This document shows positions 1-64,000 of a stretch of 64,000 bases of DNA, in pieces. The notes beneath the pieces are model-generated. The model was not told where the DNA came from and made no database searches. It saw only the letters and a program-made list of their open reading frames with translations. The position numbers and the translations under genes were made by a program. The DNA is taken from contig NZ_CP139286.1 in assembly GCF_034067285.1 (NCBI RefSeq), positions 1,488,001-1,552,000 of the forward strand, read 5' to 3'. Each line of letters begins with the position of its first letter. Within the stretch, counting starts at the first letter, position 1. Origin of the DNA: Acinetobacter pittii. Lineage in GTDB: Bacteria > Pseudomonadota > Gammaproteobacteria > Pseudomonadales > Moraxellaceae.

Positions 1-896
1 TCAAGGTCAATTAAAAGCAACCCCACACTTGTTTGGGTGTCTTTTGAGTAGGTGAGGGTACGTTTAAGTTGAAATTTAAATGAGCGCCGATTACATAAAC
101 CAGTCAGCTCATCTCTCTCACTCATATTCCTGAGCTGGTTTTCTGCCAAATGTTGTTGGGTAACATTACGTGAGACACAAAGTATTTGTCCAATTTCACC
201 ATTTTCCCGATGAATCGGGGTAAGCATATTATCCCAATATTCAGGGTTTTGATTGGGTAAACAGCTCATCCCTGCAAATCGAGCAACCTTTCCTTGAAGA
301 GCTTTTTTTAAAGCAACGCGCCCACGCTTACGAATATGAGGTGGCAATAACTCAAGCCATTTCATTCCAAATTCTGTTTCGTCAACAGGGATACCTAAAG
401 CGAGGCATCCTGATTTATTCATATGAGAAACTGTGCCATCTACATTAAGTACTTTAATGCAATCCTCACTGATGTCTAACATTTGATTTTGTATTTCAAT
501 ATTCTTCTGCAAGTTTTGTTGTTCTTGGATATCATGATCAATATCTAAAAAGCTAACATACCATTCGTTAACTTGAGATGGGCCGTGATACTTAGATGCT
601 TGAATAGAGAGTTTGCACCATCTATATTGATTTCCAACTTGGAGAAGTCGACATTTTAATTCTATTCTTTTTTGAAGGCGAATTGCTTCGAGCCATCTAT
701 TTTTGACTTCATCTAAATCAGCAGGATATATAAAATCTAACCATTGCTCTGGCAATGGAGAAAAAGTATCCAACCAATATTCTGTACACTCTACATTGCA
801 ATATAATATCAAGCCATTTTCATCACTTACCCAAGTTGGTAGTGGAATTTGCTCAACAATAAAATGCTTTTGGGTAGTGTTCGACATTGAAGTCAT
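1..896 (-). CDS. PAS-PAS-GGDEF signalling protein (C-terminus cut by window edge)
   Basis: The reverse strand is open without a stop from an ATG at 896 to base 1, giving 298 codons of an incomplete protein. Residues about 10-125 and 130-245 look like two PAS sensor domains (WVSDENGLILYCN and CIKVLNVDGTVSHMNKS segments, each ending in a short linker helix). The third domain starts at about residue 252 with SERDELTGLCNRRSF, the usual N-terminal signature of a GGDEF diguanylate cyclase domain. The GGDEF active-site loop and any EAL domain lie outside the window, so cyclase versus phosphodiesterase activity cannot be judged. A weak AGG stands 6 bases before ATG 896; ATG 887 is an alternative start. 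Role inferred: cytoplasmic or membrane-associated c-di-GMP signalling. Confidence 0.85.
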   Translation of the reverse strand, partial: MTSMSNTTQKHFIVEQIPLPTWVSDENGLILYCNVECTEYWLDTFSPLPEQWLDFIYPADLDEVKNRWLEAIRLQKRIELKCRLLQVGNQYRWCKLSIQASKYHGPSQVNEWYVSFLDIDHDIQEQQNLQKNIEIQNQMLDISEDCIKVLNVDGTVSHMNKSGCLALGIPVDETEFGMKWLELLPPHIRKRGRVALKKALQGKVARFAGMSCLPNQNPEYWDNMLTPIHRENGEIGQILCVSRNVTQQHLAENQLRNMSERDELTGLCNRRSFKFQLKRTLTYSKDTQTSVGLLLIDL

Positions 897-1339
897 AACA
901 TGCCTAGAAAGATTGAGAGTTGATTAATCTATTTATTAGTGGGTATTGTAATCTTTCTGTAGTATCCAAAATAGTATAAATAAATTTTATGTGTATTTTT
1001 TTTGAACTAAAACTGGGTTGTTAAAATTATTATATACTCAATATTTAATTTATGTTTTTGTTATTTATTAGTTTTTAGCATTCTTGACTTTAAAAAAATA
1101 TTTATGATGATTTTTGTAAAAAACTTATTAAAACAGAAACTTATAACTGGCTTGATATAATTAGCTTAATACAAATAAACTTAACGATGAGAAGAAGAAA
1201 ACGGGAAAAATAAAAAATCTAGTAACTTAAATTTCCTTTAGATTATATAAATAAAGAAATCCTAAAGACAGTTTAAATAAATACAATAATCACTATTAAG
1301 TTTACAAAAGTAACATAAAATAAAGGCTTCTATTATCGT

Positions 1340-1423
1340 AAAATTCTTTTTGTCAAAAAGGATATATATTTCCTTTTTGTGCATTTTATAGCCTACATTT
1401 TCCCCAAGATGTAGGTTTTTTTT
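1340..1423 (+). ncRNA. Candidate small RNA: two tandem hairpins ending in a terminator
   Basis: A perfect 9-bp hairpin (CAAAAAGGA 1354-1362 with TCCTTTTTG 1371-1379) is followed at once by a stem CCTACAT/ATGTAGG (1392-1398 and 1409-1415), a C-rich 10-base loop and eight T residues (1416-1423). No coding gene on the plus strand lies upstream, so the terminator has no obvious client except an unannotated RNA. A TATTAT at 1331-1336 could be a -10 element, but I see no good -35. The 5' end is a guess. Confidence 0.35.
1392..1423 (+). terminator. Intrinsic terminator with C-rich loop
   Basis: Stem CCTACAT / ATGTAGG with loop TTTCCCCAAG, then eight T. It is oriented rightward, with no recognised gene upstream on that strand. 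The rest of the gene-free stretch 897-1479 is AT-rich and shows nothing else I can support. Confidence 0.7.
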
Positions 1424-1459
1424 ATACATAATTTTTAGAAATTCTAACTACTAAAAATA

Positions 1460-1482
1460 AAAAAAGCCAAAATGGCTTTTTA
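1460..1482. terminator. Bidirectional terminator
   Basis: AAAAAAGCC, a short AAAA loop, then GGCTTTTT, lying at the 3' end of the leftward gene at 1480-1695; its A and T tracts allow it to work in either direction. Confidence 0.6.
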
Positions 1483-1695
1483 CGCAGTTTCTGGTTTTTT
1501 TAACTGTTCTTGAATGTACAGGTTCATATAGTATTGTTCGATATAATCATCAGCATAGTTGTTTGCTAATGTTTTTGTCGCCACTTGCTCATGTTTTAAA
1601 TAGCAATTTGATTCAAGATCTTTTTCGAGTACCCACCATTCACGGTTAATACGACGTACTTGAAACTTGTCACTTTTGTATTTTCTTTTAGCCAT
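1480..1695 (-). CDS. Small conserved-type hypothetical protein (71 aa)
   Basis: Not recognised. It encodes a basic, soluble 71-residue protein (N-terminus MAKRKYKSDKFQVRR) with a WWVLEKD motif at about residues 20-26 and an amphipathic, Tyr-rich C-terminal helix (NNYADDYIEQYYMNLYIQEQ). There is no signal peptide or membrane segment. A terminator lies directly at its 3' end, which supports it being a real gene. It is monocistronic, separated from the MarR gene upstream by its own hairpin. No function can be assigned. Confidence 0.6.
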   Translation of the reverse strand: MAKRKYKSDKFQVRRINREWWVLEKDLESNCYLKHEQVATKTLANNYADDYIEQYYMNLYIQEQLKKPETA

Positions 1696-1834
1696 TTTTC
1701 CGGGGTTTGCTATTCAGTTATTGAAAGAGAATTTCTACTTGAGTTGCAAGCTCAAGTCAACAGATAGAAGGTTAATTGATTATTTTATGTAGGCTGCTAT
1801 ATCTCTCAATGGCTCAGACAAAATATTAAAATAA

Positions 1835-1859
1835 TTAAGCTCTCGTAAGGAGAGCTTAA
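1835..1859 (-). terminator. Hairpin downstream of the MarR gene
   Basis: Perfect 10-bp stem TTAAGCTCTC / GAGAGCTTAA with a 5-base loop, about 33 bases past the stop of the leftward marR-type gene. The U-tract on the minus strand is interrupted (TTATTTTAAT), so termination strength is uncertain. Confidence 0.5.
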
Positions 1860-1891
1860 ATTGTTATCTATAAGAGAGTTTTTATTTGGTT

Positions 1892-2356
1892 TTAACGAGA
1901 AAGGTTCTTTAAAAGTAATTTTAAACTTTCCATCATTTTTTCGAGTTGTAAAGGAGTAATACCTTCAAACGACTGCTCAAGTACTACACTGGTTAGATCA
2001 TTGATCTTGTTGATCATTTCAGTACCTTTTTCTGTAAGTACTACGCGGGTAATTCGGCCGTCAGACTGGCAGGAATATGTTTCAACCAGTCCTTCATCTT
2101 TTAATCGATAAACGATTTTTGTAGTAGTCGACATTTTTGAAATAATCATATCTGAAAGTTCAGAAACACTCGCATGGGGCTTGCTGCTTAAAGCCAACAT
2201 AATACGTCGACGTGAGTTATCTAAACCATATTTTTTTAAAGCATTATCAATGTTTTGTACATATTGAGCATGTACTTGAGTAATCCAATAATATGGAAAA
2301 TCTTCAAGAGTAAAAGATTCTGTTGTAGGTAAAAAACGCGCATACTTCTTTGTCAT
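1892..2356 (-). CDS. MarR-family transcriptional regulator
   Basis: This 154-residue protein has the length and layout of MarR repressors: an N-terminal helix (PYYWITQVHAQYVQNIDNAL), a winged helix-turn-helix at about residues 50-105 (SRRRIMLALSSKPHASVSELSD, then KMSTTTKIVYRLKDEGLVE), the wing with the conserved DGR (SDGRITRVVLTEKG), and a C-terminal dimerisation helix. MarR proteins act as dimers on palindromic operators and respond to small aromatic ligands; the ligand here is unknown. No adjacent divergent operon identifies its target. The gene is preceded by more than 600 bases of non-coding DNA. Confidence 0.85.
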   Translation of the reverse strand: MTKKYARFLPTTESFTLEDFPYYWITQVHAQYVQNIDNALKKYGLDNSRRRIMLALSSKPHASVSELSDMIISKMSTTTKIVYRLKDEGLVETYSCQSDGRITRVVLTEKGTEMINKINDLTSVVLEQSFEGITPLQLEKMMESLKLLLKNLSR

Positions 2357-2556
2357 TGACTTTTCCCCATACCTTGGTGGATCGCATTCCTGGTGAACTA
2401 TCTTTAATAGTTGAAAAATATAGTTTCATCAAGCAAGTTATAGCAGGACTTTACTTGATGAGCAAAAGTTATATAGCTTCAGTTGATAATGGCCTTGAAT
2501 ATTCCTTATCTTTATAGAGCATTACTATATCTTTGCACGAACTTAAAAATATTCTT

Positions 2557-2671
2557 CCTCTATAATCAAAGAGTATTGAAAATTAATACTGCTTAACAAA
2601 GCAGTCCCAAAAGCTCTTTGAATCGATATATAAGTTTGCATCTAAGCTTGCTTGATCGTTAAATGAACGAT
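2557..2671. other. Structured non-coding stretch with several inverted repeats
   Basis: Within the gene-free region 2357-3086 a TATAAT (2561-2566) is followed by CAAAGAG (2567-2573) that pairs with CTCTTTG (2614-2620). These enclose ACTGCTT/AAGCAGT (2588-2594, 2599-2605). A third stem, ATCGTT/AACGAT, lies at 2655-2660 and 2666-2671. This may be a structured leader, a small RNA or a remnant of an element; no terminator or convincing -35 was found. The remainder of the region is featureless and AT-rich. Confidence 0.3.
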
Positions 2672-3086
2672 ATTGCTTGCAACCGCATCGTAGAAAAAAA
2701 ATTATGATTTGACCGTGGCATTGAACGAGAAAGTTTTTGTCTCTAAAGTCATAATTATGAAAAATTAAGATATTTAAATAATAAATATCTTTATATATCA
2801 GTGTTTTGATTTATTTTTATATTCATAAAATTTACCATAAATTTAACATGAAACATCTATTATTTAGTAAATTAAAATTATTTTTTATTATAAGCTATTG
2901 AATTTTATTAGTAATTTATATATTAGCTCTTAAATCATAAATTATGATAGAGAGTGAATTTTGTCTATAAATTATATTGTACTAAATGTTTAATTGTTAA
3001 TCTGATGAATTGTATTTTAATTGTTATTTTTTGTTTCGTTTATTATAGTGCGTATTCCAATAAATATTGATAAATCTTTTGGCTTA

Positions 3087-3593
3087 ATGATGAAAAAAAT
3101 CCTACTTACTTCGTTGATTGCTTTAACTTTGGGAATTAATGGTTGTGCAACTATTGTTTCTGGTTCTTCCCAAACACTTACTTTCACTAGTGTTCCAGAA
3201 TCTGCAACAATTGAAATTAAAAATCGTAAAGGAATAAAAATCCATACAGGACAAACCCCAGCAACAGTAAGTTTGAAAAAAGGAGCAGGTTATTTCAAAC
3301 CAGAAAGCTATCAGGTCACTTTTAGTAAAGCAGGTTATCAAAGCAAGACTGTAGAAGTTACTGGAACATTGAGTGGGTGGTATTTTGGTAATATTCTTTT
3401 TGGCGGGTTAATTGGTATTTTAATTGTAGATCCTGCGACAGGTGCAATGTTTAAATTAGCTCCTAAGGATGTGAATGCGGTTTTAGAATCTCAGAATTTA
3501 TCTACTAAATCGCAAAACCAACCAACTTTAACTGTAATGTTGGCAGAGGAAGTGCCAGCACAAATTATGGCAAGAGCTATTCAGATTAAATGA
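3087..3593 (+). CDS. Putative lipoprotein with PEGA-like domain
   Basis: From ATG 3087 the 168-residue product starts MMKKILLTSLIALTLGINGC, a signal peptide with a lipoprotein-type Cys. The open frame extends 22 codons further upstream, but those codons put a non-signal sequence ahead of the lipobox, so I prefer the internal start. After the Cys comes ATIVSGSSQTLTFTSVPESATIEI and TGQTPATVSLKK, resembling PEGA-type beta-domains, then a hydrophobic Gly-rich segment (GNILFGGLIGILIVDPATGAMFKL). That pattern is common in small envelope lipoproteins of unknown function. The ribosome site is weak. A strong bidirectional terminator follows it. Confidence 0.7.
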   Translation: MMKKILLTSLIALTLGINGCATIVSGSSQTLTFTSVPESATIEIKNRKGIKIHTGQTPATVSLKKGAGYFKPESYQVTFSKAGYQSKTVEVTGTLSGWYFGNILFGGLIGILIVDPATGAMFKLAPKDVNAVLESQNLSTKSQNQPTLTVMLAEEVPAQIMARAIQIK

Positions 3594-3667
3594 GTTAAGT
3601 CTTAGACAATTAACTATTAAGTAGTTTTTAATTTAAATTTTTATGAGATCTGGCATATATAATTTAT

Positions 3668-3699
3668 AAAAAAGGGAGAATATAAATTCTCCCTTTTTT
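3668..3699. terminator. Bidirectional terminator between the lipoprotein gene and fruA
   Basis: Stem AAAAGGGAGAA / TTCTCCCTTTT with a 6-base loop and A/T tracts on both sides, between two convergent genes. Confidence 0.85.
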
Positions 3700-3700
3700 A

Positions 3701-5419
3701 TTATGAAATAGCCACGGGCTTTTCTTCTAACTTTTTCTTAACAATCGCATAGCTTATTCCTGTAACGATACTACCCGCAGCAATTGCAGCAAGATATAAC
3801 CAAGCATGATTAATTGCATTCGGAATTAAAAGAACAAATACACCGCCGTGAGGAGTAACCAATTCGCAATGGAAAAGGGCAACAAGTGCTCCAGTTACTG
3901 CTCCACCTAAAATACACGTCGGGATTACACGCATTGGGTCTTTTGCTGCAAATGGAATAGCACCTTCAGAAATAAAACATAAACCTAATACGAAAGCGGC
4001 TTTTCCAGCATCTCGCTCTCCTGTACTAAATTTACTTTTAGCAATGAAAGTTGCAATTGCCATACCAATAGCAGGAACCATACCGCCAGCCATCGTAGCT
4101 GCCATGGGCATATACGTGTTTGTTGTCAGTAAGCCGACAGTAAAAGCGTAGGCTGCTTTATTGATTGGACCACCCAAATCAATACACATCATGCTTGCTA
4201 ATATAATTCCCATTAACACGGCATTTGTTGTACCCATGTTGTTTAGGAAGTCTTTCATTAGCTCAAAAATATGTGCTACTGGCTGACCCACCACGTAAAA
4301 CATGATAAGGCCAACGAATAATGTACCCAATAGGGGAATAATTAAAATAGGTTTAAGTGCTTCTAAACTTGTAGGAAGTTTAAGTTTTTTTGCAATAAAA
4401 AGCGCGATGTAGCCAGCAAGAAAACCTGAGACAATGCCACCTAAAAAGCCTGCTTGCAGCTGAGAAGCGAGTAAGCCCCCAATTAAACCAGGTGCAAGAC
4501 CAGGACGATCAGCAATCGAGTAAGCGATATAACCAGATAGCATTGGAACCATAAGCATAAATGCAGCGGCCCCAATTTGTTTTAATATAGCTGGTAAGCT
4601 GCCTGCTTGTTCAGCGGCATTAAGGCCAAAGCATAAAGAGAGAGCAATTAAAAGGCCTCCAGCTACCACCATAGGTAACATATAAGAAACACCTGTTAAG
4701 AGATGTTTATATACGCCAACTTTTTCGGTTTTATCTTTGTTTTCTGCAGATGTTTGCTGCTTACCTTGTTCTAAAACTTGTGCATTGCTAATAGCTTCAG
4801 CAAAGGCTTTATCTGTTTGCTTTAGAGCAAAGCCTGTTCCGCATCGATAAACGCGCTTACCTACAAAACGATCTGTATTAACTTCAATGTCAGTCGCAAG
4901 AATGACAATGTCTGCTTCAGCAATAGCTTGAGGTGACAAGATATTCTTTGCACCCACAGAACCTTGAGTTTCTACTTCAATGTCATAACCCAGTTTTTCT
5001 GCACCTTGTTGTAAAGCTTCAGCAGCCATAAAAGTGTGTGCAACCCCCGTAGGGCAGGCGGTGATTGCAACAAATTTTTTAGCGGTAGTTAATGCTAGGC
5101 TATTATCATTTTGCCAGTCTTGGGCAAACTTAAAATTGTCTAATGCTATTTGCAACGCTGTGTGAGCATCATTTTTGATCTCTTCAATGCTAATGAAAGA
5201 TAAAGAATGTGTACCAAAAATATGAAGATCTTTCGGCCGTTGACCAATCACGATGACTTGGTCAAAGCTTTCATTCGGATCAAATTCGTTGATCGTGGTA
5301 ATGCTATTCTCATAACCTTGTTGGGATGCAACTTGTGCAAGTTTACGAGCTAAAATCAAAGCATTGACTTGCTGTTGCGGACTATTAATGACAAATAATA
5401 AATGTTTAGCAGTTGGCAT
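3701..5419 (-). CDS. fruA: PTS fructose transporter subunit EIIBC
   Basis: This is the inner-membrane fructose permease of the phosphotransferase system, which takes up fructose and releases fructose 1-phosphate inside. The N-terminal ~100 residues are a degenerate EIIB-like domain. The active EIIB domain follows, with FVAITACPTGVAHTFMAAEAL carrying the phosphorylated Cys (about residue 122 from the chosen start). From about residue 230 on, a multi-spanning EIIC domain contains the SEGAIPFAA motif near the C-terminus. The frame could begin at GTG 5428, but ATG 5419 has a GAG at a suitable distance. It overlaps the end of fruK by 14 bases, indicating translational coupling as last gene of fruB-fruK-fruA. 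Confidence 0.95.
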   Translation of the reverse strand: MPTAKHLLFVINSPQQQVNALILARKLAQVASQQGYENSITTINEFDPNESFDQVIVIGQRPKDLHIFGTHSLSFISIEEIKNDAHTALQIALDNFKFAQDWQNDNSLALTTAKKFVAITACPTGVAHTFMAAEALQQGAEKLGYDIEVETQGSVGAKNILSPQAIAEADIVILATDIEVNTDRFVGKRVYRCGTGFALKQTDKAFAEAISNAQVLEQGKQQTSAENKDKTEKVGVYKHLLTGVSYMLPMVVAGGLLIALSLCFGLNAAEQAGSLPAILKQIGAAAFMLMVPMLSGYIAYSIADRPGLAPGLIGGLLASQLQAGFLGGIVSGFLAGYIALFIAKKLKLPTSLEALKPILIIPLLGTLFVGLIMFYVVGQPVAHIFELMKDFLNNMGTTNAVLMGIILASMMCIDLGGPINKAAYAFTVGLLTTNTYMPMAATMAGGMVPAIGMAIATFIAKSKFSTGERDAGKAAFVLGLCFISEGAIPFAAKDPMRVIPTCILGGAVTGALVALFHCELVTPHGGVFVLLIPNAINHAWLYLAAIAAGSIVTGISYAIVKKKLEEKPVAIS

Positions 5420-6353
5420 CAGATTCACTCAATGAATTGATTGTAGTTTGGGCTTTTAATTGGTTTAGCTTTTCAGCATTAGGAATGCGAAAACCTATTT
5501 GTGTTACAGCATGGCTCGCAATTGCTGTGGCTGTTTTTAATGTTTCTTCGGCAGAGAAACCATTGATTAAACCATGGATCATTCCTGCTAAAAGAGAGTC
5601 ACCTGCACCAACGGTACTTTTAACGATCACTTTAGGAGCTTTGGCATGAAGTGGGTGACTGTCATGTAACCAGTTTACACCGTCTTCACCCATCGAAATG
5701 ACGACATGCTCAATTTTAGCTAAGTTTTCAAAAAGCTTTTTTTGTTCAGAATACGTCGCGGCAGGAAGCTGATAACTTTCAACTAACTCATCTGTATTTG
5801 GTTTAATCATCCATGGTTGGCATTCGATTGCAGCGACCAATGCTTTACCACTTGTATCAAGTGCAACTTTTTTGCCTTGCCCTTGAATGAATTTAATAAG
5901 TTGTTGTAGCTCATCAACATTAAAACCTTGCGGGAGACTCCCTGCAATAGCAACCACATCGATCTGGGGTAAAATCATTTCGATTTTTTGAAAGAGATTT
6001 TTCTTATCTAGTTCGGATACTAAGAAACCTTTTCCATTTAAATCAGTCATCCTTCCGGAATGTTCAGCAATTTTTATATTTTGGCGAGTTTCACCTTCAA
6101 TATAAATAAACTCTGGTTGGAATTGAGCTTTTTTAAAATGCTCATCAAAAATCTGTTTGTTAGTTGTGCCTAAAAAACCAGAAACAATAACCTCATGCCC
6201 CAAATCTTTTAAAACTTGTGCAATATTTAAGCCTTTGCCTGCTGCATGTATTTCTACAGATTCTTGACGATTCACTTGACCTATCTGTAACTCATTGAGT
6301 TGTATAGTCATATCAATTGCAGGATTTAAAGTAATTGTTAAAACTTTAGCCAT
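5406..6353 (-). CDS. fruK: 1-phosphofructokinase
   Basis: The PfkB/ribokinase-fold enzyme phosphorylates fructose 1-phosphate to fructose 1,6-bisphosphate, the step after PTS uptake. Seen: LNPAIDMTIQL at the N-terminus, AAGKGLNIAQVL (substrate loop), KPNTDE, and the C-terminal STVGAGDSLLAGM signature whose Asp is the catalytic base. An AGGA lies 6 bases before ATG 6353 but directly touches ATG 6359, so the third codon of the longer frame is the better start (315 aa). It sits between fruB (15 bases upstream) and fruA (overlapping), so all three are co-transcribed. Confidence 0.95.
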   Translation of the reverse strand: MAKVLTITLNPAIDMTIQLNELQIGQVNRQESVEIHAAGKGLNIAQVLKDLGHEVIVSGFLGTTNKQIFDEHFKKAQFQPEFIYIEGETRQNIKIAEHSGRMTDLNGKGFLVSELDKKNLFQKIEMILPQIDVVAIAGSLPQGFNVDELQQLIKFIQGQGKKVALDTSGKALVAAIECQPWMIKPNTDELVESYQLPAATYSEQKKLFENLAKIEHVVISMGEDGVNWLHDSHPLHAKAPKVIVKSTVGAGDSLLAGMIHGLINGFSAEETLKTATAIASHAVTQIGFRIPNAEKLNQLKAQTTINSLSESDANC

Positions 6354-6368
6354 TACCATTCCTAATCT

Positions 6369-9221
6369 TTACATTTCTTGTTCGGATAACTGACGTACAG
6401 CAGGGGCGCTATCACATTCTAGTGCACGCTTTGCAAGCAACTGAGCTTTGCTGTAGTTGAGTGTACGAATTTGAGCTTTAACCAAAGGAATACTATTCGG
6501 TGACATACTAAGCTCATCTACACCTAAACCCATAAGGATCGGTACAGCTTTTGGATCAGCAGCGAGTTCACCGCATATGCCCACCCATTTGCCATGTTTG
6601 TGGGCAGCTTTTACAGTTTGATCAATCAATTGCAAAATACTTGGGTGTAGGCCATCTGCTTCAGCCGAGAGGATAGGGTGTCCACGGTCAATGGCTAAAG
6701 TATATTGAGTTAAGTCATTTGTTCCTATGCTAAAGAAATCCACTTCTTGAGCAAGGATAGGTGCAAGTAAAGCAGCTGAAGGAACTTCTATCATGATACC
6801 AACTTGTAAGTCGGTACACGGATATATTGCTTTTACTTCGTCAAGAATGGCTTTCGCTGCACGCCATTCTTCTACACGGCCAATCATTGGAAACATGATT
6901 CTTAAAGGGCGATCATCGGCAGCCTTAAGCAAAGCAATAAGTTGTTGACGCAACAGTTCTGGCTGTCTCAGAGTTAAGCGGATGCCTCTTAATCCTAAAA
7001 ATGGATTTTCTTCTTCAGCAATTGGAAGGTAAGGGAGTGGTTTGTCACCACCTACATCTAGAGTACGTACTACGAGTGGTCGGCCTGCAAGAGCATCTAA
7101 AACAATACGATAGTCTGCTTCTTGGGTAGCTTCACTAGGGGCGCTACTATGCGCCATAAAAACAAGCTCTGTTCTCAGTAGGCCAATTGCTTCAGCACCA
7201 CACTCGACTGCATGGGCTGTCGCTTGAACTTTTCCTAAATTGGCAGCAATCTCGATTTGATGCTGATCTAGAGTAATTGCAGGTTCTTGACTGTGACGTT
7301 CAGCCTCTTCACGAATTTTTTTCTGATGCTCGCGTTCTTGTTTTGCTTGTTCGATTTGCTGAGTATTAGGATTTAAGATAAAGGTTCCTGTATCTCCATT
7401 AATTAAAAGAGAACTTTTTTGCTCAATATCTAGTACTTGCTCACCAGCGCCGACAATTGCAGGAATACCTAAAGCACGAGCAACAATAGCACTATGCGCA
7501 CTTGCACCACCTACGGCTGTCAAAATACCTGCAACTCGATCTTTATTAAGGCGGGCCACATCACTTGGCCCCACATCATACATAATTAAAATATAAGGCT
7601 CTTTAGGCTCTTCAATGATAACTTCACCACAAAGTTGAGCCAAAACCCGATCGCCAATATCTCGTAAGTCTGCAGCCCGCTCAGCCAATAAGCGATCTGG
7701 TAAAGCTGCTTGCTCTTTGGCTGCTGCTTCAATATGTTCATGCCAAGCAGCAGGAGCAGAAAGGTTTAAGTTAATTTTTTGATAAACACCATTAATAAGA
7801 TCTGGATCGTCAAGCATTTCTAAATGTGCTTGGAAGATCTGCTTAATTTCAGCCACTTCAGATTTTGCAATAACTTGGTGAATGTTGTTTTTAACTGCGT
7901 GAAGGGCAATATCAAGATTTTCTTTTTCTACTTTGACGCTCAAACCCATACGTTCATATTGATAAACCTTAGGTTTAATGACATGAACAGGACCAAAAGC
8001 TAAACCACTTGAAGCGGCAATGCCCGTATTTGAACTAAGTAGTTTTGATGGAGCTTTAATTTTATTTGATGGCTCTATTTTTATATCGGAAGATTGTATA
8101 GGTTCGACTTCTTCACCTAAACCTTGTTGCACTGCTTGAATAACTTTATCTAAACCTTCGACTGCATCTGTTTCTGGTTCGGCTATAAAACGTAGAGTTT
8201 GTCCACGTTTACATCCTAAAGCCAAGAGGCGTGTCAAACTTTTAGCAGAAACAAAATTCCCTTCATCTACTGCGACCTGAATATCACCTTGAAAACTTTT
8301 TGTTAAGTTCACCAAATGAGTGGCTGGTCGTGCATGTAATCCATGTGCATTAGCGAGTACAACAGAACGATGAGGCCAATCTGGAATAACATCTGCCCCA
8401 ATGATTTTGGCAATTTCATTTGGCGCTTGTGTTTGATCTAATTGTGCAACTTGCTCTGGATTAAACAGAATATCAATTAGCCGATTAAATCTCTGGCTAT
8501 CTAATTGCTCATTGGCAGCAATACATACGAGTGTATTTAACTTTTTTCCACCTAGCTGTAATGCATGGCGAGGCTTTACGATACTGATTGCTGGTTGTTG
8601 AACGAATTTGGTACTTGAAATAGACCAGATCTGATCTTGTAGTTGAATAACTTGATCTGGATTAAGCGAACTTAGAAAACCACATTTTACAAAATTGTGT
8701 TTTTTTAGAATTTGAGATGCTGACCAAAACAAATCTTCAATATCTTGAGATTCAATTTCAGTTTGAATTAAATTTTCATGTAAATTTAAAGATAACGGCT
8801 GAGCTTGTAATATTTCAATAATTTGCTCAGGTTGTTTTGCATTTTTTACCTGTTCACTTACATCATGCATTAAAGCTCGGGTTAATATTTGTAGGACTTG
8901 TAAGTGTTCATCTGATTTTGCTGCAATAACAACAGCTAAATAAACTCTGTTTTCACCATCCCATATTATTCCTTCGGGGAAGTGAGCTAAACGGATACCT
9001 GTTTCCAAAATACATTCACGAGATTGGGGAGTACCGTGGGGAATAGCTATGCCTTGACCTAAATAGGTTGCGCTTTGCTCTTCACGATTAATGAGTCCTG
9101 TAATATAGTCAGGTGTGACTAACCCATCTTTCTCCAATATATCTACTAGACACTGTAATGCATGTGTTTTATCAACAGCATGTTGATTCATATGAATATG
9201 TCGAGGCTCTAGTGCTAGCAT
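6369..9221 (-). CDS. fruB: Fused PTS protein EIIA(Fru)-HPr-EI
   Basis: A 950-residue fusion supplies all soluble phosphocarriers for fructose uptake. The EIIA domain (about 1-145) contains GIAIPHGTP with phospho-His62. HPr (about 283-370) contains NAHGLHARPATHL with His296. Enzyme I (about 397-950) contains GGASAHSAIVARALG with His576, the PEP-binding DFFSIGTNDLTQY and GICGELAADP. It accepts phosphate from PEP and passes it to FruA, so fructose transport here need not rely on separate ptsH and ptsI. A good AAGGA lies 5 bases before the ATG. First gene of the fru operon. Confidence 0.95.
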   Translation of the reverse strand: MLALEPRHIHMNQHAVDKTHALQCLVDILEKDGLVTPDYITGLINREEQSATYLGQGIAIPHGTPQSRECILETGIRLAHFPEGIIWDGENRVYLAVVIAAKSDEHLQVLQILTRALMHDVSEQVKNAKQPEQIIEILQAQPLSLNLHENLIQTEIESQDIEDLFWSASQILKKHNFVKCGFLSSLNPDQVIQLQDQIWSISSTKFVQQPAISIVKPRHALQLGGKKLNTLVCIAANEQLDSQRFNRLIDILFNPEQVAQLDQTQAPNEIAKIIGADVIPDWPHRSVVLANAHGLHARPATHLVNLTKSFQGDIQVAVDEGNFVSAKSLTRLLALGCKRGQTLRFIAEPETDAVEGLDKVIQAVQQGLGEEVEPIQSSDIKIEPSNKIKAPSKLLSSNTGIAASSGLAFGPVHVIKPKVYQYERMGLSVKVEKENLDIALHAVKNNIHQVIAKSEVAEIKQIFQAHLEMLDDPDLINGVYQKINLNLSAPAAWHEHIEAAAKEQAALPDRLLAERAADLRDIGDRVLAQLCGEVIIEEPKEPYILIMYDVGPSDVARLNKDRVAGILTAVGGASAHSAIVARALGIPAIVGAGEQVLDIEQKSSLLINGDTGTFILNPNTQQIEQAKQEREHQKKIREEAERHSQEPAITLDQHQIEIAANLGKVQATAHAVECGAEAIGLLRTELVFMAHSSAPSEATQEADYRIVLDALAGRPLVVRTLDVGGDKPLPYLPIAEEENPFLGLRGIRLTLRQPELLRQQLIALLKAADDRPLRIMFPMIGRVEEWRAAKAILDEVKAIYPCTDLQVGIMIEVPSAALLAPILAQEVDFFSIGTNDLTQYTLAIDRGHPILSAEADGLHPSILQLIDQTVKAAHKHGKWVGICGELAADPKAVPILMGLGVDELSMSPNSIPLVKAQIRTLNYSKAQLLAKRALECDSAPAVRQLSEQEM

Positions 9222-9269
9222 ATTTATCCTTGAACAATATCTTTAGGTTTAGCTAAAACAGAAAAAAAG

Positions 9270-9350
9270 AAGCCGTTTGTATTAAAAATAGGTTAATTTA
9301 ACCGTTTTTAAACAACAGCTTCGTATAAATTACCATAGCAGAACTTTAAA
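9270..9350 (-). promoter_or_regulatory. Likely fru operon promoter/operator region
   Basis: Upstream of fruB two overlapping inverted repeats are visible: GGTTAATTTAACC (9291-9303, perfect around a central T) and TTTAACCGTTTTTAAA (9297-9312). A possible leftward promoter is TTAAAG and TATACG with 16-base spacing, just upstream of them. This is consistent with a LacI-type repressor site, but it is not a standard Cra/FruR consensus and no fru regulator gene is in the window. The gap 9222-9544 otherwise holds only the terminator at 9484-9518. Confidence 0.35.
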
Positions 9351-9483
9351 GGTATATCGACGTATTTACGTAAAAAATGCTTGTTTTTAATACAAAGGAT
9401 AATCCATGAATAGTATTTTAAATTTTTATATTAACCATAAAGATAATAAAGTAATTTTATAAAAGGAGTTAAATCCTCCAGAT

Positions 9484-9518
9484 AAAAAAACCTCTATACC
9501 GGATTACGGGTATAGAGG
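9484..9518 (-). terminator. Intrinsic terminator of the alpha/beta hydrolase gene
   Basis: Perfect 10-bp stem CCTCTATACC / GGTATAGAGG with an 8-base loop, followed on the minus strand by seven T. Confidence 0.9.
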
Positions 9519-9544
9519 CAAAAAAAGTGAAAGATTAATTAAAA

Positions 9545-10405
9545 TTAGTGTCGAATTTCTTGTTCCAAGAGCGACCACAACTTTTGATGTGATTTTTTAA
9601 ACATTAACATGTGCCCAATTGATTTATATCCGAGTTTAATAGGGTTTAGCTCTAGCATTTTTGTAGGTGCATTCGGATACAACTTTAATAAAGCTTCAAC
9701 ATTACGCTCGGTTGCAATTTCATCATCACTTGCCCAAATAGAAGTAATAGGGCAGCTAATTTCAGTATGAAAATCCTGAAAAATAGTTTTACCAATGGCG
9801 TTTTTCACATAGCCGGGATGACTACAAAATTCACGCCACTGTTGAGCGACTTTTTTAGGTAAGTTTTCTCCCATTCCAATAAATTGGGTAGCAGCATAAC
9901 CTTTTAAGGCACTAGAGATCGGGAAGATAACATTAAACATCACTGGCGCTAAAAACTTGGTTTTACCCTTAAGACCTTTTACGTGGCCAGTAGAACCTGC
10001 GACTGCAACAACTTTTGCTACTTTATGGAAGTTAGGCACAATTCCTAGCAATTGCCCACCAGCACTATGGCCAAGAAGAGTAACTTGTTGTGCTTGGGTT
10101 TTTCCTAATAAAGTATCAATTGCACAAGGGATATCGAGAGTTCCCCAATCATTAATACTTGCACCACTTTGCTTTAACGGCCCATGCAATGAATCTCCAA
10201 TTCCACGGAAATCAAAGCTTAATACATCATAGCCTTGTTCACTTAACCAACTAGCAAAAGAATGATAAAAGTTTTTGGTAATACCTGTGGCTGGACAAAT
10301 CAACACGGGACTGGCCAGTTGTTTTGATTGAGCTGGATAAAAATGTGCAGCAAGTTGATAACCATCTTTGCAGGTCATCCAAAATGATTCAAAAGTATTA
10401 TCCAT
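9545..10405 (-). CDS. Alpha/beta-fold hydrolase
   Basis: This 286-residue protein has an alpha/beta-hydrolase layout: oxyanion region LICPATGITKNFY (about 35-47), strand-turn FDFRGIGDS, nucleophile elbow LLGHSAGG with Ser114, a late acid in SIWASDDEIA and a final His in KSIGHMLMF. There is no signal peptide, so it is probably cytoplasmic. The substrate is not evident; the family includes esterases, lipases and thioesterases. It is transcribed alone with its own terminator, between the fru operon and a divergent membrane protein gene. Confidence 0.8.
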   Translation of the reverse strand: MDNTFESFWMTCKDGYQLAAHFYPAQSKQLASPVLICPATGITKNFYHSFASWLSEQGYDVLSFDFRGIGDSLHGPLKQSGASINDWGTLDIPCAIDTLLGKTQAQQVTLLGHSAGGQLLGIVPNFHKVAKVVAVAGSTGHVKGLKGKTKFLAPVMFNVIFPISSALKGYAATQFIGMGENLPKKVAQQWREFCSHPGYVKNAIGKTIFQDFHTEISCPITSIWASDDEIATERNVEALLKLYPNAPTKMLELNPIKLGYKSIGHMLMFKKSHQKLWSLLEQEIRH

Positions 10406-10546
10406 AATATTTCATAGTGATAAGTTTGTAGATATCTTTAATTTACACGAGTTCTAAAATGAAACTTGATTAAAATGTGACTATGAAGTCAATAATTATG
10501 TTATACAACTCATTAAATTTGAATAAAACGAATAATTGGAAAAAAG

Positions 10547-11002
10547 ATGTATTTACCACAGGCTGTACAGTTAGCTATTGTGTTTAGTGGCATATTTTTA
10601 TGGATAGGGATGTTAACCGGAGTATGGAAATATTGGCAAATACGCCGTTCAGAATTAAGTCGTGCTCATTATTATGTAGATATCGCTCATCGAAGTAGTT
10701 TGTTATATGCAGCCGCTAGCCTAATTCTAGCTGTCTTAAGCTACTTTACTGTTTTAAATGAAAATATTACTTTGTGGTGCGTGTTTGCAAATATTCTGTT
10801 TTTTAGTTTTTCAATTTTAGTTTATATCCTACATGGCTATTTACAGGACACGACAAATCAATTTAAACGACCGCACAAGTTAGGCCGTTTTGGTTTGCCT
10901 TCATGGTTAATGTCTTTAATGATGGTAGGATTAATTGTGACTGAATTACTTGCTACGGCTATTTTAGTTATCGGAACAATTTTTTTATTTTTAGATATAT
11001 AA
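10547..11002 (+). CDS. Hypothetical four-helix membrane protein
   Basis: Not recognised by function. The 151-residue sequence has four predicted membrane spans: about residues 8-27, 48-67, 74-97 and 120-148. Conserved-looking polar loops are WKYWQIRRSELSRAHYYVDIAHRSS and LHGYLQDTTNQFKRPHKLGRFGLPSW. The topology suggests a small inner-membrane protein. It ends at a strong terminator shared with the convergent gene that follows. Confidence 0.65.
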   Translation: MYLPQAVQLAIVFSGIFLWIGMLTGVWKYWQIRRSELSRAHYYVDIAHRSSLLYAAASLILAVLSYFTVLNENITLWCVFANILFFSFSILVYILHGYLQDTTNQFKRPHKLGRFGLPSWLMSLMMVGLIVTELLATAILVIGTIFLFLDI

Positions 11003-11028
11003 AAATGGATGATCACTCATCCATTTTT
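11001..11028. terminator. Bidirectional terminator
   Basis: Perfect 12-bp stem AAAAATGGATGA / TCATCCATTTTT with loop TCAC, between convergent genes. Its right arm reaches the stop codon of the next gene. Confidence 0.9.
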
Positions 11029-11282
11029 TAAGTATTCGAGTTCTGTTGACTAAGACGTCTTTTAGCTAATTTTCGCATCTTATGGTCGACAAAGGCCCAC
11101 ACACAAAATATGAAAGAAACAACCATCGCATACATAAAGTATTCGGGTTTCAGATTTCCCTTAATCATACCTTGAAACAGTAAAGTCAGCATAAGAGCAA
11201 GCGGCGTTACTCCATAAACAACTGAATCTTTGCTGTTCAGAGTGTTAATGAAGACTTGTTTGTTGAAATGTAATGATAACAT
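11028..11282 (-). CDS. Small hypothetical membrane protein
   Basis: From ATG 11282 it encodes 84 residues with two likely membrane helices (TPLALMLTLLFQGMI and YFMYAMVVSFIFCVWAFV) and a basic tail (HKMRKLAKRRLSQQ), which by the positive-inside rule would face the cytoplasm. An AAGGAGGG is 7 bases from ATG 11282 but only 1 base from ATG 11288, so the ribosome site decides for the inner start. Function unknown. Confidence 0.6.
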   Translation of the reverse strand: MLSLHFNKQVFINTLNSKDSVVYGVTPLALMLTLLFQGMIKGNLKPEYFMYAMVVSFIFCVWAFVDHKMRKLAKRRLSQQNSNT

Positions 11283-11486
11283 CTCCATCCCTCCTTGTGG
11301 TTGTGCTAAAACTGAATGTTTTAGTCAAGAATAAGTTTAATGTTGTACTTCTATTTTTAATTCAATTCAATAGTGAATAGAAAATTTTTTGAGCAGTTTT
11401 ATAAAAAACTCTATGTTTATAAAAGGTTAGGGTATTAAAAAAGTAAATATTAAATATTTTTGTATAAAATACTTACTTTTTTAGAA

Positions 11487-11525
11487 AAGAGAAATATTTA
11501 AGTGAAAAGTGTAATAATTTCTCTT
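11487..11525 (-). terminator. Possible terminator of the GlcG-like gene
   Basis: Stem AAGAGAAAT / ATTTCTCTT with a 23-base loop just downstream of the leftward gene at 11541. The long loop and short T run make it weak. Confidence 0.35.
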
Positions 11526-11540
11526 CTCTATAAGTTCAGA

Positions 11541-11960
11541 TTAACTATTTTGTTTTTTTAAAAAGAGGTCAATGGCATGTTGGGCAATTTCTGCATCTTC
11601 AAAAGATTGAACGCCAGAAACACCAATTGCACCTAAAATTTGATCGTCATAAAGAATTGGTTTACCACCTTCTAGCATGCCTTGAGCACTCGGCATACTT
11701 AAAAAACCTAAGCGACCATTTTGCAGAAGTTCTTCATAGAATTTTGAAGGTCTACCTGATATTGAAGAACATTTTGCTTTTTCTAAACATAAATGGGAAC
11801 TTAAAGGCGAAGCACCATCTAAACGTTTCATGAGTAGTAAAGAACTTGTTTCGTCAACAATAGCGATACTAACTTTAAAGTTGTGTTCAATTGCATATTT
11901 TTGAGCTTCTTCCATTAAAAACTCTGCATCTGCTAATGTTAGGTAATATTTACTTTTCAT
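11541..11960 (-). CDS. GlcG/HbpS-family (DUF336) protein
   Basis: A 139-residue cytoplasmic protein of the GlcG/HbpS-like fold. Family features seen are LTLADAEFLMEEAQKYA at the N-terminus, VSIAIVDETSSLLLMKRLDGA, and the C-terminal Gly-rich GGKPILYDDQILGAIGVSGV followed by EDAEIAQHAIDLF. Members occur near glycolate, propanediol or haem-related genes, and some bind haem; the precise role here is not shown by context, since its neighbours are unrelated. Monocistronic. Confidence 0.8.
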   Translation of the reverse strand: MKSKYYLTLADAEFLMEEAQKYAIEHNFKVSIAIVDETSSLLLMKRLDGASPLSSHLCLEKAKCSSISGRPSKFYEELLQNGRLGFLSMPSAQGMLEGGKPILYDDQILGAIGVSGVQSFEDAEIAQHAIDLFLKKQNS

Positions 11961-12064
11961 TGTTGCTCTTCTTTCCTAGTAAGCTAAAAATTATTTTAGT
12001 GTAATTTTACAGTAAAAATTGATTATATCTATAATTGTTTTGTCATTCAAATTAGTGTGGAAAC

Positions 12065-12094
12065 AAAATGCTGGTTGGGTAAACTCAGCATTTT
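12065..12094 (-). terminator. Terminator of brnQ
   Basis: Nine-bp stem AAAATGCTG / CAGCATTTT with a 12-base loop, about 55 bases beyond the brnQ stop, with a short T run on the minus strand. Confidence 0.55.
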
Positions 12095-12149
12095 ATTTAA
12101 TATATAAAATCATGTTTGGGTAAAACTCGATTTCAAAATAGACACTAGA

Positions 12150-13451
12150 TTAAATGTTTTTAAATTTAACTTTGTCAATCATTACGGTAATGATGAGAAC
12201 AACTAAAGATGGGATCAACCAAGCTAAGTTTTGTTCGTTTAAAGGTAAGTGTTGAAGAAAATCGGGTAAATAATCACCAAAACCTGCAACCTTAAGACCG
12301 TCAATAATCCCGAAGATAAAAGCAATACTTGTTACTGAACCAACAATAAAAGAAGGCTTGTGCCAGAATTTCCAAAAGAAGCTCAGCATAATTACCACAA
12401 TTGCAGGTGGGTAAATTGCGCTTAAAACAGGCACTGATACAGCAATAAGTTTGGTTAATCCAAGATTAGAAATAACGAAAGAGAAACCAACTAAAATGAA
12501 TACTAAAAGTTTGTACGGTAATTTAGTTAACTGAGCAAAATACTCACCGCAAGCGCAAGTTAAGCCAATCGCTGTTACCATACATGCTAGAAAAATGAGG
12601 CCAGTTAAAAATAGCGAACCCATATTGCCGAAAGCATGTTGAACATACGCATGTAAAATTACTGCACCATTTGCTGCATTTGGTGCAACTTCATGGCTAC
12701 CTAAACCTAATTTAAACAAGCTTAAATAAACTAATGTAAGTCCAGCACCTGAAATGAGACTGGCAATAATTGCATATTTAGTCACTAGCTTTTTATCGGT
12801 AACACCACGCGAGTAAATCGCTTGAATAATTACAATACCAAATACTAATGCGCCTAAAGTGTCCATGGTGAGATAACCATTTACGAAACCTTCTGAAACT
12901 GGAGAAGCAACGTAATGGTTGATTGGAGCAGGAACATAACCAGACGGAATCATGACTGCTGCAATGCCTAAAATTGCTAATGCAATAATTTTTAGCGGAG
13001 CAAGTACATGTCCAACTGTATCCAATAACTTGTTTGGATAAAGAGAAACTAGAGTTACAAATGAAAAATAAATTGCACTATAGATCAAAAGGCTACTACT
13101 TGATGTTCCAAAATAAGAAGAAAAACCAATCTCATAAGAAACAGTAGCTGTACGTGGAGTTGCAAATAAAGGGCCTACTGATAAATAACAAACTACAGTT
13201 AAAATCAGACTTGCAACTCGACCTAGAGGAGAGCTAATAATTTCAATGGAACCCTGCATACGAGAGAGTGCCATAATGGTAATTACAGGGAGACCAACTG
13301 CAGTAATCAAAAAGCCTATAGCAGCAAGCCATACATGATCACCGGCTTGTTGAGCGACAATGGGAGGAAAGATAATATTGCCAGCCCCAATAAAGAGGGC
13401 AAAGGTCATAAAACCTAAGGCAATAATATCTCCAGTACGAAGATGTTGCAT
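12150..13451 (-). CDS. brnQ: Branched-chain amino acid transporter BrnQ
   Basis: This 433-residue inner-membrane carrier takes up Leu, Ile and Val with a cation. About twelve hydrophobic spans are visible. The N-terminal GFMTFALFIGAGNIIFPP is the highly conserved LIVCS-family signature, and ATPRTATVSYEIG and GCLTxD-type loops (NGYLTMDTLGALVFG) follow. There is no clear Shine-Dalgarno before ATG 13451. It stands alone, divergent from map across a 350-base gap (13452-13803) in which I see no further gene. Confidence 0.93.
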   Translation of the reverse strand: MQHLRTGDIIALGFMTFALFIGAGNIIFPPIVAQQAGDHVWLAAIGFLITAVGLPVITIMALSRMQGSIEIISSPLGRVASLILTVVCYLSVGPLFATPRTATVSYEIGFSSYFGTSSSSLLIYSAIYFSFVTLVSLYPNKLLDTVGHVLAPLKIIALAILGIAAVMIPSGYVPAPINHYVASPVSEGFVNGYLTMDTLGALVFGIVIIQAIYSRGVTDKKLVTKYAIIASLISGAGLTLVYLSLFKLGLGSHEVAPNAANGAVILHAYVQHAFGNMGSLFLTGLIFLACMVTAIGLTCACGEYFAQLTKLPYKLLVFILVGFSFVISNLGLTKLIAVSVPVLSAIYPPAIVVIMLSFFWKFWHKPSFIVGSVTSIAFIFGIIDGLKVAGFGDYLPDFLQHLPLNEQNLAWLIPSLVVLIITVMIDKVKFKNI

Positions 13452-13803
13452 AAATTAAATTTAATAAAAAAGAAGGAATTTTAGAGCAAAAGAGAGCATG
13501 ATCAAGCGGTATTTTATGTGAAAAAGATTTTTTTCGGAGTATAAAAACCTTTAATAGATATCAAAAATATCAACTGGTTAAAGTATGTAGTTGAAAAACC
13601 ATTGAAAGAAATGCGTAAATCATTTTTTATGTCTGACTTTTTAAAAAAATTATGCAAAAATAAAAGTATAAATTTCTATTATGAATGTTGAATATTTGGG
13701 CACTTAACGCTTCCAGCCTATCCTATATCCGTTCTAAAATATTCTAAATTAACTTACATTTTTGTAGGCATTGTAAAAATAGTGTCTACGAGGATAAAAC
13801 TGA

Positions 13804-14598
13804 ATGAGAGCTTCTACTGTTACAATAAAAACTGAACAAGATCTAGAAAAGTTGAGAGTTTCTGGACGCTTGGCTGCGCAAGTTTTAGAAATGATAGAGG
13901 CACATGTTAAACCAGGTGTATCTACTGAATATTTAGATAACCTGTGTAACGACTATATTGTAAATACTTTAAAAGTTATTCCTGCCAATGTTGGATATCA
14001 TGGTTTTACTAAAACAATATGTACCTCAGTAAATGAAGTGGTTTGCCATGGAATTCCATCGCCGAATAAAATTTTAAAAGATGGCGATATTATCAATATT
14101 GATGTCGCAATTATTAAAGACGGCTACTTTGGTGACACGAGCCGTATGTATTTTGTGGGTAATGTAAATCCACAAGCAAAAAAACTTGTTGAAATAACTT
14201 ATGAGGCGATGGTTGCTGGTATTCATACCGTTAAACCGGGAGCTACATTAGGTGATATCGGTTACGCTATTCAGTCAGTTGCCCATCGAGAAGGGTATAG
14301 CATTGTTCGAGAATATTGTGGCCATGGGATTGGTAAGGTTTATCATGAACAACCCAATGTTCTACATTATGGACAACGTGGCCAAGGTTTGGTTTTAAAG
14401 AAGGGAATGGTCTTTACCATTGAACCGATGATTAATGCGGGCAGACCGCAAGTGAAAGAGCTGAATGATGGGTGGACTGTCATTACCCAAGATCATTCGT
14501 TATCTGCTCAATGGGAGCATATGGTTGCTGTAACTGATACAGGCTTTGAGCTATTAACACCTTGGCCTGAAGGTGTAGGAAATTATCCTGCAATTTGA
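13804..14598 (+). CDS. map: Methionine aminopeptidase type I
   Basis: Removes the N-terminal Met from nascent proteins in the cytoplasm. The 264 residues match the type I bacterial length. All metal ligands can be placed: Asp100 and Asp111 (NIDVAIIKDGYFGDTSRMY), His174 (YCGHGIGKVYHEQP), Glu207 (TIEPMI) and Glu238 (WEHM), plus substrate-side His82 (VVCHGIPS). A GAGG lies about 10 bases before the ATG. It is not next to rpsB, so this copy may be a stand-alone or second map gene; that cannot be decided from the window. Confidence 0.95.
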   Translation: MRASTVTIKTEQDLEKLRVSGRLAAQVLEMIEAHVKPGVSTEYLDNLCNDYIVNTLKVIPANVGYHGFTKTICTSVNEVVCHGIPSPNKILKDGDIINIDVAIIKDGYFGDTSRMYFVGNVNPQAKKLVEITYEAMVAGIHTVKPGATLGDIGYAIQSVAHREGYSIVREYCGHGIGKVYHEQPNVLHYGQRGQGLVLKKGMVFTIEPMINAGRPQVKELNDGWTVITQDHSLSAQWEHMVAVTDTGFELLTPWPEGVGNYPAI

Positions 14599-14602
14599 AA
14601 AT

Positions 14603-14634
14603 AAAAAAAGTTCGATAATTATCGAACTTTTTTT
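14603..14634. terminator. Bidirectional terminator between map and the LysR gene
   Basis: A perfect 32-bp palindrome centred on AATT (core GTTCGATAATTATCGAAC) with seven A before and seven T after it. Confidence 0.9.
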
Positions 14635-14647
14635 ATTTTAATTTATT

Positions 14648-15547
14648 TTAATGCTCAGAAAGATGTTCTACCAAATAATCGATAAATACTCGTACAGCAG
14701 GTAGCAACCCTCGGCGTGATGGATATACGGCATGTAATATACCGTGAGGCGCTTTCCATTCTGGTAATATTTGTACAAGTTGTCCAGATTTTAGAAAATC
14801 TTCTGCTGCGCTTTCTGGGAGTAAAGCGATACCACAGTTTTGACTCGCCAATTGCGCCAACATGTGTATGTTTGTACCCATTATGGTAGGGCTGACTTTG
14901 ATTTTCTTTTGCTGATTGTCTGGTCCATGCAAAAGAAATTGCTGATCAAGGTGCTCTTCAGAAAGACTTAAAATACGGTGTTCGCTTAGCTGCTCAGGAG
15001 TTTTTATATCACCAAACTCATTTAAATAGGCCTGACTTGCAAACAGACTCTGTTCTATCAGAGCAAATTGTCTAAGAACTAAACTCGGGTCATCATCTAG
15101 TTTTGAGCGAACTCGTAGAGCAATATCAATTCCTTCATTAATAACATCTACTCGACGATTGCTGACCATAAGTTGCAAACGAATTTCTGGATATTTTTTT
15201 AGGAAAGCAGGCAAAATTTTAGGAAGTTGATTTTGAGCAACATCAACTGGAACACTAACTTTAACAACACCTCTGGGTTGAATACTTAGGTGATCAACCA
15301 GATCATGTGCGGCTTGTGCAGCATTCATCATGACTTGAGCATGTCTATAAATATCCATCCCAATATCTGTAACAGCAAAATGACGTGAACTACGTTGAAT
15401 GAGGCGAACCCCTAAGTTTTCTTCTAAACTATACACGCGCCGACTTAGTTTTGATTTTGGTATATCCGTTACACGTTCAGCAGCACTAAAGCCACCATGC
15501 TCAACAACGAGAGCAAAACAATAAAAATCATCAAGATCAGTGAGCAT
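14648..15547 (-). CDS. LysR-family transcriptional regulator
   Basis: At 299 residues this is the usual LysR length. The N-terminal helix-turn-helix reads FYCFALVVEHGGFSAAERVTDIPKSKLSRRVYSLEENLGVRLIQRSSR (given here only as the span of residues 8-55). The rest is a periplasmic-binding-like effector domain (GVVKVSVPVD, LMVSNRRVDVINEGIDIALR). The sequence resembles the subgroup that commonly represses or activates quinone or aromatic-stress genes next to it, but no divergent partner is present: upstream is a 235-base gap and then an unrelated gene. Confidence 0.88.
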   Translation of the reverse strand: MLTDLDDFYCFALVVEHGGFSAAERVTDIPKSKLSRRVYSLEENLGVRLIQRSSRHFAVTDIGMDIYRHAQVMMNAAQAAHDLVDHLSIQPRGVVKVSVPVDVAQNQLPKILPAFLKKYPEIRLQLMVSNRRVDVINEGIDIALRVRSKLDDDPSLVLRQFALIEQSLFASQAYLNEFGDIKTPEQLSEHRILSLSEEHLDQQFLLHGPDNQQKKIKVSPTIMGTNIHMLAQLASQNCGIALLPESAAEDFLKSGQLVQILPEWKAPHGILHAVYPSRRGLLPAVRVFIDYLVEHLSEH

Positions 15548-15782
15548 TAAAATATCCTATTTCTGCAACACCAACGATTTTACATTATTATTTTTGCAAC
15601 AATAATTCTTAAACTAAATTATTTGTAATTAATTAGCCCTCTAAATAAAAATAGAATTTTGAAATTATATTGTAATTACGTTGTAATTTTAATGTGTGTT
15701 GTTTTTAACTAGTATTCTAGCCTCTTATAGAAGTTTTAATTATTTTCTTTTACACTACAATTTTTCTCTACTCTCAAATTTC

Positions 15783-16106
15783 ATGCCTTATCAACTGATC
15801 GAACTTAACGATGCCTCAGCGAATATTGAATGCCCACTTTGTAAACAAGCGATAATTGACTGGGCGCAAGAACAATATATTCAGCCGTGTGAACATACTT
15901 TATTTATTGCTATGGATTTAGGATTTGAATTTGTTGCTGATCGATTTGAAGATGGTATGAATCAGAATGTAGATGAATTGCATGAAGATCCGAATATGAA
16001 TGTATTTGAAGCTTTAACGACAACTACTTATGAAAATCTAATTATTTTGAAGTCTGATTTAGGCGTAGAAAATTTATTTCGCTATGTTGGGGTGAGTGAT
16101 CGTTAA
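15783..16106 (+). CDS. Conserved-type hypothetical protein with CPLC motif
   Basis: From ATG 15783 the product is 107 residues (MPYQLIELNDASANIECPLC). Cysteines in ECPLCKQAI and QPCEHTLF suggest a metal or redox site, followed by an acidic domain (DRFEDGMNQNVDELHEDPN). The frame is open to a GTG at 15696, but that extension is hydrophobic, lacks a ribosome site and is out of character. Function unknown; cytoplasmic. It is convergent with grxD across a strong terminator. Confidence 0.6.
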   Translation: MPYQLIELNDASANIECPLCKQAIIDWAQEQYIQPCEHTLFIAMDLGFEFVADRFEDGMNQNVDELHEDPNMNVFEALTTTTYENLIILKSDLGVENLFRYVGVSDR

Positions 16107-16120
16107 ATTCGAGAGTAATA

Positions 16121-16148
16121 AAAAAGCCAATCTTTTGATTGGCTTTTT
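16121..16148. terminator. Bidirectional terminator
   Basis: Stem AAAAAGCCAATC / GATTGGCTTTTT with loop TTTT between convergent genes. Confidence 0.9.
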
Positions 16149-16154
16149 TATTAT

Positions 16155-16496
16155 TTACGCTTCTGGCGCTGCGCTGTATTGTTCAACTAATGGTTTTAAT
16201 TCGCCATTTTGGAACATTTCAAGCATGATATCGCTACCGCCAATAAGTTCACCATTTACCCAAAGTTGCGGGAATGTAGGCCAGTTCGCAATTTTTGGTA
16301 ATGTTGCACGAATATCAGGGTTTTCCAAAATATTTACATATGCAAATGGACGACCAATTTGACTGAGCGCCTCTACAGCACGTGCAGAGAAACCACATTG
16401 TGGAAACTGTGGAGTGCCTTTCATGTAAAGTAAAACGGGATGCTTCGCAATTTGATCGCGGATTAACGCTTCAGTATCACGTGCTTGTTCAGTCAT
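16155..16496 (-). CDS. grxD: Monothiol glutaredoxin Grx4-type
   Basis: From ATG 16496 (GAGG 8 bases upstream) it encodes 113 residues of a CGFS monothiol glutaredoxin: KGTPQFPQCGFSARA with the active Cys34, WPTFPQLWVNGELIGGSDI as the glutathione-binding segment. Such proteins bind a glutathione-ligated [2Fe-2S] cluster as dimers and deliver it in iron-sulfur assembly and iron sensing. The open frame extends 19 codons upstream without a ribosome site, so the shorter form is preferred. Confidence 0.93.
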   Translation of the reverse strand: MTEQARDTEALIRDQIAKHPVLLYMKGTPQFPQCGFSARAVEALSQIGRPFAYVNILENPDIRATLPKIANWPTFPQLWVNGELIGGSDIMLEMFQNGELKPLVEQYSAAPEA

Positions 16497-16723
16497 AAAT
16501 AGATCCTCAACTAATCTAGCAGCATTATAGGGGGTGTTTACATCGCTTTGCAAACCACCTGATTACTTAAAGTTGCATTGAATATTCAATATTTTATTGT
16601 ATAAACCGAAGTGATAGCAAAAAGCGGACGAAATTTTAGATAAATGAATGATGAGACTTTTCATCAGAGCCAGTTTTTGCTTATATAAACCCTTCTAAAA
16701 ATCTCATACAGACAGAGTTCGTC

Positions 16724-17932
16724 ATGACTGATATTACCCTAGCCCCAATACAACCTGATCAACCATCACATTTAATGGCTACTTATGGCCGCCAAGCGAT
16801 CAGTTTTGTACGAGGCCGAGGGGCATATTTATATACCGAAGATGGCACAGAGTATCTAGATGCTTTAACGGGTATTGCTGTATGTGGTTTAGGTCATGCA
16901 CATCCGGTAATTGCAGAAGCGATTGCAGAACAAGCTGCAACACTTGTCCATACGAGTAACTTATTTGAGATCCCTTGGCAAACTGCTGCTGCTCAGAAGC
17001 TTGCTGAAGTTTCAGGAATGGAAGAGATCTTCTTTTCAAACAGTGGTGCTGAGTCAAATGAAGGAGCGATTAAAATTGCTCGTAAATTTGGTACTCAACA
17101 AGGCATAAGTTCACCAAAGATTATTGTGGCAGAGCAATCATTTCATGGCCGTACTTTAGCAACACTTTCAGCCACTGGTAATAAGAAAGTACAAGATGGT
17201 TTTGCTCCCTTAACTCATGATTTTATTCGTGTGCCATTTGGTGATGTAGAAGCAATTCAAGAAGCCGCTTTACAGCATCCAGATATTGTTGCGATTTTGA
17301 TTGAGCCAATTCAAGGTGAAGGTGGTATTAATACAGCACCTCAAGGTTTTAGCTATCTTGAAGAAGTCCGTATCCTATGTAATCAGCATAACTGGCTAAT
17401 GATGCTAGATGAAATCCAAACCGGTAATGGCCGTACAGGTAAGTATTTTGCGTATCAGCACACAAATATTGTGCCCGATGTTCTTACGACTGCGAAAGGT
17501 CTTGGTAATGGCTTTCCAGTAGGAGCGGTCATGACACAAGGTAAAGCTGTAGGTTTATTAGGACCTGGTAGTCACGGCTCTACTTACGGTGGAACTGTGT
17601 TAGGTTCTCGTGTGGTTTATACGGTAATTGATACAATCCAAAAAGAGAATGCTGTAGAAAATGCAGCTATAGTCGGTGGTTATATTGTTGATCAATTACG
17701 TGCTCAATTGGCAGATAAAAATGTACAAGTACGTGGCTTTGGGATGATGATTGGTATTCAATTACCTAAAGACTGTGCTGAGCTCGTTGCAATTGCTCGT
17801 GATCAACATAAGCTGATTATTAACGTTACAGCAGGTTCTGTAGTGCGTTTATTACCACCAATTAACATGACTCAAGCACAGGCTGATGACTTGCTAGAGC
17901 GCTTAGTCTCTTTAATTAATAACTACCTTTAA
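16724..17932 (+). CDS. argD: Acetylornithine / succinyl-DAP aminotransferase
   Basis: A 402-residue class III PLP aminotransferase. Seen: SNSGAESNEGAIKIAR (phosphate-binding), QSFHGRTLATLSATG, IEPIQGEGG, MMLDEIQTGNGRTG and TTAKGLGNGFP, where Lys258 should hold PLP. It transfers the amino group of glutamate to N-acetylglutamate semialdehyde in arginine synthesis and also serves lysine synthesis in relatives. It is transcribed alone, divergent from grxD, and far from argC at 40.5 kb, so arginine genes are scattered as usual in this group. Confidence 0.93.
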   Translation: MTDITLAPIQPDQPSHLMATYGRQAISFVRGRGAYLYTEDGTEYLDALTGIAVCGLGHAHPVIAEAIAEQAATLVHTSNLFEIPWQTAAAQKLAEVSGMEEIFFSNSGAESNEGAIKIARKFGTQQGISSPKIIVAEQSFHGRTLATLSATGNKKVQDGFAPLTHDFIRVPFGDVEAIQEAALQHPDIVAILIEPIQGEGGINTAPQGFSYLEEVRILCNQHNWLMMLDEIQTGNGRTGKYFAYQHTNIVPDVLTTAKGLGNGFPVGAVMTQGKAVGLLGPGSHGSTYGGTVLGSRVVYTVIDTIQKENAVENAAIVGGYIVDQLRAQLADKNVQVRGFGMMIGIQLPKDCAELVAIARDQHKLIINVTAGSVVRLLPPINMTQAQADDLLERLVSLINNYL

Positions 17933-17946
17933 GTTTTAGTATCAAT

Positions 17947-17976
17947 AAAAAATGGGCATATAAATGCCCATTTTTT
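17947..17976. terminator. Bidirectional terminator after argD
   Basis: Stem AATGGGCAT / ATGCCCATT with a 4-base loop flanked by A and T tracts, between convergent genes. Confidence 0.9.
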
Positions 17977-17987
17977 ATATAAAATAA

Positions 17988-18419
17988 TTATCCAGAAATG
18001 TACTGTTTTAACTGCTCAATGAGGTTCTTCTGGTCTTCCATTGCAGCTTTTACTAAGTCACCAATAGAGATAAATCCAACTAATTTTTCATTGTCTAGTA
18101 CAGGTAAGTGACGTAAGTGGCGGTCTGTCATGAGCTGTAAACACTCTTCAACCGTATTGTTTAGGCTTACCGTAATCACTTTTGATGTCATAATTTCAGC
18201 AACTGTGGTGCTATATGAAGAACGTTCCATCAGTGTCACTTTTCGCGTGTAGTCACGTTCAGATAAAATTCCAACAACTTTTTCGCCGTCTGCTACGACA
18301 AGTGCACCAATCCCTTTATCTGCCATGATCTTAATTGCTTCAAGGACAGTGGCTTCTGGAGAAATTGTAAAAATATCTTGCTCTGATTTGTTTTTGATTA
18401 CTTGTGCAACGATTGTCAT
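17988..18419 (-). CDS. CBS-pair domain protein
   Basis: From ATG 18419 (AGGA 8 bases upstream) the product is 143 residues made almost wholly of two CBS motifs: ATVLEAIKIMADKGIGALVVADGEKVVGILSERDY (residues about 23-57) and NTVEECLQLMTDRHLRHLPVLDNEKLVGFISIGDL (about 93-127). CBS pairs bind adenosine nucleotides and sense energy state. Stand-alone CBS proteins of this size are widespread, but their target is not known. No operon partner. Confidence 0.88.
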   Translation of the reverse strand: MTIVAQVIKNKSEQDIFTISPEATVLEAIKIMADKGIGALVVADGEKVVGILSERDYTRKVTLMERSSYSTTVAEIMTSKVITVSLNNTVEECLQLMTDRHLRHLPVLDNEKLVGFISIGDLVKAAMEDQKNLIEQLKQYISG

Positions 18420-18566
18420 TTCTTCTGTCCTGTGTTTTATCATTTTGTTTTAAATTAGCTTGATTTTATAAAAATGCAAAGACTTGATAGTCATTCAAAT
18501 ATAAGTTTTGCATTCAAGCGTTCAAAAAGCATTCTATATTGATTGCTAAAAAGCTAAAGAAAAAGT

Positions 18567-18941
18567 TTAAGCTCCTTGCCAATGGGGATGTTTAAAAAAG
18601 AAATGATGCATTTGCTGAGTAGATAGCTTTAATTTTCTATGAGATGAATTAAACAAAGCAGGAGTGACGTTAAGTCGAGTTAAGGTGGGTAATAAAGACT
18701 CATGGAAATCTTTAGGGGTAATTCTTCTAGGTTTGTAATGTGGCCAATGCTCTTTTGCATAGCGATGTGCCTGCAATCCGTTAAGCCAAAAAGGGAAAAT
18801 AAAATCTTCCTGATCTGATTTAATTGCCCATCCTTGATGAAATAAACCCCAAAGAACCCCGCAGTACATCATGGTTCTTAAAATATAAATCTTAATCATC
18901 AAGTCTCTTGAAACCGGTTGTAGATTACTTAAACTATTCAT
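18567..18941 (-). CDS. DUF2750-type protein
   Basis: The 124-residue product contains the order of motifs typical of the DUF2750 family: GVLWGLFHQGWAIKSDQEDFIFPFWLNGLQAHRYAKEHWPHYKPRRI, spanning residues about 28-75, then FHESLLPTLTRLNV. It is presumably cytoplasmic and its biochemical role is unknown. Nothing around it suggests a function. Confidence 0.7.
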   Translation of the reverse strand: MNSLSNLQPVSRDLMIKIYILRTMMYCGVLWGLFHQGWAIKSDQEDFIFPFWLNGLQAHRYAKEHWPHYKPRRITPKDFHESLLPTLTRLNVTPALFNSSHRKLKLSTQQMHHFFFKHPHWQGA

Positions 18942-19202
18942 TGTGAATTTAATGGTTCTTAACTTGTCTTGCTTATTATAAAAAAATCAGATGACATTTC
19001 AGTTTAAACAGGTATCAAATCGTAAACAAATATTCCAGCTATGAAATTCTTTTCATTTACTTATAGTGTCTGAAGTTTTAAATCAATTGATAACTTTGGT
19101 TTTTTTATAGGTATAAAAACGCCACCTGAATAAGACAAAGCGATTAAAGCTTTGGTGAAGCGCAAGAAGAGATAAGTTGATAAATTTGGATTTTACAGGC
19201 GT

Positions 19203-19226
19203 AAAAAAACGCCACCTAAGTGACGT
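19203..19226 (-). terminator. Terminator of the Sel1-like gene
   Basis: Stem ACGCCAC / GTGACGT (one G-T pair) with a 4-base loop and seven T on the minus strand. A 13-base copy of part of it (AAAAACGCCACCT) recurs 90 bp to the left at 19115-19127. Confidence 0.65.
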
Positions 19227-19230
19227 CTCT

Positions 19231-19464
19231 TTATGCTTGCATTGTGGCTAACTTTTGCCAATATTGTGCTTTAAGTGAGTCACGTTCAACACGGAAACCT
19301 TGATAATACAATTCTGCTAAAAACAGAGCGGCTTTACCGTGCCCAGCGCGAGCAACTTCTTCTAACTGTGCAACTGCATCCTGAAAATTCATTTGAGAGT
19401 GAATAGTGTTTACTGCAGTTGCGTATACATGTTCTAAATCATGATGAGAGATACGTTGAATCAT
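19231..19464 (-). CDS. Small Sel1-repeat-like protein
   Basis: A 77-residue protein whose C-terminal half (ARAGHGKAALFLAELYYQGF followed by RVERDSLKAQYWQKLA) matches one Sel1-like helical repeat; such repeats mediate protein contacts. The N-terminal helix is unassigned. A good AAGGAG lies before ATG 19464. It is shorter than most Sel1 proteins, which carry several repeats. Monocistronic with its own terminator. Confidence 0.65.
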   Translation of the reverse strand: MIQRISHHDLEHVYATAVNTIHSQMNFQDAVAQLEEVARAGHGKAALFLAELYYQGFRVERDSLKAQYWQKLATMQA

Positions 19465-19680
19465 ATAAAACTCCTTATTGTAATTATGATTACTTTTTCT
19501 AAAGGCCAGTGCCTTTAAATTAATTTAACTTAGTATTGTTAAACTAATATTACAAATTAATGGATTTGTCAACTATTGGTGCAAACCACTTTATTCACTA
19601 TTAGGATACATGATTAAACATTATTCACAAATAATTTTGAGTAAAATCAATATGAGAATAAAAGACAAGGAGAATAAAAT

Positions 19681-20040
19681 ATGACAAATACTATCGATGG
19701 CTTTGTTTTTGATACTCCACCTAGAGAGGAACAAATCATAGAACTAGCCCATTATCATCGTAAACTATTAGATGAAGCGATCTTTCATCAAGAGATCCAT
19801 TTAGGGGATTATTGTCTTGCTCAGCGCAAAAGAGTATTTGATTTCGCTCGGCATTTGGAACCAGCACAAAAAAACTGGTTTTATCAAGTGTATGATGGCG
19901 AACTGAGAAAAATTGCTGATGAAGACGAGTTGCATCCAGCAGATGCAGAAGAAGGATTAAGTATCTTTGCTATGTTTTTAGTCTTGGTGATTATTGCGGC
20001 AATATTATACTTTTCTGTCATTCGTTCACTAATAAGCTAA
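19681..20040 (+). CDS. Hypothetical tail-anchored membrane protein
   Basis: The 119-residue protein has a charged, helical cytoplasmic part (PPREEQIIELAHYHRKLLDEAIF, residues about 13-35) and one C-terminal membrane helix (FAMFLVLVIIAAILYFSVI, about 97-115). A clear AAGGAG is placed 8 bases before the ATG. The single terminal helix suggests a tail-anchored inner-membrane protein. No family recognised. A stable hairpin follows it. Confidence 0.6.
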   Translation: MTNTIDGFVFDTPPREEQIIELAHYHRKLLDEAIFHQEIHLGDYCLAQRKRVFDFARHLEPAQKNWFYQVYDGELRKIADEDELHPADAEEGLSIFAMFLVLVIIAAILYFSVIRSLIS

Positions 20041-20048
20041 GTATTATT

Positions 20049-20082
20049 ATCCAGTAAGGTACGATTCTTGGCCTTACTGGAT
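20049..20082 (+). terminator. Hairpin after the 119-aa gene
   Basis: Perfect 11-bp stem ATCCAGTAAGG / CCTTACTGGAT with a 12-base loop. The following T tract is poor, so it may act as an RNA-stabilising hairpin rather than a strong terminator. Confidence 0.5.
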
Positions 20083-20139
20083 GTTTGATCTTGTGCTTAT
20101 GAGTATTGAACCCTACACTACACTAATTCGAGGTAGGTC

Positions 20140-20466
20140 ATGCTCATATTCAAACAAAATTTCCTTAAATTAAAGTCTGAGTTAAAAATTGATCAATGTT
20201 TTAACCTATTTGTGGTTATTGTCATTGGCTGTATTTTTGTGCTGTCATATTTAGCATTACTTCGGCCTATTAGTCCGAATCAATATCAACGAATTGTACA
20301 ACTCTCTCATCAGGCAACTTATCCAAGAACTCAAGATATGGCTGAGTTACTCATGACTCAATCTGAAATTCATAGAGCAGAGTATTTAAAGTTAATGCAT
20401 GCATACCAATTTGAAGGTGCTCATATTAAGCAATACCCAGCACTAGCCCAGGAAGATATGCAATAA
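20140..20466 (+). CDS. Hypothetical single-span membrane protein
   Basis: A 108-residue product with one membrane helix near residues 22-42 (NLFVVIVIGCIFVLSYLALL) and a soluble C-terminal part (MAELLMTQSEIHRAEYLKLM). Family not recognised. It precedes ftsY by 120 bases on the same strand and may share transcription with it, but there is no overlap that demands this. Confidence 0.55.
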   Translation: MLIFKQNFLKLKSELKIDQCFNLFVVIVIGCIFVLSYLALLRPISPNQYQRIVQLSHQATYPRTQDMAELLMTQSEIHRAEYLKLMHAYQFEGAHIKQYPALAQEDMQ

Positions 20467-20585
20467 ATTGGTTATCGAGATAAATCTTGGTTTCCAAAGC
20501 TTTTTGAGCACTATTGTGGCAGGCAAAAGTTTGAATTTATGCTAAACTTTATCTTTTTTAACACGCTGCTTTTCAAGGAATCCGC

Positions 20586-21698
20586 ATGGAGCAACAATCG
20601 AATATGCAAAATAAATTCTTGATAGATGCTGAGATCGGTGATGACGATGTCACATTACCTAATTTACCTGCTATCGATATTCCCATCGTTGAATCTCCTG
20701 TTAAATCACAAGAAAATATTGAAGTAGCTAAAGTTGAATTAGCTCCTTCAGAAACAGCGGTCGAACAACCAAAAACTGGTTTCTTTGGCCGAATGAAAGA
20801 GGGTTTAACCAAAACTCGTCGTAATTTCGCTGATGGTATGGTCAATATCTTGATTGGCGGAAAGGAAATTGACGATGAGTTACTTGAGGAAGTTGAAGAG
20901 CAATTACTGGTTGCAGACATTGGCGTCGAAGCAACTAAAACGATCATTACCAACTTAACAGAGCGTACAGCTCGTGGCGATTTGATCTATTCTCATTCTT
21001 TATATAAAGCCTTACAAGAAGAGCTGGTTGCTTTATTGGCTCCCCGTGTGAAACCTTTGCATATTGACCCTAATAAATCACCGTATGTAATTTTGATGGT
21101 TGGGGTAAATGGTGTTGGTAAAACTACTACTATTGGTAAGTTAGCTAAACGTTTGCAAGGGGAAGGTAAAAAAGTAATGTTGGCTGCTGGGGATACGTTC
21201 CGTGCCGCAGCGACTGAACAATTACAGATCTGGGGTGAACGTAACGATATCTCAGTAGTTGCCCAAGGCCATGGGGCTGATAGTGCTTCTGTTATTTTTG
21301 ATGCTTTTGAAAGTGCTCGTGCTAAAGGAATTGACGTATTAATTGCAGATACGGCAGGTCGTTTACATAATAAGAGCAATTTAATGGAAGAGCTCAAAAA
21401 AGTTAAACGTGTTATGCAAAAAATTGATGCCACTGCACCTCATGAAATTATGTTGGTGGTAGATGCGGGTACAGGGCAAAATGCGATTAACCAAGTACAA
21501 GAGTTTGATCAAGCTGTAGGTTTAACGGGTATTACCATTACTAAGTTAGATGGAACTGCGAAAGGTGGTGTGCTCTTTAATATTGCCAGTCGTACCCATG
21601 TGCCAATTCGTTTTATTGGTGTAGGTGAAAAAATTGATGATTTAAGACCATTCTCGGCTAAATCTTTTGTTGCAGCATTATTTGAAACTGATAAGTAA
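20586..21698 (+). CDS. ftsY: Signal recognition particle receptor FtsY
   Basis: The SRP GTPase receptor docks ribosome-SRP complexes at the inner membrane for co-translational insertion. The 370 residues comprise an acidic N-terminal A region (1-65), the helical N domain (about 70-155) and the GTPase G domain with GVNGVGKTTT (about 173-182), DTFRAAA, DTAGR and TKLDGTAKGG. AAGGA lies 6 bases before the ATG. It is not linked to ftsE/ftsX here. A strong terminator follows. Confidence 0.96.
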   Translation: MEQQSNMQNKFLIDAEIGDDDVTLPNLPAIDIPIVESPVKSQENIEVAKVELAPSETAVEQPKTGFFGRMKEGLTKTRRNFADGMVNILIGGKEIDDELLEEVEEQLLVADIGVEATKTIITNLTERTARGDLIYSHSLYKALQEELVALLAPRVKPLHIDPNKSPYVILMVGVNGVGKTTTIGKLAKRLQGEGKKVMLAAGDTFRAAATEQLQIWGERNDISVVAQGHGADSASVIFDAFESARAKGIDVLIADTAGRLHNKSNLMEELKKVKRVMQKIDATAPHEIMLVVDAGTGQNAINQVQEFDQAVGLTGITITKLDGTAKGGVLFNIASRTHVPIRFIGVGEKIDDLRPFSAKSFVAALFETDK

Positions 21699-21714
21699 AT
21701 TGTTTATTAATCTT

Positions 21715-21746
21715 AAAAAGCTTCACTAAATCGTGAAGCTTTTTTT
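21715..21746 (+). terminator. Terminator of ftsY
   Basis: Stem AAAAAGCTTCAC / GTGAAGCTTTTT with a 6-base loop and a T tract. Confidence 0.9.
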
Positions 21747-21886
21747 ATATCTATATCTTTTTTTATTGTTGCGAAAATAAAACGAACTGTCATATTTTTA
21801 ATGCTGATTATAAAAAATGACTTTAATACACTGTATTCATTCCCAAACAACGACTCTTGGTCAACCAATAGATAGGAAATAACAAA

Positions 21887-22483
21887 ATGTCTACTTTCTT
21901 AGATAAAATTAAAAACCGTCGTACTATTTATGCAATTGGTAAAAATGTTGCATTAGATCGCACAAAAATTGAAGAAACAATTCGTGAAGCGGTTAAACAT
22001 AGTCCTTCATCATTCAACTCACAATCTTCACGTGTTGTGACTCTATATGGTGAGTCACATGCTAAATTTTGGAATTTAGTTCGTGAAGCATTACGTAAAA
22101 TTGTTCCTGCAGATTCTTTTGCGGGCACAAATGCAAAAATTGATAGCTTTGTTGCTGGTGTTGGTACGGTTTTATTTTATGAAGACCAAGCTGTGGTTAA
22201 AAGCTTACAAGAGCAATTCGAATTATATGCAGACAACTTCCCAGTATGGTCTGAACACTCAAGTGCGATTGCTCAATTTGCAACTTGGACTGCGCTTTCA
22301 GAGCTTGGTTTAGGTGCATCTTTACAGCACTATAACCCGATTGTTGATGCAGATGCAGCTGAAGCTTTTGATGTTCCAACAAATTGGAAACTACGTGCTC
22401 AACTAGTATTTGGTTCGGTTGAAGCACCAGCAGGCGAAAAAGCATTTATTAATGATGCTGATCGTTTCAAAACTTTTAATTAA
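21887..22483 (+). CDS. Nitroreductase-family oxidoreductase
   Basis: A 198-residue FMN-binding nitroreductase-type protein. The N-terminal KIKNRRTIYAIGKNV and EAVKHSPSSFNSQSSRVV carry the RR.I and SPSSFNSQ flavin-contact motifs. ALSELGLGASLQHYN is the second conserved region. Relatives (HBN1/YdgI subgroup) reduce nitroaromatics or quinones with NAD(P)H; the physiological substrate is unknown. It is monocistronic, cytoplasmic, between two clear terminators. Confidence 0.85.
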   Translation: MSTFLDKIKNRRTIYAIGKNVALDRTKIEETIREAVKHSPSSFNSQSSRVVTLYGESHAKFWNLVREALRKIVPADSFAGTNAKIDSFVAGVGTVLFYEDQAVVKSLQEQFELYADNFPVWSEHSSAIAQFATWTALSELGLGASLQHYNPIVDADAAEAFDVPTNWKLRAQLVFGSVEAPAGEKAFINDADRFKTFN

Positions 22484-22493
22484 TTGAAAGTTA

Positions 22494-22520
22494 AAAAAAG
22501 CACCTATTTAGGTGCTTTTT
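22494..22520 (+). terminator. Terminator of the nitroreductase gene
   Basis: Stem AAAAAGCACCTA / TAGGTGCTTTTT, followed by more T residues. Confidence 0.9.
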
Positions 22521-22697
22521 TATTTTTTTAGAATGAGTAGGTAGGTTAACCAAATTGAAAACTAATAAAATGCAGGTAGATATTTCAAAATAAAAAAACA
22601 AGAAATTAGCCTATCACTGTACTGTCATAAAATAGTCACAATCATATTGCATATTGCTCATGATTTAATAGCTTATCAAACACAGAGAAAGAGACAG

Positions 22698-23369
22698 ATG
22701 ACTTTAAGATTAGGTGTTGCTGCAATTGGTTTATTACTCAGCGGTTCGGTATTTTCAGCAGTTACAATTACAGCACCAGAGGAAATTGTAATCCTTGCGG
22801 TGAATGGTCAGGAAGTCAACTCTGGATTATTTCGTTCATCTAAAAATAATTATAAAGTTGATGCAGGGGAAACGAGCTTAAGTGTGCGCTATCAAGAATA
22901 CTTTGAGCATTTAAATGGTGAACATGACATTATTAAATCTGGAGTAGTTACGATTCGAACTCCAGCACTCCAAGATGGGCAAACTTATAAGCTTGCAATG
23001 GTAGATGCACCAAAACAATTTGAACAAGCTAAGAAATATGCGGAGCAGCCAACAGTGGCTTTGTATAGTGCAAATAATGAATTAATCGTAAAACAAACTG
23101 GTGCAAACAATGAGGCAAAACCTTGGTTTGCAACGGGTTTATTAGGTAAGGTTACTGACTTTACGACTAAATCATCAAAATCACAGCCTGAGGCAGTGTA
23201 TGCATCTGCTAAACCTATTGCTACACAGGTTGCTGTTCTAGTTCCCACGTCTATGCCAGTAGCGGGTGTAGCACAAACGAATGATCAACGTTTAGTTGAA
23301 ACTTGGCAGAAAGCTTCTAAAGCTGAGCGTCAAAAATTTATGGCGTGGTTAGCTGAACAATCGAATTAA
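22698..23369 (+). CDS. DUF2057 (YccT-like) periplasmic protein
   Basis: From ATG 22698 the product is 223 residues with a cleavable signal peptide (MTLRLGVAAIGLLLSGSVFSA). The mature part shows features of the DUF2057 family: ITAPEEIVILAVNGQEV at its start, then VDAGETSLSVRYQEYFE and TPALQDGQTYKLAM. Family members are secreted to the periplasm; E. coli YccT has been linked to curli control, which cannot be assumed here. The long C-terminal Ala/Val-rich part is poorly conserved. The frame is open 17 codons further upstream but without a signal at its start. Confidence 0.75.
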   Translation: MTLRLGVAAIGLLLSGSVFSAVTITAPEEIVILAVNGQEVNSGLFRSSKNNYKVDAGETSLSVRYQEYFEHLNGEHDIIKSGVVTIRTPALQDGQTYKLAMVDAPKQFEQAKKYAEQPTVALYSANNELIVKQTGANNEAKPWFATGLLGKVTDFTTKSSKSQPEAVYASAKPIATQVAVLVPTSMPVAGVAQTNDQRLVETWQKASKAERQKFMAWLAEQSN

Positions 23370-23404
23370 TTTAATATTAGTACCCATTACATTAGTTGAA
23401 ATGA

Positions 23405-23430
23405 AAAAGGACCTCAGATGAGGTCCTTTT
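23405..23430. terminator. Bidirectional terminator between the DUF2057 gene and the cyd operon
   Basis: Perfect 11-bp stem AAAAGGACCTC / GAGGTCCTTTT with loop AGAT between convergent genes. Confidence 0.9.
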
Positions 23431-23434
23431 GGAT

Positions 23435-23734
23435 TTAGGTTAGAAACCAGATGTAATAACCTAGAAACATGAGAGGCCAAGCCACCCATGGGCTAAATAG
23501 CCATTTCCATAACCAGAAGTTGGGTACGAAACCCACTCCATAAATAAAGCCACCAGAAATACCAATCATCACCAGCATAAGCTGGCTATGATTGTAGTGT
23601 CCATTAGCATCTAGCATGAGTGAAGGATAAACCAACAAAATTGCAGCAAGAGGCAATGCCAACAGAAAAGAAAGGGCCATTGCAAATGCTTGAGCTTTTC
23701 GATGATTTGATGCTGTCATTGCGTTTGCCATCAT
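23435..23734 (-). CDS. ybgE: cyd operon YbgE-type membrane protein
   Basis: A 99-residue protein with three hydrophobic spans (AFAMALSFLLALPLAAILLVY; LMLVMIGISGGFIYGVGFV; WVAWPLMFLGYYIWFL) and the length and operon position of YbgE, the last gene of cydAB operons. Its ATG follows the stop codon of cydX with no gap, so the two are translationally coupled. Its role in bd oxidase function is unclear even in well-studied species. Confidence 0.8.
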   Translation of the reverse strand: MMANAMTASNHRKAQAFAMALSFLLALPLAAILLVYPSLMLDANGHYNHSQLMLVMIGISGGFIYGVGFVPNFWLWKWLFSPWVAWPLMFLGYYIWFLT

Positions 23735-23836
23735 TTATTCCTCATCTAAATTTTGATGGTGTTCGATATACAGCGCGCTGAGTACACCCGCAAAACATGC
23801 CATCAAAATGCCTAGGATCCATGCGAAATACCACAT
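23735..23836 (-). CDS. cydX: Cytochrome bd oxidase small subunit CydX
   Basis: A 33-residue membrane peptide read directly from the sequence: MWYFAWILGIFMACFAGVLS followed by ALYIEHHQNLDEE. The MWYF/W start, single helix and acidic tail are those of CydX/YbgT, which stabilises the haem region of bd oxidase. AAGGAG stands 6 bases before its ATG. It lies 10 bases after cydB and abuts ybgE. Confidence 0.92.
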   Translation of the reverse strand: MWYFAWILGILMACFAGVLSALYIEHHQNLDEE

Positions 23837-23846
23837 AGTTTTCTCC

Positions 23847-24992
23847 TTAATACAAGCTATGCGAGTTTGACTCGATATGTTTGTTAGTGATGACTCCCCA
23901 CATTTTGTAATAAGACCAACTGGTATAGATCAAAATGAGAGGAACAAAAAGGCAGGCAGCGACAGTCATAACGCCTAAAGTCAGATGACTTGAGACAGCA
24001 TCCCACATCGTCAAACTGGAGTTAGGGTTGATACTAGAGGGAAGCAGAAATGGAAATAGAGCAAAGCCAGCAGTTAAAATTGCTCCTACAATCATTAAAC
24101 TTGTGCCAGTAAAACCTAAACCTGCTTTTGCTTTTGAAGATGCAAAAATTGCAATAATTGCACCTAATATGGCAATAACTGGAGCAACTTTAGTCATTGG
24201 ATAGGTGCTGTAATTGTTCATCCAACCCGGGTTACCATTGGTAATTACTTCTTTAGCTAAGGGGTTAAGCGCAGCATTTGGATCTATGGCAACAGCATAG
24301 CTATAACCGGGCACTTGTCCAAAATAGAGCCATGCTCCAATCACAAGGAAGCAAATTAAAAATACAATTGCCATAATTTGAGTGGCTTTGGCAGAGCGTT
24401 GTTTTAAAGCTTCATCTGTACGCAACATGAGCCATGCACCACCATGTGCACAAAGCATAGATAGACTCACAACTCCGCAAACTAAGGCAAATGGGTTGAG
24501 AAGCGCAAAAAAGCTACCTGAATATTCAGAGCGTAATGTGCTATCTAAACTAAAAGGAATGCCTAAGAACAAATTACCAAATGCCACACCAAATACAAGC
24601 GCTGGAACGGCACCGCCAATGCAAAGCCCCCAATCCCAAGAATTACGCCACTTGGTATTGTCTAGTTTAGAACGATAATCGAAGCCGACTGGTCTTAGGA
24701 AGAGTGCGAATAAAACCAACAACAGTGCCCAGTACATACCAGAGAAGGCAACGGAATAGACCATTGGCCACGCAGCAAATAGTGCACCACCTGCGGTGAT
24801 AAACCAGACCTGATTACCATCCCAATGCGGGGCAATGGTATTGATTGCAGCACGGCGCTCGCTATCAGTTTTTCCAACGAAAGGCATAAGAGCCATAGAA
24901 CCCATATCGAAGCCATCAGTTAGAGCAAAGCCGATCAGTAGTACGCCAACTAATACCCACCAAATGATTTTTAATAATTCATATTCAATCAT
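23847..24992 (-). CDS. cydB: Cytochrome bd ubiquinol oxidase subunit II
   Basis: This 381-residue integral membrane protein is the second large subunit of the bd quinol oxidase, a high-affinity O2-reducing enzyme. Seen: [21 protein letters not shown] at the N-terminus (the GFDMG motif typical of CydB), [21 protein letters not shown], and several more spans. Its ATG overlaps the TGA of cydA (ATGA), giving tight coupling. Confidence 0.96.
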
Positions 24993-26575
24993 GATAAGGC
25001 CTCCCCATTAACAGCTGCTTTCGATTCTTGCTTTTCAAAATGATATTTGCCAGTGTGCAGGGAACTTGGCCCTAAACGAGCAAATTTGATCATTAAATAC
25101 ATTTCAATAATTAAAAGAGCGGTATAGAACGCTGCTAAAGCAAGGATTGAACCCCATACATCTCCAGTACTTAAACTAGAAGTAGAGAGATGAGTTGGTA
25201 AAATCTCACCAATGGACCATGGTTGACGGCCACCTTCAGCTACATACCAACCAGTTTGTGCAGCAATCCAAGGAAGCGGCAGCGCAAACAATGCGTATTT
25301 AAGTAACCAAGGTTTGTTTTCAGCATTTCTTTTGGCTACCGCCCAAGTTGCTAAAATGAAAAGTAATAGCATTAAAAAGCCAGAGGCAACCATTGCGCGG
25401 AAAGAGAAAAATAGTGCTGTAACATTTGGAACTGTATCTTTTACAGCGGCTTTAATATTTTGCTCACTTGCATCAACTACATTGGGTGCATATTTCTTAA
25501 GAAGTAGGCCATAACCTAAATCTTTTTGATTTTTTTCAAAAGAAGCCAATAACTCTGGTGAGCGATCACCTGCACGCAACTTTTCAAGGTCGGCATAGGC
25601 AAGCATACCGTTGCGAATACGAACTTCATGTTGTTGCATGAGATCTTTAAGGCCAGTAACTTCTTTAGTTGTTGAACGAGTTGCAATTAAACCTAACGCA
25701 TATGGAATTTTAACTGCGTAATCTGTCCGCATTTCTTCATGGTTTGGGACACCAAATAAAGTAAATGGAGCAGGAGCAGGGTGAGTATCCCATTCGGCTT
25801 CAATCGCAGCGAGTTTAGTTTTTTGAACATCTCCTAACTCGTAGCCAGATTCATCGCCTAACAAAATTACTGAAAGTGTAGATGCAAGACCGAAAATTGC
25901 AGCAATTGCAAATGAACGACGCGCGAATGGTAGATCGCGTTTCTTAAGTAAGTAATAACTTGAGATAGCCAGTACAAAAATTGCACCAGTTACATAACCC
26001 GCAGATACAGTGTGGACAAATTTCACTTGAGCTACTGGGTTAAAGATAAGCGCGCCGAAATCAACTAATTCCATACGCATCGTTTCAAAGTTAAATGCAG
26101 CACCTACCGGGTTTTGCATCCATCCATTAGCCACTAAAATCCAAAGCGCTGACATATTAGAACCTAGAGCGACTAACCATGTTACGCCTAGATGCTGAAC
26201 CTTACTTAAACGATCCCATCCAAAAAAGAATAACCCAATAAATGTAGACTCAAGGAAGAATGCCATAAGGCCTTCAATTGCTAATGGTGCACCAAAAATA
26301 TCACCTACATAATGTGAGTAATAAGCCCAGTTTGTTCCAAACTGAAACTCCATTGTTAAACCAGTGGTTACCCCTAAAGCAAAGTTAATACCAAATAATT
26401 TTCCCCAAAATTTAGTCATATCCTTGTAAATTTCTTTACCCGAAATGACATAGGTGGTTTCCATAATGGCAAGGATAAATGCCAAACCTAAAGTTAAAGG
26501 GACGAAAAGAAAGTGATACATTGCGGTCATCGCAAATTGAAACCGCGAAAGATCAACCACGCTTTCAGAAATCAT
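24989..26575 (-). CDS. cydA: Cytochrome bd ubiquinol oxidase subunit I
   Basis: A 528-residue catalytic subunit carrying haems b558, b595 and d, oxidising ubiquinol at the periplasmic side. The N-terminal [20 protein letters not shown] carries a haem-ligand His (about residue 21). Its length and the long hydrophilic loop (about 240-390, with [17 protein letters not shown]) indicate the long Q-loop type, as in E. coli. AAGGAG is 8 bases before ATG 26575, and that ATG shares one base with the cydP stop (TGATG); the TTG one codon upstream is less likely. Confidence 0.96.
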
Positions 26576-26769
26576 CAACGTGTCTCCTTAATGTGGGAAA
26601 TGTTATCGCCAGCAATATGCTCGGCGACCTGATTGTCAAAATTTTTGGGGATGGTGGGAGCATCAAACCAAATATGTTTAATCGTTAAAAGAAGCACTAT
26701 TTTTATTATTAGAATAATAGTGATTTCTTTAATTAAACGGCTGTTAAGTTTTTTAAAATTAAGGCTCAT
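26575..26769 (-). CDS. cydP: Cytochrome oxidase putative small subunit CydP
   Basis: A 64-residue protein with one membrane helix ([21 protein letters not shown]) followed by a short conserved [15 protein letters not shown] segment. Its size, helix and position directly upstream of cydA match the small CydP proteins reported in some bd oxidase operons. GAGG lies 8 bases before the ATG. It is the first gene of the operon cydP-cydA-cydB-cydX-ybgE. The function is inferred from position and shape. Confidence 0.8.
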
Positions 26770-26905
26770 AAATTAAACCTCATTTGATATTAATTTTATT
26801 ATTAAATAAAATATAATAAAAATAAACATTAAATATATTTTAAATAAATATTTAAATAATTAAATTAAATAAAACAATGGCTTAATATTTGAAAATAAAT
26901 ACTTT

Positions 26906-27052
26906 ACTAAAATAGTTTGAATTAATTATTAATTCCTACTAAAACACTTATAAATAAATTTTTTAAGTTGATTAAAATAGTTTGTTTTAAATTAATACCA
27001 ACTAAAATGGTCTTGTATAATATTTGTAAATTTTATTTCAAACTAAATTAGT
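26906..27052 (-). promoter_or_regulatory. Phased repeat array and promoter of the cyd operon
   Basis: Five related 11-mers are seen: ACTAAAATAGT (26906), ACTAAAACACT (26938), ATTAAAATAGT (26971), ACTAAAATGGT (27001) and ACTAAATTAGT (27042). Their starts are 32, 33, 30 and 41 bp apart, near whole numbers of helical turns. A leftward promoter TTGAAA (27036-27041) and TATACA (27014-27019), 16 bp apart, fits between the two right-hand copies. One copy overlaps the -35 edge and one sits just past the -10. This suggests a repressor array; the regulator is unknown. The rest of 26770-27148 is AT-rich with nothing else evident. Confidence 0.55.
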
Positions 27053-27148
27053 CAGGATAGTAAATAATTAATTAAAAAGGAAAATAATAAAATGCAGGCG
27101 TAATAAACCTGGCAAAAAATAATAAGGAAATAGAAAGTTGATTAGGGA

Positions 27149-27757
27149 TTAATCGGGTGCAAAAAGATCGTTTGATACAGAAATTTTCTTAGCCACATAA
27201 TGACTTTTATGGACTCTAACAAGAATCACCTGAGAGTATAGTTCGAGTTCGCCATACTCTGGTTCGACTTGAACGTAATGGAGCTGTCCAAATTCATCAC
27301 GGACACGGGCTTGGGCAGAGAATCCAGGTCTGGCATTGCCGCTGGAAATCGTCGCTAATCGCCCTAAAAGATTATAGTTGGTATGGGTGAGCTTTGGTTT
27401 AATCACTTGGTCCAGACAGTGAATCATGAACACGGTAAAAAAGATGGCGATGACAAGCGCTGGGACGATTAAATAAAATGGTGTAATAAAATAATGCTGT
27501 ATAGCAAAGAAAGAAAGCTGTAAAAAATAACCAGCAAAACTAAAATTGATGAGTAGAAAAACGAAAATTAAAGCTTTAGAAAATTTAACGTTAAGTAGTG
27601 GTGAGTTAGAAAGCCAAACAGGCGCAATTTTTTTGAGTAATTGACTTGGACGAAGTCCAATATACATACCAATGGTTTCTACCACGCTGAGTAATATCAA
27701 AGCCACTACACTTAGGTGAAATGGCATAAGATAATAATTGAAAAAGAAATCAGCCAT
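27149..27757 (-). CDS. Membrane OB-fold protein (DUF1449/YqiJ-like)
   Basis: A 202-residue protein with three to four N-terminal membrane spans (about 12-33, 62-88, 92-115) and a C-terminal soluble OB-fold-like beta domain (GRLATISSGNARPGFSAQAR, then VRDEFGQLHYVQVEP and YSQVILVRVHKSHYVAKKI). This is the architecture of YqiJ/NfeD-like proteins, which often pair with flotillin-type partners. No flotillin gene is next to it here. It lies downstream of, and on the same strand as, the Rieske and kinase genes. Confidence 0.65.
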   Translation of the reverse strand: MADFFFNYYLMPFHLSVVALILLSVVETIGMYIGLRPSQLLKKIAPVWLSNSPLLNVKFSKALIFVFLLINFSFAGYFLQLSFFAIQHYFITPFYLIVPALVIAIFFTVFMIHCLDQVIKPKLTHTNYNLLGRLATISSGNARPGFSAQARVRDEFGQLHYVQVEPEYGELELYSQVILVRVHKSHYVAKKISVSNDLFAPD

Positions 27758-27782
27758 GGCAGAAACTCTAATGTTGATCGCT

Positions 27783-28106
27783 TCAGTCTACGATGTAGAT
27801 ACCGCCATCTGAATGTACTTTAATCTCAACTTTATTTAAAAAATCACCTAAACATGGACCTGAGATACATTCACCTGTTTCCACAGTAAATAAAGCACCA
27901 TGGGTAGAACATTGGATGTATTCTTGGTCTTGATCAAGAAATTGATTTTCTAAATATTCAAGCTCTGTTTGCAAGTGAGGGCATAAGTTTTGATAAGCAT
28001 AGAATGCGCCGTCACGTTGCGTAATGAAAATAGTCGTTCCTTGTAGAGTGTCAAAAGCTCTAGCTTCACGCTCAGGAACTTCTTCCGTCATACAGATCCT
28101 TTCCAT
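27783..28106 (-). CDS. Rieske-type [2Fe-2S] ferredoxin-like protein
   Basis: From ATG 28106 a 107-residue single-domain Rieske protein: MERICMTEEVPEREARAF is the usual family start, and the cluster is ligated by CPHL (Cys-x-His) and CSTHG (Cys-x-x-His). Stand-alone Rieske proteins of this size are electron carriers for oxygenases or of unknown role. The ATG lies one base after the TGA of the upstream kinase gene, so the two are coupled. An open frame extends further up inside the kinase gene but is not needed. Confidence 0.88.
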   Translation of the reverse strand: MERICMTEEVPEREARAFDTLQGTTIFITQRDGAFYAYQNLCPHLQTELEYLENQFLDQDQEYIQCSTHGALFTVETGECISGPCLGDFLNKVEIKVHSDGGIYIVD

Positions 28107-28107
28107 T

Positions 28108-29112
28108 TCAAGCACATTCCTTCTGAAAATTTTCAAGAAGTTTAGCATAATCATTAATCGCTAAACGTGGACCAAATTGAGAAACAACTTCACTCGAAAT
28201 TAACACGGCTAACTGTGCAGCAGCATTCAAATCTTGATGATGATTTAGGGCATAAAGGAATGCGCCTGCAAATGCATCGCCAGCACCATTGGTATCAACT
28301 GCTTCTACGTGGCGACCTGCAACATGGAAATGTTGCGTAGGGCTAGAAACTAAAGCACCTTTAGCACTTTGTGTAATCACTACTGTATGATTTTTAAAAC
28401 GTAATTGAGCAAGAGCATCTTCTACAGAAGTAGTATTTGTATACATTAAGGCTTCTTGTTCATTACAAAACAGTAAATCTACACCATCATCCATGAGTTC
28501 TTCTAAGCCCTCGCGAGCGTATTGAACCATTGCAGGATCTGAAAGAGATAAAGCAATTTTAACACCATTTGCTTTTGCAATTTCTCTCGCTTGTTTTACA
28601 GCTTTACGCGCTGTTTCACTTGTAGAGAGATAACCTTCAATATAAAGCCATTTTGATGTTTTTAATGGTTCAAAGTCGATTTGATCTTGAGAGAGTTCAG
28701 CAGTGATACCTAAATAGGTGTGCATGGTACGTTCAGAGTCAGGACTAATGAGTACCATGCAAGTACCTGTCACGCCTTCACTGATCGATTTTGGAGTAGT
28801 CTGGATCCCAGCTTCATTTAGACCTTGTAGATAAATTGAACCTAAATCATCATTACCAACACGGCAACCATAAAAAGCGCTTCCGCCTAATGCACTAAAG
28901 GCCACAGTTGTGTTTGCCGCTGAGCCGCCACTCGCTTGACCTTTGTAGTCTTGATGCTGTTTCAACTCTGCATAAAGAGCAGATTGAGTGTCACCATCGG
29001 ACAACTGCATTGTGCCTTTTTGCAAGCCTTGCTGATTAAGAAAATCATCAGACACTTTAAATTCTTGGTCGATTAATGCATTACCAATTGCAAAAAGATC
29101 TACAGTTGCCAT
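28108..29112 (-). CDS. PfkB-family sugar/adenosine kinase
   Basis: A 334-residue ribokinase-fold kinase. Motifs: FAIGNALIDQEF at the N-terminus, ASGGSAANTTVAFSALGG (substrate loop), GRHVEAVDTNGAGDAFAGAFL with the catalytic Asp in GAGD. The overall pattern is closest to bacterial adenosine/inosine-guanosine-type kinases, but specificity cannot be fixed by eye. A GTG at 29124 is an alternative start. Co-transcribed with the Rieske gene that follows it by one base. Confidence 0.85.
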   Translation of the reverse strand: MATVDLFAIGNALIDQEFKVSDDFLNQQGLQKGTMQLSDGDTQSALYAELKQHQDYKGQASGGSAANTTVAFSALGGSAFYGCRVGNDDLGSIYLQGLNEAGIQTTPKSISEGVTGTCMVLISPDSERTMHTYLGITAELSQDQIDFEPLKTSKWLYIEGYLSTSETARKAVKQAREIAKANGVKIALSLSDPAMVQYAREGLEELMDDGVDLLFCNEQEALMYTNTTSVEDALAQLRFKNHTVVITQSAKGALVSSPTQHFHVAGRHVEAVDTNGAGDAFAGAFLYALNHHQDLNAAAQLAVLISSEVVSQFGPRLAINDYAKLLENFQKECA

Positions 29113-29481
29113 ATGTGTTGTCACAAATAAAAAAATCAGGTAGGTAAGTTTACACCATTGCTTGGATTTGCTGTAGTTTGTTGAATAAAATTCAGTTAAA
29201 TCAAAAATTAGTGGAAAGATATTGTTGTTAGAAGATTCTTTATATTAGAGAAATAAAATTAATAAGCTTTTTTATTCAATATCTATCTCATTCATAGAAT
29301 TAAAAGCTTTTGTTCTGTTAGGATAAAACATCGATAGCTATGTGCTTGATATCAAAGCCGTGCTAACGAAAACTAATACTCAACAAAAACATAGTATTTT
29401 ACTTGGCTTTTGTTCGCCAATCTCAAGCTGACTCAGGCTATAATGAGATTTATTGACTTATCCGATATGTTAGGAGATCAC

Positions 29482-32421
29482 ATGACTGTAGATGTCACTG
29501 AAACCATTTCTCAAACTGTTCACCCTGCGTTTCAGTTGCTACGTCAGCACCATGTTGAAGCATTAGATATTTTAGTGTCTGAATATAAGCATAAAGTCAC
29601 AGGTGCGGTGCATTATCACTTGGCAACTGATTATGATGAAAATGTATTTCTTGTTGCTTTTAGAACACAACCTATGGACTCTAAAGGTACGGCACATATT
29701 TTAGAACATACGGCTTTGTGTGGATCTGAAAAGTTTCCGGTACGTGATCCATTCTTTTTAATGATTCGTCGTTCTTTAAATACATTCATGAACGCATTTA
29801 CAGCGGCAGATTGGACTGCATATCCATTTGCTACTCAAAACAAAAAAGATTTCCAAAATTTACTTTCTGTTTATCTTGATGCGGCATTTGCTGCAAACTT
29901 GAATCCACTTGATTTTGCTCAAGAAGGTATTCGTATTGAACTTGAAAATGGACAACCTGTTTATAAAGGTGTTGTTTTTAATGAAATGAAAGGTGCGATG
30001 AGTGCGCCGTCTGACCAACTTTATCATCAGTTGGCTCATCATTTATTCCCTGAAACAACCTATCATTACAACTCAGGTGGTGACCCTAAAGATATTCCTG
30101 ACCTAACTTATGAACAGTTAGTCGATTTTTATAAAGTACATTACCACCCAAGTAATGCTGTGTTTATGACCTTTGGTAATCAAACGGCATATGAGCTGCA
30201 AGAGCAATTTGAAAAACTAGCTCTACATAAGTTTTCTGCGGGTACAACTTTATATTCTAAGCCTGAAAAACGTTTAGCAGCGCCAATTGAAGTAATAGAG
30301 AACTATGGTGTTGATAGCGATGATTTAAAAGATAAGACTTATCATGTTTTATCTTGGTTATTACCCGAAGCAAATGACATTAAATTGCGTTTAGGAATGC
30401 GTTTAGTAGAAGGGATTTTATTAGAAAATTCAGCTTCACCTCTACGTCATTACTTAGAAACTTGTGGTTACGCTCAATCAACAGGTCCATTAATGGGCGT
30501 GGACGACAGTAATTTTGAAATGACTTTCTACTGTGGCGTTCAAGGCTCAAATCCTGAACATGCACAAAGCTTTAGAGAGGGTGTTTTAAATATTCTGCGT
30601 GATGTTGCTGCAAAACCAATTGACAGTAATTTAGTCGATGCAATTTTGCATCAGATTGAGTTGCATCAACGTGAAATTAATGGTGATGGTACACCATATG
30701 GTTTAAGTCTAATTTTAAATGGTTTAAGTGGTGCGATTCACCATAGTGATCCAATCCAAATTTGGGATGTCGACAGCGCAATTGCACAGGTTAAAGAAGA
30801 GTTGAAGGACCCAATGTGGTTATCAAATCTGATTCAAACGCACTTGCTTGACAATCCTCATCGTGTACAGATGACTTTAGTTCCAGACCCAACCAAGTCT
30901 GTAAAAGAGCAAGAAGCGGAAAAAGCACGCTTAGCAGCTATTGGTGAAAAACTAACAGACGCTGATAAGGCTGAAATTATTGCTAAGACCAAGGCTCTAG
31001 AAGAACGTCAGGATACGCCTGATAACCTTGAGTTATTACCGAAAGTAGGTTTGGAAGACGTACCGGCTGACTTGCATATTGTGCAGGGCCAGTTACGCGA
31101 AATTATTTGTAATCGTATGGATACACCGCTGAACTTGTACCATGCGGGTACGAACGGTATTTATTATCAACAAGTACTTATTCAGATTCCTGAAGATATT
31201 GTGAAGTCACCTTACTTTAATTTGCTTTCTATTTTAATGGGTGAAGTAGGTGCAGGTGAGTATGACTATCTTGAACTGCAAAACTTACAAACAGCTGTAA
31301 GTGGTGGTTTAGGAATGGGTGCTTCATTACGTAGTAAAGTTGATGATAAAGATAAAATTAGTGCTTGGTTAACGTTAACGACCAAATCTTTGACTCAGAA
31401 ATTTGATGCAATTCATTTATTAAAATTAGCATTTGAACAGCTTCGATTTGATGAAAAAGAGCGAATTATTGAGTTATTACAACAACGTAAGACACGTTGG
31501 CAATCTCGTTTATCTGGAGCGGGCCATAGTTATGCAATGCAAATCGCATCGCGCAATATGAGTGCTTTGGCTCAACGTGACTATCAAAATACTGGTTTAG
31601 GCGCTTTGAACTGGTTAGGCGAACTTGTCGCTAAGATTACTCAAGATGATGCCGCTTATGACGAATTAATTGCGGAATTAAAACGTATTCATAGTAAGTT
31701 GTTGCAAGCTCCTAAACAGTTCTTACTTGTCTGTGAAGAACATCAATCTGAACGTTTGGTTGAAGAAATCCAGAATGTTTGGGATAAATTGAACGTTGAT
31801 ACAGCTACAGCTGAGTTAACTCAAGTAGAACAAGCTAATGATAATAATCATGAAGCATGGTTAATTCAGGCAAACGTTCAATTCTGTGCGTCTGCATATC
31901 AAGCCGTAGAAGTGTCGCATCCAGATGCAGCGCCATTAATGGTCTTGGCAGCTTATTTACGTAACGGATTCTTGCACAGTGCTATTCGTGAAAAAGGTGG
32001 TGCTTATGGTGGCGGCGCTAGTTATGATGGAAATGCGTGTTCATTCCGTTTCTTTAGCTACCGTGACCCACGTTTAGCAGAAACTTTTAAAGACTTTGAA
32101 GCAAGCGTGCAATGGTTATTAAATACAGAGCAACAACCTCATCAGCTTGAAGAAGCGATTCTTGGTTTAGTGGCAAGTATGGATAAACCAGGTTCTCCGG
32201 CAGGTGAAGCGATTACGGCATGTTATGCACTGTTGCATGCGAGAACACCAGCTTTCCGCCGTACTTTGCGTGAAAGATTGTTGCATGTGACATTAGACGA
32301 TTTACAACGCGTTGCTCGTCAATATTTAATTGAGCAAACTCCTGTAAAAGCTGTAGTTGCACCATTTGCAAAACGCGATGAATTGCAGCAATTAGGTTTT
32401 ACCATTCAACAAGTGAATTAA
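29482..32421 (+). CDS. M16C (PreP-like) insulinase-family metalloprotease
   Basis: From ATG 29482, which has AGGAG 5 bases upstream, the product is 979 residues. The inverted zinc motif HILEH is at 72-76 (His72, Glu75, His76), followed by CGSEKFPVRDPFF typical of the presequence protease (PreP/Cym1) subgroup. Two homologous halves are joined in one chain, as in PreP, with the second-half GGAYGGGASYDGN region near residue 845. It degrades short peptides in a closed chamber. No signal peptide is obvious, so a cytoplasmic location is inferred. The frame is open 24 codons further upstream without a start signal. Confidence 0.92.
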   Translation: MTVDVTETISQTVHPAFQLLRQHHVEALDILVSEYKHKVTGAVHYHLATDYDENVFLVAFRTQPMDSKGTAHILEHTALCGSEKFPVRDPFFLMIRRSLNTFMNAFTAADWTAYPFATQNKKDFQNLLSVYLDAAFAANLNPLDFAQEGIRIELENGQPVYKGVVFNEMKGAMSAPSDQLYHQLAHHLFPETTYHYNSGGDPKDIPDLTYEQLVDFYKVHYHPSNAVFMTFGNQTAYELQEQFEKLALHKFSAGTTLYSKPEKRLAAPIEVIENYGVDSDDLKDKTYHVLSWLLPEANDIKLRLGMRLVEGILLENSASPLRHYLETCGYAQSTGPLMGVDDSNFEMTFYCGVQGSNPEHAQSFREGVLNILRDVAAKPIDSNLVDAILHQIELHQREINGDGTPYGLSLILNGLSGAIHHSDPIQIWDVDSAIAQVKEELKDPMWLSNLIQTHLLDNPHRVQMTLVPDPTKSVKEQEAEKARLAAIGEKLTDADKAEIIAKTKALEERQDTPDNLELLPKVGLEDVPADLHIVQGQLREIICNRMDTPLNLYHAGTNGIYYQQVLIQIPEDIVKSPYFNLLSILMGEVGAGEYDYLELQNLQTAVSGGLGMGASLRSKVDDKDKISAWLTLTTKSLTQKFDAIHLLKLAFEQLRFDEKERIIELLQQRKTRWQSRLSGAGHSYAMQIASRNMSALAQRDYQNTGLGALNWLGELVAKITQDDAAYDELIAELKRIHSKLLQAPKQFLLVCEEHQSERLVEEIQNVWDKLNVDTATAELTQVEQANDNNHEAWLIQANVQFCASAYQAVEVSHPDAAPLMVLAAYLRNGFLHSAIREKGGAYGGGASYDGNACSFRFFSYRDPRLAETFKDFEASVQWLLNTEQQPHQLEEAILGLVASMDKPGSPAGEAITACYALLHARTPAFRRTLRERLLHVTLDDLQRVARQYLIEQTPVKAVVAPFAKRDELQQLGFTIQQVN

Positions 32422-32441
32422 AATAAAAATTGGAGATGAAC

Positions 32442-33593
32442 ATGGCGTTCAGACAATTTGAACGCACATCTTTACAGCTAAGCATAGTAACTGTGCTTAG
32501 CTGTTTATGTGCGTCTGTGACATATGCTGACACCTTGGCACCTGTAACCCCCGCGACAGTAGATGCATGTGTTGCTCTTGCTTCGAATGCCGATCGTCTG
32601 GCTTGTTATGACTCTGTATTTAAACCGTCAGCTTTACCAGTTATTCAAGCTGCGGCAGTACCAGAGCCTGCTAAAAAAATTGATGCACCTACTGTTCCAT
32701 CTGAAACCTTTAAAGAAAAGGTGGTAGATACAGTGAGTAATATCAAAATAATTGGTAAAGCACCGAAAATTGAACCTACTACTTCTTTGTTAGATCAACG
32801 TTGGGAGTTGTCTGAAAAAAGTAAACTAGGGGTTTGGAATATTCGTGCTTATCAACCCGTCTATTTACTACCTGTATTCTGGACCAGTGACAAAAATGAG
32901 TTGCCACATAGTCCAAACCCAAATAATACGGTAACAGAAGATCAAAATCTGAAATCAACAGAAAGTAAATTTCAGATTTCTTTGAAAACCAAAGCTTGGG
33001 AAAATATTTTTGGCAATAATGGCGATTTGTGGCTAGGGTATACGCAATCTTCACGTTGGCAGACTTTCAATGCTGATGAGTCTCGTCCATTCCGTGAAAC
33101 AAACTATGAACCAGAAGCAAGTTTAATGTTTAGAACAAACTATGAATTACTTGGTTTAGATGGGCGTTTGCTGGGGGTGACCTTAAACCATCAGTCAAAT
33201 GGTCGCTCAGACCCACTATCTCGTAGCTGGAACCGTGTAATCTTTAACGTTGGATTAGAGCGCGGTAACTTTGCTTTAATGCTTCGTCCATGGATTCGTC
33301 TTGAAGAAGATAGTAAAGATGATAATAACCCTGATATTGAAGATTACATCGGTCGTGGTGATTTAACAGCATTTTATAAGTGGAAGCAGAATGATTTCTC
33401 TTTAATGCTCCGTCATTCATTGAAAGGTGGTGATGACTCTCATGGCGCTGTTCAATTTGATTGGGCTTTCCCAATCAGTGGAAAGTTACGCGGCCATTTC
33501 CAATTATTTAATGGTTATGGTGAAAGCTTGATTGATTATAACCATCGAGCGACTTATGCCGGTTTGGGGGTGTCACTCTTAAATTGGTACTAA
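32442..33593 (+). CDS. pldA: Outer-membrane phospholipase A
   Basis: A 383-residue beta-barrel lipase (OMPLA). Signal peptide cleaved near SVTYAD. A Pro/Ala-rich linker precedes the barrel, which holds the catalytic set His250, Ser252 and Asn264 in NHQSNGRSDPLSRSWNR. The enzyme hydrolyses phospholipids misplaced in the outer leaflet. GGAG is 6 bases before ATG 32442, which decides the start among three close candidates. It lies 20 bases after the M16 protease gene and likely shares its transcript. Confidence 0.93.
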   Translation: MAFRQFERTSLQLSIVTVLSCLCASVTYADTLAPVTPATVDACVALASNADRLACYDSVFKPSALPVIQAAAVPEPAKKIDAPTVPSETFKEKVVDTVSNIKIIGKAPKIEPTTSLLDQRWELSEKSKLGVWNIRAYQPVYLLPVFWTSDKNELPHSPNPNNTVTEDQNLKSTESKFQISLKTKAWENIFGNNGDLWLGYTQSSRWQTFNADESRPFRETNYEPEASLMFRTNYELLGLDGRLLGVTLNHQSNGRSDPLSRSWNRVIFNVGLERGNFALMLRPWIRLEEDSKDDNNPDIEDYIGRGDLTAFYKWKQNDFSLMLRHSLKGGDDSHGAVQFDWAFPISGKLRGHFQLFNGYGESLIDYNHRATYAGLGVSLLNWY

Positions 33594-33601
33594 GATTCTA
33601 T

Positions 33602-33628
33602 AAAAAGCCGCTTTTAAAGCGGCTTTTT
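33602..33628. terminator. Bidirectional terminator between pldA and ktrB
   Basis: Stem AAAAAGCCGCTTT / AAAGCGGCTTTTT between convergent genes. Confidence 0.9.
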
Positions 33629-33630
33629 TA

Positions 33631-34968
33631 TTATCCAATTTGAATGTTGGCTTGAGGGTGTTTGAGCCGGCTCTTTTTAGGAGTAGCGATTAAATAGGCG
33701 AGTGTTAAAGGTCCGAGACGTCCAGCAAACATAAGTAGGCTTAAAATAAATAAACTACCATTATGTAAATCTGGTGTGATACCACGAGAGAGACCTACAG
33801 TACATGCTGCTGAAACAACTTCGAAAAGTAAATTCATAAAATCTGCTTTAGGCTCTAAAAGTAAAAGAATAAAGAAGCCCATGAAGATGAGTATGCTCGT
33901 AATAGCAGTCACTGCTAATGCTTTGTAAGTCGTTTCGTGAGATACCGAATGATTGAATATTCTAATTTCATCCGTACGGCGTAAAAATGAAATTACACTC
34001 AGCACTAAGATAACAAAGGTTCCAACTTTGATTCCACCTGCTGTACTCAGTGAGCCACCACCAATAAACATCAATAACATCATTAGTAAGGAGCTACTGT
34101 TGGTCATTGCGCCCGTATCAATGGTATTAAAGCCGGAAGATCGAGGAACTGTTGCCTGAAACCATGCATTTAAAGCTTGATCGCCTGCATTTAATATGCC
34201 TAAAGTATGAGGATTTTGAGCTTCTAAGGCCCATATTAAAATAAAGGCAACAAGGTTGATAATTGCAATTGTTGTTAGAATAAGCTTGCTATTGGGCGTT
34301 AGTTTTTTCCATTTTTTGTTTTGTTTAATATCCATGAGTACTAAAAAACCAAGGCCACCTAAAGTGTAAAGTATGCTAATGGTTATACAAATAATATAGT
34401 TACTTTGGAAATTCATTAAACTGTTGGAAAATAATGAAAAACCCGCATTGTTAAATGAGGAAATGCTGTAAAAAGCCGCATAGTACAAACCTCGTGCAAA
34501 CCCATATATTGGCGTAAAAGCAGTGGTGAGAATAATTGTACCAATCAGCTCAAAAATAAGAGTATAGGTGACAACACCCTTAGCAACAAAGGTAACCTTC
34601 GATAAGCTCGTTTGTCCGAGACTATCTTGAGCCATCATTTGCTGTTTAAGACCAACTTTGGGAGACAAACTTAATGCGGCCAATATCGCAAAAGTCATAA
34701 AACCCAAACCGCCAGACTGAATCAGCAATAAAATAATAGTTTGCCCAAAGAGGGTAAAAGACTCATGAATATTTAAAACAGAGAGGCCAGTAATTGTAAC
34801 TGCTGAGGTGGCTGTAAAGAGCGCATCCATCCAGCTAACATTGCCCGTATTCGCAAATGGCAATTTAAGCAATAAAGTGCCAAAGGCAATAAAGCCTAAA
34901 AACCCTAGCGCTAAAAGAGAAGGAGGGCTTAAATTTAACGTTTTATGAGGCTTGGGATATATGGACAT
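33631..34968 (-). CDS. ktrB: Potassium transporter KtrB/TrkH-type subunit
   Basis: A 445-residue membrane protein with four pore-loop repeats. The selectivity-filter segments are visible: TSAVTITGLSVLN, SISSFNNAGFSLF, RSSGFNTIDTG and VSAACTVGLSRG. Length fits the shorter KtrB form rather than TrkH of about 480 residues. It forms the K+ (Na+-linked) channel-like uptake pore controlled by the cytosolic KtrA ring. It follows ktrA by 18 bases as the second gene of a two-gene operon. Confidence 0.92.
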   Translation of the reverse strand: MSIYPKPHKTLNLSPPSLLALGFLGFIAFGTLLLKLPFANTGNVSWMDALFTATSAVTITGLSVLNIHESFTLFGQTIILLLIQSGGLGFMTFAILAALSLSPKVGLKQQMMAQDSLGQTSLSKVTFVAKGVVTYTLIFELIGTIILTTAFTPIYGFARGLYYAAFYSISSFNNAGFSLFSNSLMNFQSNYIICITISILYTLGGLGFLVLMDIKQNKKWKKLTPNSKLILTTIAIINLVAFILIWALEAQNPHTLGILNAGDQALNAWFQATVPRSSGFNTIDTGAMTNSSSLLMMLLMFIGGGSLSTAGGIKVGTFVILVLSVISFLRRTDEIRIFNHSVSHETTYKALAVTAITSILIFMGFFILLLLEPKADFMNLLFEVVSAACTVGLSRGITPDLHNGSLFILSLLMFAGRLGPLTLAYLIATPKKSRLKHPQANIQIG

Positions 34969-34986
34969 ATTCTAGATTTCGTTTTC

Positions 34987-35637
34987 TTATAAGAAGCAAT
35001 TAGAAAGTTTCTTTAACTGTGGTAAATGACCTTCTAAAATAAGAATATCATGTGTTTGCAAAGTGAAATTTTCTTCAGTTTCAAACAAAATCTGCTGTTG
35101 TCTTTTAACGAGTAAGGTTTTAACCTGTGGCGCTTGCTGCATAATGCCATATAGGTTAATACCATGCAGTTTTTCAGGGATTTCAATTTTTATAATGTAG
35201 TGATCATCTTCTAAAGACATATAGCGACTTACCATCGGATAGTTGAGGGCTTGAGCTACTCTTACTCCCATATCTTCTTCAGGATGAATAATTTTATTGA
35301 TATTGAGATGCGACAAAATGGTGTGATGAGCTTTGGTTTTTGCTTTTACCCAAATTTTATCAATTCCCAAATTTTTTAAGTTCAGCACACACAAAATACT
35401 GGCTTCAATATCTTCACCAATTGCGACCACAACTGCGTCACAATTTTGAATATTCAGTTCGTCAAGCACATGTTCATCGGTAGCGTCAGCAATGACGGCA
35501 TGCGTTAAAACGTCGGCAAGATTTTCGACATTCTTTTTTACCGTATCGATGCCAATAACATCATGATTTAATTTTGTGAGTTCTTGAGCTACCGTTGCTC
35601 CAAAACTACCTAAGCCAATGACTGCGAACTGTGCCAT
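34987..35637 (-). CDS. ktrA: Potassium uptake regulatory protein KtrA/TrkA-type
   Basis: A 216-residue RCK protein: an N-terminal Rossmann domain with VIGLGSFGATVAQEL (GxGxxG) binding nucleotide, and a C-terminal TrkA-C domain (about 140-216, LYGIMQQAPQVKTLLVKRQQ). It gates KtrB in response to ATP/ADP or NAD(H). Only one RCK unit is present, as in KtrA and unlike the double TrkA. Confidence 0.92.
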   Translation of the reverse strand: MAQFAVIGLGSFGATVAQELTKLNHDVIGIDTVKKNVENLADVLTHAVIADATDEHVLDELNIQNCDAVVVAIGEDIEASILCVLNLKNLGIDKIWVKAKTKAHHTILSHLNINKIIHPEEDMGVRVAQALNYPMVSRYMSLEDDHYIIKIEIPEKLHGINLYGIMQQAPQVKTLLVKRQQQILFETEENFTLQTHDILILEGHLPQLKKLSNCFL

Positions 35638-35736
35638 GTTGGTCCTTTTTTCCGAGTTAGATCATTATTTTTAAGGATATTTTCTTTAAGATAAAGAGAT
35701 GCAATGTAAAGATGGTAGAAATATAAAAAGATTGTA

Positions 35737-35762
35737 TAAAAAAGCCGACATCTTTGTCGGCT
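35737..35762 (-). terminator. Terminator of ilvA
   Basis: Stem AGCCGACA / TGTCGGCT with loop TCTT and a run of T on the minus strand just past ilvA. Confidence 0.85.
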
Positions 35763-35781
35763 TCTTCATCAAAATTAAAGA

Positions 35782-37323
35782 TTATTTCAAGAAGCGTTTA
35801 TAGCCGACGTTATCAGTAATTTCTGCATACGGATAATTAATCTGCTCAAGCGTTTCAATCAATCCATCAGGGTTTTGTTTCGCATCGGTTGCTTGTAAAC
35901 CAACTAAAACACGTCCTTCTGCTGCGCCATGGTTACGATAATGGAAGAGGGTAATGTTGTGAGTTGGACCTAAACGAGTTAAGAATGTTAAGAGGGCACC
36001 TGGACGTTCAGGGAACTCAACACGGAACAATCTTTCATCATCTAGATTTGCGTGACCACCAATTAAATAACGAATATGTAGTTTGGCAACTTCATCGTCA
36101 GAAAGGTCATCTACAATATAATCTTGCTGTTTTAATTGTTCCAAAATTTCATGGCGCTCTGCATCTCCACCTTTCAAACTAATACCGACGAATACTTGTG
36201 CTTCCTCTGTATTGTTTGCTCGGTAGTTAAACTCAGTGATATTGCGGCCTTGTAAAGCACGGCAGAAGCCTAAGAATGCACCTTTTTCTTCAGATAGGGT
36301 AACCGCATAAATCGCTTCGCGTTGCTCACCTAACTCGGTACGCTCAGCAATATAACGTAGGCGGTCAAAATTCATATTGGCGCCGCAAACAATCGATACC
36401 ATATTTTTATTGCTGATTTTGTGTTCGTGAATATATTTTTTAATACCCGCTAAAGCCATTGCACCAGAAGGTTCAACAATACTGCGGTTTTCATCAAAAG
36501 TATCTTTAATTGCTGCACAGATTTCATCTGTATTCACCGTGACAATATCAGGATCAACGATCGGGCCTGAATTATCAGATTTGCGCAAACGAATAATATC
36601 AAAAGGTAAAGCACCAATTTGGGCAACAGCCGTACCGTCTGCAAATAATCCTACATGTGGCAAAATTACACGTTCATTTGCTTCTAGGGCTGCTTTTAAA
36701 CAAGCAGACTCTTCATATTCAACGCCAATAACTTTTACGTGCGGTGCAACTTCTCCAAGGTAAGCTGCTACGCCTGAAATAAGGCCACCACCACCTACAG
36801 CAACAAACACATATTCTACATCACGCCATTGACGTAAAATTTCATTTGCAATTGTGCCTTGACCTGCAATGACAAGTTCATCGTCATAGGGTGGAATAAA
36901 TACAAGACCTTCAACTTCAGCACGTTGTTGAGCATATTTATTTGCGATATCAAAGCTATCACCATGTAACACAACTTGGCCGCCTAAGCGTTTAACTGCC
37001 TGAACTTTAATGTCAGGTGTTGTGCTTGGCATAACAATAATGGCAGGAATGCCTAGTCTTTGACCTGACAATGCTACACCTTGAGCATGGTTGCCCGCAG
37101 AAGCACAAATCACCCCACGTTCAAGTTGTTCTTTAGGTAATTGACTAATACGGTTGTAGGCACCGCGTAATTTAAAAGAAAAAACTGGTTGTAAATCTTC
37201 ACGCTTAAAACGAATTGTATTGTTTAATTTTTGACTAATTCGTGGAGCTGCTTCGAGAGGTGTTTCAATTGCAACATCATAAACCGTTGCTTGTAAAATT
37301 TGTCGTACCACACGAGACAGCAT
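35782..37323 (-). CDS. ilvA: Threonine ammonia-lyase, biosynthetic
   Basis: Converts threonine to 2-oxobutanoate, first step to isoleucine. From ATG 37323 (GGGAAG 6 bases upstream) it is 513 residues. The PLP domain holds FSFKLRGAYNR with the cofactor Lys (about residue 51) and the VAVGGGGLISGVA phosphate loop. Two C-terminal ACT-like regulatory repeats (from about residue 335: KGAFLGFCRALQGRNITEFNYR and PGALLTFLTRLGPTHNITLFHYR) mark the long, isoleucine-inhibited form. No leader peptide is visible in the short gap to rpiA. Confidence 0.95.
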   Translation of the reverse strand: MLSRVVRQILQATVYDVAIETPLEAAPRISQKLNNTIRFKREDLQPVFSFKLRGAYNRISQLPKEQLERGVICASAGNHAQGVALSGQRLGIPAIIVMPSTTPDIKVQAVKRLGGQVVLHGDSFDIANKYAQQRAEVEGLVFIPPYDDELVIAGQGTIANEILRQWRDVEYVFVAVGGGGLISGVAAYLGEVAPHVKVIGVEYEESACLKAALEANERVILPHVGLFADGTAVAQIGALPFDIIRLRKSDNSGPIVDPDIVTVNTDEICAAIKDTFDENRSIVEPSGAMALAGIKKYIHEHKISNKNMVSIVCGANMNFDRLRYIAERTELGEQREAIYAVTLSEEKGAFLGFCRALQGRNITEFNYRANNTEEAQVFVGISLKGGDAERHEILEQLKQQDYIVDDLSDDEVAKLHIRYLIGGHANLDDERLFRVEFPERPGALLTFLTRLGPTHNITLFHYRNHGAAEGRVLVGLQATDAKQNPDGLIETLEQINYPYAEITDNVGYKRFLK

Positions 37324-37430
37324 GTTCATCTTCCCTATAACAGTTTAAAATAGGAAATTATTGTAGCAAACCCTTGTGCATTTGCGCCGTTTATTGGCGC
37401 ATAAATGTCAAAAAATAGTTGAGTGATGTC

Positions 37431-38102
37431 ATGAGTCTATATGCAACCCAAGATGAAAAGAAACAAGCTGCTGCGAAAGCTGCTTTAAAACACTTACCCA
37501 AAGGTGGCATTTTGGGGGTTGGGACTGGAAGTACCGTAAATTTTCTAATTGATTTATTACCTGAATTACAATTAGAAGCAGCTGTGGCAAGTTCTCAAGC
37601 AACTGCTGATCGTCTTAAAAAACTCGGTATTGAAGTTGTAGACATGAATCATGTGGGTAGCTTAGATGCCTATGTTGATGGTGCAGATGAGATCGACCGT
37701 CATATGCATATGATTAAAGGTGGTGGTGCTGCATTAACACGTGAAAAAATCGTGGCATCAATTGCAAAGAAATTTGTGTGTATTGTTGATGATTCAAAAT
37801 GGGTTGATCAACTTGGACGTGATTTTCCACTTCCTGTAGAAGTTATTCCAATGGCGCGTTCGGCTGTAGCTCGTAAATTAGTAAGTTTAGGTGGTGACCC
37901 AGTTTATCGTGAAGGTGTAGTTACAGATAACGGTAATGTGATTTTGGATGTTTTCAATCTTAATATTTTAAATGCGCTTGATTTAGAAAAAACCATTAAC
38001 AATATTCCGGGTGTTGTGACTAATGGTATTTTCGCTTTAAACCCAGCAACGATTGCAATTGTTGCAACAAATAATGGTATTGAAGAGCGTACCGCACAGT
38101 AA
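37431..38102 (+). CDS. rpiA: Ribose-5-phosphate isomerase A
   Basis: A 223-residue cytoplasmic enzyme interconverting ribose 5-phosphate and ribulose 5-phosphate. Motifs: [27 protein letters not shown] and [16 protein letters not shown] hold the phosphate-binding and catalytic residues. ATG 37431 matches the usual family start better than the TTG four codons upstream. Its TAA shares a base with the ATG of the next gene, so they are coupled. Confidence 0.96.
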
Positions 38103-38782
38103 TGTCTGCAAAAATGCCAGAGATTAAAATCGTTCGACACGTAAGAGCAAGAAAATTGCGCTTACGTGTTGAGCCTGCTTCAATCCGTCTTACGGTTCCT
38201 TTATTTTGTAGTAAGAAGCAAATTCAGCATTTTTTAGCACAATCTGAACAATGGTTGACCGAAACATGGAATAAACAACAAAACGTCCAATCGGCATCGA
38301 TTGATATTCCTTCCGAAATTTATTTCTTTAATAAAGAACATCCCTTTCAAGTCATTGTTCAAAAACAGCACCGTATTTTTCAATTTGATTGGGAAACTAG
38401 TTGTTTATTTATTAAAGACACGCAGCCATATTTTGCATTACAAAGTGCAGTTATTGCTTATGCGAAGCAAGAATTACCTGAGCTTTTAAAAGAGTTAAGT
38501 GAGCAGACTCATTTAGCCTATAGGGAGTGCACAATTCGCCGTCCGAAAACTCGGTGGGGAAGTTGTAGTAGTCAGCATAATATTATGCTACACGCGGGGC
38601 TGGTGCTCATGTCATATGAAATTGCTCGGTATGTGGCTATTCATGAGTTGGCGCATACCAAACATTTTGACCATAGTCCGGCATTTTGGGCAGAAGTTGA
38701 AAAATATGATCCATATTTTCAAAAACACCGCAGACAACTTAAATCAAATCCATTGCCTGCATGGTGGTATGTTTCAGCTTAA
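38102..38782 (+). CDS. YgjP-like metallopeptidase-domain protein
   Basis: A 226-residue protein of the YgjP/DUF45 type related to zinc peptidases. The C-terminal part has KTRWGSCSSQHNIMLHAGL, the gluzincin motif HELAH in YVAIHELAHTKHFDHS, and a downstream Tyr/His segment (YDPYFQKHRRQLK). The start overlaps rpiA by one base. Substrate unknown. It ends four bases into the convergent lipoprotein gene, so the two transcripts overlap at their 3' ends. Confidence 0.85.
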   Translation: MSAKMPEIKIVRHVRARKLRLRVEPASIRLTVPLFCSKKQIQHFLAQSEQWLTETWNKQQNVQSASIDIPSEIYFFNKEHPFQVIVQKQHRIFQFDWETSCLFIKDTQPYFALQSAVIAYAKQELPELLKELSEQTHLAYRECTIRRPKTRWGSCSSQHNIMLHAGLVLMSYEIARYVAIHELAHTKHFDHSPAFWAEVEKYDPYFQKHRRQLKSNPLPAWWYVSA

Positions 38783-40299
38783 CTAAAACTACATTCTAGT
38801 TGAGGTGTTTGTAAGTTATCGGGTGCTTTTCGGCTATCTAATCCTGCTTTGGCGCTGATAATTTTATTTGCTTTAATAGATAACTGTATAAAGTTGTATT
38901 GTTGCGTCGAGTTATTTGGTTCAGCTGAACTTGAATTGAGTAAATAACTTGAGCTCGCAGCATCTGTTTGCAATAAATTATCGGTACTATCAGCACTTAG
39001 AGCCACACGATAAATTTGTGAGCCTTTACTCATATCGATTTGACCATTCGCACGAAAATTAAGCTGACATCCAGTCGAGGTGTCTTCATAGTGACCAATT
39101 AAATAGTCTGTAGCTGGTAGGTTTGGATCTGATAGGTTAATGCTAGTTAAGCCTTGTTTGCATGGATAGGTTGATCCATTACAAGTCGCTGTGGTGGTAA
39201 ACCCTACAGCTCTACGGTAATCTCCAGCACCGTCAATGCGAATAAATGTTGTTGAATTTACAGTAGGAACAATACCTGTATATTGTTTCTTTTGTAGAAG
39301 TTCATAGCCCGTTTGATCTAAAGACTGTTGTGAATTAGCCTGAGCCAATTGCAAAGTAGATGCTTTTAGGTGGGTTCCAAAGTAATCGCGCGTTACCTTT
39401 TGATTGGCTGCAATATCTAATAGCGTATTTTTTACTGGATCAATATTATCTGGAGCAGGAGTGAAAATAGGGGTAAAGGATGTTTGATCCCCATGAAGTT
39501 TTTTCCCATCCAAAAAGCCATCTTTTAAATCGGTTGCTAAACTTTTAACGAGTTCTTGGTAGGTGCTTGCTCCACCATGAATTGCTGACCAATATTGTAA
39601 ATAGCCAAAGCTAAGGTAGCTATCCACATATGTGGTAGGTTGTTTGGTTGAATACTGCTGTAAATTTAAAATTGTTAATGGATTCGCTGGACTTAAACTA
39701 GGAATAGCGGGATCTTTAAATGCATTCATTAACGATTTGTAGACATCTTGAGAAGCTAAATCCACGTGTAATTGTTCAATACGGGTTGGATCAACTGTCT
39801 CTTGGGGGAGTTGGCCTGAGCGTATGACCGCTCGTTGGTAAACTGCTTCACTACTTGGGCTAATGAATTGGGTTCTGCTACTTGCCGTATTCGGCGTAAT
39901 AAATGCATGATAAATACCTGACAGATTTTGATACTGTGAAGTAAGTGGGTCAAACACTTGAGATGAGCTTTGAGTTGTAATTTCTACGCGATATAAACGA
40001 TTCAATTTTGCAGTAGGAATTTTGACATTAAAACTATTTAAACTTGCAATTGAAGTATCCACTAAAACAGCGTTGTTGGTGTTGTCATATACCTTAAGTT
40101 GGATATTACGCATCTCTACAGGGGTTTTTAAAGTCACATCAGTTATTGCTTCGGGTGTAGGGTCAACAGGCGTTGGAGTAGTTGGTGAGCTGCCTCCACT
40201 ACTGCCTCCACCTCCGCAACCAGTAAGGGCTACACTTAAAATTAATGTGCTCAAGCCAAGGTACGTGCGTAATTTTGTTTCTTTTGATTGTTGAAGCAT
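38779..40299 (-). CDS. Large putative lipoprotein of unknown function
   Basis: A 506-residue protein with a lipoprotein signal (LSTLILSVALTGC), followed at once by GGGGSSGG and a Pro/Thr linker (TTPTPVDPTPE) and then a long domain. The region about 55-125 looks like a beta-rich carbohydrate- or carboxypeptidase-regulatory-like domain (VEMRNIQLKVYDNTNNAVL). The C-terminal part has paired cysteines (ATCNGSTYPCKQG; CQLNFRANG; final LECSFS), consistent with a disulfide-bonded extracytoplasmic domain. GGAG lies before the ATG. No family recognised with confidence. Confidence 0.75.
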   Translation of the reverse strand: MLQQSKETKLRTYLGLSTLILSVALTGCGGGGSSGGSSPTTPTPVDPTPEAITDVTLKTPVEMRNIQLKVYDNTNNAVLVDTSIASLNSFNVKIPTAKLNRLYRVEITTQSSSQVFDPLTSQYQNLSGIYHAFITPNTASSRTQFISPSSEAVYQRAVIRSGQLPQETVDPTRIEQLHVDLASQDVYKSLMNAFKDPAIPSLSPANPLTILNLQQYSTKQPTTYVDSYLSFGYLQYWSAIHGGASTYQELVKSLATDLKDGFLDGKKLHGDQTSFTPIFTPAPDNIDPVKNTLLDIAANQKVTRDYFGTHLKASTLQLAQANSQQSLDQTGYELLQKKQYTGIVPTVNSTTFIRIDGAGDYRRAVGFTTTATCNGSTYPCKQGLTSINLSDPNLPATDYLIGHYEDTSTGCQLNFRANGQIDMSKGSQIYRVALSADSTDNLLQTDAASSSYLLNSSSAEPNNSTQQYNFIQLSIKANKIISAKAGLDSRKAPDNLQTPQLECSFS

Positions 40300-40488
40300 C
40301 CTAGCTCTCCAAAAATTAATCTGGTATTTATTTGCTGATATTTATGTGGGTATGACAGTCCAGTAAGTGCTATCTGATTGTCACTAAAATTAAAAAATTA
40401 AAATTACCAAGCATGAAATGGTTTTGTAAGCTTGGACATCCTGTCATACTACTGCCCAAGTATAGATTCAAAAATTGAGGTAATGCAC

Positions 40489-41538
40489 GTGATTTCTGTC
40501 GGAATTGTTGGTGGAACGGGTTATACAGGCGTTGAACTATTACGTATTTTATTACGACATCCTAAAGCGCAGGTTCGAGTTCTTACTTCACGTACAGAAG
40601 CGGGCAAACCAGTTGCAGATATGTTCCCTAATTTACGTGGACATACTGATCTTCAATTTTCAGATTTAAACATTGATGCATTAAAAGAATGTGATGTTGT
40701 ATTTTTTGCAACTCCACATGGCGTTGCGATGCAGCATGCCAAAGAGTTGATTGCGGCTGGAACTAAAGTTATTGATTTAGCGGCAGACTTTCGCTTACAA
40801 AATCTTGAACAGTTTGAAAAATGGTATGGCATGGAACATGCTTGCCCAGATGTATTAAAAGATTCTGTATATGGTCTAACTGAGTTAAACCGTGAAAAAA
40901 TTAAACAAGCTCAAGTTATTGGTAACCCGGGTTGCTATCCGACGACTGTTCAATTAGGTTTAGCGCCACTGTTAAAATCAGCACAAGCACTGATTGAAAC
41001 TAAAAATATGATTATTGATGCGAAATCTGGTGTTTCTGGTGCTGGCCGTAAAGCAAGCTTAGGCATGATTTATAGTGAAAATGCAGATAACTTTAAAGCA
41101 TATGGTGTTGCAGGCCATCGTCATCATCCGGAAATTGTAGAAGCACTAGAAAATATTGCGGGACAAAAAGGTGGGTTTGAAGGACTCTTGTTTGTTCCGC
41201 ATTTAGTACCGATGATTCGCGGTATGTTGAGTACAATTTATGTAGACTTAACGGAAGCGGGTAAGCAGACAGACTTACAAGCTTTATATGAAAACTTCTA
41301 TGCTAATGAAAAATTCGTAGATGTCATGCCTGCGAATAGTTCACCTGAAACACGTAGTGTACGCGGTGCAAATGAGCTTCGTATTGCTTTGTATAAACCA
41401 CAACCAAATAAACTGATTATTTTGGCTGCTCAAGATAACCTTGTAAAAGGCGCATCTGGTCAGGCTGTACAAAATATGAACCTTATGTTTGGCTTTAGTG
41501 AAGATGAAGGCTTACAAGGGATTGGTTTATTACCATAA
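40489..41538 (+). CDS. argC: N-acetyl-gamma-glutamyl-phosphate reductase
   Basis: Third step of arginine synthesis, reducing N-acetylglutamyl phosphate with NADPH. A GAGG stands 8 bases before GTG 40489 but only 2 bases before ATG 40483, and the GTG start gives the usual family N-terminus ([18 protein letters not shown]) at 349 residues. GGTGYTG is the nucleotide loop, GNPGCYPT carries the catalytic Cys149, and AGHRHHPEI the catalytic His. Transcribed rightwards, perhaps with the gene at 41614. Confidence 0.95.
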
Positions 41539-41556
41539 AAAACTCTTTTTTGCTTC

Positions 41557-41588
41557 ACACACATTTAAATTTCGATTTAAATGTGTGT
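41557..41588 (+). repeat. Perfect 14-bp hairpin with TTCG loop
   Basis: ACACACATTTAAAT (41557-41570), loop TTCG, ATTTAAATGTGTGT (41575-41588), between argC and the next gene. There is no T tract after it on either strand, so it is more likely an RNA-stability or processing element than a terminator. Confidence 0.6.
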
Positions 41589-41613
41589 CTTGACTCTGAT
41601 CTTGAACACTGAG

Positions 41614-42372
41614 ATGACGATGCAAAACTCTGGACAGACGACTTCGGCAGAAAGTTCGTTGCAAAAGAAAAAATTTTTAAACACCAATAAGCCTTTATTT
41701 ATTGGTGCTGCCATTTTAATGAGTGGTTGTTTTGCGCTCGGCTATACAATTGGGCACCGTCAAGGTTTAACTGTTGTTGGTTACGATGCAGATGCGGAGC
41801 AATTGGTTGAAGTAGTGCAAAAGCAAAAAACAGCTTTAGATGCAGTTAACAAAAGCTTAAACGCGGCAGTACAAGAGCGTGATGTGGCTGTGACCAATGC
41901 AAATGATCTGTTTGAAGCGCTTAATCAAGCGAACGCCGATAAAACTCAGCAAGAAGGTATGAGTAATATCTACCGTGAGATTTTGAGACAGCGCGGTGGT
42001 TTAAGCTTAACGATTCAAAATCTGGCCATTAAGCCTTTACCTGAAAATGCTTATGAATATCAGCTAGATTTAGTACAAGTAAGTCCAAGTAAGCGCCGTG
42101 CTCTAGGATCGGTTGAAATAAGATTGATCAAAGATACTGAAGTTTTAGTGGTACCACTTGAAGCGAAGAACTTTAACTTTACTGACTTTGAACGTTTAAC
42201 AGGTCGTTGGACGATGCCTAAAGGTTTTACGCCTCAATTTATTGAAGTGCGTTTAACAGGCGGCTCTGAAACACCAGTTATTAAACGTTTTAGTTGGCAG
42301 CGTGGTAAACCTGTCGAAACATCTTCTGCCTTTGTAGCAGAAATTCCTCAAGCTGAAGCAAATTCACAATAG
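41614..42372 (+). CDS. DUF6776-type membrane-anchored protein
   Basis: About 252 residues. One N-terminal membrane helix (PLFIGAAILMSGCFALGYTIG) is followed by a coiled coil (AEQLVEVVQKQKTALDAVNK) and a C-terminal beta-rich domain (EYQLDLVQVSPSKRRALG onward). The layout resembles the conserved single-span proteins catalogued as DUF6776. ATG 41614 and ATG 41620 are both possible starts. It runs into clpS with a 9-base gap, so the cluster may be co-transcribed. Function unknown; likely inner membrane with periplasmic domain. Confidence 0.7.
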   Translation: MTMQNSGQTTSAESSLQKKKFLNTNKPLFIGAAILMSGCFALGYTIGHRQGLTVVGYDADAEQLVEVVQKQKTALDAVNKSLNAAVQERDVAVTNANDLFEALNQANADKTQQEGMSNIYREILRQRGGLSLTIQNLAIKPLPENAYEYQLDLVQVSPSKRRALGSVEIRLIKDTEVLVVPLEAKNFNFTDFERLTGRWTMPKGFTPQFIEVRLTGGSETPVIKRFSWQRGKPVETSSAFVAEIPQAEANSQ

Positions 42373-42381
42373 TAACATCCT

Positions 42382-42795
42382 ATGCGAACAAATAAGCGTC
42401 AAACAAACTTAAAAGATATCAAGGCTTCTTTTCAGCAGTCTGGCTATGTCGATTGGCACTTCCATCCACGCTTAAGTGATTCGCAAAACGAAGATCATGA
42501 CGGAGAGGTTGTTGTACAAACAGCCCCTCCAGAACTCAAGCGTCCCCCATTATATGCAGTTGTATTAATGAATGACGATTACACCCCAATGGACTTTGTA
42601 ATTGAAATTTTACAACAATACTTTGCAATGAATCTTGACCAAGCAACTCAAGTAATGCTAACAGTACACTATGAAGGTAAAGGTATTGCCGGAGTATATC
42701 CAAGAGACATCGCGGAAACTAAGGCAAACCTTGTTAATAATTACGCTCGATCGCAAGGTCATCCATTACTTTGCCAGATTGAGCCTAAAGCATAA
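42382..42795 (+). CDS. clpS: ATP-dependent Clp protease adaptor ClpS
   Basis: The N-end-rule adaptor, which delivers proteins with bulky N-terminal residues to ClpA. The 137 residues end with the conserved domain: [20 protein letters not shown] (NDDYTPM forms the N-degron pocket), [24 protein letters not shown]. The N-terminal 45 residues are a longer, less conserved extension. clpA follows 9 bases later. Confidence 0.95.
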
Positions 42796-42804
42796 GGGGG
42801 TTAC

Positions 42805-45081
42805 ATGCTCAGTCGTCAATTAGAAGTATCATTACGTTTGGCTGTTAGCATGGCTCGTCAAAAGAGACATGAGTTTCTTACAGTCGAACACTTATTATTA
42901 GCATTACTCGACAACGATTCAGCCGTGAATGCACTCAAAGCATGTGGGGCTGATATAGTTTCTTTGCGTAAAGAATTAGAAGAATATGTAGAACAACATA
43001 CTCCTAAGCTTGGCGAAAATAGCGAGCAAGCTCCACATCCAACAGAAAGTTTCGACCGCATTTTGCAACGTGCTATTTTCCACGTGCAATCAAGTGGCGG
43101 CGATCGTACTGTTGAAGGTGCGGATGTTTTGGTCGCAATGTACTCAGAGCGTGATTCTTTTGCTGTGTATTTACTTAAACGTCATCAAATCAATCGCTTG
43201 ACATTAACTCAATACTTGTCTCATGGGACACGTAAAGACGAAGTGCAAGTTGAAGAAGAAGTTGAAGATATTGAAGGTGAAACCAGCGCAGGCAATGCAG
43301 GGCCATTAGAGCTTTATACGCTGAACTTAAATGTTGAAGCGCAAAAAGGCAAAACTGATCCACTGATTGGTCGTGAAAAAGAAATTGAGCGTACAGCACA
43401 AATTTTGTGCCGCCGTCGCAAAAATAACCCATTACTTGTAGGTGATCCGGGTGTTGGTAAAACCTCGATTGCTGAAGGTCTGGCATGGTTAATTGTGAAT
43501 GGTAAAGCACCAAAACCTTTAAGTCAGGCTGAAATCTATAGTCTGGACATTGGGGCATTGGTTGCTGGAACGAAATATCGTGGTGACTTTGAAAAACGTT
43601 TAAAACAACTGCTTAATGCATTGAAGAAAAATCCAAATGCGATTTTATTCATTGATGAGATTCATATGATCATTGGTGCAGGCTCAAGTATGGGCAGCAC
43701 AATGGATGCTTCAAATCTCATTAAGCCGGCTTTAGCTAATGGTACTTTACGTTGTATTGGTTCAACGACTTTCCAAGAATATCGTCAGGTTTTTGAAAAA
43801 GACCATGCGTTATCACGTCGTTTCCAAAAAATTGACGTTAATGAGCCAAGTATTTCGGAAACGATTGATATTTTGCGTGGATTGAAAACTAAGTTTGAAG
43901 ATTTCCACCATGTACAATATGACGATAAGGCATTGGTATCAGCTGTAGAACTTTCTGCTAAATTTATTAATGATCGTTTCTTGCCCGATAAAGCGATTGA
44001 TGTCATTGATGAAGCAGGTGCTCAGCGTCGTCTGAAAGCTGAAAGTGATGATAGCTTGATTACGGTAGAGAATATCGAGGATATCGTTTCTAAGATCGCT
44101 CGTATTCCGCCAAAAACTGTGTCTAAAGATGATAAGTCAGTGCTTGAAAATCTTGAGCGTGATTTGAAACGTGTAGTGTTTGGTCAAGATGAAGCAATCA
44201 CTGCATTAGGTTCAGCGATCAAGTTATCTCGTGCTGGCTTAAAATCGCCAGATAAACCAGTGGGTAGTTTTGTTTTTGCTGGCCCAACTGGGGTAGGTAA
44301 AACCGAGGTTACTAAGCAGCTGGCGAAATTGTTAGGTGTGGAGCTTGTACGTTTCGATATGTCTGAATATATGGAACGTCATGCAGTTTCCCGTTTAATT
44401 GGTGCACCTCCGGGGTATGTGGGTTATGACCAAGGTGGTTTGCTCACTGATGCGATTCATAAAAATCCGCATTGCGTCTTGTTGCTTGATGAAATTGAGA
44501 AAGCACATCCAGATGTGTTTAATCTCTTGCTACAAATCATGGACCATGGTGCGTTGACGGATAACAATGGACGTAAGTCAGATTTTAGAAATGTGATTAT
44601 TGTTTTGACTACGAATATTGGCGCGGAAAGTATTTCACGTGCGAGCATTGGTTTTACAGAACAAGATCATAGTTCTGATAACCAAGAAGCGATGAAACGT
44701 GCTTTCTCACCAGAGTTCCGTAACCGTCTAGATGGCGTTATTCAATTCAAAGCATTACCAACTACTGTGATTGAGTCTGTAGTCGACAAATTCTTAACTG
44801 AACTGCAAGCACAATTGGATGAAAAACAAGTTGTTCTTGATGTCGATCAAAGTGCACGAGATTGGTTAGCAACAAACGGTTATGATCGTTTGATGGGTGC
44901 TCGTCCAATGCAACGTCTCATTCAAGAACATTTGAAGAAACCACTCGCTGAAATGATTCTGTTTGGTGAACTTGCAGATCATGGTGGTAATGTGGCTGTA
45001 TCAGTGAAAAAAGAAGATGGCAAAGCTGTCGGCTTGAAACTTGAAGTGTTTGAAGATCATCATACGGCAGAACCAGCGTAA
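42805..45081 (+). CDS. clpA: ATP-dependent Clp protease ATP-binding subunit ClpA
   Basis: A 758-residue AAA+ unfoldase that partners ClpP. N-domain with Clp repeats (1-140), an acidic linker (EVQVEEEVEDIEGE), first AAA module with GDPGVGKT (about 213-220) and FIDEIH, second module with GPTGVGKT (about 493-500) and LLLDEIEKAHPDV. The IGF/IGL-type loop for ClpP docking lies in the second module (SRASIGFTEQ). GGGGG-type purines precede the ATG. In operon with clpS. Confidence 0.96.
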   Translation: MLSRQLEVSLRLAVSMARQKRHEFLTVEHLLLALLDNDSAVNALKACGADIVSLRKELEEYVEQHTPKLGENSEQAPHPTESFDRILQRAIFHVQSSGGDRTVEGADVLVAMYSERDSFAVYLLKRHQINRLTLTQYLSHGTRKDEVQVEEEVEDIEGETSAGNAGPLELYTLNLNVEAQKGKTDPLIGREKEIERTAQILCRRRKNNPLLVGDPGVGKTSIAEGLAWLIVNGKAPKPLSQAEIYSLDIGALVAGTKYRGDFEKRLKQLLNALKKNPNAILFIDEIHMIIGAGSSMGSTMDASNLIKPALANGTLRCIGSTTFQEYRQVFEKDHALSRRFQKIDVNEPSISETIDILRGLKTKFEDFHHVQYDDKALVSAVELSAKFINDRFLPDKAIDVIDEAGAQRRLKAESDDSLITVENIEDIVSKIARIPPKTVSKDDKSVLENLERDLKRVVFGQDEAITALGSAIKLSRAGLKSPDKPVGSFVFAGPTGVGKTEVTKQLAKLLGVELVRFDMSEYMERHAVSRLIGAPPGYVGYDQGGLLTDAIHKNPHCVLLLDEIEKAHPDVFNLLLQIMDHGALTDNNGRKSDFRNVIIVLTTNIGAESISRASIGFTEQDHSSDNQEAMKRAFSPEFRNRLDGVIQFKALPTTVIESVVDKFLTELQAQLDEKQVVLDVDQSARDWLATNGYDRLMGARPMQRLIQEHLKKPLAEMILFGELADHGGNVAVSVKKEDGKAVGLKLEVFEDHHTAEPA

Positions 45082-45084
45082 CTT

Positions 45085-45447
45085 ATGTTAATTGATAGTC
45101 TTGCTATAACCCGAATACTGAGTGTATTCGGGTTATTTATTATCACAGCAATTGCTGAAATTCTGGGTTGTTATTTTCCTTATCTGATTTTAAAAGAAGG
45201 TAAGTCAGCTTGGTTGTGGATACCTACAGCTTTAAGTCTAGCTATCTTCGTATGGCTGCTGACCCTACATCCAGCAGCTTCTGGGCGCATTTATGCTGCA
45301 TATGGCGGTATCTATATTTTTACTGCGCTCATGTGGTTACGCTTTGTTGATCAGGTCGGTTTAACCAGATGGGATCTATTAGGTGGTCTAATTGTGCTTT
45401 GTGGAGCGAGCTTAATTATTTTGCAGCCTCAAGGATTGATTCGCTAA
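45085..45447 (+). CDS. YnfA/UPF0060 family membrane protein
   Basis: A 120-residue protein with four membrane helices. It contains the strongly conserved [20 protein letters not shown] and [10 protein letters not shown] of the YnfA family, small drug/metabolite-type transporters. It begins 3 bases after clpA. Compared with E. coli YnfA it has about 12 extra N-terminal residues, and a perfect 13-bp hairpin lies in exactly that extra part of the gene. Confidence 0.88.
45106..45136 (+). terminator. Strong hairpin inside the start of ynfA, downstream of clpA
   Basis: Perfect 13-bp stem ATAACCCGAATAC (45106-45118) / GTATTCGGGTTAT (45124-45136), loop TGAGT, then TTATTAT. It falls 25 bases after the clpA stop and within the first 18 codons of ynfA. 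It may attenuate clpSA read-through into ynfA; the T tract is imperfect. Confidence 0.5.
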
Positions 45448-45503
45448 TAGGAATTGAATCAAATCTTAAGCGAAAAAATAAGAAGTTTTTTCAAAAAAAA
45501 GAC

Positions 45504-45532
45504 TTGTCAAACTCATCAACAATGCGTATTTT
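45504..45532 (+). promoter_or_regulatory. Promoter of the DAHP synthase leader
   Basis: TTGTCA (45504-45509), 17-base spacer, TATTTT (45527-45532). The transcript would start near 45539, about 30 bases before the first leader peptide and 330 bases before the structural gene. Confidence 0.65.
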
Positions 45533-45568
45533 AGATTTAAGGAACATTTTTTAATATTTGAGATAAAG

Positions 45569-45625
45569 ATGTTAAATCTATCTGTGAACACTAACGCTTA
45601 CTATTACTTTTGGCAATTTAGATAG
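45569..45625 (+). CDS. Aromatic leader peptide 1 (attenuator peptide)
   Basis: ATG 45569 to TAG 45623-45625 encodes 18 residues, MLNLSVNTNAYYYFWQFR. Codons 11-15 are Tyr-Tyr-Tyr-Phe-Trp and codon 17 is Phe, so six of 18 residues are aromatic, matching the end products of the pathway encoded downstream. A GAGA lies about 5 bases before the ATG. The Trp-Gln codons contain GGCAA, which pairs with TTGCC just after the stop, as expected for segment 1 of an attenuator. The reading is direct; the role is inferred from the classical trp and phe leaders. Confidence 0.85.
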   Translation: MLNLSVNTNAYYYFWQFR

Positions 45626-45703
45626 TTGCCTGAGCGTATTCGGGCATGAGAAAGTTGCCCATCACAGTTAATACCTGATCGGCAACCCCGATCAGGTTTT
45701 TTT
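45612..45703 (+). promoter_or_regulatory. Transcription attenuator of the DAHP synthase gene
   Basis: Mutually exclusive pairings: A:B GGCAA (45612-45616) with TTGCC (45626-45630); B:C TGCCTGA (45627-45633) with TCGGGCA (45640-45646), one G-T; C:D GGGCA (45642-45646) with TGCCC (45656-45660); D:T GTTGCC (45654-45659) with GGCAAC (45681-45686), which opens the terminator. With the ribosome stalled at Tyr/Phe/Trp codons, B:C and D:T can form and transcription continues. When the peptide is completed, C:D and the terminator form. Confidence 0.8.
45674..45703 (+). terminator. Attenuator terminator
   Basis: Perfect 9-bp stem CCTGATCGG (45674-45682) / CCGATCAGG (45688-45696), loop CAACC, then seven T. 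It lies between the first and second leader peptides, upstream of the DAHP synthase gene on the same strand. Confidence 0.92.
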
Positions 45704-45736
45704 ATGCTTTATCTTTTTTGAATCGAGGAACTTAAA

Positions 45737-45829
45737 ATGAAAAACATGACTTATTCGTACTTTAGCAACTTTTATTGGTTTTACTTTTGCTTACCTTTAC
45801 CAACGAATAGATCCAAAACGCTCAAATAA
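45737..45829 (+). CDS. Aromatic leader peptide 2
   Basis: ATG 45737 to TAA 45827-45829 encodes 30 residues. Residues 6-17 read YSYFSNFYWFYF, nine of twelve aromatic, all three aromatic amino acids present. A clear GAGG (45725-45728) lies 8 bases before the ATG. It begins after the attenuator terminator, so it is translated only on read-through transcripts. Its Tyr13-Trp14-Phe15 codons (45773-45782) are complementary to 45863-45872, which covers the start codon of the DAHP synthase. The sequence is seen directly; a role in translational control is inference. Confidence 0.8.
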   Translation: MKNMTYSYFSNFYWFYFCLPLPTNRSKTLK

Positions 45830-45835
45830 ATGATC

Positions 45836-45856
45836 GGACTGAGTAGATTGCAGTCC
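45836..45856 (+). promoter_or_regulatory. Hairpin before the DAHP synthase ribosome site
   Basis: GGACTG (45836-45841) / CAGTCC (45851-45856), 9-base loop, ending 1 base before AAGGA (45858-45862). No T tract, so not a terminator. It may present or hide the ribosome site depending on ribosome position on leader peptide 2. Confidence 0.5.
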
Positions 45857-45869
45857 CAAGGAAAAACCA

Positions 45870-46925
45870 ATGAATGCCCTAAATACTTTACTGACTCAAA
45901 CCAATACAAAAGAAACACCAGTTAGTTTACCTATACAGTTAAAAGCGAAATATCCGCTTGCACACACTTTCGCACGTCAAATTGCCGAACACCGTCAAAT
46001 TATTCAAAATATTCTTAACGGCAAAGATCATCGTCTAATGGTAATTACAGGGCCTTGTTCAATTCATGATCCAGTCGCGGTACTTGAATACGCTGAAAAA
46101 CTGCAAAAACTACAAGAAAAAATAAAAGATCAAATTTTTATCGTAATGCGCACATACATTGAAAAGCCACGCACAACTGTGGGCTGGAAGGGTTTCATGT
46201 ATGATCCAAATTTAGATGGTTCATCAAATTTACAACTTGGTTTAGAAAAGTCTCGTGAACTGTACCTACAAATTATTGAAAAAGGTTTGCCAATTGCGAG
46301 TGAAATTTTAAGCCCAATGGCAACTGGGTATTTTGATGATTTATTGGCTTGGGGGGCAATTGGTGCTCGTACCAGTGAGTCTCAGATTCACCGTGAGATC
46401 TCAAGTCATATGCCATACAGTATTGGTTTTAAGAATGGCACTGATGGTTCTATTCAGATTGCATTAGATGCGATTCAGTCAGCACAAAATGAACATCAAT
46501 TTTTAGGTATGAACCAACAAGGCTTGCCTTCAGTGATTCAGAGTGCTGGCAACCCATTACCGCACTTGATCTTGCGTGGAGCAAATCATGGTCCAAACTA
46601 TGATTTAGCTTCAATTCAGGCGATAGGCGAAAAGTACAAACAAAATCTACCTGCACTGGTGATAGATTGTAGTCATGGTAATAGTGGCAAAGATCCGTTG
46701 CGTCAGCCGGAAGTATTACAGCAAATCGTTGCTGAACGTTTAAAAACACAAGTTAGAGGGGTCATGATTGAAAGTCATTTGGTTGATGGTAATCAAAAGA
46801 TTTCTTGTGAGATGACTTATGGCCAGTCAGTAACCGATGGTTGCTTAGGGTGGGAAAAAACAGAGCAACTTTTGTTAAGTGTATCTGAGCAATTAAAAGC
46901 AAAAGTGTTAGCCCATTCCGCTTAA
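45870..46925 (+). CDS. aroG: 3-deoxy-7-phosphoheptulonate (DAHP) synthase, type I
   Basis: First enzyme of the shikimate pathway, joining PEP and erythrose 4-phosphate. The 351 residues match the AroF/G/H family: VITGPCSIHDPVAVLEYA, RTYIEKPRTTVGWKGFMYDP (PEP/E4P site), GARTSESQIHRE, GFKNGTDG, LRGANHGPNY and DCSHGNSGKD with metal and substrate residues. Which of the three isozymes (Tyr-, Phe- or Trp-inhibited) it corresponds to cannot be read by eye, so the symbol is approximate. Regulated by the two-part leader upstream. AAGGA is 7 bases before the ATG. Confidence 0.92.
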   Translation: MNALNTLLTQTNTKETPVSLPIQLKAKYPLAHTFARQIAEHRQIIQNILNGKDHRLMVITGPCSIHDPVAVLEYAEKLQKLQEKIKDQIFIVMRTYIEKPRTTVGWKGFMYDPNLDGSSNLQLGLEKSRELYLQIIEKGLPIASEILSPMATGYFDDLLAWGAIGARTSESQIHREISSHMPYSIGFKNGTDGSIQIALDAIQSAQNEHQFLGMNQQGLPSVIQSAGNPLPHLILRGANHGPNYDLASIQAIGEKYKQNLPALVIDCSHGNSGKDPLRQPEVLQQIVAERLKTQVRGVMIESHLVDGNQKISCEMTYGQSVTDGCLGWEKTEQLLLSVSEQLKAKVLAHSA

Positions 46926-46942
46926 TTATTTATTGATGTAAA

Positions 46943-46974
46943 AAAGGGATCTGTAAGTAGATCCCTTTATTTTT
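46943..46974. terminator. Bidirectional terminator after the DAHP synthase gene
   Basis: Stem AAAGGGATCT / AGATCCCTTT with a 6-base loop; T run on both strands; between convergent genes. Confidence 0.88.
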
Positions 46975-47891
46975 TAAGAAGCATGCTTGAGTTCGGATAA
47001 GAATGTAGTGATTTCATTTCCAAACTTTTTAGGCTCGGTTAATAGAGGTGTATGGCCTGAGCGTTCAAAATATATTGCTTTTGCATGTTCAACACTATGG
47101 GCAATCAGTGTTTGCCCAGTTTCTGGATAAAGTGTCGAATTGCGACCAATAAAGAAGGTGGTTGGACATGCTAATTGCTGAATCGCTTCGCGATAATCTT
47201 CATTGTGATAAAGATAATTTTCCACATACCAAAACAAGTAATCCAAACGTTGAATGGGTAATAAATATTTTTGTAGAAAAGGCTGTTTCAAAGCTGTTTT
47301 AAAAACTAAAGGACTAAATGGGTTACTACTTTGTAGTTCAATAAAATCTACCCAAAGACGGACCAGTTCTTGCCGATCTGGAAGCGATAGCTCATAAAGA
47401 TATTTGGCATTTTTATGCTTTGCTAATAATTGATAGATATCATTTAATAATTGTTTGAACTGAGTGTGAAGAGGGCCAAATAAACCATATTCCCAAGTTG
47501 AATCTACTGATATCTTTGGTGTCTGATCAATATGTAAATAAGCTTTTAACTGCTGAGCCAGTTGAGCGTGTTTCATGCCGTGCATGGCAGTTGTCGCGCC
47601 CATTGAATAACCCATCAAGATAAAGTTATTAAGTTTTAATTGATCTATTAAATGAGCAACGTCTTGCCAATGGCTAGAAATTGCATCTTGCTGGGGAATC
47701 GCACAATTTTTTGAACCACCGAATCCGCGCCAGTCTGGAATAATAAATTCATATTCTTTGCGGTTTGCATAAATAAAAGGTAGCCACTGCCAACTTTGCA
47801 TGCCAAGGCCAGATAAAACCAAAACAGGCTCACCACGACCAATACGACGTACAAATAAATTTTCCCGATCGGGCATGGTGTAATACGGCAT
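46974..47891 (-). CDS. Alpha/beta-fold hydrolase
   Basis: A 305-residue hydrolase with LVLSGLGMQSWQW (oxyanion loop), IPDWRGFGGSKN, nucleophile elbow LMGYSMGATTAMHG (Ser96), and a terminal RSGHTPLL His. There is no signal peptide. It starts 2 bases downstream of the padR stop, so the regulator and hydrolase form a two-gene operon divergent from fadH. A role in ester or lipid turnover is inferred from the neighbours. Confidence 0.85.
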   Translation of the reverse strand: MPYYTMPDRENLFVRRIGRGEPVLVLSGLGMQSWQWLPFIYANRKEYEFIIPDWRGFGGSKNCAIPQQDAISSHWQDVAHLIDQLKLNNFILMGYSMGATTAMHGMKHAQLAQQLKAYLHIDQTPKISVDSTWEYGLFGPLHTQFKQLLNDIYQLLAKHKNAKYLYELSLPDRQELVRLWVDFIELQSSNPFSPLVFKTALKQPFLQKYLLPIQRLDYLFWYVENYLYHNEDYREAIQQLACPTTFFIGRNSTLYPETGQTLIAHSVEHAKAIYFERSGHTPLLTEPKKFGNEITTFLSELKHAS

Positions 47892-47893
47892 GG

Positions 47894-48454
47894 CTATTCT
47901 CCAGATGCGTTATCTTGGGCAAAGCGTTTTAATTGAGGGATGACTTGTTCCAACCATTTGATCCATTCACTTTCCATCGTAATCCCAAGTTCTAAGATCA
48001 TTTTGTGGATATATAACACACGGTCATTTAGATCATCGCTGTCTTTAAAATCTTTATCATAAATACTTTGATAAAGTTTAAGCTTCTCTTGATGTAAACC
48101 AAGATGTCTTAACAGTTCAGGTAATATCTGATTATTGCTCAATTGTGCTTCAGCACGCAATCTAACCATTAAATCATCACGAAGCTGGGCAGGTTCACTT
48201 TGTTGAGTCATCCATGAAGCCAGTTCGATACGTCCCAGTTGTTCAACCTGATAGGTTTTTTTTCGGCCATTGTCCATTTCATTTTCTAAAGTGGAAACCC
48301 AGCCTTTTTTAAGCATGTTATTGAGTTCACGATAAATTTGCTGGTGAGTGGCATTCCAGAAAAAGCCCATTGAGCGGTCAAAGCGGCGGGCGAGTTCAAA
48401 CCCTGTACTTGGACGTTCAAGCAAGCTGGTCAATAAAACATGAGGAAGTGACAT
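47894..48454 (-). CDS. PadR-family transcriptional regulator
   Basis: From ATG 48454 the product is 186 residues. The N-terminal winged helix is typical of PadR: SLPHVLLTSLLERPSTGFEL, RFDRSMGFFWNATHQQIYREL and KKGWVSTL. The C-terminal half is the helical dimerisation domain of the longer PadR subgroup (VirR-like). The frame is open another 18 codons, but those overlap the palindromic operator and lack a start signal. It most likely represses itself and the divergent fadH via the two palindromes between them. Confidence 0.88.
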   Translation of the reverse strand: MSLPHVLLTSLLERPSTGFELARRFDRSMGFFWNATHQQIYRELNNMLKKGWVSTLENEMDNGRKKTYQVEQLGRIELASWMTQQSEPAQLRDDLMVRLRAEAQLSNNQILPELLRHLGLHQEKLKLYQSIYDKDFKDSDDLNDRVLYIHKMILELGITMESEWIKWLEQVIPQLKRFAQDNASGE

Positions 48455-48497
48455 GGCAATCCAGTTTGTAAGCAAAAGTAAAGTGTGACTCATGAGA

Positions 48498-48517
48498 TTA
48501 TGCAACATGTTGCATAA
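48498..48517. promoter_or_regulatory. Palindromic operator 1 (padR side)
   Basis: TTATGCAACATGTTGCATAA is a perfect 20-bp palindrome, 44 bp upstream of the padR start, with the same core as operator 2. Confidence 0.75.
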
Positions 48518-50614
<2,097 letters not shown>

Positions 50615-50685
50615 ATTTTAGCTGGGCATTTCTTTTAAAGAGAAATGTCCATTAATTCATTAGTAAATTATAGGATGGAAAAACA

Positions 50686-51093
50686 ATGGTACTTGAAACT
50701 ACAAAACAGTCTTTAGAAAAATGGCATCAAATGGTTCAAGCCGGTAATTTATCAGATCTAAATGATTTGCTGGCAGATGATGTAGTTTTTCGCTCACCAG
50801 TTGCTTACAAACCTTATGAAGGAAAACAGGTTGTTTTCTTCATTCTTACCAATGTCATCCAAGTGTTCGAAAACTTTACCTATCATCGGGAGTTCTATAC
50901 AGAAGATGGTGAAAATGTAGTACTTGAGTTTAGTGCCAATGTCAGTGGAAAATCATTAAAAGGTATTGATATGATCCGTTTTAATAACGAGGGCAAGATT
51001 ATTGATTTTGAAGTAATGATCCGTCCAATGAGTGGCTTAGCAGCATTGGCTGAACAAATGGGTATAAGAATTGCCAAGTTTCAACCCCAATAA
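50686..51093 (+). CDS. SnoaL/NTF2-like protein
   Basis: A 135-residue protein with the cone-shaped NTF2 fold pattern: LEKWHQMVQAGNLSDLNDLLADDVVFRSPV at the N-terminus, then YEGKQVVFFILTNVIQVFENFTYHREF and IDFEVMIRPMSGLAALAEQMG. Such domains form small isomerase, hydrolase or binding proteins. It is 70 bases downstream of fadH on the same strand and begins a run of three small genes that may be co-transcribed. Substrate unknown. Confidence 0.8.
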   Translation: MVLETTKQSLEKWHQMVQAGNLSDLNDLLADDVVFRSPVAYKPYEGKQVVFFILTNVIQVFENFTYHREFYTEDGENVVLEFSANVSGKSLKGIDMIRFNNEGKIIDFEVMIRPMSGLAALAEQMGIRIAKFQPQ

Positions 51094-51131
51094 TTTTAGT
51101 AAATAGCCTAAGTAATATAGAGATCAATAAA

Positions 51132-51848
51132 ATGTGGTTAAAGCTTTCAACTGTTGCATTGTTGCCTGTCCTTTTTGTGCAGGGAACAAAGGTTCGTAAG
51201 AATACACCACGCTTGCTAGAAGCCAGTGGTGAAAGAGAAGGCATAGTGGGTAAGGGAAAACCCTTATCATTACTTATTTTGGGAGATTCTGCTGCTGCAG
51301 GTGTTGGAGTTGAAACCCAAAAAGATGCTTTATCTGGTGCTATTATTTCTGAATTGCAGAATCAATATTCAATACGCTGGAAACTACATGCAAAAACAGG
51401 TGATACAACCAAGCAAGTTTTCCAAGCGGTACAGCATTTAGAGCAACAGAGTTACGATGTGGTTGTTACATCGATCGGGGTTAATGATGTCACCAAACTT
51501 ACCTCAGCAAGTTCATGGATAAAACAACAAAAACAATTATTTCAATATATACAGGCACGTTTTCAGCCTAAACTCATTATTGTGTCTGGTGTTCCGCCAA
51601 TGCAACATTTTCCAGCTTTATCCAATCCATTGGCTTGGTTGTTTGGAAAATATGCGGAAAAAATGAATCAGACACTAGATAAATGGTTAGAATCACAAAA
51701 CCAATTTAGATTCATTCAATATGATATTGAGAGTTTTCAAGCGATGAATTTGCCTATGGCAAGTGATGGCTTTCATCCGAGTAAAGAAATTTATGCAATT
51801 TGGGGACAGCAGGTTGCAGCATTAGTGCGGCAATCATTTAACTCATAA
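51132..51848 (+). CDS. SGNH/GDSL-family esterase
   Basis: A 238-residue lipase/esterase of the SGNH fold. Block I LLILGDSAAAGVG has the nucleophile Ser53, block III SIGVNDVT the Asn, and block V SDGFHPS the catalytic Asp and His. The N-terminal hydrophobic stretch (LSTVALLPVLFVQG) suggests membrane anchoring or export. It lies between the NTF2-like and the ABHD-type genes. Substrate unknown; the cluster suggests lipid esters. Confidence 0.88.
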   Translation: MWLKLSTVALLPVLFVQGTKVRKNTPRLLEASGEREGIVGKGKPLSLLILGDSAAAGVGVETQKDALSGAIISELQNQYSIRWKLHAKTGDTTKQVFQAVQHLEQQSYDVVVTSIGVNDVTKLTSASSWIKQQKQLFQYIQARFQPKLIIVSGVPPMQHFPALSNPLAWLFGKYAEKMNQTLDKWLESQNQFRFIQYDIESFQAMNLPMASDGFHPSKEIYAIWGQQVAALVRQSFNS

Positions 51849-51861
51849 TCAGAGGTCGTGA

Positions 51862-52962
51862 TTGGAAATGGGCATATCTACTTTAAATAAAATTAAAGCT
51901 TTCGGTTCGGAATTGTTTGATTCAGTATTAGGTGCTGAACAACCAAAAATCTATTATGATCCAAATGGGAAAATAAAAGATATTCTAGATAAATTGCCCC
52001 AGCTCAAGCAAAAATATCGTCCTACACCGTGGTTAAGCAATAATCATGTTCATCTTTTGTACTTTGATATTATTAGAAAAAAAACCATTAAACTTGAATA
52101 TGATCGAATTGATCAGCTCACCATGAAAGATGGTGGCGTAACTGCCATCGCGTGGTATGGGTATGATCTCCCTGCAGATACTCCAACAGTTGTTATTATG
52201 CATACCATTACGGGAACTCCTGAAAGTATGCGTGAACTTGTGAAAGATATACATCATTATACGGGTTGGAGAATAGCGCTATGCTTACGCCGTGGGCATG
52301 CTGGTTTACCTATGCCTGTACCACAGATCTCTCTTTTTGGGTCAACGAGCGATCTTAAAGAGCAACTTGCACATATCCAAAACCTGTTTCCAAAATCAGA
52401 TTTATACGCCGTAGGTTCCTCTGCGGGAACAGGGTTATTGGTTCGTTATTTGGGTGAGCAAGGCGCAGATACACCATTTAAAGCTGCTTTTGCAATGTGT
52501 CCAGGCTACAACACGGAGATTGGCTTTAAGAATGTTCATCCGTTTTATAGCAAAATGATGACCAAAAAGTTATTTAAATATTTTATTCATCCTTATCAAA
52601 CTACATGGAACCAACTTTCTTCTATAGAGAAAGTTCTAGCGACCACAAGTCTAGAAGAATTTGAAAAAGAATATTTTGAAATGGCTGGCTTTGAGGATTA
52701 TCAAAGTTATTGCCAAGCTATTAATCCAATTTATGTATTTGAGAATGTCAAAATTCCATTGATGATTCTTAATGCTGAGGATGATCCGGTCTGTTCTATT
52801 AAAAATTTGGAGCCTTATAAAGAAACGATTCAGCAAATGAGTAATATTGCGGTAATCACTACAAAAAAAGGAAGTCATTGTGGCTTCTATGAAGGTTGGA
52901 AAAGTACTTCATGGGCTGCCAAATTAATATCAAATTATTTTATGGTCGAACATAAGCAATAA
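51862..52962 (+). CDS. YheT/ABHD1-3-type alpha/beta hydrolase
   Basis: About 366 residues. The order PTVVIMHTITGTPESMRELV, WRIALCLRRGHAGLPM and YAVGSSAGTGLLVRYLGEQG (nucleophile Ser187), later LNAEDDPVCS and the terminal KGSHCGFYEGW with the catalytic His, is that of the YheT/EMB8/ABHD3 subgroup acting on lipid esters. AGAGG is 6 bases before TTG 51862; ATG 51868 is an alternative. Starts 13 bases after the SGNH gene, so very likely co-transcribed. Confidence 0.85.
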   Translation: MEMGISTLNKIKAFGSELFDSVLGAEQPKIYYDPNGKIKDILDKLPQLKQKYRPTPWLSNNHVHLLYFDIIRKKTIKLEYDRIDQLTMKDGGVTAIAWYGYDLPADTPTVVIMHTITGTPESMRELVKDIHHYTGWRIALCLRRGHAGLPMPVPQISLFGSTSDLKEQLAHIQNLFPKSDLYAVGSSAGTGLLVRYLGEQGADTPFKAAFAMCPGYNTEIGFKNVHPFYSKMMTKKLFKYFIHPYQTTWNQLSSIEKVLATTSLEEFEKEYFEMAGFEDYQSYCQAINPIYVFENVKIPLMILNAEDDPVCSIKNLEPYKETIQQMSNIAVITTKKGSHCGFYEGWKSTSWAAKLISNYFMVEHKQ

Positions 52963-52985
52963 CGGTAAATTTGCAATAAATTAAA

Positions 52986-53012
52986 TAAAGCCCATTCAAT
53001 AGATGGGCTTTA
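52986..53012. terminator. Hairpin between convergent hydrolase genes
   Basis: Ten-bp stem TAAAGCCCAT / ATGGGCTTTA with a 7-base loop; T tracts are short on both strands. Confidence 0.6.
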
Positions 53013-53025
53013 TGATTTTATTTGG

Positions 53026-53871
53026 TCAAGATAAAAGTAAATTGGGATCTTTTAGTCCAATTTTGATTTTCGTGCTGGCAACGAGGTCTTTTTCGTCTGT
53101 CTGATTAGGATGAAAATCAAAGCGATAATAATCAAAAAATTTAGGGGTCAATGCTCTATATTGTTTACTAGCAAAACTAAAGAACTTACGCCAAGATTTA
53201 AAATTGAGAAGCTGATGATCTCGCTTCATTAAAATAAATTGATAAATTGTTGAAAAGCCCGTAATTAAAAATAAACTTAAAGTAAAAACTGTAATGCGCG
53301 GAAGGTAGGCGCTTAAGCCGCTTCCATATAAATGTTGATAGAGATCAAAGGCAACAGTTTTATGTTCTGTTTCTTCAATACTGTGCCATAGCCACAAATT
53401 ACGTATAGTTGAGTCGGTCATTAACTCATTAACAGATTCCATCATGCTAACCACGAGTACTGCTGTGTAGTGTTCTAGACCTACGGTTACAAGCAAATTC
53501 CATTTTTTACTAAAAACTTTTTCAATCGTTTTTAAAACGATGCCAGTTACTTTTTCTAAAGATTGAGGATCTAAGCCATATTGCTGTGCACTTACATGAA
53601 AAGCATGATGTTCTTTAGAGTGCATAGCTTCTTGGCCAATAAAAGCACTGATTTCACGATCTAAGATTTCATTCGACTTTGCTTTTGCGCGTAAAGCTCG
53701 AACAGAGCGAACGAAATATGATTCACCTTCAGGAAACAACGTAGATAAACCCGTAAAATAGTGGGTGAAAGTTGGTTCGTTATTACACCAATAACGAGGT
53801 GTATTTTCAAAATTATAGTCCATACGACGGACCGGAAACGAGGCAGGCACACGGTTTAATACAGTATTCAT
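53026..53871 (-). CDS. Predicted metal-dependent hydrolase (PF10118 type)
   Basis: From ATG 53871 (GGAG 6 bases upstream) a 281-residue protein. It has the ferritin-like di-metal pattern of the PF10118 family: EISAFIGQEAMHSKEHHAFH, LEHYTAVLVVSMM and WLWHSIEETEHKTVAFDLY supply paired Glu and His ligands. A membrane helix (ITVFTLSLFLITGFSTIYQF) follows. These proteins occur near fatty-acid and sterol-type genes, and the function is not settled. It fits the lipid theme of 47-54 kb but is not in the same operon. Confidence 0.82.
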   Translation of the reverse strand: MNTVLNRVPASFPVRRMDYNFENTPRYWCNNEPTFTHYFTGLSTLFPEGESYFVRSVRALRAKAKSNEILDREISAFIGQEAMHSKEHHAFHVSAQQYGLDPQSLEKVTGIVLKTIEKVFSKKWNLLVTVGLEHYTAVLVVSMMESVNELMTDSTIRNLWLWHSIEETEHKTVAFDLYQHLYGSGLSAYLPRITVFTLSLFLITGFSTIYQFILMKRDHQLLNFKSWRKFFSFASKQYRALTPKFFDYYRFDFHPNQTDEKDLVASTKIKIGLKDPNLLLS

Positions 53872-54066
53872 TTTAAGCTCCAATCTTCTTTTAATTAGGG
53901 TTCCAAAAAGGAACTTGATAAAAAACTACATCGCTCTATATCTATCGTCAATGCTTTTTGGGGTCGAAAAAGTAGATTGTCCCTAATTGATATCTAAGAA
54001 AACTTTAAAGATAAATAGAAAGAAAAATTAAAACTTATTACTGAATTGATAATTTGAATAATAATT

Positions 54067-54097
54067 AAAAAGCCCAAACCGATGGTTCAATTTGGGC
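54067..54097 (-). terminator. Terminator of the Pro/Lys-rich lipoprotein gene
   Basis: Stem GCCCAAA / TTTGGGC enclosing an inner ACC/GGT pairing; five T follow on the minus strand. Confidence 0.75.
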
Positions 54098-54113
54098 ATA
54101 TTCGAGAACGAAC

Positions 54114-54614
54114 TTAGTTTTTAAGCGCTGGAGTAGCAGCAGCAATTGCAGCGGCAACAGCATCATCTTCAGTTTGAGATGGTTCAGCAGGCTTAGCTGG
54201 TTTTGACTGAATCTTTTCAGGTTTTGGCTCTGCTTTTGGCTCAGGCTTAGGTTCAGGTTTTGGCTCAGGCTTAGGTTCAGGTTTTGGTTTCGGCTCTACT
54301 TTAGGTTGCTCAGAAACTGTTGTTTGTGAACCTTGATCAGGTTGGGCAGGGCGAGTTTCACGGCGAATTTCAGTTGTCGTATTCGCTGTTTCTTCACGGT
54401 GAACTTCAACTTGCGGTGGTTCCTGAGTTTGAGCTTCTTCAGTTTGCACACTTTCTAAAGACTCAAATTTTGCAGGTTCAGCAGGTTTAGGTTCTGAAAC
54501 AGCAGTTTCAACCTTTTCTTGCTCTTCTTCTTTGGGTGTTTCTTTTTTGACACATGCGGTTAACAATAGTCCAGCAGCAATTGCAGCACAGATTAAAAGT
54601 TTTTTATTTGCCAT
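54114..54614 (-). CDS. Pro/Lys/Glu-rich repeat lipoprotein
   Basis: From ATG 54614 a 166-residue lipoprotein: KLLICAAIAAGLLLTAC gives the lipobox. The mature chain is low-complexity, acidic and Pro-rich, with a PEPKPEPKPEPKPEP tract at about 107-127 encoded by imperfect GGTTCAGGTTTTGGCTCA-type DNA repeats, then an Ala-rich tail (DDAVAAAIAAATPALKN). Rigid Pro-Lys/Glu rods of this kind span the periplasm in TonB-like proteins. There is no catalytic domain. Function unknown. Confidence 0.75.
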   Translation of the reverse strand: MANKKLLICAAIAAGLLLTACVKKETPKEEEQEKVETAVSEPKPAEPAKFESLESVQTEEAQTQEPPQVEVHREETANTTTEIRRETRPAQPDQGSQTTVSEQPKVEPKPKPEPKPEPKPEPKPEPKAEPKPEKIQSKPAKPAEPSQTEDDAVAAAIAAATPALKN

Positions 54615-54771
54615 TGTCCTAAACAACATTTAATTGAGGAGTTGGCATTATAACAGCAAAAGAGAATGAAAAAATCATGTGAGATTGACCTAATTTTTTA
54701 TTAAAAATGCTGATAGAATAGCCAGTTGTTTAATGATCTTTGAATTGATGCGGTTTGACTTTGCTTTATAG

Positions 54772-56475
<1,704 letters not shown>

Positions 56476-56505
56476 TGCGATTTTAAATAAACTGGGAAAG
56501 TTTAA

Positions 56506-57363
<858 letters not shown>

Positions 57364-57375
57364 GTTGTTTTATAA

Positions 57376-58716
<1,341 letters not shown>

Positions 58717-58756
58717 TCTTTAAATAAAAAGTTAAAATTAATTTTTTAACATTTTG

Positions 58757-58799
58757 AAGGTGCTTTTTTCTGTTTTTAATAGGAAATAGCACCTTTTTT
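58757..58799. terminator. Terminator of eno (shared)
   Basis: Eight-bp stem AAGGTGCT / AGCACCTT with a long loop, then six T on the plus strand; it lies between convergent genes. Confidence 0.75.
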
Positions 58800-58800
58800 A

Positions 58801-59478
58801 TTATCCTAATCGGCGTGTTTTCAAAGATTCAGCCCAACTATGATGTTTGCAGCGGATACATTCTTGATCAATCTTGTTTAAAATTTTAGTTTCACCACAT
58901 TTCATACATGAATAAAAAGTATTAAGTTTAAGTACATCGGCTTTACAGTAGGCGTCAGGGAATAATGGCAGGCCCCATCTGACATCTTCATCCTCATAAT
59001 AAAGTAAGCTCAAAATGCCGTCGGATTCCAACAAAGCTGTTCTCACTTGCCCAAGATGTTCAACATTTTGCTGACGCATTTCCGAGAAAAATTCATCATG
59101 TGAATATGTTTGTTTCTGGAAATCTTTGTAGACTAAAAGACCTTCTTTAACTACACATAAAGCTTTCCCTTCCAGTAAATCCTCAATTTTTTTATTCTTC
59201 ACCATGGCCCAGGTTACAAGTCGGTATAGAAAAAGAATAGCCATAAAAGCTACTAAAGCATGGGCAATAGGTAAGTCCTTAGTGAACATCGGGTCACCAG
59301 CGGCTGAACCTAAACATAAAATAATGGCAAGTTCAAAAAGTGAAAGCTGCCGAATTCCTCTTTTACCCGATAATCTTAAAAAACTGATAATAATAATAAA
59401 CATTACAAAACATCGAACTAAAATTTCTAAAACAAAGTTCCAGGTCGTATCGCCGATGAAAATATTAAAAAAATCCAT
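58801..59478 (-). CDS. DUF421 membrane protein with zinc-ribbon tail
   Basis: A 225-residue protein of the YetF/YcaP-like DUF421 type: three N-terminal spans (ILVRCFVMFIIIISFLRLSG; FELAIILCLGSAAGDPM; ALVAFMAILFLYRLVTWAMV) and a cytoplasmic domain (LLEGKALCVVKEGLLVYKD, LRQQNVEHLGQVRTALLE-type segment). The C-terminus adds CMKCGETK and CIRCKHH, a likely four-Cys zinc ribbon. AAGGAG precedes the ATG. Function unknown. It is the first gene of the block separating eno from ftsB. Confidence 0.8.
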   Translation of the reverse strand: MDFFNIFIGDTTWNFVLEILVRCFVMFIIIISFLRLSGKRGIRQLSLFELAIILCLGSAAGDPMFTKDLPIAHALVAFMAILFLYRLVTWAMVKNKKIEDLLEGKALCVVKEGLLVYKDFQKQTYSHDEFFSEMRQQNVEHLGQVRTALLESDGILSLLYYEDEDVRWGLPLFPDAYCKADVLKLNTFYSCMKCGETKILNKIDQECIRCKHHSWAESLKTRRLG

Positions 59479-59785
59479 TTTTTTCTCCTTATTAAAATAG
59501 TTAGAAGAAATCCTTGTAAAATTTTTACCAAAGTAAAAAATAAAAAAATATACATTTTAAGTAGTTATTAGTTAAAAATTAGAAATATATGTGATTTTGT
59601 ATGAATCTCACGTTGAAAAAAGATTTATGAAGGAAGTTGTAAAGTTGTGCGAGATAATATTTGCAAGAGAGCGGGGGAAGCATTAGAAACTCTATTCCAA
59701 AGCGTGCTTTCTTATTGTTAGATAAATTAAGCGGAATAACGGTGCAGGCTATAAATATGGTAGATCATAAGAATAAGAAGATCGA

Positions 59786-60466
59786 TTAATGACAATCAGA
59801 GGTATAAGGGATCGCGTCTAAACGTGTCTGAAAAATAGAAGAGTTCATAACGTTTTCATACATTTGCTGATATGTTTTTTTGTGATCTTCTATGTTGTGA
59901 TAATCGATAATTTCTTGGAGTTTATCTTTATATTCTATATGTCCAGCATGGAACATTGCTGCGTAGTGGCCCCATAAAGCATATTGATATCTCAAAGCAG
60001 CTTTGGGGATTAAATTTATCTCATTTAAGTAACTATTAGCGGTTTTTTCATAACATGCTTTTATTTCATGAGCATCTTTTTTCATTTTACTCAAGAAAAT
60101 ACATTGCATCTCTTGTAGCTTTGAACTTTCTGTTTTAGTGAGTATTTTTTCTGTGACGATATAAGCCTCATTTAGACAACCTAAATGTACAAGTATTTTA
60201 CGTTTAGTTTTTAAAATATTTAAGTTGTCATCACTAGATGGCATCTTTTTTAATAAAGTTTTTAATTTTAAATGAGCTGTGGCTTGGTCTTGTTTAGTAT
60301 TTAGTCCATAAATAATATCATTATATTCATATATATAAGTGTTAATTGGTTTATATTGCTTTTGAATATCCTCCATATAAATTATTTTTGATGGACTATC
60401 ATCTGTAGGATTATTACAAGCACTTAAACCTATGCTTACTAAAGAAAATACTAAAACTTTATACAC
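59786..60466 (-). CDS. Putative lipoprotein (226 aa), unknown function
   Basis: Starts at GTG 60466 with the lipoprotein signal VLVFSLVSIGLSAC. The mature chain is helical and Lys-rich, with paired TPR-like helices (LGCLNEAYIVTEKILTKTES; CYEKTANSYLNEINLIP) and several Cys (CLNEA, MQCIF, KACYEK, final TSDCH). No recognised family; no strong ribosome site. It stands alone, with 300-base gaps on either side (59479-59785 shows nothing else I can support). Confidence 0.6.
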   Translation of the reverse strand: MYKVLVFSLVSIGLSACNNPTDDSPSKIIYMEDIQKQYKPINTYIYEYNDIIYGLNTKQDQATAHLKLKTLLKKMPSSDDNLNILKTKRKILVHLGCLNEAYIVTEKILTKTESSKLQEMQCIFLSKMKKDAHEIKACYEKTANSYLNEINLIPKAALRYQYALWGHYAAMFHAGHIEYKDKLQEIIDYHNIEDHKKTYQQMYENVMNSSIFQTRLDAIPYTSDCH

Positions 60467-60714
60467 TACAACTTATACCTTTATTCTCTTTTATGAGATT
60501 TGAGAAGAATAATAAAATATAAAAGAAAATACTGTTTAGTTTGTTATTTTTGAGTTAGTCCTAAGACTATTCTAAACATTGTATTCATTAATCTGAGGAG
60601 TAATAAATTTAAAAGATCTGGGGATTAAGCAAGTTTGGTAGGGAATGAGGGATATAAATAATTAGAAATATTGATAATTTTTTCTACATAAATAGGAATA
60701 ATTATTAATATATT

Positions 60715-60734
60715 GTTGATAACAATTATCGTTC
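60715..60734 (+). promoter_or_regulatory. Fur-box-like site before the siderophore receptor
   Basis: TTGATAACAATTATCGTT contains GATAA-CAA-TTATC, close to the Fur consensus core, about 105 bases before the receptor ATG. It supports iron-repressed expression. Nothing else is evident in 60467-60835. Confidence 0.6.
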
Positions 60735-60835
60735 GTGTTAGTTTTTGTGCCGAACTTTTGCTGTTATGTAACAAATAAAAAGCAGTAAAAGACTAGGGAT
60801 CTCGCACAGCACACTCGTTATTATGGAATTTTCTT

Positions 60836-63031
60836 ATGTACACTTCGCCCTTTGGAAAAGTATTTAGAGCTCATCCTTTAGCATTTGCTATGGCTTTAAC
60901 TGTTCCTTCATTTGTTTATGCAGATGAGAAAAATGGTACAGCCACTTTAGAAACGATAAAAGTACAAGCAGAACAAGAAAATTCCGCTGTTACCGAAGGT
61001 TCGGGCAGTTACACAGTTAAAAGCTCAAATACTTCTACAAAATTAAATTTATCACTTCGTGAAACACCTCAATCGGTCAAAGTTTTAACTCGTGAATATT
61101 TAGATGATCGAAAAATCGATTCTTTTCAAGATTTAATGAATAATATTACGGGTGTTTCAACCTCACGTACTGATGAGCGCCAAAGAGTTTATGTACGTGG
61201 TTTTGAAGTGGATTATTACTTAATTGATGGAATACCTAGTACTACAAACTTAGGCACTGGAGATTTAGATTTAGATATTTATGATCGTATCGAAGTTGTA
61301 AAGGGTGCCAATGGACTAACCACCGGTGCTGGAAACCCAGCAATGGCGCTGAACATGATTCGGAAACATGCAAACTCAAAAGAACTCACTGGTAATGTCA
61401 GCACATCTTTAGGCTCGTGGAACTCTTGGAGTAGCTCAGCAGATGTTTCCACACCACTTAATACAGATGGATCATTGCGTGGCCGCATGTTTGTAAAACA
61501 TTCTGATGAAAAATCATTTATGGATTTCTATGAGAAAGAACGCAATGTATTTTATGGTGCGGTTGATTATGACTTGAGTGATAAAACAAGCATGTCACTT
61601 GGGGCAACTTATCAAGAGTTACATCGTGATGGTATTCGTTGGGGGGGGACACCTGCTTTTTATACTGATGGGACTCGTACCAATTTTTCCAGAAGCTTAA
61701 CAGTAAGTGCACCTTGGACCTATTGGGATGTAAATACAACGGCAGTATTTGCAAATTTAAAGCAGAATTTATTTAATGACGTTAATTTAAATGTTGCTTA
61801 TACCTTCCGTAAAGAAGATACCGCTTCTATGTTGTTGTATACAGCTGGAAAAGTAGACAAGGCAACCAATACCAGTCCATTAGAAAATCCAAATGATAAT
61901 CAGCTGAATAAAACTGATTATGTTTCTGTATATGGCGCAAAAGCTGCAAATGAAGAAAACAATATTGATGTTTTTATCAATGCTCCATTTACGCTATTTA
62001 ATCGTCCGCAAGAAATCATTATTGGTGGATCGTGGAATAAGAATGAAAAAACAAAAGATATTTTTGGTGGATCTAACACAAACCAAGACATTGAAAAGTA
62101 TTTAGGTGGACCACTTAACTATAATGATATGGCTCAAGAGTTGCTTCAGCCTGTTGTTTTAAATGGTAAAAATGCGCTAAATGAAACCACACAAACTGCC
62201 GCTTATATTGCTGGTAAATTTCAGATTCTGGATCCTTTGAAAATTATTGCTGGTGCACGTTTATCTAACTGGGAATATAAGTCTGAAAATGATAAAGGTA
62301 ACCGTGAATTTAACAATGAATTAGCACCATATGTGGGCGCTATTTATGATTTTGCCCAAGATCATTCTGTGTATGCGAGCTATACAGAAATTTTCAAACC
62401 TCAAGAACGTAAAGATGTAAATGATCAATATATTGATCCGATTACAGGTAAGAGTTATGAGGCTGGCTTAAAGAGCGAATGGTTTGGAGGACGGTTAAAT
62501 ACGGCATTGTCAGTATTCCGAATAGAACAATCTAATTTTGCTGAGTTGATACCGGGAGTATTTATTGTCCGCAATGGTACACAAACTACAGAGCAGGCCT
62601 ATCGCGCTGTAGATGGTGTTGAAAGTAAAGGTTTTGAGTTTGAAGTTGATGGCGAGATTAATGACAATTGGGGTATTAACTTTGGTATTGCTAATTTTGA
62701 AGCAAAAGATGCACAAGGCACAAAAGTTAATACGACAAACTCTCGAACAACCTCGAATCTATTTGTTAAGTACAAACTTGATCAGTGGAGTGCAGGACTA
62801 GGTTTAAATTATAAGAGTAAATACTATACGGGTAGTGGAAGCTCTCGTATTGAGCAAGATGCGTATGTTTTAGCAAGTGCGATGCTTGGCTATCAAGTAG
62901 ATAAAAATATCAAACTTCAATTTAATATCGACAATATTTTTGATGAAAAATATTATGAAGGTATTGGTGACAACTCAATGAATTGGGGCACACCACGAAA
63001 TGCAACGGTGAGTGTTCGTTATAACTTCTAA
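60836..63031 (+). CDS. TonB-dependent siderophore receptor (FhuE-like)
   Basis: A 731-residue outer-membrane receptor. Signal peptide up to about residue 29 (FAMALTVPSFVYAD), a TonB-box-like ETIKVQAE, the plug domain (LRETPQSVKVLTREYLDDRK to YDRIEVVKGANGLTTGAGNPA) and a beta barrel ending in the aromatic VSVRYNF. The plug resembles ferric coprogen/rhodotorulate receptors (FhuE type), but the ligand is not proven. It takes up a ferric siderophore with TonB-ExbBD energy. A Fur-like site lies upstream and a terminator downstream. No biosynthesis gene nearby. Confidence 0.88.
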   Translation: MYTSPFGKVFRAHPLAFAMALTVPSFVYADEKNGTATLETIKVQAEQENSAVTEGSGSYTVKSSNTSTKLNLSLRETPQSVKVLTREYLDDRKIDSFQDLMNNITGVSTSRTDERQRVYVRGFEVDYYLIDGIPSTTNLGTGDLDLDIYDRIEVVKGANGLTTGAGNPAMALNMIRKHANSKELTGNVSTSLGSWNSWSSSADVSTPLNTDGSLRGRMFVKHSDEKSFMDFYEKERNVFYGAVDYDLSDKTSMSLGATYQELHRDGIRWGGTPAFYTDGTRTNFSRSLTVSAPWTYWDVNTTAVFANLKQNLFNDVNLNVAYTFRKEDTASMLLYTAGKVDKATNTSPLENPNDNQLNKTDYVSVYGAKAANEENNIDVFINAPFTLFNRPQEIIIGGSWNKNEKTKDIFGGSNTNQDIEKYLGGPLNYNDMAQELLQPVVLNGKNALNETTQTAAYIAGKFQILDPLKIIAGARLSNWEYKSENDKGNREFNNELAPYVGAIYDFAQDHSVYASYTEIFKPQERKDVNDQYIDPITGKSYEAGLKSEWFGGRLNTALSVFRIEQSNFAELIPGVFIVRNGTQTTEQAYRAVDGVESKGFEFEVDGEINDNWGINFGIANFEAKDAQGTKVNTTNSRTTSNLFVKYKLDQWSAGLGLNYKSKYYTGSGSSRIEQDAYVLASAMLGYQVDKNIKLQFNIDNIFDEKYYEGIGDNSMNWGTPRNATVSVRYNF

Positions 63032-63060
63032 TTACTGGTTCTTTTAAATCTTTATTGATA

Positions 63061-63083
63061 AGTCCTCTTCGGAGGGCTTTTTT
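63061..63083 (+). terminator. Terminator of the siderophore receptor gene
   Basis: Stem AGTCCTC / GAGGGCT (one G-T pair) closed by a TTCG tetraloop, then a T run. Confidence 0.9.
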
Positions 63084-63274
63084 CTATTTATTCAACATAA
63101 TTTCTTGATACGCAGAATAGCTTTTATATACATAGAGTGATTTATAAGCAGTTGTACTTATAAATATGATTTCCCTTTCAAATTCCATTCATTTTTGACA
63201 AAATGAAACATGTCACAATGGTCAATTTAAAGTAACATGCGCATTAATAGTTTTGCACTGATTTTGCAGGAATT

Positions 63275-63302
63275 TTGCATGCTCTTTTTAAATTGTTATA
63301 CA
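63275..63302 (+). promoter_or_regulatory. Probable ftsB-ispD promoter
   Basis: TTGCAT (63275-63280) and TATACA (63297-63302) with a 16-base spacer, 45 bases before the ftsB ATG. The rest of 63032-63346 has only the receptor terminator. Confidence 0.5.
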
Positions 63303-63346
63303 ATACAAAAGCTTAATCAAAGTTTTTAATTAAAACTCTTAATGAT

Positions 63347-63736
63347 ATGTTAGAAGTATTTAGATCCACTTCAAGCAAACTGATATTGCTACTTGTTATT
63401 GTTTTAGTAGCTATACTGCAATATCAATTTTGGTTAGGTGAGGGTGGCTATCTCCCTCATCAGGCTCTCATGCAACAAATTCAGCAACAAGCTGAAGTTA
63501 ATGAAGAGCTTAAAGAACGAAACCGTATTTTGGCAGCAGAGGTTTTTGACCTGAAAAATGGTACAGAAGCAATAGAAGAACATGCACGCCTTGATCTAGG
63601 TTTAGTTAAACCACATGAGACATTTGTTCAAATGAGTACAATTAGTACCCATTACAAGCCTATTTATATTGACCCGAACGCTAAAGTTGATTTGGAAACG
63701 AATGAGACACCTGCATCCCCAGATATCCCAGACTAA
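63347..63736 (+). CDS. ftsB: Cell division protein FtsB
   Basis: A 129-residue single-span divisome protein: short cytoplasmic end, membrane helix (LILLLVIVLVAILQYQFWL), then a coiled coil (QQIQQQAEVNEELKERNRIL) and EEHARLDLGLVKPHETF, the conserved FtsB segment. It binds FtsL and FtsQ at the septum. Its C-terminal 30 residues are longer than in E. coli FtsB. The next gene, ispD, starts 35 bases inside it. Confidence 0.93.
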   Translation: MLEVFRSTSSKLILLLVIVLVAILQYQFWLGEGGYLPHQALMQQIQQQAEVNEELKERNRILAAEVFDLKNGTEAIEEHARLDLGLVKPHETFVQMSTISTHYKPIYIDPNAKVDLETNETPASPDIPD

Positions 63737-64000
63737 ATTATGGGCAGTTATTCCCGCTGCAGGATCAGGAAGTCGATTTTCTAAAACTGAATTGAAGCAG
63801 TATCAATATATTCAGAATACGACTGTTTTAGAGCATACTGTTCGGCGTATAAGTCAACTTCCATTAGATGGTTATATTTTGGCAATCGGTGCCCAAGATA
63901 CCTTTGCCCCAACTCTTGCATTTCAAAATATAGATAAGGCGCAATTTTGTACGGGTGGGGCGGAACGAGTTCATTCGGTATTAAACGCTTTAAATCATCT
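63702..64000 (+). CDS. ispD: 2-C-methyl-D-erythritol 4-phosphate cytidylyltransferase (C-terminus cut by window edge)
   Basis: ATG 63702 opens a frame running off the window after 99 codons. KLWAVIPAAGSGSRF is the nucleotidyltransferase glycine-rich loop, followed by KQYQYIQNTTVLEHTVRRI and CTGGAERVHSVLNAL, the CTP-site motifs of IspD. It makes CDP-methylerythritol in the MEP isoprenoid pathway. The ftsB-ispD overlap is the usual gammaproteobacterial arrangement. The first ten residues (MRHLHPQISQ) may be a start-site artefact; a later start is not excluded. Confidence 0.93.
   Translation, partial: MRHLHPQISQTKLWAVIPAAGSGSRFSKTELKQYQYIQNTTVLEHTVRRISQLPLDGYILAIGAQDTFAPTLAFQNIDKAQFCTGGAERVHSVLNALNH

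Follow-up and report, generated by a model that had tools for sequence, protein, structure and literature searches.

The trpL and pheL leaders of Escherichia coli are transcription attenuators. Both are described in the available part of PMC11802643, and the locus reported here resembles them in that a short leader ORF contains the regulatory codons, the RNA can pair in alternative ways and an intrinsic terminator precedes the gene; it differs from them in that three aromatic residues are represented in one leader, in that there are five segments rather than four, and in that the gene encodes the pathway entry enzyme and is preceded by a second leader ORF. An attenuator of a DAHP synthase gene, aroR-aroF of Corynebacterium glutamicum, is also on record (Neshat 2014 as cited in PMC11802643; also PMC4046766). 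As far as the accessible parts of those papers go, it too has a leader peptide (Phe-Tyr-Phe) before the DAHP synthase gene, but it is a single leader that acts on transcription, the run described has no Trp, and the organism is unrelated.

Uncharged tRNA is read at both transcription and translation, the latter through a leader peptide, in the anti-TRAP system; the anti-TRAP (rtpA) leader peptide is reportedly the subject of work by Chen and Yanofsky in 2004. The Bacillus subtilis anti-TRAP leader consists of a T-box and a leader peptide (PMC11255114 and PMC4027176, in the portions available). Our locus would share with it the reading of uncharged tRNA at both levels, with the translation step carried out by a leader peptide; in anti-TRAP, however, the first step is a T-box, the second responds to Trp alone, and what is controlled is a regulator and not an enzyme. 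Finally, ermB has two leader peptides (PMC8274638, in the portion available) and is comparable in its two leader ORFs and in translational attenuation by ribosome stalling, but its signal is an antibiotic and a terminator step does not figure in that portion of the description.

We find that the DAHP synthase gene of an Acinetobacter genome lies behind a real, conserved, two-leader control region. We put at about two in three the probability that this is a two-checkpoint leader, in which the supply of aromatic aminoacyl-tRNA would be read twice on one mRNA, at transcription and then at translation. Judged from its sequence, the first step would be attenuation of the trp type exerted on the enzyme that opens the pathway, and is known in kind; as far as our searches of the open-access literature show, neither the second step nor the arrangement of both in series has been described for genes of amino acid synthesis, with anti-TRAP and the two-leader erm systems being the nearest cases.

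The DAHP synthase gene and leader 1

The window (the whole stretch of 64,000 nucleotides that was analysed) is part of an Acinetobacter genome of 3.69 Mb, and the DAHP synthase encoded here shares 99% identity with the A. pittii ANC 4050 enzyme. The first-pass annotation of this DNA had named DAHP synthase as the product of the regulated gene, and this is borne out by the NCBIfam models NF009395 and TIGR00034 (aroFGH), both of which score over cut-off. The same genome carries a second DAHP synthase paralogue (49% identical; locus L002), upstream of which the aromatic-ORF filter found no leader ORF. DAHP synthase of the window's type was found at E 1e-110 in 169 of 175 Acinetobacter genomes. 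Six of the 175 are without it at that threshold, among them G148 (one contig, 2.4 Mb), whose single match scores like the other paralogue. In a family sample of 119 genomes all matches better than 1e-105 were from Acinetobacter; the other Moraxellaceae reached 2.8e-104 at best with one match each, like the second paralogue. Some distance upstream, downstream of clpA, a 13-bp terminator-like hairpin (45106-45136) lies within the first codons of a YnfA-family ORF; it is either a clpA terminator overlapping the start of the YnfA-family gene or chance. We examined 130 Acinetobacter upstream regions. The gene and the parts of leader 1 in the window are as follows.

45504 to 45532, + strand: promoter TTGTCA-17-TATTTT
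45569 to 45625, + strand: leader ORF 1, MLNLSVNTNAYYYFWQFR and stop codon
45612 to 45616, + strand: segment A, GGCAA, within the Trp-Gln codons (segment alignment and folding)
45626 to 45633, + strand: segment B, TTGCCTGA, directly 3' of the stop codon (segment alignment and folding)
45639 to 45646, + strand: segment C, TTCGGGCA (two-sided changes in B:C)
45654 to 45659, + strand: segment D, GTTGCC (segment alignment and folding)
45681 to 45686, + strand: segment E, GGCAAC, in the top of the terminator stem and its loop; antiterminator partner of D
45673 to 45703, + strand: intrinsic terminator, stem and T run (two-sided changes in the stem)
45870 to 46925, + strand: DAHP synthase gene (TIGR00034 aroFGH, NF009395)

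Both the promoter and the 18-codon peptide with its Tyr-Tyr-Tyr-Phe-Trp run had been pointed out in the first-pass annotation, and both recur throughout the genus. In 130/130 Acinetobacter loci a loose promoter element (TTGNNA-16..18-TANNNT) precedes the Phe-Trp-Gln codons by no more than 140 nt, with TTGTCA in 116 and TATTTT in 80 of them; a promoter scan of the region gave 5 promoter-like sites against 7.5 in shuffles, so the match by itself carries no meaning. The aromatic run of ORF 1 is found in all 130 upstream regions (AYFYFWQ in 44, AYYYFWQ in 31, ATYYFWQ in 12, others in the rest), and near the end of the ORF the distinct single-base codon variants are biased toward synonymous ones (6 synonymous and 6 not, where 12.7% synonymous would be expected). 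The terminator, put earlier at a 9-bp stem with seven T, is present with a 10-bp stem (45673-45697) followed by six more T. Segment D can indeed pair with GGCAAC (segment E), but E does not close the terminator as had been thought: it has only GG in common with the terminator 5' arm, and its remainder belongs to the loop. When the window's own sequence is folded, pairing of ATCA with TGAT lengthens the D:E helix, which makes D:E and the terminator mutually exclusive there.

In an alignment of 106 distinct Acinetobacter sequences (L046 and L057 were left out), the leader-1 helices are paired in 98.6-99.8% of cells. Compensating two-sided changes were seen at 2 of 7 pairs of B:C (9 cells) and at 3 of 10 pairs of the terminator (5 cells); A:B, C:D and D:E are nearly invariant and so give no covariation signal either way. 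The paired fraction exceeded all 300 column shuffles for B:C and the terminator only, in a comparison where the shuffles ignore relatedness. The aromatic codons, the terminator and the competing segments are thus kept genus-wide, and the loss of codons or stems among relatives that would have spoken against attenuation was not what we found.

We folded both the nascent RNA, which ends before the terminator 3' arm, and the full RNA, with the ribosome placed by its A-site codon. In the nascent RNA, a ribosome with its A-site at codons 11-15 (Tyr-Tyr-Tyr-Phe-Trp) covers A, and B:C stands at 0.96-0.97 and D:E at 0.99-1.0; at this stage B:C formed in dependence on a stall at these codons. In the full RNA, C:D is at 0.98 with no ribosome or with the ribosome at codon 17 or 19, and B:C is at 0.94-0.95 with the A-site at codons 11-12; the outcome is mixed at codons 13-15, where B:C is 0.37-0.65. 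Before the terminator 3' arm exists, D:E is preferred over C:D in every state tried (at least 0.87), and in the full RNA at equilibrium the terminator is preferred in every ribosome state tried (at least 0.98); between D:E and the terminator, equilibrium folding gives no separation by ribosome state. Since the terminator wins in all of these states at equilibrium, the decision would have to be kinetic, by folding order. In other attenuators the choice is likewise set by the order of folding.

We envisage that a ribosome stalled at the Tyr-Tyr-Tyr-Phe-Trp codons of ORF 1 would cover A, allowing B to pair with C; D would then be free for E, and the terminator would fail. A ribosome at the ORF 1 stop would instead cover B, C:D would pair, and transcription would end near 45703. 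By sequence, leader 1 resembles transcription attenuators of the trp type, and as such it would control termination. The earlier recognition of trp and phe attenuation logic at the pathway entry enzyme is supported by the kept codons, terminator and competing segments; that account stood for leader 1 but stopped at 45703, and it missed the second leader ORF and the hairpin that lie at 45737-45856.

Leader 2 in Acinetobacter and its relatives

Between the terminator and the DAHP synthase gene there is a second aromatic-rich ORF, and the features of this part of the window are the following.

45725 to 45730, + strand: probable Shine-Dalgarno sequence of leader ORF 2, GAGGAA (read from sequence)
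45737 to 45829, + strand: leader ORF 2, MKNMTYSYFSNFYWFYFCLPLPTNRSKTLK and stop codon
45771 to 45787, + strand: Phe-Tyr-Trp-Phe-Tyr-Phe codons, predicted to be able to pair with the DAHP synthase start region
45836 to 45856, + strand: hairpin GGACTG/CAGTCC, between the ORF 2 stop and the Shine-Dalgarno sequence
45858 to 45874, + strand: translation start region of DAHP synthase, AAGGAAAAACCAATGAA, with which these codons are predicted to pair (folding)

ORF 2 is intact in 129 of the 130 Acinetobacter regions (a looser recount accepts 130/130; we have kept 129 as the figure). In the locus L039 (genome G142) it is apparently frameshifted, with leader 1 and the hairpin present, and this could be a natural variant or a sequencing error. 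Folding and codon counts were made on 125 Acinetobacter loci, leaving out L057, L039, L092, L119 and L131; ORF 2 is present in L057, L092, L119 (divergent) and L131, though these stand outside the 125-locus set. The 125 parsed peptides have 7-13 aromatic residues, and in an unanchored count Trp is within the aromatic cluster in 123 of them (TGG-anchored counts make Trp invariant by construction). The ORF 2 of A. baylyi (L034, genome G007) reads ...SNVDYFYF..., its cluster being free of Trp codons. In Acinetobacter, of 38 distinct variants that differ by a single base in codons near the Trp, 12 are synonymous, against 11.9% expected, an excess that suggests translation. The leader peptides had no NCBIfam match. 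Fusion or frameshifting of ORF 2 into DAHP synthase was considered and dropped; the spacing to the start differs between species.

In a class-wide sample of 369 genomes, one genome other than our own matched the DAHP synthase at E 1e-108 (L157, 54% identity), and its upstream region has both leaders in the same order. Among 148 Pseudomonadaceae genomes searched, 112 had a match and 90 upstream regions were examined: leader 1 (...YFYGYWFS... and similar) is in all 90, and leader 2 (...YYRNSDWRFS...RTLR, then stop, and similar) was parsed in 88. These 88 are the leader-2 set of that family, with L211 (an aromatic ORF without Trp) and L228 (ORF 2 found, start region unparsed) left out. Near the Trp codon of ORF 2 the Pseudomonadaceae show no synonymous excess (7/35 versus 19.2% expected). 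The terminator loop CGGCAACCC and the ORF 2 tail AACRCTCARATAR are alike in some members of both genera, and this likeness of sequence suggests that the Acinetobacter and Pseudomonas leaders may be of common descent. Five divergent Acinetobacter loci (L145-L149) keep leader 1; at the position of ORF 2, L145-L148 have an aromatic-rich frame and L149 a longer one, read by eye. In an order-level search 35 of 194 genomes matched at E 1e-112, and 22 upstream regions were scanned. Leader 1 was seen in other Pseudomonadales families as well, and leader 2 in some only: by eye, L317 and L331 have leader 1 without a second leader, and the aromatic-ORF filter found no second leader in L330, L332-L334 and L338. 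Leader 2 has thus been gained or lost at least once.

It might be argued that leader 1 alone is regulatory and that ORF 2 has no control role, being either a relic or a gene for a small conserved protein; transcription-only control is the usual form of attenuation, and ORF 2 is preceded by a Shine-Dalgarno-like sequence of its own and keeps its C-terminus conserved. We consider this unlikely, although slightly less so than the other alternatives weighed below. The aromatic richness and position of ORF 2 are kept in two families despite sequence divergence, and several of its codons are nearly fixed. CGA and TTT are rare codons in Pseudomonas, and at the Trp site each is found in 85/88 loci. 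In the last codons of the Acinetobacter ORF 2 the third position before the penultimate codon is G in 124/125, and the penultimate codon is CTC in 110/125, CTC being the rarest Leu codon in three window genes. Near-fixation of this kind points to RNA rather than protein.

The ORF 2 tail in the window (45820-45829, GCTCAAATAA) shows constraint at the nucleotide level and resembles the Pseudomonas tail CGAACACTCAGATAG. We found neither a pairing partner nor a role for it, and it is without a role in the two-checkpoint model. Its pairing with the hairpin or with the Shine-Dalgarno sequence was looked for by eye and by folding and rejected, RNAalifold on 124 distinct Acinetobacter sequences giving a short hairpin only; its pairing with the start region was likewise discarded, being weaker than permuted in both genera. 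ORF 2 could also be a TnaC-like arrest peptide, in which the conserved C-terminus would sense free aromatic amino acids at the stop. The tails ...TLK in Acinetobacter and RTLR or RTPR in Pseudomonas are common and the stop codon follows them immediately, but the spacing from Trp to tail varies by several residues and the constraint on the tail includes the third codon position, and we regard such an arrest as improbable.

The hairpin that follows ORF 2 is conserved as GGACT...AGTCC in 114/125 Acinetobacter loci, and in its own genome the hairpin-plus-Shine-Dalgarno pattern occurs in this copy only. A stem of at least 6 bp is present in 103/125 Acinetobacter loci, compared with 15% of shuffles, and after ORF 2 in 65/88 Pseudomonadaceae loci, compared with 37% of shuffles. 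Stems of at least 5 bp are more widespread (124/125 and 85/88) and are weak evidence, because 44% and 73% of shuffled regions, respectively, have one.

Predicted pairing of leader 2 with the DAHP synthase start

When example leaders of both genera were folded, the start region of DAHP synthase was found in a helix with the aromatic codons of ORF 2. For the window, the fold has TTTATTGGTTTT-A-CTTT (45771-45787) pairing with AAGG-AAAACCAATGAA (45858-45874) at -13.6 kcal/mol; 2 of 28 other window start regions pair as well or better with the same ORF 2 codons. The start region of the window, from Shine-Dalgarno to ATG, is unpaired at 0.11 with no ribosome and at 0.10 with a ribosome at the ORF 2 stop. 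With the ribosome at codons 6 and 8 the values are 0.11 and 0.13, at codon 9 the value is 0.36, and with the ribosome stalled at codons 12-17 it is 0.71-0.73. The difference in openness between the Trp-stalled and at-stop states is above 0.1 in 91 and below -0.1 in 5 of 125 Acinetobacter loci, and above 0.1 in 40 and below -0.1 in 2 of 88 Pseudomonadaceae loci. This shift lies above spacer-shuffled nulls in 85/125 and 65/88, respectively; the part of it that survives spacer shuffling is 0.13 of 0.21 in Acinetobacter and 0.006 of 0.106 in Pseudomonas.

We propose that, once the whole message has been made, the ORF 2 codons for Phe-Tyr-Trp-Phe-Tyr-Phe would pair with the DAHP synthase Shine-Dalgarno sequence and start codon, the hairpin between the two strands closing the loop. 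A ribosome stalled on these aromatic codons would break the pairing and DAHP synthase would be translated, and a ribosome running on to the ORF 2 stop would let the pairing re-form. The coupling might have the opposite sign, if a ribosome that finishes ORF 2 opened the hairpin or re-initiated, such that aromatic shortage would lower translation. In both genera the longest stem begins a median of 6 nt after the ORF 2 stop, so that a terminating ribosome would cover its 5' arm, and only 2 nt separate this stop from the start of DAHP synthase in L326 and L327; but coupling of that sign would oppose checkpoint 1, and the start region is predicted by folding to be less open when a ribosome sits at the stop. 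We give such positive coupling little credence and prefer masking of the start by the leader-2 codons.

Comparison among Pseudomonas leaders argues for this masking. The best-pairing ORF 2 window starts between -15 and 0 from the Trp codon in 63/86 loci, and the mean pairing is -12.7 kcal/mol at -3, versus -3.6 to -8.5 outside -12 to 0; the reversed control gives -8.7 at -3. Cognate pairs of codons and start regions beat permuted ones (p 0.0006 with 44, p 0.0042 with 31 representatives), and two control segments put through the same permutation were not better than permuted. Relatedness inflates all such permutation tests, and it was after thinning to the 31 representatives that p remained 0.0042. 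Codons and start regions are thus co-adapted across Pseudomonas (p 0.0006-0.004), which is a further point against ORF 2 being simply a small protein gene or relic.

The corresponding signal in Acinetobacter is smaller. Cognate combinations hardly outdo permuted ones (p 0.05, 0.13 and 0.15), and an N-terminal control segment does about equally well (p 0.12, 0.10 and 0.14). A permutation with a wider window had given 13/2000 in Acinetobacter and 0/2000 in Pseudomonadaceae; when the window was narrowed and representatives were used, the Acinetobacter signal fell to p 0.05-0.15, and it is the weaker result that we use. RNAalifold on 124 Acinetobacter sequences returned a short hairpin only, the codon-start region pairing being absent. 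Reversing the start region leaves its pairing with the U-rich codons equally strong, and the mean longest pairing run is 7.04 versus 7.23 for 28 other window genes; these values, together with the shift that survives shuffling, indicate that A- and U-rich composition explains much of the pairing in this genus. CCAA, which complements the Trp codon and its neighbour, lies just upstream of the start in 39/83 distinct Acinetobacter sequences versus 2/28 control genes, and CCA is upstream of the start in 31/60 Pseudomonadaceae. Pairing of the ORF 2 Shine-Dalgarno region with that of DAHP synthase, a second and lower peak in Acinetobacter only, was set aside as a candidate.

Pairing at divergent loci was assessed for 14, of which 3 (L322, L325 and L149) were unscored, no start having been obtained. 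In L324, L326 and L327, which have leader 2, the Arg-Phe-Ser codons beside Trp are within the best pairing to the start region; in L319, L320 and L328 they are outside it. In the divergent L145 and L148, and in L319 and L320 of another family, the start region pairs best with a segment other than the aromatic codons.

The pairing mechanism has good comparative support in Pseudomonas and folding support in the window, and for the genus Acinetobacter it is extrapolated from these. On the folding models leader 2 is most likely a translational attenuator, and which amino acids would matter to either leader is suggested by their codons.

Rfam family P15 and the meaning of the two leaders

Leader 1 of the orthologous Pseudomonas locus coincides with Rfam family RF00627, 'Pseudomonas sRNA P15': the model matched L166, L180 and L183 (E 7.2e-19 or better), and it reached gathering score in 19 of 20 further Pseudomonas loci, L246 being the exception. 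Of 274 genomes in the class sample, 1 has P15 over cut-off and 4 have it at E 0.001. The Acinetobacter leader differs in being unmatched by the P15 model, which found nothing in L001 and L090 up to E 5; no Rfam family, P15 included, reached gathering score in the window, and P15 had no match in our own and 4 further genomes, where the controls were silent too.

Rfam types P15 as a gene. In the parts of the literature accessible to us, its function is called unknown (PMC5627042), its synteny is taken as a hint of a riboswitch (PMC2527527), and it was picked for over-expression as a putative sRNA in 2026 (PMC13086519). By layout P15 shows itself to be, as far as sequence can tell, a leader ORF followed by a terminator, both upstream of the DAHP synthase gene, and this coincidence makes its annotation as a stand-alone sRNA gene look wrong or incomplete. 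We found no paper in the open-access literature that describes P15 as a DAHP synthase leader. The terminated leader 1 RNA might in addition act in trans as a small RNA, in keeping with its cataloguing and over-expression as such (PMC13086519, in part) and with peTrpL of Sinorhizobium, a leader product that acts in trans according to the available part of PMC7298713; the leader ORF and terminator, however, already account for the conserved parts noted, and we think a trans role unlikely.

Taken a step further, the two-checkpoint leader may be ancient in the Pseudomonadales, with the sensing codons of leader 2 serving as the very strand that masks the start site and with P15 being the aborted transcript of checkpoint 1; we incline somewhat toward this fuller account, with the odds a little better than even. 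If it is true, an orphan Rfam 'sRNA' that a 2026 paper still over-expressed as a candidate regulator would have a function, and a serial leader that acts on transcription and then on translation would be added to the known attenuators. The design of the second step, in which sensor codons and anti-start strand would be one and the same, makes a sharp prediction that is testable by swap mutations. It would also show how two major genera adjust entry into the shikimate pathway.
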